A stretch of 64,000 nucleotides of DNA from Nannochloropsis salina CCMP1776 (taxonomy: Eukaryota > Sar > Eustigmatophyceae > Eustigmatales > Monodopsidaceae), in assembly GCA_004565275.1 (NCBI GenBank), contig SDOX01000021.1, forward strand, positions 1,260,696-1,324,695. Direction: 5' to 3'. Position numbers and translations under genes: made by a program. Shown one piece after another: positions 1 through 64,000 of the stretch (position 1 is the first letter of the stretch; every line of letters starts with the position of its first letter). The notes below the pieces were generated by a model. That model was not told the origin of the DNA, did no database searches, and saw only the letters and a list, made by a program, of their open reading frames with translations.

Positions 1-1464
1 AGCATCAATAATTGCTCTTCTTACATGCGTCTTCTGTACCGGGCGTATCATCCCGACCTCTTTCCAAGAGTGTCACTGGTATTCAGATGTGATTCTAACA
101 AACACAAGTACGCTCGATTATTCTACGATTTCGCTCAGTAGAGTGGTGGAAAGAAAACGCCTTTGCCGACCCCCCCAAAGCCCAAGTATAGGATGGAAAA
201 TAAAAAGGACCGAGGCAGATACCCAGAGAAAAGTGTTCAATAGGCGCGTCGCGGAGCTACCATGTGTGCAACAGGATTCTCAAAGCTTTCATATTTATTC
301 TTCGTAAGCCAGTAGAGCATGAGACCTATAAATCTGTTCGATTGATCCCACGGCCTCTTCGTCCAGCTTCCTCAAGGTTTCTTGCCATCCTTTTTACACA
401 AGAAACCATTTCTTATCTCGAACACTTAAGGGTGACTTCCATATTACAACTTATCATGTAAAACGTCTCTCATGCTCACCGAACCAGGTCCCTTGTCATC
501 ATCCGGCCTCTTTATTCCTTCCACGTCCACACCTATTAACAGCTGCTAAAGGGTTCCCCCAATATATTGAAAGTCAATTCATGCAAAAGCAATGATGCGA
601 CATGTGTGGTGGAACATAATCGGGTTACTTCATATCCAAATGCTGCTTGGCCGACCCCATCCGGAATTCTAGGTGGTCGCCTTCGGATTGGATTCTTTGC
701 ATGACATCGATCTTGTGTGGCAAGGATGTCGATGGGATTGCCAGTACCTTATGGATTACGAGAAAAGCGCATCTAGGATCATGACACCGCAGGCTTTAAC
801 CTCACATGCCTTTCACGATGCTGCCTCGGATCAAGATGGTTACCCATGGTGTCGTCCCAACATATCTCTGGCGAGCGCCGCAGTTATGGATAAGTGACAG
901 GCTGTGGGTCTCCCACTACGCGAGAAGAATTTATTTCACTTTAGAGTAGGGCGTGGTATCTCAATAACTGATTGGCTCTTTTCCACAGGGTTGTATTTGC
1001 TTGCATTGGCTTTTTTAAGCCGTTGCTCATCGCTACATTTCTTGAGCATATCCATAGACTTTTTGCACTGTCGAAAGTCCCGATCATGCTCTCCCAAACA
1101 TTCCTCAAGATTAAAGTATTCCTACGTATGTGATGTGATCCATTGAATTTATCAAAAATTATGCACGCATGAATTAAGGGTGTCTCGACAAATCAGCCTG
1201 AAGGCTCAAATACATAATCATGAAGATGAGTCATGCGCGCATGGGGATTTCCAACGTACAGATCCGTCCGCTGAGGGCGTAGCAAAATGAGTTCTCCTTA
1301 CAGCTCCCGTGCGACGAGCCCACTCTATCTACAGCCTTGGCGTTCTAGCCAAGCATAGGAGTACACGGCGTGTGACCATGGCCACGTACTCACCTTGGCA
1401 CACCCAGAAGAGGCGATGATCTCCCCCACGTCTGACATGAGGCCTCCAGCAGCCCTACTCGTGA
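1..1464. other. Left flank of the tandem repeat, no gene called
   Basis: No ORF here is long enough or family-like enough to call. An open stretch on the plus strand at 673-897 runs into a GTGACA that could be a splice donor, so it may be an exon of an unseen gene. The last ~65 bases (about 1400-1464) resemble, with many substitutions, the sequence just left of the second repeat copy (about 6785-6853). Homology between the two units therefore reaches beyond the near-identical part. Confidence 0.5.
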
Positions 1465-1869
1465 GGATGCGTGCTGAAACACATGACACATGAGAACGTC
1501 AGTGCGTTGAAGTGAGGCCTATCATATCGTCCCGGAGCTTCGGTCTCATCAGAAGATTTGCCACCACATAAACGCCGAGACGCCGAAGGTGATGAGGTGG
1601 AAGATGACACAGCCACAATCGGTTGAACCCTACTCGGGTCATGCCGGAAAGCCCGATGCGTGTGTTTAATAGCTAGCTCCCTGTGAGGCATACGACACAC
1701 CCGGTGTAATCTCCCCGTCGGAATGCTTGTGAATGCATGCCCTACGAGGTAATTTCTCCTTTGGTGTGGTACTCCTTTGCCCTCTTGACCCAAAAAAGCT
1801 CGGGTGGAGTGAGCCCGAAGGGAATCGGAGAAAGCGTTGGGCCTCCACTTGTCGCACGTTCCGTCTCAG

Positions 1870-3216
1870 AACGGAGACCACATACAACACCACACTAGTG
1901 TGTTTTGGTACGGTCTAGCCCTCCAAACATGTTGGATAAATGTACAATACTTCCGTAACGGCGATATCAGGCCTTACCGGAAAAGGAACACTCCTCTGAG
2001 ACACGTGGCAACATATCACACATGGCGAGAAGGTTTGTTCTCAGGTAAAACTGTGCCTGTGGCCAAAGTATACAGATCAAACAAACCGGACATACATTGA
2101 CAAAATTTTGCAGTGAGAATGCCAATGCACTACCAGCAACATGCTGCGCATGCAAACACAGACCTGTCTCGAAGGCTTTGCCTAGAAGTGCGAGACTTTG
2201 CAATGAGGCCCGAGAAGCATTTGCCATGACGTGCTAACGACATGCACTGGGAAGTATGATCGCGATGATGCGCGAGAGAACTCATCAACTCCATTGATAT
2301 AGCAAGCATGATCTGCGCTGTGCTCGATGTGTAGAGGCAGGGGGCGATTTTCAGGCATGCTTGAGAAAGGCGGCACCTTGAGCTGTTTCAGCGAGGCTGT
2401 GTTGGGGGCCCTGATCCCAAACGACGAAGTGTATTTTCTTTGCTTGGCTCCTGGCATCGAGTGATGAAGTGTGCTGGTGTCTTTGTCTTGTCAGCCATGA
2501 CATACGACTCACAAAAAGGTGAAATTGTCCTCCCATTGTCAAGTGGCAAGGATTTGGCAATGTCGATGCGCTGTTTGCTGTGCGGGGATCTCGTATTGCC
2601 GATCCAACCATCCAAGAATGGTCGGATCGAAATGACTTTGAATGGGCTGATGACCTGTATAGGAGTACATGAACATTCATGCGTGCAGTGTAGCGTGTTA
2701 CGTGGCTGCGTGCATGAGGAAAAAACGACACTGCATGTCTCTTGCGGACAATCGGGCGCTTTCAGCCGGCCTGTGTCTACGTGGCATATGTCATGAGGTC
2801 CTGCACTAGGGTTCCGTGCAGGTCAAGTTGGTTGATCAAAAAGGCGCACTGCTCGACTTCTTCCCTGAGATGGAATCGGACTGTGTCACGTGCTTTCCTA
2901 CAACTCTACCACCACTACTCATACTGGCCTTTCGGCGCGGACCATTTTTCCCCACAGATCCAAGGAGATGCCGGTCCACCCTTAAGTGCCTGGTGCGCAC
3001 GCAGCATGTCAGCACAGCGTCTCTTGAGGTTGCGACCGCTATGAACGCCGTCAGAGACGGTGGGCCTCCTGGCTGGGCTCTGGTGGGCGAGCTCCAGTCA
3101 GCACCAGGATTGGACCGTCTAAGCCATTGTCGTCTAGCGGCGACGACCTTTATGTACATCGGATATCGACTGCGCAAAGCCGGACGCCTTCAGCACTATA
3201 AATTGCAAGGGATCCT
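1870..3216 (+). CDS. Candidate spliced gene segment with USP-like motif order (copy 1)
   Basis: Several short plus-strand open stretches look like exons of one gene. After an acceptor (GTCTCAG) at 1869, the frame gives a TCWIN box (Cys codon 1930). A donor at 2045 (GTAAAA) and acceptor at 2354 (TTTTCAG) match in phase 1 and continue into a well-formed stretch up to about 2461. Next come two Cys pairs, CLLC (codons 2572, 2581) and CVQC (2680, 2689). An acceptor at 2820 precedes LPPLLILAFRR (about 2905-2940), then YKLQGIL, ending at a GTGAGT donor (3217). The order of Cys box, zinc fingers, LPxLLIxxxR and YxLxGIx is that of ubiquitin-specific proteases (C19). The NxG part of the Cys box and a clean His box are missing, and not every junction keeps phase. 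It could be a degenerate peptidase or coincidence. Confidence 0.3.
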
Positions 3217-3419
3217 GTGAGTAGACTCTGACGAGGAATGGTACAAACAGGGAAGCCACCGTCTTGAACGCCTGGCAACACCGAGGCGTAACGTGCTGAC
3301 AGGGACGCCATGATCACTACATGGTGGGGCCTTGTTGCCTTCGTTGCTCGTCTCGGGACGACCATAGTCTCTTGCCAGTGGTCCAGGGGACGCCCTAGAT
3401 AGACGCTTGCCCTGTGTTG

Positions 3420-5293
3420 ATGTCCTCACAGTCACTTGCTACTTATACCCCAATCAGGCGTGCATGGGATGTGTACTGTTACCGAACCAAGACTGACGTG
3501 ACATGCGGGGCTTTGCTGGGCCTGTACCGTATCCTGGCATCGCCTATACCTCATGGCGTTCCAATCTGCCATCAGATGGCATTGCAGGAGAACATTAATA
3601 TGTACGATGATCGACCGATTGAAGAGAAGTTGTCCCCTCACCACATGCCGGAGTACGTGTTGAGGCTTTGCATGGAAAGCCGCAAGGAAGGTGCTGCCGT
3701 ATGCGGATACACGTACGTGAACGGGCACTTCCAACTGTGGACGGACACTCTCTTTGCGGAGAAGTACTACACTGCGACCGAGGCGAACGCACGTTTCACG
3801 CAGTTTGCAGTCCTGCCTTGTTATCTGTACGGGTGTTTATTCCATCCTCGAGATCGGCCCTGTTTTTACGAGCTCCTGGTCGAGTATTTGTTGACAAAAG
3901 GGGACGAGAGGCGTAGTCTAGCCATGGTGGCGGAGGTGCTAAGGAACGACGGGACCAGCGAGGCTTGCTTGGTACAGGCACGACACACGGTGATGAATGA
4001 CGGTCAGTACATGGCCTTCGCCATGAGCTTTCTTCCCTTGGCCAACGCCAGCGCGAGCTCGTACACGGTTCATCATCTCCGCAAGTGCAGTGCCTGGCAT
4101 GCAGAGCGGCTAGACCTTCCTGACCTGGAGAACGAGGGGGAGAAAGTGCTTGGGCTTACTCCGTCCATACTGGGAGCCTCGGGCTTGTCAAGAACAGAGC
4201 CCGAAGGGGCAGCTCAGGGAGGCTGTCAGTCACATGTAAGCAGGCTGGACGTCGGGCATGGGATGGGAGACCTAAGAACAGCAAAACTACGAAGAGGACT
4301 ACGAGGGGGAGAACATGGCATTAGGGCGGAAGGGAGAGGAGCGCACAAGCGAGGAAGAAGAGAGGCAGATAGAGGAGAATCAATGGCAGGGGGAGGCAAG
4401 GCAGCAAACCAAAAAGGCGCCGCATCCAAACGTAGTACTGCTCAGTCTCGTGGCGGGAGACATGGATGTGGACGAGGCAGCACCGATGCGACCGCAGGAG
4501 GGGAAGGATCTCATGCAGACAGAGAGCCCTTGAACCAACGATCTTACCCGAGCCCCTTTGCTGACGGACAGATGCCGGCTCGGGCTTCACAAGCGTACGT
4601 CCTACCATCCTCGACATCCTTCGCCGTGGGTGACGCACAGCGACAAGTGCACTCTCTATCACAGCAGAGGCAGCCCGGACAACTGCAAATGCGTGTCGGA
4701 TCGAGCTGGCAAAGCATGGCTTGGCCTCACACGACGTCCGTAGGAGAGCGAACTCGGGATAAGGAAGGAGGAGAGAAAAATCAAGGAGGAGAAGGGCGAA
4801 GAGACGAGCAACAAGGGGCTACAGGAGAGCTCGATCCTGCTGGGGGACGACAAGGAGTGAGAGAGTACTTGTACGCACAGGATACGCACGGCAGCACAGC
4901 GTTTGACCGGGCGGGGACGATATCGTCGCCTGTACCGATGCACCCCCCATCGCTTGTCTCGCGTCCATTGCAAGACCAGCAGTATTTGTATCGCCACCCA
5001 CAGCATCGACACCATCAGTGGCAACCGCAGCAGCGGCAGCAGCAGCATCAAGGCCAAGCGCAACAGATGTTGCAGCAACAAGAACAAGGGCAACCAAATC
5101 ATCAGCAACAACAGCCACTGCTGCAATACCACCAGCAGCAGCAACAACTGCAACTACAGCAACAGCAACATGAGCAGCAACACCAGCAGCAGCAGCAGCA
5201 GCAGCACCATCGCCACGATCAAGAGCAACTACAAGAGCACCATCGTCAGCAACAAATTGAGGGCTTACGGCAACCACATTATCATCATCATCC

Positions 5294-5387
<94 letters not shown>

Positions 5388-5684
5388 CGACAAGAAGTTT
5401 ATCAGCAGCACCGACAATACCATGGGGCTTATTCGGATAGGAATACGCACGGAGGCGATGCCGGAGCAAGAGCAAGACAAGGTCGCTACCAGGAGGAGGA
5501 AGAAGAACCGCTTGCGCATTCCTCGCTCATGGGGGGTATCCCGCGCGACGACATGGCCACGCTTTGTGGGCTTGAGGCCTATTTGAACGCAAATGACAGG
5601 GAAGAGGAGGGATACATTGAGGACAGACAAGAACATGAGACGAGAGGAATGGAGGACGACGGTGAGGAAAGGAAAAGTGAGTGA
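3420..5684 (+). CDS. Q-rich protein of unknown function (copy 1, intact ORF)
   Basis: This ORF of about 754 codons runs from the first in-frame ATG. The N-terminal ~250 residues are ordinary in composition, rich in Tyr, Cys and His, and match no family recognised here. The middle (about 260-370) is Gly/Arg/Glu-rich and low complexity. Residues ~480-670 are Gln/His-rich and end in an uninterrupted (CAA)n run. The tail is acidic. A TCCTCACAG just inside the start resembles a splice acceptor at 3431, so the ORF may be the last exon of a gene that includes the motif-bearing stretches upstream at 1870-3216. That would make a protein of more than 1,000 residues. The second copy is frameshifted, so if either copy works it is this one. 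A transposon-borne gene cannot be excluded. Confidence 0.6.
5293..5390 (+). repeat. (CAA)n microsatellite encoding polyGln, copy 1
   Basis: About 32 consecutive CAA units lie in frame inside the Q-rich ORF. They follow a His/Gln segment at about 5255-5292 that copy 2 lacks. Pure CAA, as opposed to the mixed CAG/CAA before it, indicates slippage expansion. Confidence 0.95.
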
Positions 5685-6853
5685 CAGGAGGAACTTGACC
5701 CTCGTTCCCACCACCGTGTGCGTCCTCGATTCAAAAGCCCATCATTGAATATGGCGAGAGGCTTCATGGAATAGCAATTTGTTGAAAGCGACGTAATACG
5801 GCTCGCGCGGAGTTAGACCAAAACCTCACGTACGGTGATTGTACAAAACAAGGGTACAGCAAGGATCGAGCAAGCAGTGAGAAGCTAATGACAAGGCAAG
5901 GGCGGGGAGTCGTGCGTGGTAAGACACAGGCATACGCGGCTGACTCGCGGAGGTATGAGTTTTTGATTATTGAGGGGAAAATGTAGCGTCGGTCGGACGG
6001 GCGCAATAATGTATCGAGCTCGGCCATCACGAACTGAAATGTGAAAGTAATCTGACTATGGAGCAAGGCTTAGCTCAGGCGCGCGACGATCGAAGCCACC
6101 AAGACATGGGATGATTGTTTCGTGTATCGTACGGGCTTTGGGAATCTTCGGAGGCTCTTCTTTTCTTCTTTGATATCTACTTTGAGCCGAAAATAGCTTT
6201 CTTTTGTCGCCCGGTAAGACTGCCTTGGCTGCGAGCATTTCACAGGCGAGCATTTTCACTGTGTCACTGGTACTCATAGGATGCGCTTGCTTTTCGTTTT
6301 TTTGATGTACCTTGACTTTTAGAGCGGATTCTCTATCACTTGTGCACTGTCGGCTTTCCAATTGGTCATACACTGTTTATTTTCGACACCTCCCAAATGA
6401 ATAAGAGAACGTCGGATTGCATGCATTCTACATGGGCGCAGCCAAATCATCGTCATCGAACTCCTCTCATCCATGCTTACGTATCGATACAATCCGTCTA
6501 TTTGCACAACTTCCAATATATAAAATATCTGGGCCAGGTATCGGGATCATGGGATGATTAATTGGAGTAGATACAGGGAATGCTTGATTTCATTACGAGC
6601 GACCGGTTCTCAAAGCTCGTGGCTATCACCGTACGTATGATTTACCCGCACATGACCTCGCATGGCATCCAGTTTCCTACATGGGGAGCACATCGATTCT
6701 TGACACAACCGGGATACTCCGTGTCCACGGCCCATGCTGGGAAGGACAAGACACGTGGAACTACGTACCCACCTTGACCCGGAAGAGGCGATGATCGCCC
6801 AAACGCCTGACATGCGACCTTCAGCCGCCCCCGTTCAGGGACCCTGGAAGCGT
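5685..6853. other. 3' part of repeat unit 1 and inter-unit spacer
   Basis: The unit continues to about 6241 without a convincing ORF and repeats at 11030-11586. The spacer at 6242-6853 is single copy. Its last ~70 bases are a diverged match to 1400-1464. No gene, RNA or terminal repeat was seen. Confidence 0.6.
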
Positions 6854-7258
6854 GGATGCGTGCTGAAACACATGACACATGAGAACGTCAGTGCGTTGAA
6901 GTGAGGCCTATCATATCGTCCCGGAGCTTCGGTCTCATCAGAAGATTTGCCACCACATAAACGCCGAGACGCCGAAGGTGATGAGGTGGAAGATGACACA
7001 GCCACAATCGGTTGAACCCTACTCGGGTCATGCCGGAAAGCCCGATGCGTGTGTTTAATAGCTAGCTCCCTGTGAGGCATACGACACACCCGGTGTAATC
7101 TCCCCGTCGGAATGCTTGTGAATGCATGCCCTACGAGGTAATTTCTCCTTTGGTGTGGTACTCCTTTGCCCTCTTGACCCAAAAAAGCTCGGGTGGAGTG
7201 AGCCCGAAGGGAATCGGAGAAAGCGTTGGGCCTCCACTTGTCGCACGTTCCGTCTCAG

Positions 7259-8605
7259 AACGGAGACCACATACAACACCACACTAGTGTGTTTTGGTAC
7301 GGTCTAGCCCTCCAAACATGTTGGATAAATGTACAATACTTCCGTAACGGCGATATCAGGCCTTACCGGAAAAGGAACACTCCTCTGAGACACGTGGCAA
7401 CATATCACACATGGCGAGAAGGTTTGTTCTCAGGTAAAACTGTGCCTGTGGCCAAAGTATACAGATCAAACAAACCGGACATACATTGACAAAATTTTGC
7501 AGTGAGAATGCCAATGCACTACCAGCAACATGCTGCGCATGCAAACACAGACCTGTCTCGAAGGCTTTGCCTAGAAGTGCGAGACTTTGCAATGAGGCCC
7601 GAGAAGCATTTGCCATGACGTGCTAACGACATGCACTGGGAAGTATGATCGCGATGATGCGCGAGAGAACTCATCAACTCCATTGATATAGCAAGCATGA
7701 TCTGCGCTGTGCTCGATGTGTAGAGGCAGGGGGCGATTTTCAGGCATGCTTGAGAAAGGCGGCACCTTGAGCTGTTTCAGCGAGGCTGTGTTGGGGGCCC
7801 TGATCCCAAACGACGAAGTGTATTTTCTTTGCTTGGCTCCTGGCATCGAGTGATGAAGTGTGCTGGTGTCTTTGTCTTGTCAGCCATGACATACGACTCA
7901 CAAAAAGGTGAAATTGTCCTCCCATTGTCAAGTGGCAAGGATTTGGCAATGTCGATGCGCTGTTTGCTGTGCGGGGATCTCGTATTGCCGATCCAACCAT
8001 CCAAGAATGGTCGGATCGAAATGACTTTGAATGGGCTGATGACCTGTATAGGAGTACATGAACATTCATGCGTGCAGTGTAGCGTGTTACGTGGCTGCGT
8101 GCATGAGGAAAAAACGACACTGCATGTCTCTTGCGGACAATCGGGCGCTTTCAGCCGGCCTGTGTCTACGTGGCATATGTCATGAGGTCCTGCACTAGGG
8201 TTCCGTGCAGGTCAAGTTGGTTGATCAAAAAGGCGCACTGCTCGACTTCTTCCCTGAGATGGAATCGGACTGTGTCACGTGCTTTCCTACAACTCTACCA
8301 CCACTACTCATACTGGCCTTTCGGCGCGGACCATTTTTCCCCACAGATCCAAGGAGATGCCGGTCCACCCTTAAGTGCCTGGTGCGCACGCAGCATGTCA
8401 GCACAGCGTCTCTTGAGGTTGCGACCGCTATGAACGCCGTCAGAGACGGTGGGCCTCCTGGCTGGGCTCTGGTGGGCGAGCTCCAGTCAGCACCAGGATT
8501 GGACCGTCTAAGCCATTGTCGTCTAGCGGCGACGACCTTTATGTACATCGGATATCGACTGCGCAAAGCCGGACGCCTTCAGCACTATAAATTGCAAGGG
8601 ATCCT
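7259..8605 (+). CDS. Candidate spliced gene segment with USP-like motif order (copy 2)
   Basis: This is the counterpart of 1870-3216 at offset 5389, and no difference was noticed in the motif-bearing stretches. It keeps the TCWIN box (Cys codon 7319), the candidate intron 7434-7743, the Cys pairs at 7961/7970 and 8069/8078, the LPPLLILAFRR stretch and the GTGAGT donor at 8606. The same caveats apply: some motifs are incomplete and at least one exon junction is unresolved. Confidence 0.28.
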
Positions 8606-8808
8606 GTGAGTAGACTCTGACGAGGAATGGTACAAACAGGGAAGCCACCGTCTTGAACGCCTGGCAACACCGAGGCGTAACGTGCTGACAGGGACGCCAT
8701 GATCACTACATGGTGGGGCCTTGTTGCCTTCGTTGCTCGTCTCGGGACGACCATAGTCTCTTGCCAGTGGTCCAGGGGACGCCCTAGATAGACGCTTGCC
8801 CTGTGTTG

Positions 8809-10637
8809 ATGTCCTCACAGTCACTTGCTACTTATACCCCAATCAGGCGTGCATGGGATGTGTACTGTTACCGAACCAAGACTGACGTGACATGCGGGGC
8901 TTTGCTGGGCCTGTACCGTATCCTGGCATCGCCTATACCTCATGGCGTTCCAATCTGCCATCAGATGGCATTGCAGGAGAACATTAATATGTACGATGAT
9001 CGACCGATTGAAGAGAAGTTGTCCCCTCACCACATGCCGGAGTACGTGTTGAGGCTTTGCATGGAAAGCCGCAAGGAAGGTGCTGCCGTATGCGGATACA
9101 CGTACGTGAACGGGCACTTCCAACTGTGGACGGACACTCTCTTTGCGGAGAAGTACTACACTGCGACCGAGGCGAACGCACGTTTCACGCAGTTTGCAGT
9201 CCTGCCTTGTTATCTGTACGGGTGTTTATTCCATCCTCGAGACCGGCCCTGTTTTTACGAGCTCCTGGTCGAGTATTTGTTGACAAAAGGGGACGAGAGG
9301 CGTAGTCTAGCCATGGTGGCGGAGGTGCTAAGGAACGACGGGACCAGCGAGGCTTGCTTGGTACAGGCACGACACACGGTGATGAATGACGGTCAGTACA
9401 TGGCCTTCGCCATGAGCTTTCTTCCCTTGGCCAACGCCAGCGCGAGCTCGTACACGGTTCATCATCTCCGCAAGTGCAGTGCCTGGCATGCAGAGCGGCT
9501 AGACCTTCCTGACCTGGAGAACGAGGGGGAGAAAGTGCTTGGGCTTACTCCGTCCATACTGGGAGCCTCGGGCTTGTCAAGAACAGAGCCCGAAGGGGCA
9601 GCTCAGGGAGGCTGTCAGTCACATGTAAGCAGGCTGGACGTCGGGCATGGGATGGGAGACCTAAGAACAGCAAAACTACGAGGAGGACTACGAGGGGGAG
9701 AACATGGCATTAGGGCGGAAGGGAGAGGAGCGCACAAGCGAGGAAGAAGAGAGGCAGATAGAGGAGAATCAATGGCAGGGGGAGGCAAGGCAGCAAACCA
9801 AAAAGGCGCCGCATCCAAACGTAGTACTGCTCAGTCTCGTGGCGGGAGACATGGATGTGGACGAGGCAGCACCGATGCGACCGCAGGAGGGGAAGGATCT
9901 CATGCAGACAGAGAGCCCTTGAACCAACGATCTTACACGAGACCCTTTGCCTGACGGACAGATGCCGGCTCGGGCTTCACAAGCGTACGTCCTACCATCC
10001 TCGACATCCTTCGCCGTGGGTGACGCACAGCGACAAGTGCACTCTCTATCACAGCAGAGGCAGCCCGGACAACTGCAAATGCGTGTCGGATCGAGCTGGC
10101 AAAGCATGGCTTGGCCTCACACGACGTCCGTAGGAGAGCGAACTCGGGATAAGGAAGGAGGAGAGAAAAATCAAGGAGGAGAAGGGCGAAGAGACGAGCA
10201 ACAAGGGGCTACAGGAGAGCTCGATCCTGCTGGGGGACGACAAGGAGTGAGAGAGTACTTGTACGCACAGGATACGCACGGCAGCACAGCGTTTGACCGG
10301 GCGGGGACGATATCGTCGCCTGTACCGATGCACCCCCCATCGCTTGTCTCGCGTCCATTGCAAGACCAGCAGTATTTGTATCGCCACCCACAGCATCGAC
10401 ACCATCAGTGGCAACCGCAGCAGCGGCAGCAGCAGCATCAAGGCCAAGCGCAACAGATGTTGCAGCAACAAGAACAAGGGCAACCAAATCATCAGCAACA
10501 ACAGCCACTGCTGCAATACCACCAGCAGCAGCAACAACTGCAACTACAGCAACAGCAACATGAGCAGCAACACCAGCAGCAGCAGCCGCAGCACCATCGC
10601 CACGATCAAGAGCAACTACAAGAGCACCATCGTCAGC

Positions 10638-10732
<95 letters not shown>

Positions 10733-11029
10733 CGACAAGAAGTTTATCAGCAGCACCGACAATACCATGGGGCTTATTCGGATAGGAATACGCACGGAGG
10801 CGATGCCGGAGCAAGAGCAAGACAAGGACGCTACCAGGAGGAGGAAGAAGAACCGCTTGCGCATTCCTCGCTCATGGGGGGTATCCCGCGCGACGACATG
10901 GCCACGCTTTGTGGGCTTGAGGCCTATTTGAACGCAAATGACAGGGAAGAGGAGGGATACATTGAGGACAGACAAGAACATGAGACGAGAGGAATGGAGG
11001 ACGACGGTGAGGAAAGGAAAAGTGAGTGA
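8809..11029 (+). pseudogene. Q-rich ORF, copy 2, broken by a frameshift
   Basis: The reading frame matches copy 1 to about codon 380. There an extra C (TTTGCCTGACGG where copy 1 has TTTGCTGACGG) brings a TGA at 9952-9954. The remaining ~360 codons stay open in the shifted frame to 11029, including the CAA tract and acidic tail. The long open remainder means the lesion is recent. A sequencing error or a programmed or spliced bypass are alternatives, but two nearby substitutions that copy 1 lacks make a plain base-call error less likely. Confidence 0.7.
10636..10732 (+). repeat. (CAA)n microsatellite, copy 2
   Basis: About 32 CAA units. The His-rich segment that precedes the run in copy 1 is absent, so the tract joins directly to the CATCGTCAG before it. 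Replication slippage or recombination between CAA-rich stretches explains this. Confidence 0.95.
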
Positions 11030-11586
11030 CAGGAGGAACTTGACCCTCGTTCCCACCACCGTGTGCGTCCTCGATTCACAAGCTCATCATTGAATATGGC
11101 GAGAGGCTTCATGGAATAGCAATTTGTTGAAAGCGACGTAATACGGCTCGCGCGGAGTTAGACCGAAACCTCACGTACGGTGATTGTACAAAACAAGGGT
11201 ACAGCAAGGATCGAGCAAGCAGTGAGAAGCTAATGACAAGGCAAGGGCGGGGAGTCGTGCGTGGTAAGACACAGGCATACGCGGCTGACTCGCGGAGGTA
11301 TGAGTTTTTGATTATTGAGGGGAAAATGTAGCGTCGGTCGGACGGGCGCAATAATGTATCGAGCTCGGCCATCACGAACTGAAATGTGAAAGTAATCTGA
11401 CTATGGAGCAAGGCTTAGCTCAGGCGCTCGACGATCAAAGCCACCAAGACATGGGATGATTGTTTCGTGTGTCGTACGGGCTTTGGGAATCTTCGGAGGC
11501 TCTTCTTTTCTTCTTTGATATCTACTTTGAGCCGAAAATAGCTTTCTTTTGTCGCCCGGTTAAGACTGCCTTGGCTGCGAGCACTT

Positions 11587-11944
11587 CACAATGTTCTACA
11601 TTCTTTACTGTATCCCTTATTGGGTCGAAAATATACCGCAGGTTTGCCCTGAAAATGATATTCCATGATTCTCGACCGTCTATTTAAATACTGATCACGC
11701 TCTTATTGCTTTCAAATGGAAATTCTGAGGGAACAGAAGAATAAGACGGATTTCATTGAGATTCACGTGGCCATAGACAAGTAATATCTTGTTTTCTCCT
11801 CTCCTCTATTATCACACTCATTTATCGGCATCTTCGCGCGGGGCTGTCGTCGCTGCCGGCTTACTCACGAGTGCACGGCACTTCATTCTACACCGCATCA
11901 AGTTTCTTCTCCACTGTATGCATAGCCACGTGCTCTTTTCTCGC
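11587..11944. other. Spacer between repeat unit 2 and bestrophin gene
   Basis: AT-leaning sequence with no supported gene. It lies just beyond the stop codon of the minus-strand bestrophin-like gene and should hold its 3' UTR. Confidence 0.5.
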
Positions 11945-13761
11945 TTATATTCCTCTTCTTTTTGACGTAGCGTCTTCTATCGGCGAAAGTTTCGAAATGG
12001 AAGATGCCAAGGCGGACTCGGGCCCATTTTCTGCGAGCTTCCAGTCATCCGGAGACAAAAGATTCTCATCCAAAGGAAAAGTAACATCAAAACCTGCCTT
12101 TAATCCGAGGAGGTGTTTGACATCGCGGGCGATCGTCTCAGTCATAGAAATTAAAGGCAACTGTTTGGTGCTTGCACAAAAGGGCTCCTCAATCAGATGT
12201 CCGATCTCCTCGCTGGTTATTAGGAGGGAAAGTAGAATGATATGATAGTATTAGATAATGGAGATTGTACAATTATCTGCAAAAATCATAATTTTACGCC
12301 AAGCGCCTTCGAATGCATTTCAATTTCCACAAGCCCACGAAAGATATTCAAGAAATCGGGCATATCGATACAAGCAATCTCTTCAAGCAAAAATCTGACA
12401 GTTTCTAAACCCTATCCCGCTTCACAAAGGTTCAACCACTTGGATTCTGCCCTCCTTTTTTCTCTCCCTATGTGGCGTACATAGAAAAGAGCCCCCAACA
12501 GACAATGCCCAGCACTGGCGCGGTGAAAATTTCCAGTTGATGGACGAGGACAAATGGGAGTGTGAGCGTGTAGAGGGACAAAAAACGGGAAGTGTGGCGG
12601 GAATAGGAGGCAGGGACGGGTGTAAGGAGGATCCGTTCGGCCATGCCTGTAGAACATTAAAAAAGATGAAATTATAGGGAGGAGAGGTGGATGAACTACA
12701 ACAAGAAGATGGTTAGATTATTCTCGCACATCAATGATGTCTACAGCTCGTCCTCCGTCCGGCTGCTCCTCTGTTTGCACTTACCTAAGCAATTGACGAG
12801 GTCACCAACAAGCTGCTCTAAATACAAAGCATAGAAGTCCGACCGGGCCTCATTGTGACTGACCGCTTCATTAATCAAGTAAGTCAGTTTCATACAGACC
12901 AGGGCAGGCGGACACGTATCCATCCTAACTTGATCCGCCTCCCAAGAAGGTAGAAGGGTTTCCAACTCGGTAGACACTATGTTGCGTTGCAGATGGGCGC
13001 GCAAGGTGACTGCAAAGGCAATAATCAGCATCGAAAAGCGGGCGTGGTACCGTTGATCCAAAGCAATGCGCCCTGTACGGGCTAGATTTCGGCATATATT
13101 TGTGACGCTACCCCATACCTTACGCGCCTCCCAAAAACGATCGTAAGCGGCGCTGTGGAATCGGGGAAGAGGAAGGAGAGACGAAAGTGACTGGTGAGAA
13201 CATGAAGGACAGTCCGGAGGGCAAGGAGCAATCTCCAAAACCCGAACCAATTTTCCCTCCTTCACAGACAACTTTCGGACGCGCTTCTTACTTGGTCCGA
13301 AACACAAGCAAGAGGCCTAAGGCGGTAGACATGATTTGGTGAGGAACGGGAGATATGTCGGAGCCGATGTGCCATTGGGGCATGCTCTCGTAGACTCCCG
13401 TCACTCCGGTTGCCCAGGCAGTGTTAAAGAGTAAGTGCCCAGAGATCCGTTTCACAATGCGGGAGTCGAAGAGGGAACGTAAGTTCTCCGCCCAGTCTGA
13501 CGATTTATACCGTTGGGGCGGATCGAGGAGGGCCGTAACGTGGGACTTTGCACGTCGACAGCCAATGTGGTTCACAAAAAGATTGACAGAGGGATTGGAA
13601 TGACAATTATGAGGCCGGAACATTACGTGCTGGCGTGTAAAGGAGGAGCTGGCTGCATGAAATGGAAATATCAATGCGATCGAGGAGGCGCAACTGACAA
13701 GGCAGAAAAATACGAGGTGAGCTGCGACCAAGACCTCGCCACGGGGAGGTACGCTGCTCAT
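11945..13761 (-). CDS. Bestrophin-like anion channel, probably plastidial
   Basis: Four exons are read on the minus strand: 13761-13292, 13152-12785, 12646-12481 and 12212-11945. All have GT...AG borders and matching phases, giving 423 residues. Family motifs cross the junctions: LLLVFRTN joins AAYDRFWEARKVWG, then NCLGMAERIL, TPVPASYSRHTSRFLSLY, and finally GxxS-M-IEEIGHLIEEPF. These are hallmarks of the bestrophin/UPF0187 group. Algal and plant members are thylakoid chloride or bicarbonate channels (VCCN1, BST). The chosen ATG opens with a hydrophobic stretch (LVAAHLVFFCLVSCASSIAL) followed by a Ser/His/Phe-rich region, consistent with a signal plus transit presequence. An in-frame ATG at 13989 would add 76 residues, including an Arg run, and is less likely. 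Bicarbonate versus chloride transport cannot be told from sequence. Confidence 0.9.
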
Positions 13762-16173
13762 TGCTCTTCTTCTTCTTCTTCGTACGCAACAAACTGTGCT
13801 CTTCGTAGCCAAGGAGGGAAGTATTGGTGACAAAGAAACCTCGCTGATACGCTTTTTATGCTCGGCGCCTCGCATGTGTAATTGATGCAGGAAGTCGTGC
13901 GGTGCATTGGCTGCGATGTCCATCCTGTCAATGCCGAGAAATGCTGAGGAATCTTCAGTCAAAGCCATTCTTACAAGGAAATTAGACAATTCACCTTCAC
14001 TTCGCGCTGATTTTTATGTTTAAGAGCCATATGCATGTATCCATAGAATATCGACAACGGTAAGCGGCAGTAAAACGAGGAGTAATAGGGCTGATAGATA
14101 TTGCTATCAAAAAATGCTCCAACATTGTTGGAAATAAGACGTTAGGGGCCATTCAATCCCAGTAGCGTACGTATCCGACAGTGCCAGATGCGATACCCTT
14201 GCTAGCTGAGTGCCGTGAGTGCAATTTGGGGTCTCGAGCTTGCTGTCTACGCGTACTCCTTGACGTCTTTTTCGCGCAATTTTCCCCAAATAACATGAAC
14301 GCTTTGTGTGTTGAATTTCTCCTTGAAAGGTCGCAAGGACACCATCAGGAGCATACATCATCCATTTAATCATGAATTTTGAATAGTAAGTCCAAACATA
14401 ATTTACATCCCATATTTTTTGGTAATTTGAAGCCCAAAAATCATATTTCTGGTCAATGTGAGTCAATTTCGACGCACAGCTGCGGCAGAAGGTATCGGAG
14501 GTTGACTTAAAGGGAACAATCAATCGATCGATATACCGTTAGCCCGTCTTGTTCTGGTAATTGCACTTTCGTATGGAAAGCAAAGAGTAATTTGTGTCAA
14601 GGACGTGCAATTTACTTCAAACACGAAAACGCTCAATTAGGGCTAGGGCTGGTATCGACAGCAAGTCAACGGTTATATAGTTAACAAAAATGTGAGTGGT
14701 ACGACTAGAGGAAGGGGATATAAAATCCATGCAACCTCTCCTACCGGCCCATGTGAGGCTTTTGTTTGGTGTTCCTTTATAAGAACGCAAGCACAGACTG
14801 ATCGAGGGTAAGTGCTTCGAGCGATCCTTTTGTAAGTTCCAATATGTGGCAGTAAACGCAGGGGTAAATTACAAATTTCGCGTGTCAACGGGAAAAAGTA
14901 TACCCACGTACTCAAACGATACATCTCCCAGTTCCTAAGAAATCATGGAATTGAGTGGTCGCTGGCCTTAAAGACAGGCATCCTGTGGGATCGAGAAACA
15001 CCATCTGCGTCCTGTGAGAGAGACGGCACAATCGCGGAGGACAGGAGCGGGTCCTCGCCTTGCCGATGCCATGCAGTTCAGTCCTTCTTGTTCATGTCCT
15101 TCGGTATGGTTTCGACGCAACCTTTGCGCGGGAGCACTGCAAACTGATAAATCATTGGAGAATCGTATGATTATTTTGCATGATTCTAATTTCAGTGCAC
15201 AATTACCCTCCAGGTTTACGACGTGTACCATGCTACTATGGGCCAAAATATTGTGAAAGTTGTCCTTCTGCTGCTTTTACGCCCATCACGGGAAGTTTTT
15301 TACTTCAGATTTTTCACAAGAATCTTGAAATTTTAGAAGATTATTCTGTTTCGATAGATATCCTTTGCGATTTGTGGAAGGGACAGCATTACGATCAGGC
15401 CCCGAGCCCATGCTCTGTAGAGCCGGATAGGTGTCTGGCAATTACCTCAAGCAGGCCATGACGAGTCATCACCCTGCTCACGCATTTGACAAGCAGTACA
15501 ACCGTCGATTAATTGATTACTTCGTCGTCTGCGGACTTTCGCACCACAATCCTCAAATTGGTATGTCAAGACGCTGATACCTCTTGGGCCCTGTTCGATA
15601 TGTAACTCGCGATGGCGTAGGAGAGGAATGATGGTGATGTCACATCATGCATAAAAACCAATTCGTATAATTAGACAAATTTCTCCTCAGCTTTGTCTCG
15701 AGTAGCCATAAATGTTTTCCATGCTCGCCCTAACCCCCCCTTAATGCCCTGTCAAACAGAGATCGAAGCGCTGGATGGTTCCGGGGAGCCATGGTGCGAT
15801 ATTGTTCCGACCAGTCCATCCGAAATTACTCCGCATTCATCGATGCCAATATTCCCTGTTATGCCGGAGGCGAATCGGCTGAGCTCTGCCGTCGTTCCGG
15901 CGTCCCGCCTGGTAGCACGGCAAGACATTATGGAGATTAGCATCCACATGCCGGTTCGTGCAGGCTTATATCTGTCAAGGGCGCTTTTGAAGATATCTTT
16001 ATTAGTCATGATGGTGACGTTATATCCTAGTCGATGGAAAGCGACACCTGTAGGATCGTGTGTAACCTTTTCTTATCATTTGCTCAACGCGCTTGTATAC
16101 ATATCGACGTCTTAAACCTTGTCATGACTATAAATCAATTACTTCCTTATTCTTTTGGGCCATTTTAAAACAG
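13762..16173. other. Intergenic; possible unrecognised minus-strand exons
   Basis: AT-rich with no recognised family. Three minus-strand open stretches have coding-like composition: 14107-14523 (138 codons, Trp/Tyr-rich), 14968-15246 (92 codons) and 15752-16009 (85 codons). They could be exons of one unknown gene, but consistent splice junctions could not be built. The plus strand is also open at 15693-16115 and might hold 5' exons of the DENN gene. Confidence 0.3.
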
Positions 16174-19100
16174 GACGAAATCCTACCCCCAAAATATACA
16201 ATTATAGCCCAAACTATCGGCGGTAACGAGGCTGACCTGGACAGCAAGAGCTACTTTGCACGGGGCAGCCACGGTGCTTTCCTCTGCTACATCCGCCGCG
16301 GGCCCCAGGACTTGGGGCCGGCAATAGCGGATGTAATTATATTGGCCAAGAACGAGTCTGTACCTGCAGGATTCGAGCTGGTCGCAACCACTGTGGGTGG
16401 CAAACCTATAAAAGAAATCACCTTAGCGGTTCGACGCCAGCGATACAATGCCTCCCACCGCTATTTTGAAGATCGAGCAATTACTGGACTTTATTTGTTC
16501 TGCCCGGGCAAAGGAGAAGCCCCCCCCAACGACTATGGGGGTCATGGACACGACGCGGACCTGAGGGCATCAGAGGAGGGAACATCCCGCCCCCCGACCT
16601 GCCGTGAACACCCACTTTCCGCCTCGTCTTCTTCTTCTGCGTCATCCTCGTCGTCATCATCAAGTTTCAAGTCTCCTTCTCGGTACCAAGATTCTGGCAA
16701 TGGTTATCACGTCGTTAAGGGGGAGGTCTCGTTTAAAGCTGGGAGCAGAAAGCAATTGATTCTAGCCTACCGGAAGACTCCATGTCCTACAGGCCTCTGC
16801 GAAGTCACCTACAAGGGCGAGATGCTGGACCGATTTCCCGCACGTGACCACCACGATTTCGCTTTACCTCATGACGTGTTGCCGATGTTTTCCTATCCGA
16901 AGGGCATTCGGATCATGCGTGTGCGGACAGACAAGCCCCCTGAGCCATCCTATTGCTCCTATGTTTTGACGGATGAACACGGACGAAATTACTACGTCGC
17001 ATCTTTGTCCTTCTCGGAGCCCTTATCTCCTTCTATGACCGTTCAGACCGAGCTCGCGATAAAGAAAGAACTGATTCGGCGCGGGCGCTTCAAAGAACAT
17101 TTGGAAAACGTTCTAGAAAGATGCTTAGTGGACGAACGAAAAAAGTTTCAGAGGTACGGAGGAGGAGGAACAGGGCCACAGCTTCAACCTCATCTTCACT
17201 CACAATACCGCCAGCGTTACTTGTTGGTTGCACCCAAAGTTCTGATGTGCGTCTCTCATTGGCCAGTCTTCGCATTTATGAAAAAGTGGTTGTCACAAAT
17301 TTACGTGCTAGCCATGACACAAAATCCGATTCCATTGGAACGCTGCATTCAGCATTTTGTAACTACGCTTCCAGTTCCCGAGGCAGGAGGAGCACCGCTG
17401 AAATTTCAGTTACACGATATGATGGAGCCAATCATACTAGTGCGGCCCCGGCTCCAAGGACTTCCTTTCGTAGACCTGAGTTTCTCGACTTTATTTCAAT
17501 GCTTGGACGTCGGCAACGTCTTAACCGTTCTGGCGTTGCTCCTGCTAGAGCGGAAGGTCTTGGTGACTGCTAAGCATGAATCGGTTTTGACCGATGCAAT
17601 GGAGGCTTTAAGAGCGTTACTATTTCCGTTTAAGTGGGAATCATGTTACGTGCCACGTATGACAGAAAGCATGCTGGGTTGCGTTGAATTTCCTGGTGCA
17701 TTTTTTTTAGGGTTCCGCGATGATGCGGACGAGGAGAACTTGAGCGCGGACCGCGACTGGAAGGGAGATAGTGGAGGTACGACTATGCTGGGCAAAGTAC
17801 ATGACTTGCTTTGCAATTGCGACGATGTTGTGTGGGTCGATCTCAGCCGCAATTTACTTACGTCGGCATCGCCTCTGTTGCCCGTTACCTTCAAGAGTCT
17901 GCCGTCCGAACTGCGACAAACGTTGCAAAAGCGTTGGAACCTTGCGCTTGCCGCGGCTGATATTCAACCCGGGGCCGGATTTAGTTCAAATCCAGACCAG
18001 GACTTAGATTTCCCGGGTCTAAGCCTAGCCTCACAACCGATTCTTCATCAGAAACGGACCCCGTTGAATGACAGGGCAATCCGTGATGCAGCCTTGTGTT
18101 TTATGCTTTCACTGTTGAATGGATATCGAGACTATTTAGTAGCACCTGATTTGCGCCAGGGTCACCGGGAGCTCTTCAATAAAGTGGCGTTTCTAAAACA
18201 TTGCGTGGAAAAAACGAGACGACCTTTCATGGTGAAGCTCATGACCACCCAGCTATTCTCATCATTTATTCAACGTCGCACCGAGGCCTCCGACCCTCAT
18301 CTCTTATTTTTCGACAATTGCATGGTCTCGTATACGAAAAGTCCTGAGGTTTGGGATCATTCTCGATTCGCACTGCATTATTCGTCAGACGAAGGATCAA
18401 ATGCCGAGGGACACGCAACGCCGAAGGACAAAATCGATGCCACATCGCCTGCTTCCCCCTCTTCAAGCATGCCTCAGCCATTACTCGTCGATCGCGTGGA
18501 AAACATGGAAATGGCAGCTTCCTTTCCTTCACACGTCAACAGCCCCTCCTCAAAGATGATGGCTGAACGATCTGCCGCCTCATTTGACGCGCCCACGCCT
18601 AAAACATCTTTTTCTAGTCTCCTTTCTTCTTCCTCGTCATCCTCGCATTCATCAACCAAGTTGGTCCCCACGGTACTCGTCGAAAATCCACATGAGGATT
18701 TGAATGCATACGCGAAAGAAAGAGGATTGCCAGCATCTCAGAAGTCGATGGTACGTTTATCATCTTCGATACCACTCTCGTCTTTCTTGTCATCCTCTCC
18801 GCGTTCAGCAGTTCTGCCCCGCCTTGCCAAGTCTCCTTCGCGAATATCCACCTACTTCGTCCAAAACCAAGAGCAGACTCTATCTGAAAAGGGGGCAACC
18901 GACGTGGACCGACCGTCGGTGGAGGGTCTCTCAGAGGGAAGCTTATACAGCTATTGCGACCATGGGTATCTTGCTTGGCCGAAGCAATTGAATGTCGAGC
19001 TATATTTAGACACAAAGCTGACAAATTCTCAAAACGGCTACTGGAACTCTGAGGAAAGTATGCTTAGCCACAGTCACACAAGTGTAAGCCCCACTAACAA

Positions 19101-21885
19101 CTGCGCCAAGCACCACTACCTCGACGATGGTCACATGGCCGGACTGCTCTTGACGCGGACACACCTAGAATTGTCACAAGATGAACAAGACGTGAACCTG
19201 CATTCCGCTGGATTGGGATGCAATTCAGAGTTCAGGAAACGGTGGGCGTTGGACTTTTATAGCTCCTGGTTTATGTGCCTTCCGTTGCTTGTCCGATCGG
19301 GTCGTAAGGAAGAAAAAGAGAAACTCATCGTGCAGGCTTTTGGAGTGCTGGCGGCTATGCAAAGGGACCATCGTATTGCGCCCGATGAGACTATCTATAG
19401 GGCTCTACTGGTTGCTATTGTGCGCTCAGGAGACGCCCACTGTCATCGCTCTGACGCGGTGCATTTATTGCGAGAGATGACGGCACTTGACATTAAGCCA
19501 AATGCCATCACATATGGACAATACACGCGAGCTATTGCCGAAGACTACGCCCGGAAAAACATAAAAGCTTTGTCTCAGGCAGATCTACTCACTTTCTCAA
19601 TCTATGAGCTGCTGCGTAAGCGGCGATCATCGCTGTATATAGATTATTTGGATGAGTCGCAAAAACATCTCAGGGATCTTGGAAGTGAATGGCGGCGAGG
19701 TTTGTCACTTGACAGGAGCACAGATGGAAATGATCGATCACCATCAGCATCCCTACACCATCGGTTGAGGTCGTCGCCAGGCATCACTCAGAGTTCGTAC
19801 CAATTTCGAGAAGATCATGATCAGTCCAGGGCAGACACGCTCAAAGCTATTCGTCAAAGTCATGCCACCGTCGGAATGTCGTGGTCCTTTGCAGCGCGCG
19901 ATGATTTGGAAAGCTCACTGCACAGCCTTCAGGATTTCAGTTTTGTTGCGATCTCGAATGACGTGCCATGCGAATGTGGGTATTTGATGTTGGAGGAAGA
20001 AATCATGGGAAAGTGGCATGTAGAAGGAGGGCACGAAGACTTGGCCAGTGTCACCTGCACTGCTTGTCACAGAGCATTTCAACCGCAGCTACACGTGCGT
20101 TGCTCTTCATTCGATGCTAATTTCCTGTACTACGCATTTCCCGGAAATGACACCTCTTTGCATGAAGATAAAAGCTACGCAGAGATAAGCCCTCTTCATG
20201 AAGAGAAATCCAAACCTGGAAACGCTGTCACCGCCAACACTGATCCTAATCTCCCCAGATTTCTTAAGACGGGAAGACTTGTCGAAACCAAGGGCCTCAC
20301 CTCAAATGCAAACTTAAATGCAACAGCTGCGGGTCATGAGAAATGTGAATTTGAAAATGAAACGTCCACGACTGACAATGACAGACTTCAACTCCACGAC
20401 CTTAATCGGCTTCTTCTCCCATACCTGGTCAAGTATATGACGCAGCATAGATCACAATTTACAGAAAACTCGATGACTGCGTTAGTCGAAGAATACGTGG
20501 GACGGACATTGTCAAGCGCCGACGAGCTTAGTGACGGAGTAAAGTCGAACTACAAGTTTCATACGACAGAGACACAAAGCAGAAGCGTTGGTGCTGAAAG
20601 CACAGTAGCGGACTTTGCCCCCGATGTGAGCTCTTCTGATCGAGGTTCCTTGGCATCCACCGAAACATTCCGTTTGTCTCGACGCGTGGGGAAGATATTT
20701 ACACGCTCATCTTCTTTAGAAGGCGACGGCCATGGGACGAGAAAAAGTCTCGAGACCAGCACCAAATCCTCTCAGGTACATACCACTCCTTTAAAACAAT
20801 CGAAAGCAGATATGCAATCGCTATTTTCCCGGACAATAGAATGTTGCTATATGAGCCCTGCAGCCCTGCGCCTGGGTTTGGAGTGCTTGATCAAAGAATA
20901 TGGTGAACGTGCCCTTTATCGTGAAGAGATGTTAGCATTATGTCCGGAACTATTCTGGAATTTGGCATGGTATTCAACGCGCTTCGGGCTTCCATTACCG
21001 CTTGCGGTGCCGCTAAATTCTGAAATAGGAAATTTGCATGCCGCCGGCGTCCCTGTGCATCTGCTTTTGGTCAGTGGATCAGACAAGGTCGCCGTCGACA
21101 AGGCCGTTCATGCAGCAATTTTGATATTTAAAACCCATAATGAGAACTTGATAATGCAGCAGCTTTATCATGCGGTGAACGAATCTGTGAGGACTTCATA
21201 TTCAAGTAGTGCAGGATTAGGGGCAGGGTCGTGTCCCGACATGGTATGCAGCAGTCTGGATGCTCTCACCTTATCCAGCTCAAGCACAACCTCGGAAGGA
21301 TTTACAGGTCACCACAGAGACCGAGTGAAATTGAGAACAGAAGAAGCGATGAATCTTATGATAAATCAAGCTTTTATGAATTTTAGGCAAGGAATGCTTA
21401 CAGACGTGGCTGGGCTGACAAACGAAGCTTTGCATAAGTACACAAGTAATCTGCTGGAAAATGTGAAAGACACCCCCTTAGGCTGGCTGAAACAACTGGT
21501 GCATATGGCTTTCAGAGACGAACGGGGCCTCCTGCCGGCAGTCCGCTTCTTCTTAATACAACGTAGAGACGGACACGATCCTCTTTTCCAACAAAGCATG
21601 TATCGTGTCTTGTATTTTTTGGCCACCAAGACGGATGTCGCAAGTGCACATCACCAAAACCAACCAACGGAAATCGTGGGATTTAAGAGAAGAAAGGGGC
21701 ATGAAGGAGGCAGGGAGGGCAATGAGCCTGCCACGTTCTGGACTCTGTACGCAAAAGCATGTGAAGATATCAAAGAGCAACGGCATGAACTAGTCGACGA
21801 AAGGTTCACTTTGAACGTCCCATTAGATGCAGCCCCACTTAAAATCGATAAAGCAGATTACTGGTCTTTTCCACAACTCTCATAA
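16174..21885 (+). CDS. DENND4-like Rab guanine-nucleotide exchange factor
   Basis: One long exon of about 1,900 codons begins after an acceptor at 16173 (TTTTAAAACAG). The first exon or exons lie upstream and were not found, since no suitable ATG precedes the domains. Order: MABP beta-prism (about residues 1-120), uDENN (~205-285), cDENN (~350-520), dDENN (~630-715), a Ser-rich linker, PPR-like helices (~1050-1130), a zinc ribbon with CECG and CTAC pairs around EEIMGKW, and a C-terminal block with ELFWNLAWY. MABP-DENN-PPR plus this zinc ribbon and WNL block is the DENND4/CRAG layout. In animals this family activates Rab10, promoting GTP loading for membrane traffic. The target Rab here is inference. 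It lies upstream of the GPCR gene on the same strand, with no evident functional link. Confidence 0.9.
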   Translation, partial: DEILPPKYTIIAQTIGGNEADLDSKSYFARGSHGAFLCYIRRGPQDLGPAIADVIILAKNESVPAGFELVATTVGGKPIKEITLAVRRQRYNASHRYFEDRAITGLYLFCPGKGEAPPNDYGGHGHDADLRASEEGTSRPPTCREHPLSASSSSSASSSSSSSSFKSPSRYQDSGNGYHVVKGEVSFKAGSRKQLILAYRKTPCPTGLCEVTYKGEMLDRFPARDHHDFALPHDVLPMFSYPKGIRIMRVRTDKPPEPSYCSYVLTDEHGRNYYVASLSFSEPLSPSMTVQTELAIKKELIRRGRFKEHLENVLERCLVDERKKFQRYGGGGTGPQLQPHLHSQYRQRYLLVAPKVLMCVSHWPVFAFMKKWLSQIYVLAMTQNPIPLERCIQHFVTTLPVPEAGGAPLKFQLHDMMEPIILVRPRLQGLPFVDLSFSTLFQCLDVGNVLTVLALLLLERKVLVTAKHESVLTDAMEALRALLFPFKWESCYVPRMTESMLGCVEFPGAFFLGFRDDADEENLSADRDWKGDSGGTTMLGKVHDLLCNCDDVVWVDLSRNLLTSASPLLPVTFKSLPSELRQTLQKRWNLALAAADIQPGAGFSSNPDQDLDFPGLSLASQPILHQKRTPLNDRAIRDAALCFMLSLLNGYRDYLVAPDLRQGHRELFNKVAFLKHCVEKTRRPFMVKLMTTQLFSSFIQRRTEASDPHLLFFDNCMVSYTKSPEVWDHSRFALHYSSDEGSNAEGHATPKDKIDATSPASPSSSMPQPLLVDRVENMEMAASFPSHVNSPSSKMMAERSAASFDAPTPKTSFSSLLSSSSSSSHSSTKLVPTVLVENPHEDLNAYAKERGLPASQKSMVRLSSSIPLSSFLSSSPRSAVLPRLAKSPSRISTYFVQNQEQTLSEKGATDVDRPSVEGLSEGSLYSYCDHGYLAWPKQLNVELYLDTKLTNSQNGYWNSEESMLSHSHTSVSPTNNCAKHHYLDDGHMAGLLLTRTHLELSQDEQDVNLHSAGLGCNSEFRKRWALDFYSSWFMCLPLLVRSGRKEEKEKLIVQAFGVLAAMQRDHRIAPDETIYRALLVAIVRSGDAHCHRSDAVHLLREMTALDIKPNAITYGQYTRAIAEDYARKNIKALSQADLLTFSIYELLRKRRSSLYIDYLDESQKHLRDLGSEWRRGLSLDRSTDGNDRSPSASLHHRLRSSPGITQSSYQFREDHDQSRADTLKAIRQSHATVGMSWSFAARDDLESSLHSLQDFSFVAISNDVPCECGYLMLEEEIMGKWHVEGGHEDLASVTCTACHRAFQPQLHVRCSSFDANFLYYAFPGNDTSLHEDKSYAEISPLHEEKSKPGNAVTANTDPNLPRFLKTGRLVETKGLTSNANLNATAAGHEKCEFENETSTTDNDRLQLHDLNRLLLPYLVKYMTQHRSQFTENSMTALVEEYVGRTLSSADELSDGVKSNYKFHTTETQSRSVGAESTVADFAPDVSSSDRGSLASTETFRLSRRVGKIFTRSSSLEGDGHGTRKSLETSTKSSQVHTTPLKQSKADMQSLFSRTIECCYMSPAALRLGLECLIKEYGERALYREEMLALCPELFWNLAWYSTRFGLPLPLAVPLNSEIGNLHAAGVPVHLLLVSGSDKVAVDKAVHAAILIFKTHNENLIMQQLYHAVNESVRTSYSSSAGLGAGSCPDMVCSSLDALTLSSSSTTSEGFTGHHRDRVKLRTEEAMNLMINQAFMNFRQGMLTDVAGLTNEALHKYTSNLLENVKDTPLGWLKQLVHMAFRDERGLLPAVRFFLIQRRDGHDPLFQQSMYRVLYFLATKTDVASAHHQNQPTEIVGFKRRKGHEGGREGNEPATFWTLYAKACEDIKEQRHELVDERFTLNVPLDAAPLKIDKADYWSFPQLS

Positions 21886-22138
21886 GATGAAAACTTTGAG
21901 AAACGTAGGCGACATGCTTAGGTAATAAAGTCAAAATGCGAATAATTTCTTGATGAATTCATTTTGTAACAGCAACACAAATTTTATTTCTTCTCAAAAT
22001 TTTTCGACTTCTGTATTGATGGAATTATAGTGGAAATTTTCAGAACTTCTTGCAGGTCATATGTGAATATTGTAGAGGGGTGATCAAGTCCCTCTACGGT
22101 ATTACATAATATCGCATTTCCTCTAATCTTCCTCCACC
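21886..22138. other. AT-rich intergenic DNA
   Basis: Region between the DENND4-like stop and a possible minus-strand ORF. It contains T-rich stretches expected of a 3' UTR. Nothing else was seen. Confidence 0.5.
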
Positions 22139-23206
22139 CTAGCTATTCCAGATACCCAACTTTTTTGACACATCTTCTGCGTCTATTTTCAATCGGCTGT
22201 ACCAAAAATCTCCATCACTGTTAAAATCTTTAAAACTTAATCGTACATCTCCGTAATCAATCAACGACCATGGGCTTAGCGTTCCTGGACGTGACGGACA
22301 GAGAAGTAACTTTTGTCCTTTTCTAGCTACATGCGTATTTTTAAACATACACAACCTCAATAATTTATGATAAATTCGACTTTTTGTAAGGTATCTAACG
22401 CTTATCGCTTGGGCACTCATGCACAACTAGTGTTAGAATATAGAAAGTTAACCTCCAGAATCATTCGAGCCCGTGAAACACACCTTTTACATGTTAATTT
22501 CGAGAATTGCATCCAAAATCTTGATGAAAACAAAATAAATTTTTTAGATATCAGCTCTTTAATACAGTATTGATTTACCATACTGACTACTTTCATAACT
22601 TATGTACTTTCGCCCAGCGGCGGTACAACTTATTTGTGGCTAACGAAAAGCCGTTACGCATCAGCTGCCATCGCCAAAGAATCGTTACTGTACAAAATAC
22701 GCTTTTTTCCGACTTATTCTTGGCAAATATTTAGTTGTTTTTTTGAGTTGTCTTTTACGATGAGACAGCATATTTCTTGTCTACAAGATGCTGATGAAAG
22801 GATGCCGGCTGAATTGAGAGTCTTTACTACAATCTCGAATCTCTCGGCAGGAAGTGATTGTCTGGGCATTATCCTAGCTTGCAATTAATTGAAGCCCTAA
22901 ATTATGTAAAATTACAGGCCATCCTCCATTTTACCCAGGTTTCATGATTAATTCATCTAACTCCCGATATGGTCGCCGCATCGTTTTATTCTTCACCGCT
23001 TTTCTAGCTGCTTGGTGCTGTTCCATGTAAGTCGGCGTTCTTTTTAACATTCCCTTTCTACACGCAGCACGACATTCATCACGTAACACCTTCAATTTCT
23101 TGAAAAAATATAGTGCTGACAGTGCCATTTTAGCTCTCAACATACGTGCAAAAAAGGTATCATCCGCTTTGTCTGATATGCGCTCAAATGAGCAACAATA
23201 TCTCAT
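22139..23206 (-). CDS. Possible small minus-strand gene, unknown
   Basis: Two minus-strand open stretches look coding. The first, 23206-22931, encodes a Lys/Arg-rich helical segment from an ATG and ends at a GGTAAAAT that could be a donor. The second, 22426-22139, encodes 95 residues with a mixed hydrophobic and acidic C-terminus. A joining exon is not clear, because the acceptor at about 22898 leads quickly to a stop. No family was recognised. The first stretch overlaps the N-terminal codons of the GPCR reading frame on the other strand (23178-23206), so at most one of the two starts is right. Confidence 0.25.
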
Positions 23207-24974
23207 TGACGACGTCCGACATTATGCTGGTGGCCGCCGGGAGTTTGAATTTTTGAGCAGCAGCTCCAATAATGGCGTTCTATCTAATCTTTTACGCCCA
23301 AGTTCTGATGGATACGATATAGGCGGTCCAGCTCCAATATGTTGGAAAACTTCGAACGGTGAGACTTTTCGCCTGACATCCTGTCCGGGGAGCCTTGTTA
23401 TCAATTTTTTGAATGTACCACCCAAAACTATGTTTGCCAAGGAAGACTACACTACTACCTACCGTCTAACTATCGATTCAACGTCTTTAAGCTTGACTAA
23501 ACTTAATATAAGCGGCAAAAGCTACGATATACCTTCTGCCTTGGTGCGCTCATGTCGGAATAAAATTGGATTTTGCACGCCGTTTATCGAGAATACCAGG
23601 GGCCTGTCCTACTCCTCGCTTCCTATATCAGGAAACCTTATTCCTGGTGATAATAACCATAGCAGCGCAGAATTTATATCTACTGTAAACGTAGATCCTG
23701 GCTCTTACACAAATATTGCCCATCTACAATTCTGGGGGCAGGAAGGTGGGGAAGCCGTCAAATATGACGTTGCTGCAGCTTTTGTGCGGGACGTACTTCC
23801 ATCCAGAAAAGTTCTGCAACCTGACTTAGCTGTGCGACATACAATGGCGGTTGTCGTTGGGCTCGCGGGTCTCTTTCTAGCAGTTACCTTTATTTGCCTT
23901 GTCTACTGGCGCAAACATAAGGTTTTACGTTTCTCCCAAGTTAATATTTTGATGTACATGACGTTGGCAGGTTTGATCGCCCTTTGTGGAGTACCCTTGG
24001 CGGCAGTAAATACTCAGCAGGCATGCTTTGCCCGTCCTTGGATTACCATAATACCTCTCAATTTCATGTTTGGTCTACTTTTTGGTAAAACATGGCGGAT
24101 ATATCGACTGATGAACAACAAGAACTTGAAGGCCATTAAGATCAAGGAGAGCTATGTCCTTTATGTTGCTCTCCTCCTTACCTTGCCGGAAGTTTTTATC
24201 CATGGCTTTTACCAAATCGTTTTTACCCCGCGCTTGCAACTTATTCAGGTGATCAATGAGTATACTTTTATGTACGAATGTACGGGCGGGTCTTTAGTCA
24301 AGAACGTATTCGACGGTCTCCATTTGGCTTATGCTGCCATGATCCTTTGTCTTGGGTGTTATGTGGCTAATAAATCGGCGTCCCTGACGACCCTATTCAA
24401 CGAAGGGAAGCATATCATGTTCGCGATCTATACGTGTTTCGTCCTGTCCATAATTATTGTTCCCGCTTCATTCGCTGTCGCCACGGATCCGCAGACTAGT
24501 TTCATCTTACGTACTTTAGGTGTCACACTGGCTGTAGCAGGCACCATTGGCGGGATAATCATACCAAAGATAAGACTCATCCTTTCAGGCGTCGACCTGT
24601 CGCTCGATGACAGTAAAGGCAATACCACTAAAGCTGTCTCCACGCACAGTGAGACAAGGGCAACATCTTCAAATGCTATTAAACACGCATCGACAGCCTC
24701 TACATGTGTAACACCGTCAACCATTAAGGTGAAAGACCGCGTCCCAACAGTTGTAATGCAAAAATTAGTGGACGTATTTGCATCTGGAGCTACGGTAGTC
24801 GACCGGCAGAAGCAAGGGTATGCACTTCGCCGTTCAGATTGGGAAAATTGTGTGGAACAAATTCGAGGCTTGGACGAAATTTTGCAGCGCTGTGTGTTAA
24901 GTAGTGAAAGGGAAAAATCTGCTGACTCTCGACCTGGGGGATCAACCGCCAAAGTGGCGCCGACTCTTGTCTAA
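23178..24974 (+). CDS. Class C (GABA-B-like) G-protein-coupled receptor
   Basis: About 598 codons from the first in-frame ATG. The frame is open upstream to 23100 and a 5' exon with a signal peptide is probably missing. The N-terminal ~220 residues are a small extracellular domain with several Cys, much shorter than the ~400-residue Venus-flytrap domain of animal receptors. Seven hydrophobic segments follow (first near 23840, last near 24540). Family marks are FGKTWRIYRLMNNKNLK after TM3, a Cys before TM3 (QQACF) and one in loop 2 (YECTGG) for the usual disulfide, and IIPKIRLIL after TM7. The cytoplasmic tail of ~140 residues is Ser/Thr-rich with a short helical end. Ligand and coupling are unknown. 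Such receptors are known in diatoms and other stramenopiles. Confidence 0.87.
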   Translation: MRSNEQQYLIDDVRHYAGGRREFEFLSSSSNNGVLSNLLRPSSDGYDIGGPAPICWKTSNGETFRLTSCPGSLVINFLNVPPKTMFAKEDYTTTYRLTIDSTSLSLTKLNISGKSYDIPSALVRSCRNKIGFCTPFIENTRGLSYSSLPISGNLIPGDNNHSSAEFISTVNVDPGSYTNIAHLQFWGQEGGEAVKYDVAAAFVRDVLPSRKVLQPDLAVRHTMAVVVGLAGLFLAVTFICLVYWRKHKVLRFSQVNILMYMTLAGLIALCGVPLAAVNTQQACFARPWITIIPLNFMFGLLFGKTWRIYRLMNNKNLKAIKIKESYVLYVALLLTLPEVFIHGFYQIVFTPRLQLIQVINEYTFMYECTGGSLVKNVFDGLHLAYAAMILCLGCYVANKSASLTTLFNEGKHIMFAIYTCFVLSIIIVPASFAVATDPQTSFILRTLGVTLAVAGTIGGIIIPKIRLILSGVDLSLDDSKGNTTKAVSTHSETRATSSNAIKHASTASTCVTPSTIKVKDRVPTVVMQKLVDVFASGATVVDRQKQGYALRRSDWENCVEQIRGLDEILQRCVLSSEREKSADSRPGGSTAKVAPTLV

Positions 24975-25362
24975 GCAGTGGTACACCCTCAGCTACACAT
25001 TGCTTCTAAAGAAAGGCATCACGAAAAGAGCATTGTCAAGATACCAAAGTGTCGCAATGGTCTTGTGTAAAGGAGTTTAACTTACAAAATTGTCATCAGT
25101 TCGTACGATCACTTAAGATTTTCATAGTGAGTGTATCTCTAGGACTCAGGAAGCATATCAGAACCACAATCTAAACAAAAAAAGACTCAAAAGATATTGA
25201 TCTTTCCACATATGACGCAATAACTTTCTTACTTTCATACTTTTTGCAAATTATTGTGACCGATATCTCTCTTTATTATTTGCTACTTTGCCTAAAATTT
25301 TTCGTTTCTCTATGTGACGGCGCAGGAATAAATATAAATCAATGCTTGTCAGCTCTAACTAT
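24975..25362. other. Convergent intergenic spacer
   Basis: AT-rich DNA between the 3' ends of the GPCR (plus) and RTEL1 (minus) genes. It presumably carries both 3' UTRs. No other feature was seen. Confidence 0.6.
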
Positions 25363-28300
25363 TCAAAAGGCTGCGTCTTTGATAGGCCCTGCCAGAACAC
25401 GCCTCAGGGATGAAATGGTCACGGGACCACACTTGTAGAAACACAGGCCGACTTTGGCGCCTTTTTCTTCACGCCCCTTCTTGTTCAGCCATCGTTTCCA
25501 GCAAGGCATGCACGCTGTATGCCCACATTGTGATACAAATACAGAGGAAGTCTCGTCGCAAATCGGGCATTTCTGCTGACGATTGCCGTGACTACCATTT
25601 TGCTCTTTGGCTTTCATTTTCTTGCTACCTGACCTAGAGCCTCCCAGGCCCTGATCGACTAGGTGCTGCAGGCGCTCAATCACTTCTTCGTCTCTACTTC
25701 CTATCTCAACCCCATTTTGTTTGATAATACTCTTTTTGTCATATGTGTTTTCTCCTTCCCATTTTATCTTGTTGGTCGTCTTGACCTTTTTGGCTGGTCG
25801 ACTTACCAGGTATTCCTCTTCTCCCCCGGGGGCGATGAAAACGTTAGTTTTCCCCGATAAATTCGAATCCTGCTCTGTGGTGGCCACCATCCCTGTCACG
25901 GATGCGCTTCTCGCTCCTATCCTCGCCAGAGGAGTCCGCCAGTAAGGTTTGTACCTCGTTTTTACCATACCATCGAATACAGGTCGCAAAAAGGACGATA
26001 AGTAAGATTGCGCAAATCGGGATAAAAAAGTGGGATCAGCGCCCGTGGAAAGGAGGACGTCGACAGCTCCACCTTTCGCCGCCGAGGTCCAGGCTTGAAA
26101 ATCTTTCAGAGACTGGACTTTCCCTTTTAAGACTTCCTTGACCCGATCCTGGAGAATCAGCAAGCGGTCAGGCGAGAGTTTCGCTTTCGCACCCTCAAGC
26201 CATTCCTGCATTTCGACAAAATCGAGCTCAGCTTTCTGTTCTCCTCCTGATTTCCCTGGACTATAGCTTTGGCTCTGTTCCTCCCTTTTCCTTAACCCGT
26301 TCTGTTTCGTGGCACCGTCTGCAATCTCAACCTTATCTCCATTGCTTTTGCTTTGGACTGCTCGTTCCCCCATTTTGTGGAGACCGTGTGAAGAACATGT
26401 GGAAACGCTGGGTGGTATGGCAACAAGTTCTTCTGCCGAGCACCCGCTACAATTTTCCGCATTTTTTAGAAGTGTACGATTCCCCTGTGGGCCTCGCAAT
26501 TGATGTGATGGTATTTGTATGTGTGATCGCACAGCTGATGGTGGTCCTGTTTTCTGGAGTAAGATCTGTCCCTGTCTGCCCCGAGCGGTGTTGTTGTCCC
26601 CTCCGTCCTCCGCTCCATCTTCCTTCGGACCGTCGACACCCTGTTCATCACGCCGTAAATCGACCATGACTGCGGAAATACTCGAGTTCAGAGCCGAAGC
26701 CTTTCGGGGACGGGTAAAGGATGGAGGAACAAAGCACACGGAAGAGGAGGACTCGGAGCTTCGGAAGGAGAAAGAGGAACGCTGCTGATTTCCAATCATC
26801 AATTTATCGGCAGCCTTTTCGCCATCTCCATTGCTTCCGCCAGAAGCAATCCCAGAAACGCGTACACCCGGGATGAAATTGGTTGAGTCCTGGAAAGAAG
26901 AGGGACGCGACGAGGAAGAGGAGTCTGACGCGGATACTGACCGCGTGAGTCCAAGTTGTTCGGAGAGGCTCGCTTGGCGCATCAGGGACTCCTTTCCGGG
27001 TATCCCGACCGTCTCTCGCTTCGTTTCACGCAAGCTTGAGCCACATTTTGCCGAAGTTGCAATTTTGCAGGGGGAACGGACCTCACAGTCGCTAGCCTCC
27101 CGAAGGCTTTCACGATCACTGATCGCTCCTGTGCTTCCACTATCTTTTGAGAGCACTGCTTCCTTCCGCGCGAGCAATAGGGACAGCGTCGACGGTCGAG
27201 GACCCAGTGGCTTTCCCTCCATCACCTGGGTGACACGTTCCTGCTGTTTGAGCGCGCTTTTAAATTCCAAGAACCTTTGAAGCGCCACTTTCTTCCCTCC
27301 AATTTCTGCTTGGCTCGAAGGGAGAAGTTCTTGCTCAATGGCCTCAGGGGCGATGTAGCCAGCATCCGCGTCCACTTTCGTCACGTTCACGATAACTGCT
27401 CCTCGATTTCTTGCTCGAAATCCTGCCCCTTTTCTGTTCCTTCCGCTGACTTGAACACTCTCCATCGCATCCCATTTGCCGTCCTCCTCTTCCTCCCACT
27501 CTTCGTCAAATTCATCCTCGTCGCCCTCTTTCCCCCCTCGTGTCCCCGACGCCCTTGCCCCTGCCCCAACCCTTCTTCTTGGAACCAACCTCGAGATACC
27601 CTTCACCCGTACGAAGAATTTCCTGATTCCCTCCATGGCTTCTTCGAAATTTGTCGCCGTGCTCACGTGAGGACGTACCCATTGACTCAAGGATGCACGC
27701 TGGGCGGGCGCAGCAAAGCGTTCGTCCAGGAAAAGGACAATGCCGTAGTCGTTTTGATGACGGATGACCCGACCCACAGCCTGATTGACTGCCCGGGCTG
27801 CTTGCTGTTGGTACCATTCCATGCCTCTCAATGGTTGAATGGAAGAAGGGACGGAGGCAGGTGACGAGGCGAGCGAATCCAGATACATTTTTTTCAATCC
27901 TACCCGCGGATCTCGGGCAGGGGGGAAAGGGATCCCTGTGATGACTACGGCGCGGGCACGTTGATCGGCAAAATCCATGCCTTCGCTCACCTGCAGGGAA
28001 GGAAAAGGAGAAGAAGCGGGAGAGATAGAGGAGTGACCCCGAGCTGAGACGCGGCCAACGTCCGTCATTCCTTTTACCCTAACGTGCGCATATTCGTACG
28101 CAAGACATTACATAACCCCCCTTTCCTACCTTCCCCCGGCAGACAGCAAGCAAGATCGCGCCTCCCTCCTCTTTGATCGCCCCGTCATAGGCCAGGATGC
28201 ACGCAGGCAGCTCTGCCGCTTTCCGTGGTTCCTCGACAACTGTCTTGACGCGCTGCAGTCGTTCGTAGACCCCTCCTCCAGCCCCCTTCCCTTCCCCTTT

Positions 28301-30323
28301 TTTCCATTGTCGCAGGCACAGGTCCATTACTCCATAGGAAGGAAAGAATACCAACACACCCCCGGGCACTCCCCGGGCTACTCGGATTAGGCTTTCCCCC
28401 AAATCAGCCAGGTAGCCGTCTTCCCCTCTCCGTTGAAAAGATGAGGACAACGTCTCCCCACGTGGTCCGCGGGACAGGATGGACATGAAGGTTTGCACGG
28501 AAGTGTCGATGACGTGCTGGTTCTCCAAGCGCACAGGAAAGGGAATCCGGAGCTCGCTGGCAAAGGAGTCGAGGGGCGACAGCGTCCCGCTTGTCAAGAG
28601 GACAGAGCGGACCGAGAGTTGCAAAAGTTGCTCCAGTGCAATTCCTGGACAGAAACACCAATAATGGAGGACCCGCCTGGGGGGATCCTCAGCCACCGGA
28701 GGGAAAGAACTACGCCTCTTTCCTCCGCCGCCTTGCCCCCTTCCCCCTGTTCCCAAGGGCCGTTGCCCGGCTCCTGTCGTGAGACTTAGGGATGGCCCCC
28801 CACTCTCGATGTAAAGGCGGTAGGCTTGCATGTTCTTCCGCATGGCCAGCGTATCCCCCCAGAAATAGATCATTTTGTACGCCTTCAAAAATGCCTCCAG
28901 CGCTCCTCCCGTGAATAGTGTCGAGACGATTCCCATTCCCCCCTCGTTCCCCCCCCCTACGATGGCATCGTCCATCAAGAAATTAATCGTACGCTCCAAC
29001 CGAGACACAACCGCGTGAAAATCCACTGGCTGCAGTCCTCCGAGCCCAGCCCCATAGAAAAGATCCTGTAGCTTTTGTGGTCCTAACACCGCACTCTTCG
29101 CTGGCACATGCGAGCTGGAGAAGGACGGGGGCTTGTACCCGCCGGTTACAGTGAGCTGGATCGCGTCTATGCCTTCTTCTAATGCTCGAAACGCCCGCTT
29201 GAGCCACACCAGGTCCTCCTTGGTCGGCGCTGGGGTCCCAAACGCGGTCCCTCCAGCTTTCCCTCCTCCCTTTTCCCCTCCTTTGGAGACGACTCCCTCG
29301 CCCTTCACTTTCACGATCTCCCAGGCCTTTTCAAGCTCCTCTGAGATGCGTGCCGTCATCGTGGTGGACAATGCCAACGACCAGGCCTCTGACGCGACCC
29401 CTTCCAGGTTGTGGGCTTCGTCGAATATGACCACGGAATTTGTCCAGCGCACTTGATAAGGTTGCCGAGAGCCTGCGTCTAGCAGGTAATTGTACGGCAT
29501 GAGCACTAAGTCTGCGTGGAGCGTGTTTTGCCGCATCAGGTAGTAAGGGCACACCTGTACGAAGAAGCGAATCAGGGGGGGAAAGCAATCGATCGAATGA
29601 AAACACTGCATACTTGGGATTCGCTACACACCGTCGCCATAGCCCTCCTTTCCTCTTCTCTTCCCTTACCAGCTTCGTCTGCCCCAGACTTTTCAGTTCC
29701 TCTATATCCATCACTCCGGGACTACCACCCCCTACGTGCTCCGCTTGATAAGAGTCCAGATTATTTTTGTACCGACACGCCCTGCTTTGTGTCAACACAC
29801 CACACCGGCGGTTCTGTAAGCCGCCTTTTAATTTGCTTACTTCCGGATGCACGCAGAGCTGCTCCCTTGATCCCAAAATAACGGTGTGGGGTCGGTAACC
29901 TGTAGCTTTCAATTCGCGAATAACTTGTCTCAATTGCGAATGGGTCCTTGACGCATACACGATCACAGGTTTGCCTTGCACACCTTTGACATGATTGTTA
30001 ATACCCGCGCCATTTGTAGGCGGAAAAGAACGAGGTGTTCCAGCGTCTGTTTCATACATCAATGTCATGCTACCATTGCTGATGCCCGTGCCACCGTTCC
30101 CGCAGCAAGAGCTGGCACGGTCTCGTTCAGGGCTGTAAGTTTGCTGCCAGGCTAATGTCGAACAAAGAAGTGACAAGGTCTTGCCGGTGCCGGTGGGTGA
30201 CTCAAGCAAGGCGTTCGTACGATCCTTCAAGGCCGCCACCACTTTTTCCATGTACGTGACTTGGACCGGATAAGGCTGAAATGGAAAATCCACGGAGACA
30301 TCCTCCACCTCGATCCGTGGCAT
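25363..30323 (-). CDS. RTEL1: RTEL1-type iron-sulfur DNA helicase
   Basis: Three exons on the minus strand (30323-29670, 29554-28130, 27990-25363) join in phase 0 to about 1,568 residues. The N-terminus (MPRIEVEDVSVDFPFQPYPVQ) and motif I (ESPTGTGKT) follow animal RTEL1 closely. Four Fe-S cysteines are present, in LCVHPEV, RRCGV, RACRY and VCPYY, the last restored by the first splice. Motif II is VVIFDEAHN. Motifs V and VI are CRGK joined by splicing to VSEGMDFAD, and AVGRVIRHQNDYG. A helical block near 26180 resembles the harmonin-like module, and the C-terminus has a RING-like finger (CPICDE...CGHTACMPC...C...C). RTEL1 is a 5'-3' helicase that dismantles D-loops, T-loops and G-quadruplexes in the nucleus. 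The long Ser-rich linker may hide further introns. Confidence 0.95.
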
Positions 30324-30800
30324 GCTAACACCCGGTCCCTGATTATGGAAAAGGCATTTAAAGTGAGAAGTTGAGGCACACCTGGCGAGGCGCAGGCGAG
30401 TGGGCGAGACTTATCGCACCCGAGGGATTCGTGCGAAGAGTAACAATGCCTGGATAAAGGCAAAGAGAGGCAGAAATTTGTGACACAGGCGGAGAGAAAG
30501 ACCGTATTGGAAGTTTGCTTCGCCAGGCAAAGATGATTTAAGTGTCGAATTCTACGAAAGAGACAGGCTGGCATGTTCCTTCTCTCGACGCCTCAACTCA
30601 CTCCTCCTCTTATTCCAAACATATTATACTTTCCCTTTTGGTTCGCAGCGTGCGAAAATTTTAATTATCACATGTATTTGTTTTAATTCACTACTTCTCT
30701 CTGGCCATTTCAATAGGTTTCGCCGCGATAGACAATTTCCAGTGCTTCAATCAGCTAACATACTTTACTCGGCTAATTATTCGCGAGGGGACTTGTCTAC
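30324..30800. other. Divergent promoter region, RTEL1 and nuclease gene
   Basis: 477 bases between the RTEL1 start and the nuclease ORF. It is AT-rich near 30600-30790. No specific element can be assigned. Confidence 0.5.
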
Positions 30801-32054
30801 ATGCTAGAGGCAAAAAAAGAGTTTTGGAAAAGCGGTGTGCGTGCTGGACGACCCAAAAATGCAGACGAAAAATTAAGGGAACACAATACGGCTATACGCG
30901 GGAAACTTTGTGCCAGGGGCGCTGTTTCGCAAATTGAAGCCCGCGAGTCTCACCAGGACAGAAGAAAAAGAAGCCACAAAACAAAAGGAAGCAGCTCTGA
31001 TCCTCTTACCTCCATCCACCCTCCGTCATACTCAGCGTCACCTTGCAGTCCTTCTGCACAAACCTCACCGCCGGCTCTGTCCTACTTTTCTTCCCTTTTC
31101 CCGCCATTCTTTCCCAGCCATGGCAACACAGGTAGCATCGCGCATGTCGACACCACAATCACTAGAAGTGGACGAAAATGGGCCCTTGGAATGATACTTC
31201 TAACCCTCTTTCCTCGCGTAGCCAGAAAAACTCTCCATAGTATTGCCAGCAGCATCCCGAAAATGCAGCAGCCTTCCGTTCGAGCTTTCCGTGAAGGACC
31301 TGCCAAAAGCGTAAATCTCAACTCTATGGGGGCCCGTTGGCGTCGATTCCTGCAGGGGACCAAAGCCAAGGCCGCCATGGCGGCCGCTGTGGCATCGTTG
31401 GCACTTGGCGTGTCTTTGAGCCCACCCGGGACTTTCCAAAGGTACCACACCGTCGGTGAGATCCCGGGAAGAGTGTTTCGGGCACAGACCGTCCTGGTCG
31501 GCAAGGTGGTGCGCGTCATGGACGGTGACACGCTCCGTATCAGGCACACCCCTTTATTCCCCCTCCTGAACAACCATCCAGGCTCGGGGCGGCTGTCCGA
31601 AGAGACCTTGATCATCCGGTTGGCGGGCATCGACGCGCCTGAACTCGGGAAAGGGAAGAAACAGGGACAAGCGGGCGCCGAGGAAGCCAAGAGTTTTGTG
31701 ACGAAAAAGGTGCTGGATCAAAGCGTTCGTATTAAACTCCTAGGCCGTGACCAGTACGCGCGTGCCATCGCCTCCGTTGCTTACGGCCCTGTTGCCTCCT
31801 TCCCTTTCCCGTTGCCGTCGTTTTTAAACAAAGATCTCTCCACCGACTTGGTAAAAGAAGGATTTGCCGTCATTTATCGACAGAAAGGAGCCCATTACGA
31901 CGGGAAATTGGGGACGTTGGAAAGGTATGAAGCCTGGGCGAAAGCGAAGAGGAAAGGCGTCTGGCATGGGAGGGATGTGGAGCTTCCGCACCAGTTCAAG
32001 GCGCGGATGAAAAAGGCGGCGGCCGAGAAGACCTTGGCTCCCAAGGGAGGGTGA
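30801..32054 (+). CDS. LCL3-type membrane-anchored thermonuclease
   Basis: The ORF has 417 codons, but the nuclease domain fills only the last ~190. A hydrophobic Ala/Leu segment near 31375-31430 precedes YHTVGEIPGRVFR and GKVVRVMDGDTLRIRHTP, matching yeast LCL3 and its relatives in spacing and sequence. The staphylococcal-nuclease catalytic set is present: DGDT, the Arg, Asp and Glu of IRLAGIDAPE, and the Arg of GRDQYARA. These enzymes cleave DNA or RNA with calcium and sit in a membrane, mitochondrial in yeast. The first ~150 codons are low complexity. In-frame ATGs at 31263 and 31326 are better placed for a short anchored protein, so the 5' end shown is an upper bound. Confidence 0.87.
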   Translation: MLEAKKEFWKSGVRAGRPKNADEKLREHNTAIRGKLCARGAVSQIEARESHQDRRKRSHKTKGSSSDPLTSIHPPSYSASPCSPSAQTSPPALSYFSSLFPPFFPSHGNTGSIAHVDTTITRSGRKWALGMILLTLFPRVARKTLHSIASSIPKMQQPSVRAFREGPAKSVNLNSMGARWRRFLQGTKAKAAMAAAVASLALGVSLSPPGTFQRYHTVGEIPGRVFRAQTVLVGKVVRVMDGDTLRIRHTPLFPLLNNHPGSGRLSEETLIIRLAGIDAPELGKGKKQGQAGAEEAKSFVTKKVLDQSVRIKLLGRDQYARAIASVAYGPVASFPFPLPSFLNKDLSTDLVKEGFAVIYRQKGAHYDGKLGTLERYEAWAKAKRKGVWHGRDVELPHQFKARMKKAAAEKTLAPKGG

Positions 32055-32573
32055 GGCACCAGAGAAAGAAGAAAAGAGGACGATGAAAGGCGAAGGGATG
32101 CCTGGTGGAGGCTACGTTAGACATGGGCCTACATGACTTCATCGTGACGATTTGAGATGTCATCAAATGACCGCTTCCTGAGCAAAAAAACTGTCAACAA
32201 GGATAACCAATGCCTCCTTGCTTCCCTTTTCTGTGCATGCTTCCTTTGATATACTCTACGCCTCTTAAAGCTATTAAAATTATCTCTCTCACGCCCTAGA
32301 CTCTACTTGTCAGCTTCAATCGTAAGTACCTTCCTATTCACATATTTGTACTACCGTCCTAATTCTGCTTCTGCAGTTGCTTGCGCCTGCGCTGCCGTCC
32401 AAATCCCTCGATGTTTCTCCTCCGTTAACGACCTTTCCATGACTCTTCCTCGCCTTTCCCGCTTGCACCTCGCCCCTTTCCCCCACTCCTGTAATGAGCA
32501 ATTCCCATGTTCCTGACATTTTCAACCTTCACCCCGCCTTTTCCTCCCCTACTTTCGCCTATCGCTCATATTC
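32055..32573. other. Convergent intergenic spacer
   Basis: Lies between the nuclease stop and the chromatin-protein stop, pyrimidine-rich on the plus strand. It presumably holds both 3' UTRs. Nothing else was seen. Confidence 0.6.
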
Positions 32574-35500
32574 CTAGTATTGTCCTCTCCTCCCCCTTTT
32601 CTTCCTTCTCTTCCCCCGCCTCTCGGATAGCGTGCCTCTGCTTCCTTCTGAAATCTTCCTCTTCCCCCTAGTCAAAGGCGTACTTCCCGTTCCCGGAAGA
32701 ACACCTCCCTCTCCCACATCCTCCCACTCTCCCTCCTCTTCCCCGTTGTCCTCCCCTTCTCTCCCAGACCCCCCCGCAAAAGCCCGCACCTCAGGCACGT
32801 AAGGCAAGAAATCGGGCACCACGCCAATATCAACGTACCCTCCCCCTACCGTACCTGGTTTTATAAAACCAGGAGGCTGGCTTTTCCCTTTGCTAAGCCG
32901 CCGACTGTCCCCGTCCGTGTCCAGTTCTACCCGTCCGTAGTCCAAGAGGCGATCCAAAGACCACACCCGCAGCGCAAGGGAGGCAGGTGTGGCGTACTTG
33001 ACGGCATGGGCCCATGATGACATGCAGAGAAGATAGGTGCTCCGGAAAGGGTTGAGACGCCATCGGCTGTCGATGGAATGTTCGAGAAGGATGAGGCATT
33101 CCATCAATTCTCGGGCCGTGGCTGCCATCTCGACGCGGCGGACCCACTTGTTAAATTCGTCCCTTCGAAGTTTTATGCTTTTTCTGGCTTCGTCAGGAGC
33201 GTCCAAAATACATCCCAAGGGCAGCGCCGCTTCCACCGTCAATATTGCTGCCTTGACTTCAATTAAGCTTTCCTCTTCTTCTTCCACGTCCTCCATTCCA
33301 GCCATCCTCTCTTCGCTTTCCGAAAAATTCAAGGCTTTTCGCCGGAATTCGTAGCGAAGGCGGGTGGGAAGGAGCTTGGCTTTGCTCCGTGGGCGGTTTC
33401 GATTACTGGCTGTCACGTAGGGGAAGGCTCTTAGCTTCTCGACGAACGGCACAGGAGAGACATAACGTGCCCGCGCAATTTCCTGCCGTTTTTCCCACTG
33501 CTCTTCATGTTCCTCGGCACGGAGGGACGTCCATGGTAGGAGGGAAGGCGGCGCATCCCTTTCAATGTCGGGGGTGGACGAAGGAGAGGGAAGGGAAGAG
33601 GGAACGGGGACATATGGGATCCATTCATCCGCCTGTGCCCACCCGTCATAGCTGACTCGGACAAGGCCCTGGTCGGGGTTGACAAAAATCACGTGCGCCT
33701 TCCACAGCACGCCATGTTTCTCGACAAAGACCGCGTCTCCGACCCCCCAAAGCGCCTGCGTGGCCCCTGCTGTCTCTTTTTCCGTCTCTTGTTGTCCGAC
33801 CTCATTTTCGTCTGCTCCAGTCCCAAGATTGTCCGTTTCACCGTCGTCTTCCTCGCTTCGCTTATTTCTCAGGAATTTCCGAACGTCCGGGTATTGTCTT
33901 AGGATCGCTTCGCGCAAAGCCCGTTCTTTTTTCCCTCTTGGGTTCAAGTACTCTTCCACCACCTTCCCAATGGCCTCGGCGCTTTCGTACACGAGCCATT
34001 TCTCCGCGCTCCCCTCCCGTCCTTCTTCCCCCAAGGCCAGGACCTCGGTATCTACCGAATGGGCGAGGGCTTCGTCATGCTTCTGCCGGATCAAGGCCAT
34101 CGCGTCCGTGGACCCAGCAATGCCCTCTTCGCTTTGACCCTGCCGATCGTACGGCTGGACGAAAAGGAACCTCGGTTCTCCCGCAAATTGCCAATAGATA
34201 CGGCCTCCACGGTCCTGTCCCAATGAGGCCGTTCTCCCTCGCCCCATGAAAGCAACGCTTTCCACACCTACTTTCCGTCGCAACCGCCGCTCCCGTGCCC
34301 CCGCCTCTGCCTTGGCCTCCACCAGCGCGTCCGCACAGCATTCGTGCGTGATCAGACTGCCTTTTCGCAAGGTGGGCACCTCCCGCTTCCCGTCCGCTCC
34401 CTTGACTTTCTCCCTCCCCCCTGACCCCGCCAACGGCGTCGACGTGAACACCTCCTTGAGTACCCTTTCTGTTTCCAACGCCAGGTTCTCGTCCACCGGC
34501 TGCCAGAATACGTAGCGATCCGCGCTCTTTTCCTGCTGCTCCGTTACCGTGCGTTTTTCCAAAGCTTCACGTACTTCCTCGGGCAGGGCATAGTAATCTT
34601 CGGCACTCGGTCCATACACCATAATATTGCAGAGATACTCCTCCGTCTCCCCACACAAGGCACACACCGTCCCTCCTCCTTTCTCGTCCTCGCCTCCTTC
34701 CTTCTCCTCCTCTTCCCCCCCTTCATCTTCCTCCTCCTCTTCCTCTCCCTCCTCCCCTTCCTCTCCTCCCTCCTCTTTCCCTCCTTCCTTCCCCTCCCAT
34801 TGTCCTTCTTTGCTCAACCTCTTGAGCAACTTCAGCCCCTCCTTTCCCAACGCCCTTCGCGTCTCTTTCTTTACGCCCTCTTCAAAACACAAATATTCCC
34901 GTGCCCGCAGTGGCTCTTTTCCCACCAGCAACAGATCTCCACCCCCCTTCGTAAAGAGGGGCAAGCCCATCAAAATGCCTGGTTCCCGCGGCCTGACAGC
35001 CTCCTTCTCCCCTTTTCCTTTCGAAAGCTGCCGTTTCCTGCCCCCAGCCCCCCCCGGCCCTGTCTCCTTTTCTTCCTCCTTTTCCTCCATCGTCGGCGTC
35101 GCGGTGACTGTGCTGGTTGGCAACACGGACGGAGGGGAGGAAGTCAGTGACCCGGCGTCCACGGATGTCTCCTCCTTACCCACAGATTTTCGAGACCGCC
35201 CCCGTCGCCGGCATACCACCTCCCCCTCCTCGTCCGCCTCGGCTCCCTCCTCCATTTCCCACTCCTCCCCTTCTCCTTCGCTCTCCGTCTCCTCTCCCTC
35301 CCCCTTTTCTCTCTCTTTCCCTTCCAAGAGCTCTTCTTGCCTCTGAGCATATGCCTCGTCGTCTGAAAAGTCCTCCTCTTCTTGCACCACCCGAGCCGTG
35401 CCCCCCGCGCCCGGCAAAAAAATCGGAGACACACCTCTTAACACACCCAGCTCCTCTTCGTCTTCGTCTCCCACCAGCTCCTCCTCCTCCGTTTTCTTAG

Positions 35501-38500
35501 TGTCCTTTTCTGCATTCTCGACAACAACCACCTCTTCTTCCTTCCCATTCCCCTCTTTTTCTTCTCCTTCCTCTCTCCCTTCCTCTTTGGGCCCCTTTTG
35601 TACCCCCTCCACCAGGACTTCTCCTAACCGCTCCCTCAAGTCCTCCTCATGTCCTTCCAAGTAGTCTCTCACCCTCACCGTTCCCCCTGCCTGGCCCGCC
35701 AACGCCACCAGACAAGCCACCCATTCCCTTGCCCCTTTCCTCCCCCCCTTCCTCCTTCGTCGCCCTCCCACACCAGCGTCCAAGGCCCGGATCCCTTTCA
35801 AGAGCTCCACCAGTTCCACGTCCCCCCCATTGATCCAACGGCGGACGACAAGGGAAAGCTCCGGGTCCAATTTCCGGGGAAGTCGGCTTTCTCCTTCTAG
35901 AAGGTACCCAAGCCCCCAGCGACAGTGACCCAGCGCCTCATACTCACACTTGGCATCGATGGCTGCCGGGCGTTGCAGAAGCAACTGCGCGAGTTCTGGG
36001 TTCTGTTGGGGAAGACCCTGAGCACGGAGGAGGGAACAAAGGGCATTTCTGTCCAATTTGTGCTCAAAAAAGGAAGGGGTTGACGAAGAGGAAGAAGGAG
36101 ATGGATTTCGAAACAACAGGGTGTACACAGCCTTCTCACGCGTGTAACGGACAGAGGCAACCCGCCCGGCAAACGCTCCCACGCCTGGAAAATGCTTAAC
36201 GACTCGAAGACGGAGGAAAGGGTCCACGTCTTTGGGCATCCGCTCCCGAATGCAATCCTCGCAGAACCAATATTCTTTCTCCTTCCCTTGCTCGGACACG
36301 TTGCGGTTGGGATGCAAGACAGGCATTTTCACGCAGTCCGGGTGGAAGGACGCGTCGCACCGGTTGCACTGCTGAGGCGACACCTGCCGCCATTCCTTGA
36401 TCCCGCCCACCAAGGTAACTTCCACAGACTGCGGGTACGGGTCTCGGCAAACCTTGCAAGTGGTGTCCAACCCCAGTTCCTCCAGGGGGGGGGCATCCAC
36501 ATCCAGGACCCACTGCAAAAGAAGCCGGTCAAAGCGAGCCACCAACCGATCGGCATCGTGCAGAATCACGTCGTTTTCGGGATTGAAGAGGGCACAATTG
36601 ATAAAAACCCGCCGAACGTCCGTGGCGAATCGCCCCACCGAGTCATCGTATTGCCCGTTTCGCAAGTTCCGTGTCACGTCCATCAGACCCAACGGACGCG
36701 CTACCACCTCCCCGTAACCCTCTACGTGCGGTTGATACTTAAACAAGCTTCCTCCTTTAGCCTGCATCAGAGCTTGTAGGATAGCGTAGCATCGTCGGAC
36801 GATCTCAGCTTTGGCCTCGAAATCCTCAGGCGTTATGTCCCTGTAGGCATCGATGTCTTCCTCGTCCTCCTCCTCTTCCTCCTCCTCCTCGTCTTCCTCG
36901 TCTTCCTCTTCCTCTACCTCTCCACCTTTCGTCAATATCCCCATACCATCCTCTTCCTCTTTTCCTTCCACTGTCTCACATTCTTCCCCTTCTGCCCCAA
37001 GCCCTAACGATGACCGCCGGCGTTTCCTTTTCTCTTTCTTCCCTCGCCTGCCTCCTCTCTCTTTTTCCGCCGAGGATCTTCGGGACTCGCTGTCCAAAGA
37101 ATCAGTCTCAAAACTCGCGGTGGAACACGCCAGAGAGACGCCATTATTCCCCCCCCCTTCTGTACCTCCCAAGGAAGGCGAGGCAGGGAAGGACGGCACG
37201 GTGGACGACGCAAGTTGCGGGAGTCCGTGGCCTGTGGTCGACGTCACGGAGGGGGCACTCATAGACGCGATCGATTCGCTAGTCATAACCCTGTTCAAAG
37301 AAGAGGGAATTGCAGGGGTGCCAGATACCTTCTGCAATTCTTCTCCATCCTGCTTGATTTCCCCTTCTCCTGCTCCGCTACCCACGCCTGATCTACTGCC
37401 TCCTACTCTTGTCTTTCCTCCCGCTCCCTCCACGCTGGAGGGTGACTGCCGGTGCTCCAGCAAGTCCTTCTCCGCCTCCTCCTCTTCTTCCTCCTCCTGC
37501 TGCGGTGCTTGCGACGGCCGTTGCTCTCCTCCCCGCTGCATGGAACCAGCGATGGGGTCGGTCTCCAACTCTTTCCAAACACCGCCCTCGCCCAAATTAC
37601 TTTGGTACATATCCAACGCGGTCATGGCCTTCTCCACCGCTTGCTTGATCGCCTCCAGCCACCCTTTCTTGTTTTGGTTCTCCCCTTCCTCCCGAAACGG
37701 GGCTAGGACCTTGGAGGCCTCCTGTAAGGCCGTTACCACCCCCACGCCCACCTCTCCTTCCCTCCTTTCCACCGCCGAAAGCGCCCGCCCCACATGTTCG
37801 TCCACCCAGGGTCCCCATCGTCCTTCGTCCTTCGTGCCCTGTCCCGGGAGACACCGCAGGCTTTCCAAGGCGACTTGCCAGCCAGAGAGCAGACACCGCA
37901 AGGGATTCGGGGTCGGAATACAGAGCGTGAAGGCCGTCCGCGACCAAACAGGGAGACCTCCCCCTCCTCCCCGTCCTCCCCCCGTCCCTCGGTGTTTCAT
38001 CAGTACCCGCAAACGTCCCATGGTCAACGCTTTCTTATCCCAGGCATCCATTTGGAAATCTACACCCCGACCACGCAATGCATATGCCAAATCCACCGGT
38101 AACTGCATGACACGGTAGGCTTGCGCCATAAAGGCCCACCGGGCCAACTCCGGCCATGTCATTTCGTTCAACGGCAGCGTCGGATCTGGGTCGATGCCTG
38201 CCCCGCTCCCTGCCCCACTTCCTCCCTGGGTAGGAGAGGAATACATCAAGGTCTGCACGATGTCGGGGAGGAGAACGCCGGTGAGGCGTTGCGCCACTTC
38301 GGAAAGGACGCGCATCCGTCGTTCTTCCCGGAGCGTGGGATGACGGTCTTTGCAGGCTTCTGCGGCATCCAAGGCTTTCAAGAAGAGGGAGAGGGAGGGC
38401 CACTCTGACATCCCCATCTTCCCCGCCAGCGTGTAGCCCACATCCCAGACTTGGAGGACGTCCGCCATGGTCCGAGAGGAAAGGAGGTTGTTGGCGGAAG

Positions 38501-41500
38501 AAAAGCGCGAATTCGAGGAGGGTGTATACGACGGGGGCAGGGGCAACGCTTTCCCCGTCTCTTCCAAGTGCGCGTCGTCTATCAAAAATTCATTGGCAAG
38601 TTGAGGTACGGCCACCATACCCGCCGGAGCGTCGGCCCCAACTTGGACCAACTGTCGTGCTGCCGCCCGGCGGCGTTGAATGTCGTTGTCCATCCGGATT
38701 CGCAAACGTTTCAGCTCCCGCTCCAGCTCCTTGATCCGTTCCTTTCGACGCTTCCTCTCCACTTGACGCATCCGCTTCTCCCAACGCTGCTCCTCCTTGC
38801 TGCGTTTCTTCTCCTCTTTCTCCATGAGTTTGTTCTGCCGCCTCTCCTCCTCCCGCTGCCGGACTTCTTCGCAACGGAGGCGGATCAGCTCCTCCCGCTC
38901 CATCTCCTTCGCCGCTTTCAACGTCGCGTCTTCCTCTGCGCTTCTCACCTCTCCGTCCCCTTCCTCCCCCTCCATTTTGACTTTACCCCTTCCTCCCCAG
39001 TTACCCCCCCCCCCTTTAAAAGCTTCCCTGCCCTTTCCTCCTCACCTGCGGCTGCCCACGCGGCCACCGCCGCCTTGGCCCGCGCCAAGACTATGTTCTC
39101 ATTGACAACCCCTGCTGAGGATTCCAGCCCAAAAGACGCGGCTGCAAGGGCCTTCACCCCCTCCGACGCCGGTACCAAGTCGGACAAGGGGTCTCTCCCT
39201 CCTCCCAGCCCTCCCTTCCCTTCCCTGTGGCCGCCCCGTCCGAAAGCAGGGCGGCGCAGGTCCACAAATTCGTACAATTTGCATTTATCGGCCCCCGGCA
39301 TACCTTCGATCAAACGGCGAATGCTGTCCGTGAAGAAGGATCGATAATCCACCCAGGGCCTGACGGACGCGTCCTCCCTCCCGTCCTCCGTCCCACCCTC
39401 CCCCTCTGTCTGTCCGTTCTCGGGCTTCCCCCACTTGGCGCCTATACGCAAGCGTAAGGGCGGCACCGGCAAAGCCAATGCAGTGGACGTGCTTTGACTC
39501 AACCACGTGTACGCTTCCGTCCTAGCGTCGGCCTCCAACTGGGCCAAGAGCTCGCACCGTTCTTTCAGGACTTCTTTCTCCAGCAACACTTTCTCTCGGT
39601 ACAGTTTCCCCAGGGCACGCCGCGCTTCTTCCTCCTCCGGGTCGCATGCCACGAGAGCTTTCCTCCCGTCATCCTCCTCTTCTTCCTTCCCTTTCTCTTC
39701 GCAAACAGCGAGACGCCGCTTTTTCCTGGCCCTGCGTCGGGCCAATTCATGTTTTTCAAGCAGACAAAGCTTGTCCAAGGCGTCGCTCCACGCCTTCCTC
39801 GCATTGCGTGCATGAAACACAAAACGCCCTCCTCCTCCTCCCCCCCCGTCACTTCCTCCCTCCCCTCCTCCCCCACCCCCTCCTCCACCAGAGAGCGGTT
39901 TCGAAAGTTCTAGAATCACCTTGAAATTCGGACCTTTGTCTCCTCCCTCGGTAATTTCGAAGAAGAGAGCAAGAAGCTGCCGCAAAACATGACTCATCTC
40001 CACGCGCGCGGCTTTGAACCCCAACGGCCAGATTTCCGTTTCACAATGGTAGTTGGGACGAATAAAATCAATTTTACCTGCAAAGAGGGAAAAAGAAGTG
40101 AAAATTAAATACATCGACGATTTCAGAACCAACACTTTCTGGTTTGTCAGAGCATCAGTGAAAGAAAGCCGACCCCCCCTCCCCATTTTTTTTTTTCTAC
40201 ATATTTTCCTCCTTTCTTCTTGTCCTCCCCTTGAGCCCTCACCAAAAGACAGAATGCGAACAGGACCCAGCTGCACGGGCATTTTGAGGACGGCGCACGA
40301 AAGGAAAGTCCTCGCTTCGTCGTACACCTTTGAGCGGGCCAGGGCGAGGGAAGCGGGGGACAGACATGCGGGATGTACCCTTGCTCCCTCCCCCCTACTC
40401 CCTTCCTCCCCTTCGTCGTCTTCCCTGCCGCCGCCCCCCCTTGACTCCTCCCCCTCGTTTCCGTCCGCCGCGTCGGCTTCGAGTGCAGTGGGTCGGTAGG
40501 CCCCAGCCTCTCCCGTGATCGAGGAGGTGCTGGAGGTATTGCTGTGGGCGGGCAGGGGGGGAAGCGTGCCCCCCAGCGTCTCCAAAACGGAGGGATTCAT
40601 GGAAGGGAGAGGAGGGAGGGAGGGACGCGATGCCGGGCCCTTTACGGCTTCGGCCGTGCTGGACAAGGGCAGGGCGGACGTTGCAGGGGACGATGGACTC
40701 TGCACTCCTGGTACCTTGGCAGGCGATGGCTCCGGCCCTGCTGACAAGGACATGCTGCCGTCCCGACCCGGCGTTGCCTCTTGCTTCCTCCGCATCTCGC
40801 CGCGCTTTTGGGCCTTCATCTTCCGGTGCTCCTCTTCCTGGACGACCCGCGACAACAACGCCTCCACCGCAGCCGCCTTGGAGGCAAAGACTTGGCCGTG
40901 AACATCTACGTAGATCACTTGTCCTGCCCCCTCTCCTTCCCTCCCTCCCTCTCCCCCTTCCTGCTCCCCTGCCGCCCCTTCCGCCACGGGAAAGACTTGC
41001 TCCACACGCCAATCTAGCAGGGCTTTGGCAACCACATCCACACTGTTCGCATGGCCGTTTTTCTTCTTCAGGTCATCCGGCCCATCCCCCGGCTCCCGGT
41101 TTCCCTCCTCCTCTTCCTCTCCCTCGTTTCTCTCCCCCCCACCCTCTCCCCGCTGAGAGGCCAACCGCTCTACCTCCGCTCGCAGCTCGGCCAACAGTGC
41201 CGCTTCAGACTCTTTCTCTACTGGGAGGACCGCGGTGCCCGGCATTAAGGGAGGGAAATACGCGGAGGGGCTCGGTGGCCTGCCCCCTTTCCTACCCCCC
41301 CCCCTTCCTCCTTTTTCTCCGGCAGCTTTTCGCTTGGACGGAGCGGAACGTTCGCGCACTTTTTTGCGGTTAGGATCTTGCGATACGTGGGATTTACCGC
41401 TAACTTCCGCTTGAAATTGCAACTCGGGTAATTGCGCCTGAACGTCCGCTCCTTCTCCTCCTCTTTTTCTTCCATCCCCAGTCAGGTGGGACACAAAGGC

Positions 41501-42214
41501 CTGGTGGTGTTGAGGGTGTTGTTGTTGTTGTTGTTGTTGTTGTTGCTGCTGCTGCTGTTGGTGATAATGGTGATGATGTTGTTGTTCAAGCAAGGCCTGG
41601 TGATTATGATCACGATGTTGTTGTTGCTGCTGCTGCTGCTGCAGGTGCTGGTGGTGGGCCTGTGCCAATGCATACCAAGCTACAGCGTCAACGCCTGAGG
41701 TCTGCGGTCCTATACCTGCTGCTGCTGCGGCTGCTTGCTGCTGCTGGAGATAAAATTGTTGCATAGCGGCCGCTGACACGGACAGGGACCCCTCTTCTCC
41801 TTTCCCTCCTCCTCCCTCCCCGTGCTCCCGCCCGTGGTGGTACGGAGTGGGGTAGTGCGCGTGCGCGCTATTGTCGCTGACGTTACCGTCGTGCATCGTC
41901 CCAGTCCGGTTGCCGTGAGAGTGCGAGGGGTAGGGCCCGGGATAGGCTGGAGGCTGTGCATGGTAGACGGGGGGGGAAGGCGCACTGTGACCAACCCCTG
42001 CGCCGGTCATGTAGCCGTACGTGTGTTGACCGTATGCAGGAGGGTCCATTTGATAAGCAGCGAAATGCTGTTGTTCCTGCTGCTGTTGAGGTGGAAGGTA
42101 AAGCTGTTGGGGCGACGGTTCGTGTTGCTGATGATTGAGCCGCTGCTGCTGTCCAAGAGCCATGGGGGGGTAGCCACTCGGACTGCCACCACTCATGTTG
42201 CCAACATTTTCCAT
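32574..42214 (-). CDS. Giant chromatin protein: FYRN-FYRC, DDT, bromodomain, PHD, chromo-barrel
   Basis: Exons 42214-40243, 40077-39046 and 38935-32574 join in phase to 3,121 residues. Part 1 has a Gln/His-rich N-terminus with a (CAA)n run, an AT-hook-like KGGRPPSP, then FYRN split by the first intron (VRILSFG / KIDFIRPNYHCETEIWPLGF) and FYRC (FFEITEGG...FKVILE). Part 2 has a Glu/Arg coiled coil, a DDT-like block (~38280-38470), a WHIM-like ELARWAFMAQAYRVM, poly-Glu, a bromodomain (~36500-36860), a PHD finger (CKVC...CNRC...HPDC...CEDC, ~36240-36475), a second Cys/His module (~34345-34670), a WHIM2/3-like DRGGRIYWQF, a chromo-barrel (~33610-33755) and a helical C-terminus. These are histone-reading and remodeller-subunit modules. 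The two halves could instead be separate genes, with an ATG at 38975, but that ATG lies inside the predicted intron. Confidence 0.8.
41509..41650 (-). repeat. PolyGln-coding CAA/CAG tracts in the FYR gene
   Basis: Two Gln/His tracts are encoded on the minus strand. The longer holds pure CAA units (seen as GTTGTTGTT at 41518-41544) followed by mixed CAG codons, and the second lies near 41620-41650. This parallels the Q-rich ORFs at 5.3 and 10.6 kb. Confidence 0.85.
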
Positions 42215-44067
42215 TATCAAACTTTCGCGACGTCAAAGGCAGCTAAAATGCCTGACTTTGTGACAGCGAACGCGCGTCCTCAAACAGCTCCAGTCTTCCT
42301 TAGTGCACTTTCCATGCACGGATGACTCATCCTTTCACTCCACTGCTTTCTCTGAGCGTGTGATTAAGGCGAGAATATGTAGCTGTGAGCAAAAATTACG
42401 GTAAATTAAAAGCTTCTTCGATGGAGAAGAGACAAGCCTTTCTTGCTCTGTCTCTGTCAAGGGAGGGCAACACTGTCGCAGGCGTGACGATACGCTGCCA
42501 CTTTCAAGCCTCATTAGACTCCTTGTCACGCCGTAAAATGTCGACAGGCCTCCAAGGGAAACCGTCAAGATGCCACGTGTCGAAAGCGTGAAAGGGCATC
42601 AATTTGGATTCGAGCTTACGCCTCCTAAAGAGGCCCTGCCCTTATTCGGCCTCCACCCCCCCCCTCGGTCACGACGACGACATGCAAATGTGAATCTGTG
42701 CCCCTTCAAGGTCTAAGACGATGAGTGGACTGGGGATTGAACGTTGTCGATGTGTTATGGCACGGACGGGTGGGGTGCATCACAGAGGCCGGCGTAGAGG
42801 CGGAGGAGGCAAAACGCGGAATGCCCCAGACGTGAAGGGCATGGAAAATACCCCAAAGCGTGAAGCCACGGACAGGAAATGGTCGACAAAACCACACCCA
42901 TCACCCACCAGATCCCACGCAGGTTGAGGAAGCACAACGCTTCCACCTCCTAAGCACTTTGAGAGGCTCAAGGCTTGCCCCCCGCACGCCGGGCAGGTCT
43001 CGTTTCGTCATGGTTTTCGGTTCCTCAACCTCGAGACGGGCATATCGACGGCTTACGCGCCCGCGTCAGGTGATACCAGGCAGGGGCGGGGCCCGGACCC
43101 AAATAAATTCCCCCTGAAACATCCCTGCCGATCCATTCGAAACCCATGTCCCGCTACGGACATGCACATGTCGACAGGGGTTTTTGCAGCCTTTCGTGCC
43201 ATGTTGGAAAATATTTAATGGAAGATTTCGTGGCATGCATTGCCCAGCCCCCTCCGGCTGAGGCGAGGACGAAATTCTTGGGGTGGGAATCGCGCCTGGC
43301 AAAGAGGGCGATCGGCGCCTGAGAAAGGGGGCGTGTTAGGGAACGACTGGGTGCATGGCCGGCACAACGTAAGGAAATACGAAAAATCTGCTCATAGAGA
43401 GATGGTGCGGGGTGATGGAGGTTGGGGTTTTGCTTTTAAAGGGTCATTTACATGCACTGCGAGGTACCTTGCACTCCCCTTGGGAGCAGCCCCCGGACTT
43501 GCGTCCTCTCCGTCATGGGCACGTTTCTAAAATCACCTGTACAGATTATTTTCGGTCAAGCATTTGGGACGCAGATTTCAGATGCTTTCAACGTGTGAGC
43601 ACCCTCGTATGATCTCGCTATCCCTGTTGCCGTTGCTGTTCTTCATTTGGGGCAAGAAAACCCGGGGCAAGGAGGAAGCCAGCAACCCCTCCGCTGTGTA
43701 GTCCGACTCCTCAACTTGCTTTGATGGGACAGAGAATGAAAGCCTGGGGGTGTCGTCCATTTTACTCCGAGCAATCATCTCACCGAGAGTATTTTGCAAT
43801 TTATTACAGGGACGGGTGCTCGTTTTTCGGTGCGCTTGCGGGTCTTGTTCCCGGAAAAGTGTTGGCACTAACCGCCTGGAAACTGCACATAGGCAACCGC
43901 AAGGAAAAGTGCAGCCTGTCTGAATGAAAGATACACCGTGCCTGTCTTCCCTTCCAGCCACGCAGTTTTGTTCCTCCTTTCCCTGGCCTCTGTCCATGAT
44001 ATCCGTCTCGACCCGTCGGGCCCGCCCCAGCCGACGAGGAGCAAGACTACGTCGCTCTCCCACCCTC
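42215..44067. other. Long intergenic region between divergent genes
   Basis: 1.85 kb upstream of both the giant chromatin gene (minus) and the OTU gene (plus). Short open stretches on both strands, including 43578-44159 minus, have no family signal and no splice logic. It probably holds both promoters and 5' UTRs. Confidence 0.45.
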
Positions 44068-45897
44068 ATGCCTACCTTCCTCCTCCTCCTGCTTGTCGCG
44101 CCCAGCGCCACTTTTCGATTTTCGTTTGCGGCCACCAATTTTCCGAGCGGGACGGCCACAGGAGACGGACGCTTGGAAGTCTACAACAGTATAAGCCAGG
44201 GTGGCTTTTTCTCGGAGACCTGGGACGTGCACCACAGCAAGAGCAAGATGCGCGTGCGCCAGGTGAGGGAAAGAATCAGGGGAATTGCGCGGAACGTGAC
44301 AGGCAGATGGAAACGGAACGCCCAACAAAGGAGATGGGAGGTTTAATCGAGGAATCTGGGTGTTGAAATGTGTCCTTTTTGTGGTGTGACTGAAGGGTCG
44401 CGTCTAGCCGCTGCATAAATGGGGTATCAAGCTTCTTGTTTATTATATTTCCTTTTGGCCTGCCAATAGGTCCCTGGTGATGGGTCTTGCCTTTTCCATG
44501 CCATTTACGTGGCGTTGGCGTACGCGACAAACGGCTCACACCCCCAGGAAGACTACGAGGCGATGTGCAAGGCCGCAGGGGTGCTCAGACAGACAGCCTT
44601 GGATTATCTCTCGGACGATCCCAGTCGATTGTTGACCGTAACATACAACCAGGATATGAAAAGCCAGGAGCTTCTGGACATGACGAGCAAGGAAATGGGC
44701 CTGTCGGCGGAGCAGTACCTGGTACGGCCATAAGTGGGGCGTCTGGACGTGGGGGTGTCTGACATGCTTGTGAGGACGTGTTGAGTGGCTGGAAACGCGT
44801 CGTTTCCGTGCCAGTGTCGCCATTTCTTGTACTCTCTACTGTGTTGCTGCACGAAAAATGTTTTTGTCGCTCGATGATTGGAATGGCATGCGTTGGATTC
44901 ATACTTGTGGAAGTCTGAGCGATCGTGTCGTGGGGGTGGTTGGTCCCATCTTTTTCCCTTCCCCTTCGCGAGACAGAGGCTCAAGGTTCTCACCAATCCT
45001 TCCCCTGTCACTATGCACGTCCATCCCAGGTCCGCCTGCGTGACCCGAAGGAATGGGGGGGGGGGCTAGAAATTGTCGCCCTCGCCAACGCCCTGGAGCG
45101 TCCCATATTTTTGTATGAGCTTAAGCCCGTGGGGTTGCTCTTCTGGTCAAGGTAAGGACGGGGAAGAGAGGAAAATTGAGGTGGATCGAAAGTGAAGACA
45201 ATCCGTCGGATCGACTTGTATAATGTGCAAGGCAACGCTAATATGTCCCGGCCGTACGATAACTACCAAAAGCGGTTACTCATACTACATTTTCTGGGAA
45301 TTTCAACGGCATTTAAACGCTTCACAGGTTTGTATTCAAAAAGATGGTGGAATGCGGAATGCCGAAGTTCTCGCCCAAAAAGAGCTTGCATATTTTGATA
45401 GCTGACTGCAATTTTCCTGACTGTGCCCCTTACTTCTACAACAAGGTAAGGTAACCACCAGGTGGAGAAGGAGGGTGCTCCATTCATGGATTTGCGATCT
45501 TTGCTTGGCCGGAATGGGAATGATATTCTCCTGTGTGGGAGCGATTTCCACTTGTCAACCTATTTGAACCTACTCTCATTATGCCTCCTGCTTTTATTTG
45601 CTTGAAACCCCTTCATAATTCCAGGCTGGCAATCATTTTCTTGCCCTGTTCCCTTGTGAAGATGTTTCTACCGTCCCTACGTCCGATAATTCTGATCCCG
45701 CCCCCTCTGCGGCTGCCGTAGCATCAAGCCTCGAAAATAGTGAGAGTCACGCATTCGGTCGGCGCGTCTTTTTGAGGGGGCGCATGCTAAAACGGTTGCA
45801 AGCGCGGTTTATGTCAACCTTGTTTTTCAGAGGAAGTGGAGGGGGGGAACGGGAAAGAAGGAAGGGAGGAGGAGAGAACAAACGGAAGAAAAGATAG
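44068..45897 (+). CDS. OTU-family deubiquitinating cysteine protease with signal-like N-terminus
   Basis: Five exons (44068-44262, 44470-44721, 45030-45151, 45328-45445, 45625-45897) join in phase to 319 residues. The catalytic Cys is in PGDGSCLFHAI. The next blocks, RLRDPKEWGGGLEIVALAN, RPIFLYEL and LHILIADCNFPD, follow plant OTU3/OTU4-type enzymes, and the His motif GNHFLALFP starts the last exon. All catalytic residues are present, so it should cleave ubiquitin or a related modifier. The start shown gives MPTFLLLLLVAPSATF, a hydrophobic signal ending in a Ser-Ala-Thr-Phe context, so delivery into the secretory route or the complex plastid is plausible. An in-frame ATG at 43924 would bury that signal. 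A Gly run (WGGG) sits on an 11-base G tract at 45055-45065, a slippage-prone spot. Confidence 0.9.
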
Positions 45898-47018
45898 GGT
45901 CGAGAGGTTTTGGAAATATGCATGAGAGATGAGCGAAGTGTCGGGAAAGGCAGAGGCGTGTCCACGGGTTAAAATGGACTCGGGCCAGGATGGCTCGTCT
46001 ACGAGAGCATAGGTAAAATAGGATTGTTAAAAAAGGTAAAGAACACTTTGTATAACATGTCACGTAATTGTATGGTAATAGTTAATTTTTGTACGTCTGA
46101 TGGAGTAAGCCAAAGTCACATCTCATTAGCCATGATTCGATCTCGTGTACACATTGCACATAAGTTAACCAAGGCAGTTATCGTCATTTCACTTTTCTTT
46201 GCCTCATGAAATGTATTGCAATTGCTTGCTTCCGTTTGATTTAAGGGGACACTAAAAGTTTTTGCCTCAGCAATTTTGCGGGTGAATTTCTTACACACGT
46301 CAAACAATAGTGAAACAAATCTTCGGAAAAGGAAGAATTTAAGTCACAAAAATCCTACAGGAAGGAATAAAAAGTCATGGAAGCACAAATAACAAAAATC
46401 ATACGCTGCCAACTGTCATCAAGCCGTTTAGCTTAAAAAGGGAAATGCTAGTTTCTATAGGCACCACGCCACGTATGCATATGCAAGTGATACATATATG
46501 AAAAAAATGATTATATACATTGATGTGCAGTAGTCCTTGTCACATGTCGTAACCTGAAGTTTTTACACAGATGAGTTCATGCTGTCCAAATTCTCAGGTA
46601 AACGCATTTTGAATTTCAAAAATCCGTTCACAACAAGGTCGTGTGTGCATCGCCGCCTTTCGTGCAATTTCATCTCATCCCTACATGTACCTTTTTTTCA
46701 TTAAGTATTTTCACATTCATTGGTCTTTTTTGGAGCCTTTAAAAGATTGTCCATGTTGTTGGCTTTTTCAATAGGCCCCCTTCAGGGATCCCTGCATGAC
46801 CGCGCCTTCCATCCCTGCTCCATTCCTTTCAAAGAACATTTCGTTTGCTCTTATCTGGGCGCAACCACCCGTGAAAATATTTTCTTATGCTTGTATGCTA
46901 GTAGTTTTGAATCATTATGGGGTAAAAAATCTGTTGCTTCACTTGTTATTATGCAAGCTTCTAATTATATATGCAATTCTCTAACACACCACGCCCTCTA
47001 GACATTCTTACGTTCAAA
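45898..47018. other. AT-rich intergenic region
   Basis: About 1.1 kb of AT-rich sequence between the OTU and NTF2-like genes, both on the plus strand. It should include one 3' UTR and one promoter. No coding or RNA gene was seen. Confidence 0.5.
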
Positions 47019-47749
47019 ATGCTCCTTGCCAAGTCCCTAGCGACGCAGTCCCTGCGGCTTCACGCCTCTATTACGGTCAAGGTATGAGACGTGATACTTT
47101 AGAAGGGAATACCACCACAAATTGCGGTGAACGTGCATGCATAGGAAGAATGGCCCCTTCCCTTGCTTATGCATCTTCCCCATTACACGTGTTACAATCT
47201 CTGACGCGGGCCAAAAATCATTTTTTTGTATAACAATTCTTGCAGAAAGCTTTTCCTGTACATTTGCTTTCTACGGTGCGTGAGACTATTCCACTGCGCC
47301 CTTCGCACAAGCAAGTGGTAGCTGAGGTAGCTGCGACGACCGAGAAGTGGCTTGAGACCGTGACGGGACAGAAGCCTACTAGCCCCGCGGAAACAGCTGC
47401 TCTCTATGCAAAGGATGGGGTGCTGTGGGCGACCGTTTCTACGGAGCTTCGCGTCAACCCAAAAGAGATCCGTGACTATTTCGATGTCTTTGCTCGCTTG
47501 CCCAACTTGAAAGTGTCGGACTACAAGCCCTACATTCGTGTGTATGGGGACATCGCGCTTAACGACGGCTATTATACTGTGACGTTTGACACTCCAGAGG
47601 GTAAAAAGGTCACTAAAGCCCGTTATGTCTTTGTGTACAAACGTGATGAGGCCTCGGGAGCGTGGGAGATCATCGACCATCATTCGTCTGCCATGCCCGT
47701 GGCACCCGCTGGGCTCAAGAAAGCCACCACTGTAGCCCCGCCCAGCTAA
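47019..47749 (+). CDS. NTF2-like (SnoaL/CaMKII-association fold) protein
   Basis: Two exons (47019-47081 and 47246-47749) join in phase 0 to 188 residues. The first exon gives MLLAKSLATQSLRLHASITVK and the second continues with basic and hydrophobic residues, an amphipathic presequence of mitochondrial or plastid type. The mature part has the NTF2 cone-fold pattern: a helix with WLETVTG, then YAKDGVLWATVSTELRVNPKEI and FDVFARLP, then beta strands ending in ARYVFVYKRD and WEIIDHHSSAMP. The closest known groups are SgcJ/EcaC and CaMKII-association-domain-like proteins. They bind small molecules or oligomerise, and many have no known activity, so no reaction is assigned. Confidence 0.85.
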
Positions 47750-48514
47750 AGTTTCGGAGCAGATTACTTCAGATGTCAGATAGACGCTGGACATGGAAAG
47801 CCAAAGGAATGTCGTGGCCATATGTAGTTTTAATCGAATGTCTTGGCAGGGAAATATGTCGCGGATTATGTGTGTGAAGCATTGAACTCAAATAGTATTC
47901 CCTGACACTACCCTGCATTTTCACCTTCACACTATTATTGTCCAATTTCCACTGGCACACATGCACATTAGCTTATACTCATACGCCACCAGTGATGCAG
48001 GATCAAATGCACTTTTTGCGGGGGACAACGTAGTCGAAGGAAACAAGTACGACTTCGAGTGATTGATGCACAAAGCGTAATTGGACAAAAGAAGAGCATT
48101 ATCCATTACATAAGTGCGCGAACAAATGCAAATGTATCTATTTTTTTCAAGCTCTCCCTCTAACTAGAGAGCAACATCTTACCACTGTTTCTATAAGACT
48201 TAGGTCTCTCTTTCCTCGATAAAGAGTTGACATACTGTCCTATTGGATGTGGGCCCGCAAAAAAGTCAAACATCGGTGTATTTGGTATCATGCGTGTGTA
48301 ATTTCATTCGAAATTTCATGTGAAACTGCAGGTAAACTCTACATAACCCCCAACTTGTAAACATCCACGAATTTGCAGGTATTTGTAGCTCATCAATTTG
48401 ACAATCTGGTTGCATGCGTAACAGTCTTCTAATGATTTCTTACTGTTAAGATCTTCTCCATGCACTTTTTCTTCCGTCTCATGTCACGTATACGTAAATG
48501 CTATCTACTCCCCG
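47750..48514. other. Convergent intergenic spacer
   Basis: AT-rich, between the NTF2-like stop and the stop of the minus-strand paralogue gene. No feature was recognised. Confidence 0.5.
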
Positions 48515-49882
48515 TCAACCTTGCATCTTTAATCCTAGAAGAACAGAGACCGCTAAGACGTCATCGTGCTTGTGGGAAATATGGCAGCGACGCTTTTTCA
48601 AAGGCAAGCGGGCATCATCGATTGGAAAATGTCTTTTAAACCCCTCAGCTCCATAATCTTTGCAATCTTTCGCTCTCGATAGATTCCTTTTGGTCTCATT
48701 GCCTTTGAGCTGGAGACTGCAGACACTTACTCCGTCAACGGTGTCTTCTCTGCCCAAGCTCTGTACGATGTTATCTTCGTTGAGTGGGGATCCTAGAATC
48801 TGTCCGTTTTTTTTATCGTAATGGTTGCTCGTAGATGACGGCGACACGTTAGATAAAATTGCGGCAACGGCGCCACATGGCTGCACTGAGCTGCTCGCGT
48901 TGTCACAATTCGAGGTCAGTGTGGTGCTTTCAAGAGTGCTCCGGCTCGGTGCGATGGTCAGCTGCTGTCGGGAAGGCGACGTGCTTTGAGACGTACGCGT
49001 GCCATAGAGTGGTTGCTGTTGCAGCTGTTCTTGTGATCTCGCCCGTAATGCAGAAGATAAGAGCATTACAGGCTTATCAAACGGCCGCACCTGATACTGA
49101 TATCGGTGGTGAATGACCTTGAGGCCGTAGTCAGTAGGGTAGGTAATAGGGAAGGGGTGAACCAGTGCCTGCTGCTGCTGCTGCTGTCCGCCTGAACGAA
49201 TATCAAAAGGGCTATTGCCTTTCAAAGACATAGCCAATTGAGGGTAAAGAGCGGAAGGCGATGCATGCGTTGAATAATTATGAAGACTAGCAGCCGGTAC
49301 ACTACTTTTGTTTGTCGACGTGGCATGAGGGGAGGAGTGGAGACGATGCACAAGGCGAAAAGGTGGGCGTTGACTGAACGATAGCGAATGGTAAGGCCGC
49401 TCATGGTCGCAGTTGAAAGAAGATGCCTTCTGGTTGTCTGTGGAAAGGGGGCCTTGAAGCCAGCGGCTGACAGCATTATTTTTACTGCGTTTTGACTCAG
49501 CATTACCAGTTTCATGCACACTTGCAGTCGATTTGATGGGTCTGCTGCTGCTCGTAGACAAAGGGGTGAAAGAAAGATCTACACCACCATTCGTGTGGTC
49601 TTTTTTTGTAGCAATACGACGGCGCCTTTGCTGCTTCAGGGAAAGATAGTAGGCGAACAGATCATCAGGAACTTGTCCCAGCTTGCGCGCAGTCAAAAAA
49701 CCACCCACATAGTGAGCCCGAAGGTATTTCAGAATGGATCGCAGTTCTTCATAAGATGCTCCACTTTTGGAACAGGCTTCACTGATATCATTTCGGTTGT
49801 TGTGTGCAACGAAATACCAGCGATGTAGCAGTGCGCAGCAAATCCGGTAATATTCCAGAGAGATCTCCTCACTTGTCGTCAT
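48515..49882 (-). CDS. Unknown regulator-like protein, paralogue A
   Basis: 455 codons, started at the ATG that aligns with paralogue B at 54028. The ORF is open for 29 more codons upstream, but a TTGCAG acceptor there suggests 5' UTR splicing. The first ~85 residues form a conserved block: MTTSEEISLEYYRICCALL, NNRNDISEAC, SGASYEELRSILKYLRAHY and DDLFAYYLS, mostly helical. A basic QQRRRRIATKK follows where paralogue B has an AT-hook. The remainder is Ser/Gln/His-rich and probably disordered, with a basic KKRRCH near the end that could be a nuclear signal. No family was recognised. A helical head with a basic patch and disordered tail suggests a nuclear DNA- or chromatin-associated protein, which is inference. 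Confidence 0.75.
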   Translation of the reverse strand: MTTSEEISLEYYRICCALLHRWYFVAHNNRNDISEACSKSGASYEELRSILKYLRAHYVGGFLTARKLGQVPDDLFAYYLSLKQQRRRRIATKKDHTNGGVDLSFTPLSTSSSRPIKSTASVHETGNAESKRSKNNAVSRWLQGPLSTDNQKASSFNCDHERPYHSLSFSQRPPFRLVHRLHSSPHATSTNKSSVPAASLHNYSTHASPSALYPQLAMSLKGNSPFDIRSGGQQQQQQALVHPFPITYPTDYGLKVIHHRYQYQVRPFDKPVMLLSSALRARSQEQLQQQPLYGTRTSQSTSPSRQQLTIAPSRSTLESTTLTSNCDNASSSVQPCGAVAAILSNVSPSSTSNHYDKKNGQILGSPLNEDNIVQSLGREDTVDGVSVCSLQLKGNETKRNLSRAKDCKDYGAEGFKRHFPIDDARLPLKKRRCHISHKHDDVLAVSVLLGLKMQG

Positions 49883-52252
49883 TGGAGGAGTCAGGCGTGC
49901 AAGGCAATCCAAGATGAACTCTGATGAGCTCTGCAAGAGATGTAAGGGTAGATGTTTATTTAAGAACACATAAAAGCAGATGCTCTGGATCGTGGGCGAT
50001 TGACTATAAATATGCGCTTATTAGACTTTTGCCTCGAATGAGCCAAGGTCGTGTATTAAGAAACACATAAATCTCCCGACACTCATGACCTCGCTCCTTG
50101 CATACATGAATAGACGGACATATGCGTGCACGTTAAGGGCAGATATGCTCGCAAATATAACAGGACAGAATATACAGCTCACTGCAAGCTATCGGGGAAT
50201 CCGAAGGACGGGAGAAGAAGTCACACATCTCTTGGCAAACATACTTTTGGATGCCATGTACTTGACGGCTTACGTAGACAAAATGTGGGCAGTCAAGACG
50301 TGATTTCCAAATCCACGACGCGAACAATCTGATCAAAACAGAACATGAGGATGAGACGTGTCTTCAATTGTCGGATCCCCCAAAAACTTTGAGGAAAGCA
50401 AAATTCCAGCAGATGGGGCGGCATCCCCTGTTCGGACTTTATCCTGGTCATACGATAGCGCCGGCATTATCAGTGTGATCATGCCGGTATGGGTCACGGC
50501 CATTATGCGAGACTCAATTGACCAAGTGTGTCTTTTTCCTGCTGTCGCACAACATGGTGTCGTAATTTACACATGATCCTGTCAGCCAGCTTCGACTTTG
50601 CGCGCATCAGCTCACTTGAATCTTTCAACGTGGTGTTCCCCTACACCTCACCAACGTTATTTTATTCGTTCCCTCTCTCGGACTTTCGTGCCGCCGCCTC
50701 CCGTCACGGCCTTGCCCTTCCGAACCATGTCGGGTGCTCGACTTCGAAAAGATTGTGAATCAAAACTTAAAATGTGTAATCTTCGTAAAGCTTGATGTAG
50801 ATTTAAGAAAGTTATGGCGAAGATCAACGCGTTCTCATGATGCGGCACACTATTATTTAATTGCTTGAATGCAACAGACAGCTTCACAACAAGCGTCTCG
50901 CTCGCCTGTCGGTTATTTTGATCGGCAAGGAAACTCGTCTCTTGCTTATGTAGACAAATCGATGCCTTATCTTTCCGTAAGTGGATGATATACTCGGGCA
51001 TGATTGACATTTCAAGGCGAGATCTCCGCGTGTCTGGATCGAAGTGCAAATGTAGGTTCCCCACCCCGATCTACGCGACGCACGATGGTCGGTTGCACTT
51101 ACATTTTGCTTCATCGCATATGTTATGAGCTGCCAAAAAATTAATGACGATTTTCTTTCAAGCACGCGACAAACTTATTAGTTGATGTGTTAGAACTATA
51201 TATTGAACGAGATTCACGATCCTAATCTCATGCGCAATGAAAAGATCATGATGAGAATTCCAATGCAAATATTAAAAAAGTCTTTTTTAGAAGAATTGTT
51301 GCTGTCTCTTTTAAAAAATAGTCAAGCCCCCATGGTAACAAAGTTAATCGGAAACGGTCACAAATAATGGTCAACCTGGACATTGTCGGAACAGAGCTGA
51401 GGTTGCAAGGACTTTTTCCTCTTTGTTTAAACCTGGCTTTTCCCCTCTTCCTATATGGTTATATTCAATAGCATTATCTCTACGATTTGGTCTGACAACA
51501 TGCCCGCCAATCTTTGTCAGTGCACTAAGACAGTTTTACTTTTGTTATGCACAGACCAAGATTTTGGGTCTCAATTTCTTGTTCCTCAGCATTAATCATT
51601 CAATGATATCTGTGAAATGCATCCATGACTTTTGTTAATATTGTTTGCATCAATTGACTGCGCGTCCGCAATGCCTAGATCCCTCACTGGTGAGAAGCAA
51701 ACAATCCAAAAAGAGGTTCCATCAGTCCTTTCGACACCTTTAGCATTTCTTTTGACGGACACATCCGACAAAAATAACAGTAGGAACATCTTGTCACAGA
51801 TAAAGAAGACCGATCAATACCGGGCGACAACGCGCACGGACATAGCCGCATGCACCGCATAAGATATAAAAGAGAATGAATACATGTCGAAACATGTATG
51901 TACACATACTGGGACACACATCTACCTCTCTATAAATGGATATACATGTATATATTTTTATAGATATATTCATGAATAGATAAGCACGCGCGTTAAATTT
52001 GTGACAGGTTTGGTAGCATGTACCTTTGAACCTCTATTCAGACGTACGTACTACGTCAAATTTGCTGTGAGTAGATGTGCGTGAGTGCGTGATTTGACAG
52101 GTCGACATCATGTCAAAGATGACATCCCCAAAGTTTCTAAAAAATACCCTACATCCTGTTAAAATCCTTCCTCCGTTTCTCTTCTTGAACTTGCGGGATT
52201 TTATGGTAAAGCAGGTGACAGTAGAATGCGGCAGCATCCTTAGGTTTGACGA
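49883..52252. other. AT-rich intergenic region between the paralogues
   Basis: 2.4 kb with no supported gene. It should contain the promoter and any 5' UTR exon of paralogue A. An AT-rich stretch of TA-type dinucleotides lies at about 51925-51975. Confidence 0.5.
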
Positions 52253-54028
52253 TTAGTAAGAGACAGTCGCAGCAGGGGCAGCTCCGCTCATGTCGCGCAT
52301 CATGCTGCCTACAATGTGTTGGGCCGTGCGGTCTGTACCCTCTCTTCGCGAGTGGTGTTCCTGACCTTGCCCCCTGTTGCTGCCGGCGGTCTTGTACATG
52401 CCTGTTTTCGTACCAGAGAGGGCCGTAGGGGTGTCCGCAGGGCCGACCACGTCGACAACTGCGTGCCCTGACATGGCCGGCAAAGAATGCGTGCTCATGG
52501 TGGAGGAGTAGGACGCATGCAGCAAGTCTGCTTGACTGCTGCTGTTCTGCTGATGCGGTTGTGGGCAGTAGGTGGGCTGTTCCTCTGAGGTCTTACGCTC
52601 ATGTTTCTGGGGAGGGTACTGATTATAGTAGGCTACAGACTGCTGAGGCTGCTGATGATAAGGGGTACCCAAGTTGTGGAAGTAGTGGTGCGGATGGTAG
52701 TATTGAGGACGGGAGGGGTGCCCTTGAAAAGTCACAGGGGGGTAGGGCAGGCGAGGAGGCATGTTGGCCAGCTGCGGGGGTAGGGGGTGGCCCGGGTAGA
52801 TACTGCTTGTCTTGGCTGGCTGGGTATGGAAAGGTGCGGAGACGCGACCCTCTAAAGCTTTCCCGCCCAGGGCGGATTGCAACGAGGAGGAGGACGGGGG
52901 CATTTTGGTCAAGCTGGTTTCACCCGAGCTGCTGACGCTGTTGTTGCAGCTGGTGCGTTCGCTGGGCGTCGGTTCTTGCTTGGACTGCGTCTCCAGCAAA
53001 GATTTCGCGGAATTTGTGCCCGCCGTCGTGGATGGAGAAGTTTTGGCGTGTGAGAATGTGACGGGGTGTGCCTTCAGGCCGAGCAGGAGGAGCCCGTGAT
53101 CATCCAGAGCAGGGCTAATGGCCCGACTTTTTGCGACGGGGTTCCCATCCGTTTTCCCGGAGGCTTCTTCGACGGCCGTCACCAAATCGAAAAGCGAACT
53201 TTGCCGTTCATGCTGCCCAGTGGGTGCCAACATTACCACAACCGCATCCTCATCCTCCAATTCTTCCCCTGCTTCCCCCTCCATCCGGCACCGTTTGGAG
53301 TCCCCGACATATATTCTCTCGAACTCTGCTTGGTTCCTTCGTGCTTTCTCTTGGTACTCCTGCAGATTGTCGTAATCATTTCCTTCCGGCCCGACGTAGC
53401 CGACCATCTCACTGCTCCCGTGCCGGTAGCGTTTGGCGAGCGGTTGGCTTTTGCTTGCTTTCCGAGAGCGGCTCGACGAGGTAGATGAGGCCGAGGAGGA
53501 CGAGGAAGAGCGGCTGTGAGTGCTGGCCAGAGGGGCCTCGTAGGGTGCTGTGGCTTTGCGGGCCCGGGCTGAAGGCATCCTCAAACGCCCTGTGCCACCC
53601 ACAGGAGCATTTCCGTCATTGCTGCTTTGGCTGTCGCTCTCGACCATCAAATCTCCGGCTCCAGTGACCATGCCTGAGAAGGCAGGCTGCGACGGTGGCT
53701 GCGCACGGATGTTGCTCGACGGCAGTTTCACCGCGTTTCCAGTCCCACCCGCTGCGGTCGGAGGCCGTCCTCGGGGCCGCTTGGTAGAAGTGTAGTAGCC
53801 GTAGAAATCGTCGATAAATCGACCTTGCTTCTGGGCATTGTTGAAACCAGCCATGTACTTGGCACGGAGGTGCTTGAGAATGGAGCGCAATTCGTCGTAG
53901 GACGCACCGCTCTCGATACAGGCATCATTCATATCCTCCCGGTTGTTTTGAGTGGAATACCGCCATCGTTGGAGAAGCATGCAACACACTTCATAGTATC
54001 GGAGCGAAAGTTCTTCTGAAGCAGTCAT
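52253..54028 (-). CDS. Unknown AT-hook protein, paralogue B
   Basis: 591 codons from the ATG aligned with paralogue A. The N-terminal block is shared: MTASEELSLRYYEVCCMLL, NNREDMNDAC, SGASYDELRSILKHLRAKY and DDFYGYYTS. It is followed directly by TKRPRGRPPTAAGG, a canonical AT-hook (RGRP core) that binds the DNA minor groove. The rest is low complexity: a Ser/Arg run (SSSSSSASSTSSSRSRKASK), an acidic patch (EAGEELEDEDA) and a Pro/Gln/Tyr-rich C-terminal half typical of activation or condensate-forming regions. AT-hook plus nuclear-type composition suggests a chromatin or transcription factor. Identity between paralogues is confined to the head domain, so the duplication is old. Confidence 0.8.
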   Translation of the reverse strand: MTASEELSLRYYEVCCMLLQRWRYSTQNNREDMNDACIESGASYDELRSILKHLRAKYMAGFNNAQKQGRFIDDFYGYYTSTKRPRGRPPTAAGGTGNAVKLPSSNIRAQPPSQPAFSGMVTGAGDLMVESDSQSSNDGNAPVGGTGRLRMPSARARKATAPYEAPLASTHSRSSSSSSASSTSSSRSRKASKSQPLAKRYRHGSSEMVGYVGPEGNDYDNLQEYQEKARRNQAEFERIYVGDSKRCRMEGEAGEELEDEDAVVVMLAPTGQHERQSSLFDLVTAVEEASGKTDGNPVAKSRAISPALDDHGLLLLGLKAHPVTFSHAKTSPSTTAGTNSAKSLLETQSKQEPTPSERTSCNNSVSSSGETSLTKMPPSSSSLQSALGGKALEGRVSAPFHTQPAKTSSIYPGHPLPPQLANMPPRLPYPPVTFQGHPSRPQYYHPHHYFHNLGTPYHQQPQQSVAYYNQYPPQKHERKTSEEQPTYCPQPHQQNSSSQADLLHASYSSTMSTHSLPAMSGHAVVDVVGPADTPTALSGTKTGMYKTAGSNRGQGQEHHSRREGTDRTAQHIVGSMMRDMSGAAPAATVSY

Positions 54029-56239
54029 TCTATGAGCTTTGTACGGGTATTTCAGATGGTTCCTGTGAATGTGCCGCGGGTGAAGAGAATGTGAGAAGTT
54101 GTTGACACATCGGGGCATGGACCCCGAAGAAATCAGCCACTCTTGTCAGAGGTTTGGCTTCACGGGGACCTCATGGTATGGTAGCATATTGTATGCAAAG
54201 GCTAGGGAGGAAGACAGTCGCTGGTAGGAGGGGTGGTTACACACATTATATGGGCCGATGCTGCAGGGCGGCTTTTCACTTGCTCCCTGTGCCAACATTA
54301 TAACAAGAATCGGCATCTAATGGCCCAACATAATTTGTCTCCTTGCGTGATCGACACTGTTACAAAATGCGCAAAAGTCAAGGTATTTTATCCTCAAGAT
54401 CGCACCCACAATGCACGGTGACGAGCGAGGGCAAAGACAAATAGACCTCGTACAGGGCAAGACAGCATAAGACCATCAATTTTTTATAATACACTTGACG
54501 GTCACAAAAGTGTTTATCCAGCCAAAGATAGTAACCATACTAATGAAGCATTAAATGATGTTCAAAGAGGGGCTGACACACTTAAGAGATCGATCTGCAG
54601 TCCAGTTATCCCGCGAATGATGCCTCTTGCAACATCTCAAAGTGAACAAGTGCGAATATAAAATTCTACATGGTGACATTGTAAAGGCATAAATGGCATA
54701 TATTATGTTTTTTTCCCTGGTCAGGAATCGTACCCAACGGTTGGGCAAATGAAGGGCCTATCAGCAGCGTATGAGCTTCAAAGAAATGGGCAGGCTAGCC
54801 CTTCGCACCTCGGGCAGGAAAACTGGGATTAAAGTCTCATCTGCAGCGCGACGATTTTGCGTAAAAACATACCTCAAGACCAACCAAGACCAAGTGCCGT
54901 CGTCAAAATATGGCAAAAGGACGCGTCACGCACACAACATGCGTGTGAATGGGTGCTTGAACGCTCCTACCATACAAGAGTAGGAGGAAACGCTGTAACG
55001 GAAAAAAAAACGGTTCGTCTCTCTGGACTCTATTGGTCACAAGGAGCTCTCCAAATACCCCCATGCCCGTCACAACCTTTCGGGCCCTGTGGAAAAGGGG
55101 GGCTCGAGTGTATTCAATTGGGTGGGCTTTATTGTGCCATACACGGGCTGGGCATATTTAATGGTAGGCTGTGCCTTTGGGATGAATTAACGGACACCCA
55201 CCAGGATACCACAGAAATGGGCGCCGGAACCCAGTCCCATAAATTGTAGCACCCTCCAGCTTGTTCAAGCCCGTCCTTGTGAATGTGACACGCATTTCAG
55301 GAAGCAGTACTTTTCAAAGGCTCCTTTTAAGCAGTAGGATCATTTTACACTTGGTCAGTGCTTATGGGAGTTGCCGCTTCGTGAGATGGGTCAGTCGGCG
55401 CTATTCGTTGTGAGTCGCGATGAACATCAGGACGAATGCCATCGCCTTTTCCCCCACCTACAAGTCGGAGCTTGACCTTCATAGGCCTCGCCTCATTAAG
55501 TGCACCTCACGACAAGGTACGTTTTTGGGGGGGATATCTTCTCTGAAGTGAAGGTGACTCAACAGAATCGCATGAGGATAAATTAATCAACATGTCTGAA
55601 TGCATTGCTGGTCGATTCGTCAAAATGACACGGACTTCGATGTACCTTTGACGACACTCAACCCAGCTCTCTGATGATTCTGTGCGGGTTATTACGCCCT
55701 TTGTACTGCCCGGGCCTACGTACAACGGCTTTTTCTCATGAAAGAAATATTTCACTATCATCCAGGGGCAATTGTCAGAGGCGTCAACGGCCAGAATTTC
55801 AAGGGGTGATTTTGGAAGAGTCTCTTATTCAATCTCATGAGTGTCGAATACAATCTAACATGTCAGTGCTTCCGCTCTAAGTAGCCCTGATCAAAAGGGC
55901 ATGTCCACAGCACATTGCACGAGTTTTTGGTCAAAAAGTCCCCAAGTTCAGATGTGGCTCATACGAGTCTTCTGCTAAAGCTAAGCTTTTCAAAGCGTTT
56001 ATAAAAGGATGTGTAAGCATTAGACGAGGTTAATCGAAAAGGCTAATACATTGCGCGAAAAAAATATTTGTATTGTAAATAGCTTGAAGACACGTATCAA
56101 ATTATGATAGTATCGCGTACGAAGTACAAGCATTGGCCATGTACGAAATGCATCGTTTTTTTCATTACAGTTGACTAGCATTGCTTATCTATGCACCTCA
56201 AATTACAAGCAGGTAAGTGAAGGTTCTCTTTCCCGTCAT
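54029..56239. other. Intergenic region, nothing recognised
   Basis: 2.2 kb between paralogue B (its promoter side) and the 3' end of the PPR gene. Open stretches at 54233-54421 and 54857-55249 (plus) have no family signal. No tRNA or repeat was seen. Confidence 0.45.
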
Positions 56240-59098
56240 TTACCCTTTTCCCTCGGTTCCCTCGGCCCACTGCTTGCTCAAAGCTAGCATTTTTAACTTT
56301 CCTACCATCGTGTCCGACACGGCCCGCATCCGTGAGGCAAGCACGCGCATGACTCCCTCCTTAGCTCTCAAGGTGATAGCGTTAGGCTGCACTCCGTCCC
56401 TTTCCATCATCTCAAGAACCTCTACCAGCAGTCGTTGGCCTCCGCCCCCCTTGCTCCCCTTCCTGTCCGCTTTACCCATCTCTTTCTCCAGGCAGGCGTA
56501 AATCAAGCCGTTGTACACGCGCACGTCCGGGACCCACTTTTTTTCCCGCATTTTTTGCACCCATTGCAATGCCGTCTCTACCTCCCCCGCCACACAGGCG
56601 GCCCGGATAACTTGCGCGTAGGTGCTTCGGGTCGGCCGCACGCCCAAGGAAGGACATAGCGTCATCTCCTTCCACGCCGCCAGGACCCCGTCCAGGTCCC
56701 CCTTGCGGGCCAAGGCGGCCATCCAGGCGCTCCAGACCGCACCCGTCCATTTTCCGTGCGACTGTTGGGGCGTTGCCAGCATCGGTGCCCCCAGATTGCG
56801 ACGAGCTTTGAAAGCTTCAAAAATCTCCCGTGCCGCCACCAGGCGGGGGGTTGGCTTCTCCGGTGCCGAGGGCTGCTGGGAAGACGAAGGGGCAGACGTG
56901 TAGTGCTGTATAAAGGCCACGAAGAGCGAGTCATGGACGTAGGTCTGTCGAGCCAGCGCGTTCTTGAGGAGCAGCTCCGCCTTCTCCACTTGCCCACACC
57001 GCAGAAGCGACAAGACCAGGACACTGAAGGTCCTTTCATTGGCTGGTACTCGCAAAGCTTCCATTTTCTCCTTCGCTTCGGTCACACCGGCCAAGTTCCC
57101 CCGTACGGCATGCGCCTTCATGTACGAATGGATGACGTAATGGTCAATGGCGAACCCTGCAGCGTTTCGGGCCGCGTGGATGGTTTCCAAGGCCTCGACG
57201 TCGCCGAGCTCTCCCGCGAAATCCATCAATATGTTGTACGTGATGGAGTCTGGGCCGCCAAAGAGATGAGAGGTGCAGGGGGAGCGGCGCGCGGCGCCTG
57301 GGGCTCCGGAATGTGGCGAGGAAGACGAAGGAGATGGGGCCGTTGCTGTAGGAGTAACGGCAGCCATGGTCTGCAAATAGGAAGGGAGGTGTACAGCGGC
57401 CTCCAAGACAGCCCGCGGGGTGGTGGCTTGTGTCCACAGGGGCGAACCGCCGTCGGGAGGGAAAACAAGGAGAGGGAGGGGGGCCATGCCCCCTCCCTCT
57501 CCCTCCATGTCCAGTCCCACCACGTAATCGCGGTAGGCCTTGATCAATCCGTTGAAAGCCACTAGGCTGGGAATGACCCGCGGACGCGGCACTCGGTCCA
57601 TACCCTCTTTTCCTCCTTCCGACCGCTCTCTCCCCTTCACTCCCTCTGCCGGACTCATCCCTTCCCGGGGCGCAAAAAAGCTTCGCACAAAGACTTGGAT
57701 CGCGTCCCGGGGCCGCTCCAGGCTCAACATGGCTTCCATGACCGTGCAGATAGTCACGTCGTTCTCCTTTAGGCCATGCGCACCGAGCAACGCCTCGGCC
57801 AGGTCCAGGGCTTCCTCCCACGACACCCCGCGGGCGATGATCTCCTCTTGCACAAGGGGATGGATCGTCTGGTGCGTGACCGGTACGGCATTCCCCTTCA
57901 TTTTTTCGATCAGGGATCGGGCGCCCCCCAGGTCTTGGGCCTTGCAATGGAGGTCCACGAGCGTGTTGTAGGTCACCGTGTCGGCGGTGAATCCTCGACG
58001 TGTGAGGGCATGCAAAGCCGTCCGGGCGCCCTCGACGTGCCCCAGCCCTCGGTACGCCTTGATCATAATGTTGAAACTTTTCAAGTCCAACGTCCGCCCG
58101 GCCTTGCCCCCGGCCTCGTCGGCCTCGGCTTCGAATTCCCGAAAAAGGGCGAGCGCCCGGGACGGTTGGCCGCACCGGATGCACGCATCCGCCAACACGT
58201 TACAGGAATACGTGCTCAGGGGCAACGCACGGGCGCGCATGGTCTTGACCGTCTCGAAAGCGTCCATCAAATTCCCTTTCAGGCCGTGACCTTTGATCAG
58301 GGTGGTGTACGTCCGGGTATCGGGGGCCATGCCCCGGTGCACCATGGCTTGCATCAACCCCGAGGCTGCCTTCATGTCCCCACCTTCCACACAAATGTTG
58401 ATCAACTCGTTAAAGGTCAATACGTCCGGCTCCACGCCCCCTTGCCGCATTTCGTTCAGGACCGCGAGGGCCTGGCGTTGGGCCGCCGGAGTGCCCCTGC
58501 CAAAAAAGCGCTTCAACAAAATGTTGTACGTGACCACTGTAGGTTGTAGCCCGTGTTCCTGTGTCATTTTTTGCCACACGGCCAGCGTCTCCGCCTCGCC
58601 CCGACGACAGGCAATTGCCGCGTTCAACAGGGCGTGGAAAGTGTAGATGTTCGGGCGCAGCCCTTCCGTTTCCACTTTCTGAGCCAGGGCAAGGACCTGG
58701 TCGAAATTGCGTTGTTTGCTCCAGAAATTAATCTCGTTGTTGATTTCCCACAATCCACCCCCACCATGCAGATTGCGGTGCTGTGTCGAGGGCGGGGGAC
58801 GACGACCCGGAAGACGCTTGGGAGGGTGGGTAGGAGCGGGAGGGATGGGGCTCGCGCTGCCATGTCCGGTCACCATCTTCATTGTCACCTTTTGAGCTGG
58901 CTGTGTCGTGAAACATCTGGCATGACCCCTACTGCAGGAATGAAAAGAAGGCGAATGAAATGCCACACCGTGAAGGAACCAGCTGGAGGTGAGCAAGGCC
59001 AGTAGTACGCTTATCCGTGCATCTCTGTTTAGATTGAATGTTCCCCGTAAATTCGTCCGCGGGCTCCGCTTTGCCTCATTTGACCTCATATTGACCAT
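56240..59098 (-). CDS. P-class pentatricopeptide repeat protein, probably plastid-targeted
   Basis: Single exon, 952 codons. About 13 PPR motifs of ~35 residues run from ~130 to ~900. Examples are TVVTYNILLKRF, DVLTFNELINIC, DTRTYTTLIKGH, DSITYNILMDF and TRSTYAQVIRAA, each ending in a G[VM]xP-like turn. No E, DYW or SMR domain was seen, so it is P-class, a type that binds organelle RNA to stabilise, cleave or activate it. Residues ~28-52 read ARISVLLALLTSSWFLHGVA followed by FHSPSF. A hydrophobic signal with Phe at the predicted +1 and Pro soon after is the ASAFAP-type signature of proteins imported into secondary plastids of ochrophytes. Its RNA target cannot be deduced. It is transcribed divergently from eL36. 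Confidence 0.92.
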   Translation of the reverse strand: MVNMRSNEAKRSPRTNLRGTFNLNRDARISVLLALLTSSWFLHGVAFHSPSFHSCSRGHARCFTTQPAQKVTMKMVTGHGSASPIPPAPTHPPKRLPGRRPPPSTQHRNLHGGGGLWEINNEINFWSKQRNFDQVLALAQKVETEGLRPNIYTFHALLNAAIACRRGEAETLAVWQKMTQEHGLQPTVVTYNILLKRFFGRGTPAAQRQALAVLNEMRQGGVEPDVLTFNELINICVEGGDMKAASGLMQAMVHRGMAPDTRTYTTLIKGHGLKGNLMDAFETVKTMRARALPLSTYSCNVLADACIRCGQPSRALALFREFEAEADEAGGKAGRTLDLKSFNIMIKAYRGLGHVEGARTALHALTRRGFTADTVTYNTLVDLHCKAQDLGGARSLIEKMKGNAVPVTHQTIHPLVQEEIIARGVSWEEALDLAEALLGAHGLKENDVTICTVMEAMLSLERPRDAIQVFVRSFFAPREGMSPAEGVKGRERSEGGKEGMDRVPRPRVIPSLVAFNGLIKAYRDYVVGLDMEGEGGGMAPLPLLVFPPDGGSPLWTQATTPRAVLEAAVHLPSYLQTMAAVTPTATAPSPSSSSPHSGAPGAARRSPCTSHLFGGPDSITYNILMDFAGELGDVEALETIHAARNAAGFAIDHYVIHSYMKAHAVRGNLAGVTEAKEKMEALRVPANERTFSVLVLSLLRCGQVEKAELLLKNALARQTYVHDSLFVAFIQHYTSAPSSSQQPSAPEKPTPRLVAAREIFEAFKARRNLGAPMLATPQQSHGKWTGAVWSAWMAALARKGDLDGVLAAWKEMTLCPSLGVRPTRSTYAQVIRAACVAGEVETALQWVQKMREKKWVPDVRVYNGLIYACLEKEMGKADRKGSKGGGGQRLLVEVLEMMERDGVQPNAITLRAKEGVMRVLASRMRAVSDTMVGKLKMLALSKQWAEGTEGKG

Positions 59099-59744
59099 GC
59101 AGACTAATAGGGCACGGCCCTCCGGGCCAACCTGAGCCTCTAATGAGACGCTGCTCGCGCGCGCAAAGCCCGCTTGTACAGCACGCGATGTCTGTCACCG
59201 AACAGTGGGCAATGCAAACAAACTTTCCCCTGGCAATGTGAATGATATTTTTCCGAGTTAGTCATAAAAGACGAAAAGTCAATTAGTATGCCGTATTCCC
59301 CGCGGTCAACATCCAGGGCCCGGTCATCGAATCAAAACGAGAAGGTCATGCCCGGCTTTTGGATCGAAGTCAACGCAAAGTATGACAGAAGACTCTTTTT
59401 CCAGGGGCAGGGGGCGGGGGGGGTAGGATGAGGCTATGAGGGCGGAAGGGATGGAGGAGACAGGGCCAGGGCCATCCACCCTCTTCGGGGCTGCCCAGCG
59501 CTCCTGGGGCGTGCGCAAGGTGTTCCATGCCATTTAATGGTGGTGTGTGCGTTGATAGTGGGATTGTGGACGTGGAAGGTACATTTTGGACAGGTTATAG
59601 GGATGTACGGATACCATTATGCGGCCCCTTCCTCGCTCTTTCATGGCAACAGTGGAGAAGTTCTCTTCTTCACCATTCTCTCTGGTACCGGAGGGCCTCA
59701 TCGCATGTTCCATACATCTCCCGACACACTTGAAACAGTCTACC
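59099..59744. other. Divergent promoter region, PPR gene and eL36
   Basis: 646 bases between the two start codons. A short AT-rich stretch lies around 59220-59290. No TATA box or other element could be assigned with confidence. Confidence 0.5.
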
Positions 59745-60528
59745 ATGTCTAGCACTGGAACCATTCGTGGGATGAATAAGGGTTACCCGGTGCAGAAGCT
59801 CGAGGTTCCCAAAAGGCCAGCGGGTCGCAAGGGGGTAAGTTTGGTTGTGGGATTTTGGAAATCCAAGACAAAGTGAGCAAAAAGAGACAGCACACAGACA
59901 ATGTGTAGGATATTATCAGGACAAGTAAGCTTTTTCTGGCAGTTTTGACCACCTCCGATGCTGTTTCCTGGGGCGGTTCTGCGAAACAACAAAGAGCATC
60001 CTACCCGTAGAGACCCCTCATCCCTTTTCCCCTTTCCCATCTTTTGCTCTGCAGACCCTGGTCAAGAAAGTCAAGCTTGTACGCGAGGTTGTTCGGGATG
60101 TTGTGGGCCTGATGCCCTACGAGAAGCGCATCCTGGACGTGATCAAGACTGGTGGCTCGGGCGCTGAGAAGAAGGTAGGCAGTCTGGAGGGCTTTCGTAG
60201 ATTAGTTTTTGGATATTGATGGAGCATATGATATTCGCATGTTTGTTTGATATGCAGGTTTTTTAACTTTTAATCTCGAGATATTTTGACATCTTTAGAG
60301 CACTGATGTGCTTTTCGTCTTTCCCTGTCTCAAGTGGGACCCCTGCTTTATGTTCAATCGTAAAGGCTTTCATGCTCATGTCAAGTTGTGTTTTCTACCT
60401 ACATTTCGCATCTACAGGTGTACAAATTCGCCAAGAGGCGCCTGGGGACGCACCGACGCGCATTGAAGAAACGTGAGGAGATTAAGGAGTACTACAGCAA
60501 GCTTCGGGCCCGCCAGGCTGCCCACTAG
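59745..60528 (+). CDS. RPL36: Cytosolic 60S ribosomal protein eL36
   Basis: Three exons (59745-59834, 60055-60174, 60418-60528), all phase 0 with GTAAGT or GTAGGC donors and CAG acceptors, encode 106 residues, the usual size. Diagnostic segments are PKRPAGRKG at the first junction, [13 protein letters not shown]-like [15 protein letters not shown], and [20 protein letters not shown]. It is a basic protein of the large cytosolic ribosomal subunit. The short first exon, followed by an intron, is typical of ribosomal protein genes. eL34 lies ~1 kb downstream on the same strand. Confidence 0.97.
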
Positions 60529-61512
60529 GCACTGCAAAGCTAGCCTCAAGCTTCGTTACTCAATATTCAAGCTCTGTGGAAACGAATGTTGTGGGAGGAT
60601 AGAAAGCGACGCTCAAAACTGAACCCTATTTCTAACAGTTCTTTCGACCCATGCTTGGAAGAGGGCGAGGGGAAGGCGAACTAAAAGGCTTGTATGTATC
60701 GGGCAACAGCGCTTGGAAAGGGAGATGGGGTCATTCAAACTTCTTAAATCTTGCAAAGAAAGAATAGAAGTGTGGAAACCAAGGCGAGCTACCATTACAT
60801 TGAGTTGGAGAAAATACTTTTCTATATTTCCGATCCTTTCTCGACTCTCGTACAGTGTCAGCTGAAGACCCTTTTTTTCGTGTAAGCATTACTGGATTAC
60901 CTTTCAAAGTGCATGGTTGCACAACTGTTTGTGTCATTATCGGATTTCAGGCTGTGCCTTGACCGTACAAAGAGCAAATCTCATGCTGGATGTCGCATTG
61001 AAAGAGTTTGCACTTTGTCTGAAACTCTGAAACATTCAAGACGTAAGTAGACCAACGACGGCATCACTATCCCTCAAGCTTCTCGACATTAATATCAAAT
61101 ATCTAAACATCAAATGTGCCGTTTTATTCGGGCAATTTACGTCCAAAATTCAGGGTAAAAAATGGTTTTCCTTTGGCATGGGGGAAAGAGGGAGTGTTCG
61201 TGTGGACCGAGAGCCTCTTCTGCCCTTGAGTGGCTCTCACCACCACCATTATGTGCACACTGTCCTGTGCGCTTTTGTGTGTCGGTCGTCTCGGGGTCGG
61301 GAGGAAGGAATGCGATGACGTGTGTCTAGTTAATGGAATGGACAGGGGCTGTGACCGGAGGGATGGATGCACTCGTCCTATTTGCATTTTTTCCAGCCAT
61401 CGAGAGCCCCCCCCTTCTGCTTTGGTTTTTTCTCTAGGCTAGCGAGAGCGCTCACCGTTCCTCCTAACATATTCACCATCCCACCACTAATATCAGTCCA
61501 AGACATTGTACC
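60529..61512. other. Intergenic spacer between eL36 and eL34
   Basis: 984 bases, with the eL36 3' UTR at the left and the eL34 promoter at the right. A CCACC-rich, pyrimidine-leaning stretch lies just upstream of the eL34 ATG. No other gene was seen. Confidence 0.5.
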
Positions 61513-62483
61513 ATGGGCAAGGACACGCGAGTCACTTACCAACGGCGTCATGCTTACGCGACCAGGTCAAATGGGCGTGTTATTGTCAAGACTCCAGGTG
61601 CGCTTCTTGAGGAGAGGGTCTCCGTCTTGATGCCTAAGAATTCGATATTAAAACCCTGAGCACACCTCACTTTGCGACATTCTAGGTGGCCGACTGACTC
61701 TTCATCAAATTAAGAAGAAAACGCGCGGCCCTCACTGTGGTGACTGCAAGATTGCCCTGCCAGGCATCAAACACCTCAAAACCAAGGTAAGGAGGAAGTT
61801 CGTCTGCGTCCAGCCCCTCTTTTACCTCACACTCTGTCTGATTTGCGTTTCCAGCACATGACAACTGGCTTTCGGTTGATTTTATCCTGGCGGACCATGC
61901 GATGTACTCAGGGCGAAGTGAAAATGGAGCGCTTTCTGGCCATACCTTCGTTGTAGTCACCCCTCCCTCTCCCCTCCTGCCTCCGCATTTTTCATACCCT
62001 CAGGAATACAAGAACCTACACAAGCGAGAGCGCACGGTATCTAGGGCTTACGGTGGATCGCGATGCGCTTCCTGCGTCCGAAGTCGGTGCGTAGGAGTGA
62101 TGGAAGGAGAGGAGGGAAGAGGAGGGTTAGAAGGAGAGAAGAGGGACTGGAGGAGGATGAAGTGGAATGATGAATGAGAATCCCTACCTCTGCACTCGTG
62201 AGACGCGTTCCTGGAAAGGAAGCGGTGAGCGAAGCAAAATATATAATTAGTCTTTCGTTCTGACGCTGGGTTAAAATCTGCAGGATGGTTTTGACAAGGA
62301 GGAGGAAGAGGAAGATGAAAAGGAGAAAGCGGAGAAAGGAAAGGGTTGGAGGTGCATTAGTGAGATTTTTAACGCCTTGTCCCTACGATTATTTTCACCT
62401 CGGACAGGATTGTGCGCGCCTTCTTAATCGAGGAGCAAAAGATAGTGAAGCGAGTCTTGAACGAGAAGAAGTCCAAGAAGTAA
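61513..62483 (+). CDS. RPL34: Cytosolic 60S ribosomal protein eL34
   Basis: Four exons (61513-61597, 61686-61786, 62004-62086, 62408-62483) join in phase to 114 residues, close to the family's 115-120. The reading gives VTYQRRHAYATRSN, TPGGRLTLHQIKKK across the first junction, a zinc-ribbon pair CGDC and CASC, SRAYGGSRCASCVRSR, and, across the last junction, IVRAFLIEEQKIVKRVL, a eukaryotic eL34 signature. It is a component of the large cytosolic ribosomal subunit. The third donor, CG|GTGCGT, splits an Arg codon. The last intron is the longest (321 bases) and purine-rich. Confidence 0.96.
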
Positions 62484-63049
62484 CGGGAGGGCGGATAGCA
62501 ACAAGGGGGTGGACGAGGAAGGAAAAGACGCGAGGAGAAGAGGAAGGACGGGCGTCTGTATCGCAGCAGCCCATGGCTTGGCCCGTCGGAGAGGTGCTGG
62601 TGGTTTTCGATGACGTTCGACGACGACGAGGGGGGAGGGAAGCCAGGTAGCCCATCCGGAGGTACGAATGAAATGGAGCAGGGAAGAAGATACAACAAAT
62701 GGAGGACAGACAAGGCCTGCGTCCCAGAAATAATGGATGTGGGGGCGCAATTTTGTTTGCTTTGGCGGAAGCACAGTGCACGCACCATTTCTTTCTTTTT
62801 TCAGGAGCCCTTTCTCCCTGGAGGGTCCCCGAACGTGCTTCGCTTGTCTGCGCGGCCGGCGGCGGCGGGTGTCGCGGCCCCCTATCTCCTTGGTCTTTGG
62901 CACTATATGAAAACACAGGCACCATCAATTCACTTTTCATTCTCTTGGTCCCTCCCCAGCCGCTGGCTCGCACGCTTTGCTCTCCTATTGTACAACCCCC
63001 CGTCACGCCCTCCCTCCCATCCTCCCTGCCTCCTCCTCCCCCCCCTCTC
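62484..63049. other. Convergent spacer between eL34 and MAP65 genes
   Basis: 566 bases with purine-rich patches near 62490-62640 and a pyrimidine-rich end. It should carry both 3' UTRs. Open stretches on both strands look like compositional artefacts. Confidence 0.5.
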
Positions 63050-64000
63050 TCACGCGAAGGAAGAGGAGGAGGAGGAAGAGAGCTCGGAGAACGTCCCGCT
63101 ACACACACTCAGGTTTTCATCCCCCGCCCCCGACGCCGCGCCCGTGGCCGCCGTCGCCGCTGCCACGTTTCTTCTCACTGCGGCCACCGGCGTCTTGAGT
63201 CCTCCGCGCTCCCCTCCCCGGACTTTGCTGGGGGTGACCCCCCCTCCTCCCCTCCCTCCTTCCCCTTTTCTGGCGGACAAGGGAAGGACGCTTCCGGCTT
63301 TTTTCCCCGGAGTTTTCACCCCACTGCCCATCAGTGAGGCACGTGGCAACAAGTTGCCGCCACCTTCCCGCCCTCCTTCCCGCCCTCCCCCCACACCTCC
63401 GCCCGGCCCCCCATGGCTGTCGCGGTACCGCTCCAACTCCTCTTTCTTCTTCTGTTCCTTCTCCAGCCGTTGGGCCTCCCGGTGTCGCACCCAGGCGTCC
63501 TCCTCCGCCTCCATCGTTTCCAGGTAGGGCGTCCCTTGGTAGAGGAAAGGCGCCCCGTTCCCTTCCTCCGGAGCTTTCTCCCACTCCAACAAACGTTTTC
63601 GCAACCGCTCAGTCAAGATGGGGAGATCTTTCTTCACGTGCTTGTCCATTTTTTCGATGCGCATCAGTTCCTCGATCCGTTTCCCTCCCCGGTCCGTCAA
63701 CCGCGCCTTGCTGTTCTTCTGCAGCTCTTCCATCTGAGCCAGGCCCCGGAGGGGGAAGAAAGGAGGGAGGGAGGGAGGAAGGGAGGGAGGGAGAGAGGGG
63801 GAAAGAAAAAGCACATGCTGAGCATACGTCCCTTCCCTCTTTTTGTTCCTGGCTTGCGTGTGCATGGTAATTTTCTGGTGATGGAACATACCTCTGTACG
63901 CTCTCGGAGAAATTCCTCCCGCTTCCAGATCAGCTTGAGAATGGGCCGAAGGACTTCCAAGCGATCCATGAGGCATTGGATCTGGAGGACGGGTGGGAGG
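63050..64000 (-). CDS. MAP65/PRC1/ASE1 microtubule bundler, C-terminal part (gene continues off the window)
   Basis: Two exons are visible on the minus strand: one from the window edge to 63892, and 63733-63050 after an intron with a GTATGT donor and a long pyrimidine tract. The first gives MDRLEVLRPILKLIWKREEF and RERTE. The second gives RLTDRGGKRIEEL, KKDLPILTERLRKRLLEWEK and PFLYQGTPYLETMEAEEDAW, then a Glu/Arg/Lys helix. This is the conserved C-terminal spectrin-like core of MAP65/PRC1/ASE1. These proteins cross-link antiparallel microtubules at the spindle midzone and in cytokinesis. The Gly/Ala-rich tail resembles the basic unstructured microtubule-binding tail, and contains KTP sites (VKTPGKK, LKTPVAA) where cyclin-dependent kinases could act, though that is inference. 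The N-terminal dimerisation half lies beyond 64000. Confidence 0.92.
   Translation of the reverse strand, partial: PPTRPPDPMPHGSLGSPSAHSQADLEAGGISPRAYRGMFHHQKITMHTQARNKKREGTYAQHVLFLSPSLPPSLPPSLPPFFPLRGLAQMEELQKNSKARLTDRGGKRIEELMRIEKMDKHVKKDLPILTERLRKRLLEWEKAPEEGNGAPFLYQGTPYLETMEAEEDAWVRHREAQRLEKEQKKKEELERYRDSHGGPGGGVGGGREGGREGGGNLLPRASLMGSGVKTPGKKAGSVLPLSARKGEGGRGGGGVTPSKVRGGERGGLKTPVAAVRRNVAAATAATGAASGAGDENLSVCSGTFSELSSSSSSSFA
63761..63806 (+). repeat. GGGA-type purine tract in a MAP65 intron
   Basis: Runs of GGGAGGGA and GGAAGGGA units on the plus strand. On the transcribed sense (minus) strand they form the polypyrimidine tract before the MAP65 acceptor at 63734. Confidence 0.8.

Follow-up and report, generated by a model that had tools for sequence, protein, structure and literature searches.

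A probable MBD9-like chromatin remodeller subunit encoded by two overlapping open reading frames

An MBD9-like module set at one locus

The minus strand of the window (the whole stretch of 64,000 nucleotides that was analysed) contains two large overlapping open reading frames (ORFs). Together they probably encode a single accessory subunit of chromatin remodellers, similar to MBD9. In order, this protein would carry a possible MBD, FYRN-FYRC, a coiled coil, DDT, WHIM1, a bromodomain, a PHD finger, WSD and a Tudor-like barrel. We propose that both ORFs go back to a single reading frame, which they probably still form, and that this frame is interrupted in or close to a stretch of 11 G; a single ancestral gene is likely. 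The evidence for a single MBD9-like protein includes the MBD9 module set, the order and strand of the ORFs, a paralogue collinear with the downstream ORF, the presence of SLIDE and YL1 genes in the genome and the codon usage upstream of the G run and from 38975 on. Against it we counted the codon usage at 38976-39000, the context of the ATG at 38975, a splice donor at 39045 and the lack of a FYRN match in the paralogue P37; DDT, WHIM1 and MBD, all below Pfam detection, also speak against the MBD9-like reading.

The upstream ORF (38945-42232, minus strand, as are all features below unless indicated) measures 1095 amino acids from stop to stop; from its first ATG, at 42214, to its TGA it covers 38945-42214 and comprises a Q/H/P-rich N-terminus, FYRN and FYRC. 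The downstream ORF (32574-39041; 2155 amino acids from stop to stop, with an ATG at 38975) carries a basic coiled-coil-like stretch, DDT, WHIM1, bromodomain, PHD, WSD and the Tudor-like barrel. The two share 97 bases. An earlier note on this DNA had described two huge overlapping ORFs, the second having its ATG inside a proposed intron, and both the ORFs and the ATG at 38975 were confirmed.

Domains of the downstream ORF

Two domains of the downstream ORF exceed their Pfam cut-offs, namely the bromodomain at 36549-36785 (41.5 bits, cut-off 21.7), in which the Asn of FNPEND is presumably the acetyl-lysine pocket Asn, and WSD (the D-TOX E motif) at 33894-34235 (47.7 bits, cut-off 25.4). The PHD finger at 36237-36464 has a long first loop and scored 20.4-22.1 bits for a cut-off of 24, with every C4HC3 ligand present by eye; no second PHD was detected by the Pfam scan in either ORF. 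After the PHD, at 36039-36240, the sequence KHFPGVGAFAGRVASV...YTLLF has what we take to be a resemblance to Tudor-like stretches of plant DDT-PHD proteins, and a Pfam scan of 35901-36230 gave no match. For DDT and WHIM1 the Pfam profiles gave no match within the window. The putative DDT-like region (38235-38474) and WHIM1-like motif (LPLNEMTWPELAR, 37986-38177) were called from the paralogue alignment and, for DDT, also from a weak profile match (hhalign P=0.0014, probability 17%). Towards the C-terminus, a segment at 32931-33149 is common to P37 (blastp E=1e-4).

A barrel of Tudor/chromo-barrel type is predicted at 33585-33764. The AF2 model of this region, built from a single sequence, has a mean pLDDT of 70.5, with 74-86 in the core, and the top five rows of the Foldseek search were all Tudor (E 0.018-0.046). 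Concerning MBD, the region 40802-41059 of the upstream ORF, with a helix, strands and a long helix, is a candidate for a possible MBD-like fold; scans against Pfam and PDB and folding of the fragment did not establish an MBD. A genome-wide search for MBD gave no match, but the same search matched none of 14 control genomes, so that absence is not shown by it.

The domain reading of the earlier note is largely right. In its list, FYRN (once spliced) and bromodomain lie over their cut-offs, with PHD and FYRC just under; its DDT/WHIM call agrees with the paralogue alignment and lacks a Pfam match, and its "chromo-barrel" holds as a predicted fold type, without significance at the sequence level.

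An intron within FYRN

Sequence evidence argues for an intron of 165 bp at 40078-40242, within FYRN, which was missing from the earlier note. It starts with GTGAGG and ends with a pyrimidine tract and CAG (TTTTG/GTGAGG ... CTCTTTGCAG/GT, slashes marking the splice sites); being in frame and stop-free, it reads as coding. Splicing it out raised the match scores of both FYRN and the TBRG1 structure. In the unspliced fragment, used as a control, FYRN scored 20.7 bits over profile positions 15-40, while the same fragment once spliced gave 32.5 bits over positions 1-40, above the cut-off of 24; FYRC went from 20.4 to 20.9 bits, just missing its cut-off of 21. Over the whole unspliced ORF, FYRN and FYRC each gave a partial Pfam match of 17.6 bits. 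The match to the TBRG1 FYR structure 2wzo improved from E=8.8e-4 to E=1.1e-6, with both halves aligned. A splice model made from 15 other introns was applied along the gene to GT-AG pairs 60-400 bases apart whose donor reached 2 bits or more. Among these, 40078-40242 came first, and of all AGs scanned its acceptor scored highest. The intron-split FYRN would thus occupy 40001-40285; FYRC lies at 39257-39928 as two halves with a Gly-rich and charged insert between them. Both FYR modules of MBD9-like subunits are found here, FYRN over the cut-off and FYRC just below it.

The joint between the two frames

The earlier note had joined the ORFs by an intron at 38936-39045. Its donor at 39045 (CAG/GTGAGG) scores 10.5 bits, the second best of the gene, and joining 39046 to 38935 gives a single open frame of 3176 codons. 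To evaluate the acceptor we used 16 placed introns: of 20 places where kinase or kinesin matches break, 15 showed a GT-AG intron, and the FYRN intron was the sixteenth. The ends were set by eye, which could bias the set towards acceptors that follow a pyrimidine tract. The other five breaks (L063, L064, L068, L069 and L070) were left out as coding inserts by eye; they appear to be in-frame low-complexity inserts in kinase/kinesin domains. The proposed acceptor is 9% pyrimidine, compared with 62-97% in every one of the 16 placed introns (z = -7), and the final 40 bases preceding its CAG never show two adjacent pyrimidines. Its score is -24.2 bits, the 16 placed introns ranging from -8.8 to 19.7 under leave-one-out scoring, and of the 357 GT-AG pairs that would keep the frame, 70 score better than this one. 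Since the 3' signals fail, we rejected this intron as drawn, in spite of its strong donor and of the frames that it joins, and one gene joined in this way is very unlikely.

The donor at 39045 could also serve a different intron, with an acceptor further downstream. Two acceptors, at 38450 (-1.2 bits) and 38579 (-4.4 bits), are comparable to the weakest of the 16. However the acceptor at 38450 falls within the DDT region and ends in AAG, where all 16 have CAG or TAG, while the use of 38579 would remove a stretch that begins with a clear coding bias (38870-38935); moreover P37 has, by eye, a basic stretch at the same place. One gene joined by such an intron is therefore improbable. The motif of this donor occurs only twice in 30.9 kb of coding sequence. 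If no intron starts at 39045, the one explanation that we have for the donor is chance, the stretch being rich in Glu; an equally good donor is found at 35678, within the downstream ORF.

The best candidate for a site where the frame breaks is 39004-39014, within the ORF overlap, where the coding strand has 11 consecutive G. A change of one base in the length of this run, whether it arose during assembly or occurs in the cell, could merge the frames, and we lean slightly towards such a joint, either a single-base miscount in the assembly or a real slip. No second copy of the junction exists in the genome, the one match being the window itself. Codon usage upstream of the run favours the FYR frame (2.7 vs -10.2 bits). 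The FYR frame is still favoured just past it, at 38976-39000 (2.0 vs -2.5 bits), and the DDT frame is favoured at 38948-38975 (6.5 vs -3.8 bits). The method, based on 37 training sequences after one with masked bases had been dropped, chose the correct frame in 1421 of 2000 trials with stretches of 33 bases when tested on its own training sequences; as 38976-39000 and 38948-38975 each fall short of 33 bases, the break is located only roughly.

A switch of frame preference near 38975 is equally expected of two genes, one of them starting there. According to this alternative, a TBRG1-like FYR gene would end at 38945 and a DDT-bromo-PHD-WSD gene would start at 38975, with a coding overlap of 31 bases, perhaps after the recent split of a fused ancestor. 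The context of this ATG, AAAATGG, is one that we take, as a general rule, to be good for a start, and FYRN is not matched in the downstream paralogue P37. The codon usage at 38976-39000 and the ATG context suit two genes, or else a break slightly further on. Nevertheless the two coding regions would overlap on the same strand, a promoter or a 3' end would not fit between them, and most modules of MBD9 are present once the two are taken together. We consider two separate genes rather unlikely, and one gene with a broken frame is the reading that we slightly prefer.

Relatives and partner genes in the same genome

Paralogues and partners were searched for in the genome (26.5 Mb, 103 contigs). 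It contains four WSD loci, the one in the window included. The paralogue P37 (L013:3022-9867, plus strand, contig C37), collinear with the downstream ORF, possesses PHD, WSD and a C-terminal bromodomain; no FYRN match was found in it, and its central bromodomain-like stretch has no separate Pfam match. The WSD protein on contig C55 also gave a DDT match, though below the cut-off. On contig C1 (L011:2998-9702, minus strand) a 2235-codon ORF contains a DNMT1 replication-foci domain (RFD), WHIM1, WSD and two bromodomain stretches, an unusual mix.

FYRN was found at E<=1 in at least two places of the genome, the window and a separate KMT2 with PWWP, bromodomain, PHDs, FYRN, FYRC (20.7 bits, under the cut-off) and SET. 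The possibility that the FYR module of the window is a stray KMT2 exon was considered and rejected, KMT2 being a separate gene; the two FYRN places on which this comparison is based are a lower bound. Concerning partners, ISWI-type SLIDE matches are present on two contigs and a match to YL1, which we take to be a SWR1 subunit, on one. DDT proteins are reportedly bound by SLIDE. We also looked for relatives in viral_contigs (a DNA pattern plus two pieces of protein) and in genome_contigs (a DNA pattern plus one piece of protein) and found none in either; these collections cover viruses and prokaryotes, so that the negatives say little.

Two other loci of the window were also noted. At 25366-30410 three overlapping ORFs with DEAD_2, an RTEL1 ARCH match just under the cut-off, Helicase_C_2 and a RING finger are probably one RTEL1-like helicase gene of several exons. 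At 23031-24971, on the plus strand, an ORF contains the seven-helix domain of class C GPCRs (117 bits).

Comparison with known proteins

The earlier note knew of no described protein combining these modules. This claim of novelty fails, because nearly the same module set is carried by Arabidopsis MBD9 (At3g01460), described as having MBD, bromodomain, two PHDs, FYRN, FYRC, DDT and WSD (PMC10451976). FYRN, FYRC, DDT (here below Pfam detection), WSD, bromodomain and PHD (here under its cut-off) are thus common to both; MBD9 has an MBD and two PHDs in that description, whereas at the locus one PHD was detected and the MBD is only a candidate. What remains new beyond MBD9 is the predicted Tudor-like barrel near the C-terminus, a feature of the locus. 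The order and strand of the ORFs fit a single MBD9-like protein.

Other families share part of the set. In BAZ1A/ACF1, BAZ2A/B and BPTF the PHD comes before the bromodomain; at the locus the order is the reverse. These proteins have WSD, PHD and bromodomain, and the putative DDT and WHIM1, in common with the locus, but no FYR module is given for them in the table of PMC5575660. From the same source, KMT2/MLL proteins share FYR, bromodomain and PHDs with it (PMC5575660). They also possess SET, which gave no match in either ORF at E<=1, and the genome has its own KMT2. TBRG1 resembles the locus in FYRN-FYRC, and to our knowledge lacks the modules of remodeller subunits.

Previous work found an interaction of MBD9 with SWR1 and a strong one with ISWI, which may be separate, and a subset of sites at which H2A.Z requires MBD9 (PMC6659704); its preferred peptides are reported to be acetylated H4, mono- and dimethylated H3K4 and H3 dimethylated at R2 or R8 (PMC6695207). 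By analogy with MBD9 and BAZ/ACF, DDT-WHIM-WSD would hold the ISWI ATPase, bromodomain and PHD would read acetylated or otherwise marked histone tails, and the FYR module would add protein contacts. Jointly the modules may steer ISWI and/or SWR1, with its H2A.Z deposition, to active promoters.

Implications

A narrow search of the literature for FYRN together with stramenopile found nothing, a result that extends no further than this combination. We tentatively suggest, at somewhat less than even confidence, that the locus encodes one MBD9-type protein in an organism other than a plant, and that a methyl-mark-reading barrel, as predicted, has been added to it. The locus also indicates that gene models can be misled by long in-frame introns, and perhaps by errors in the length of G runs. 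If the source is a stramenopile, the FYR-DDT-WHIM-bromo-PHD architecture would have arisen before plants and stramenopiles diverged. If an MBD9-like protein outside plants is true, the adaptor of ISWI and SWR1 known from plants would be of ancient origin, and the age of the ISWI-SWR1 link would become testable in a species with a small genome.
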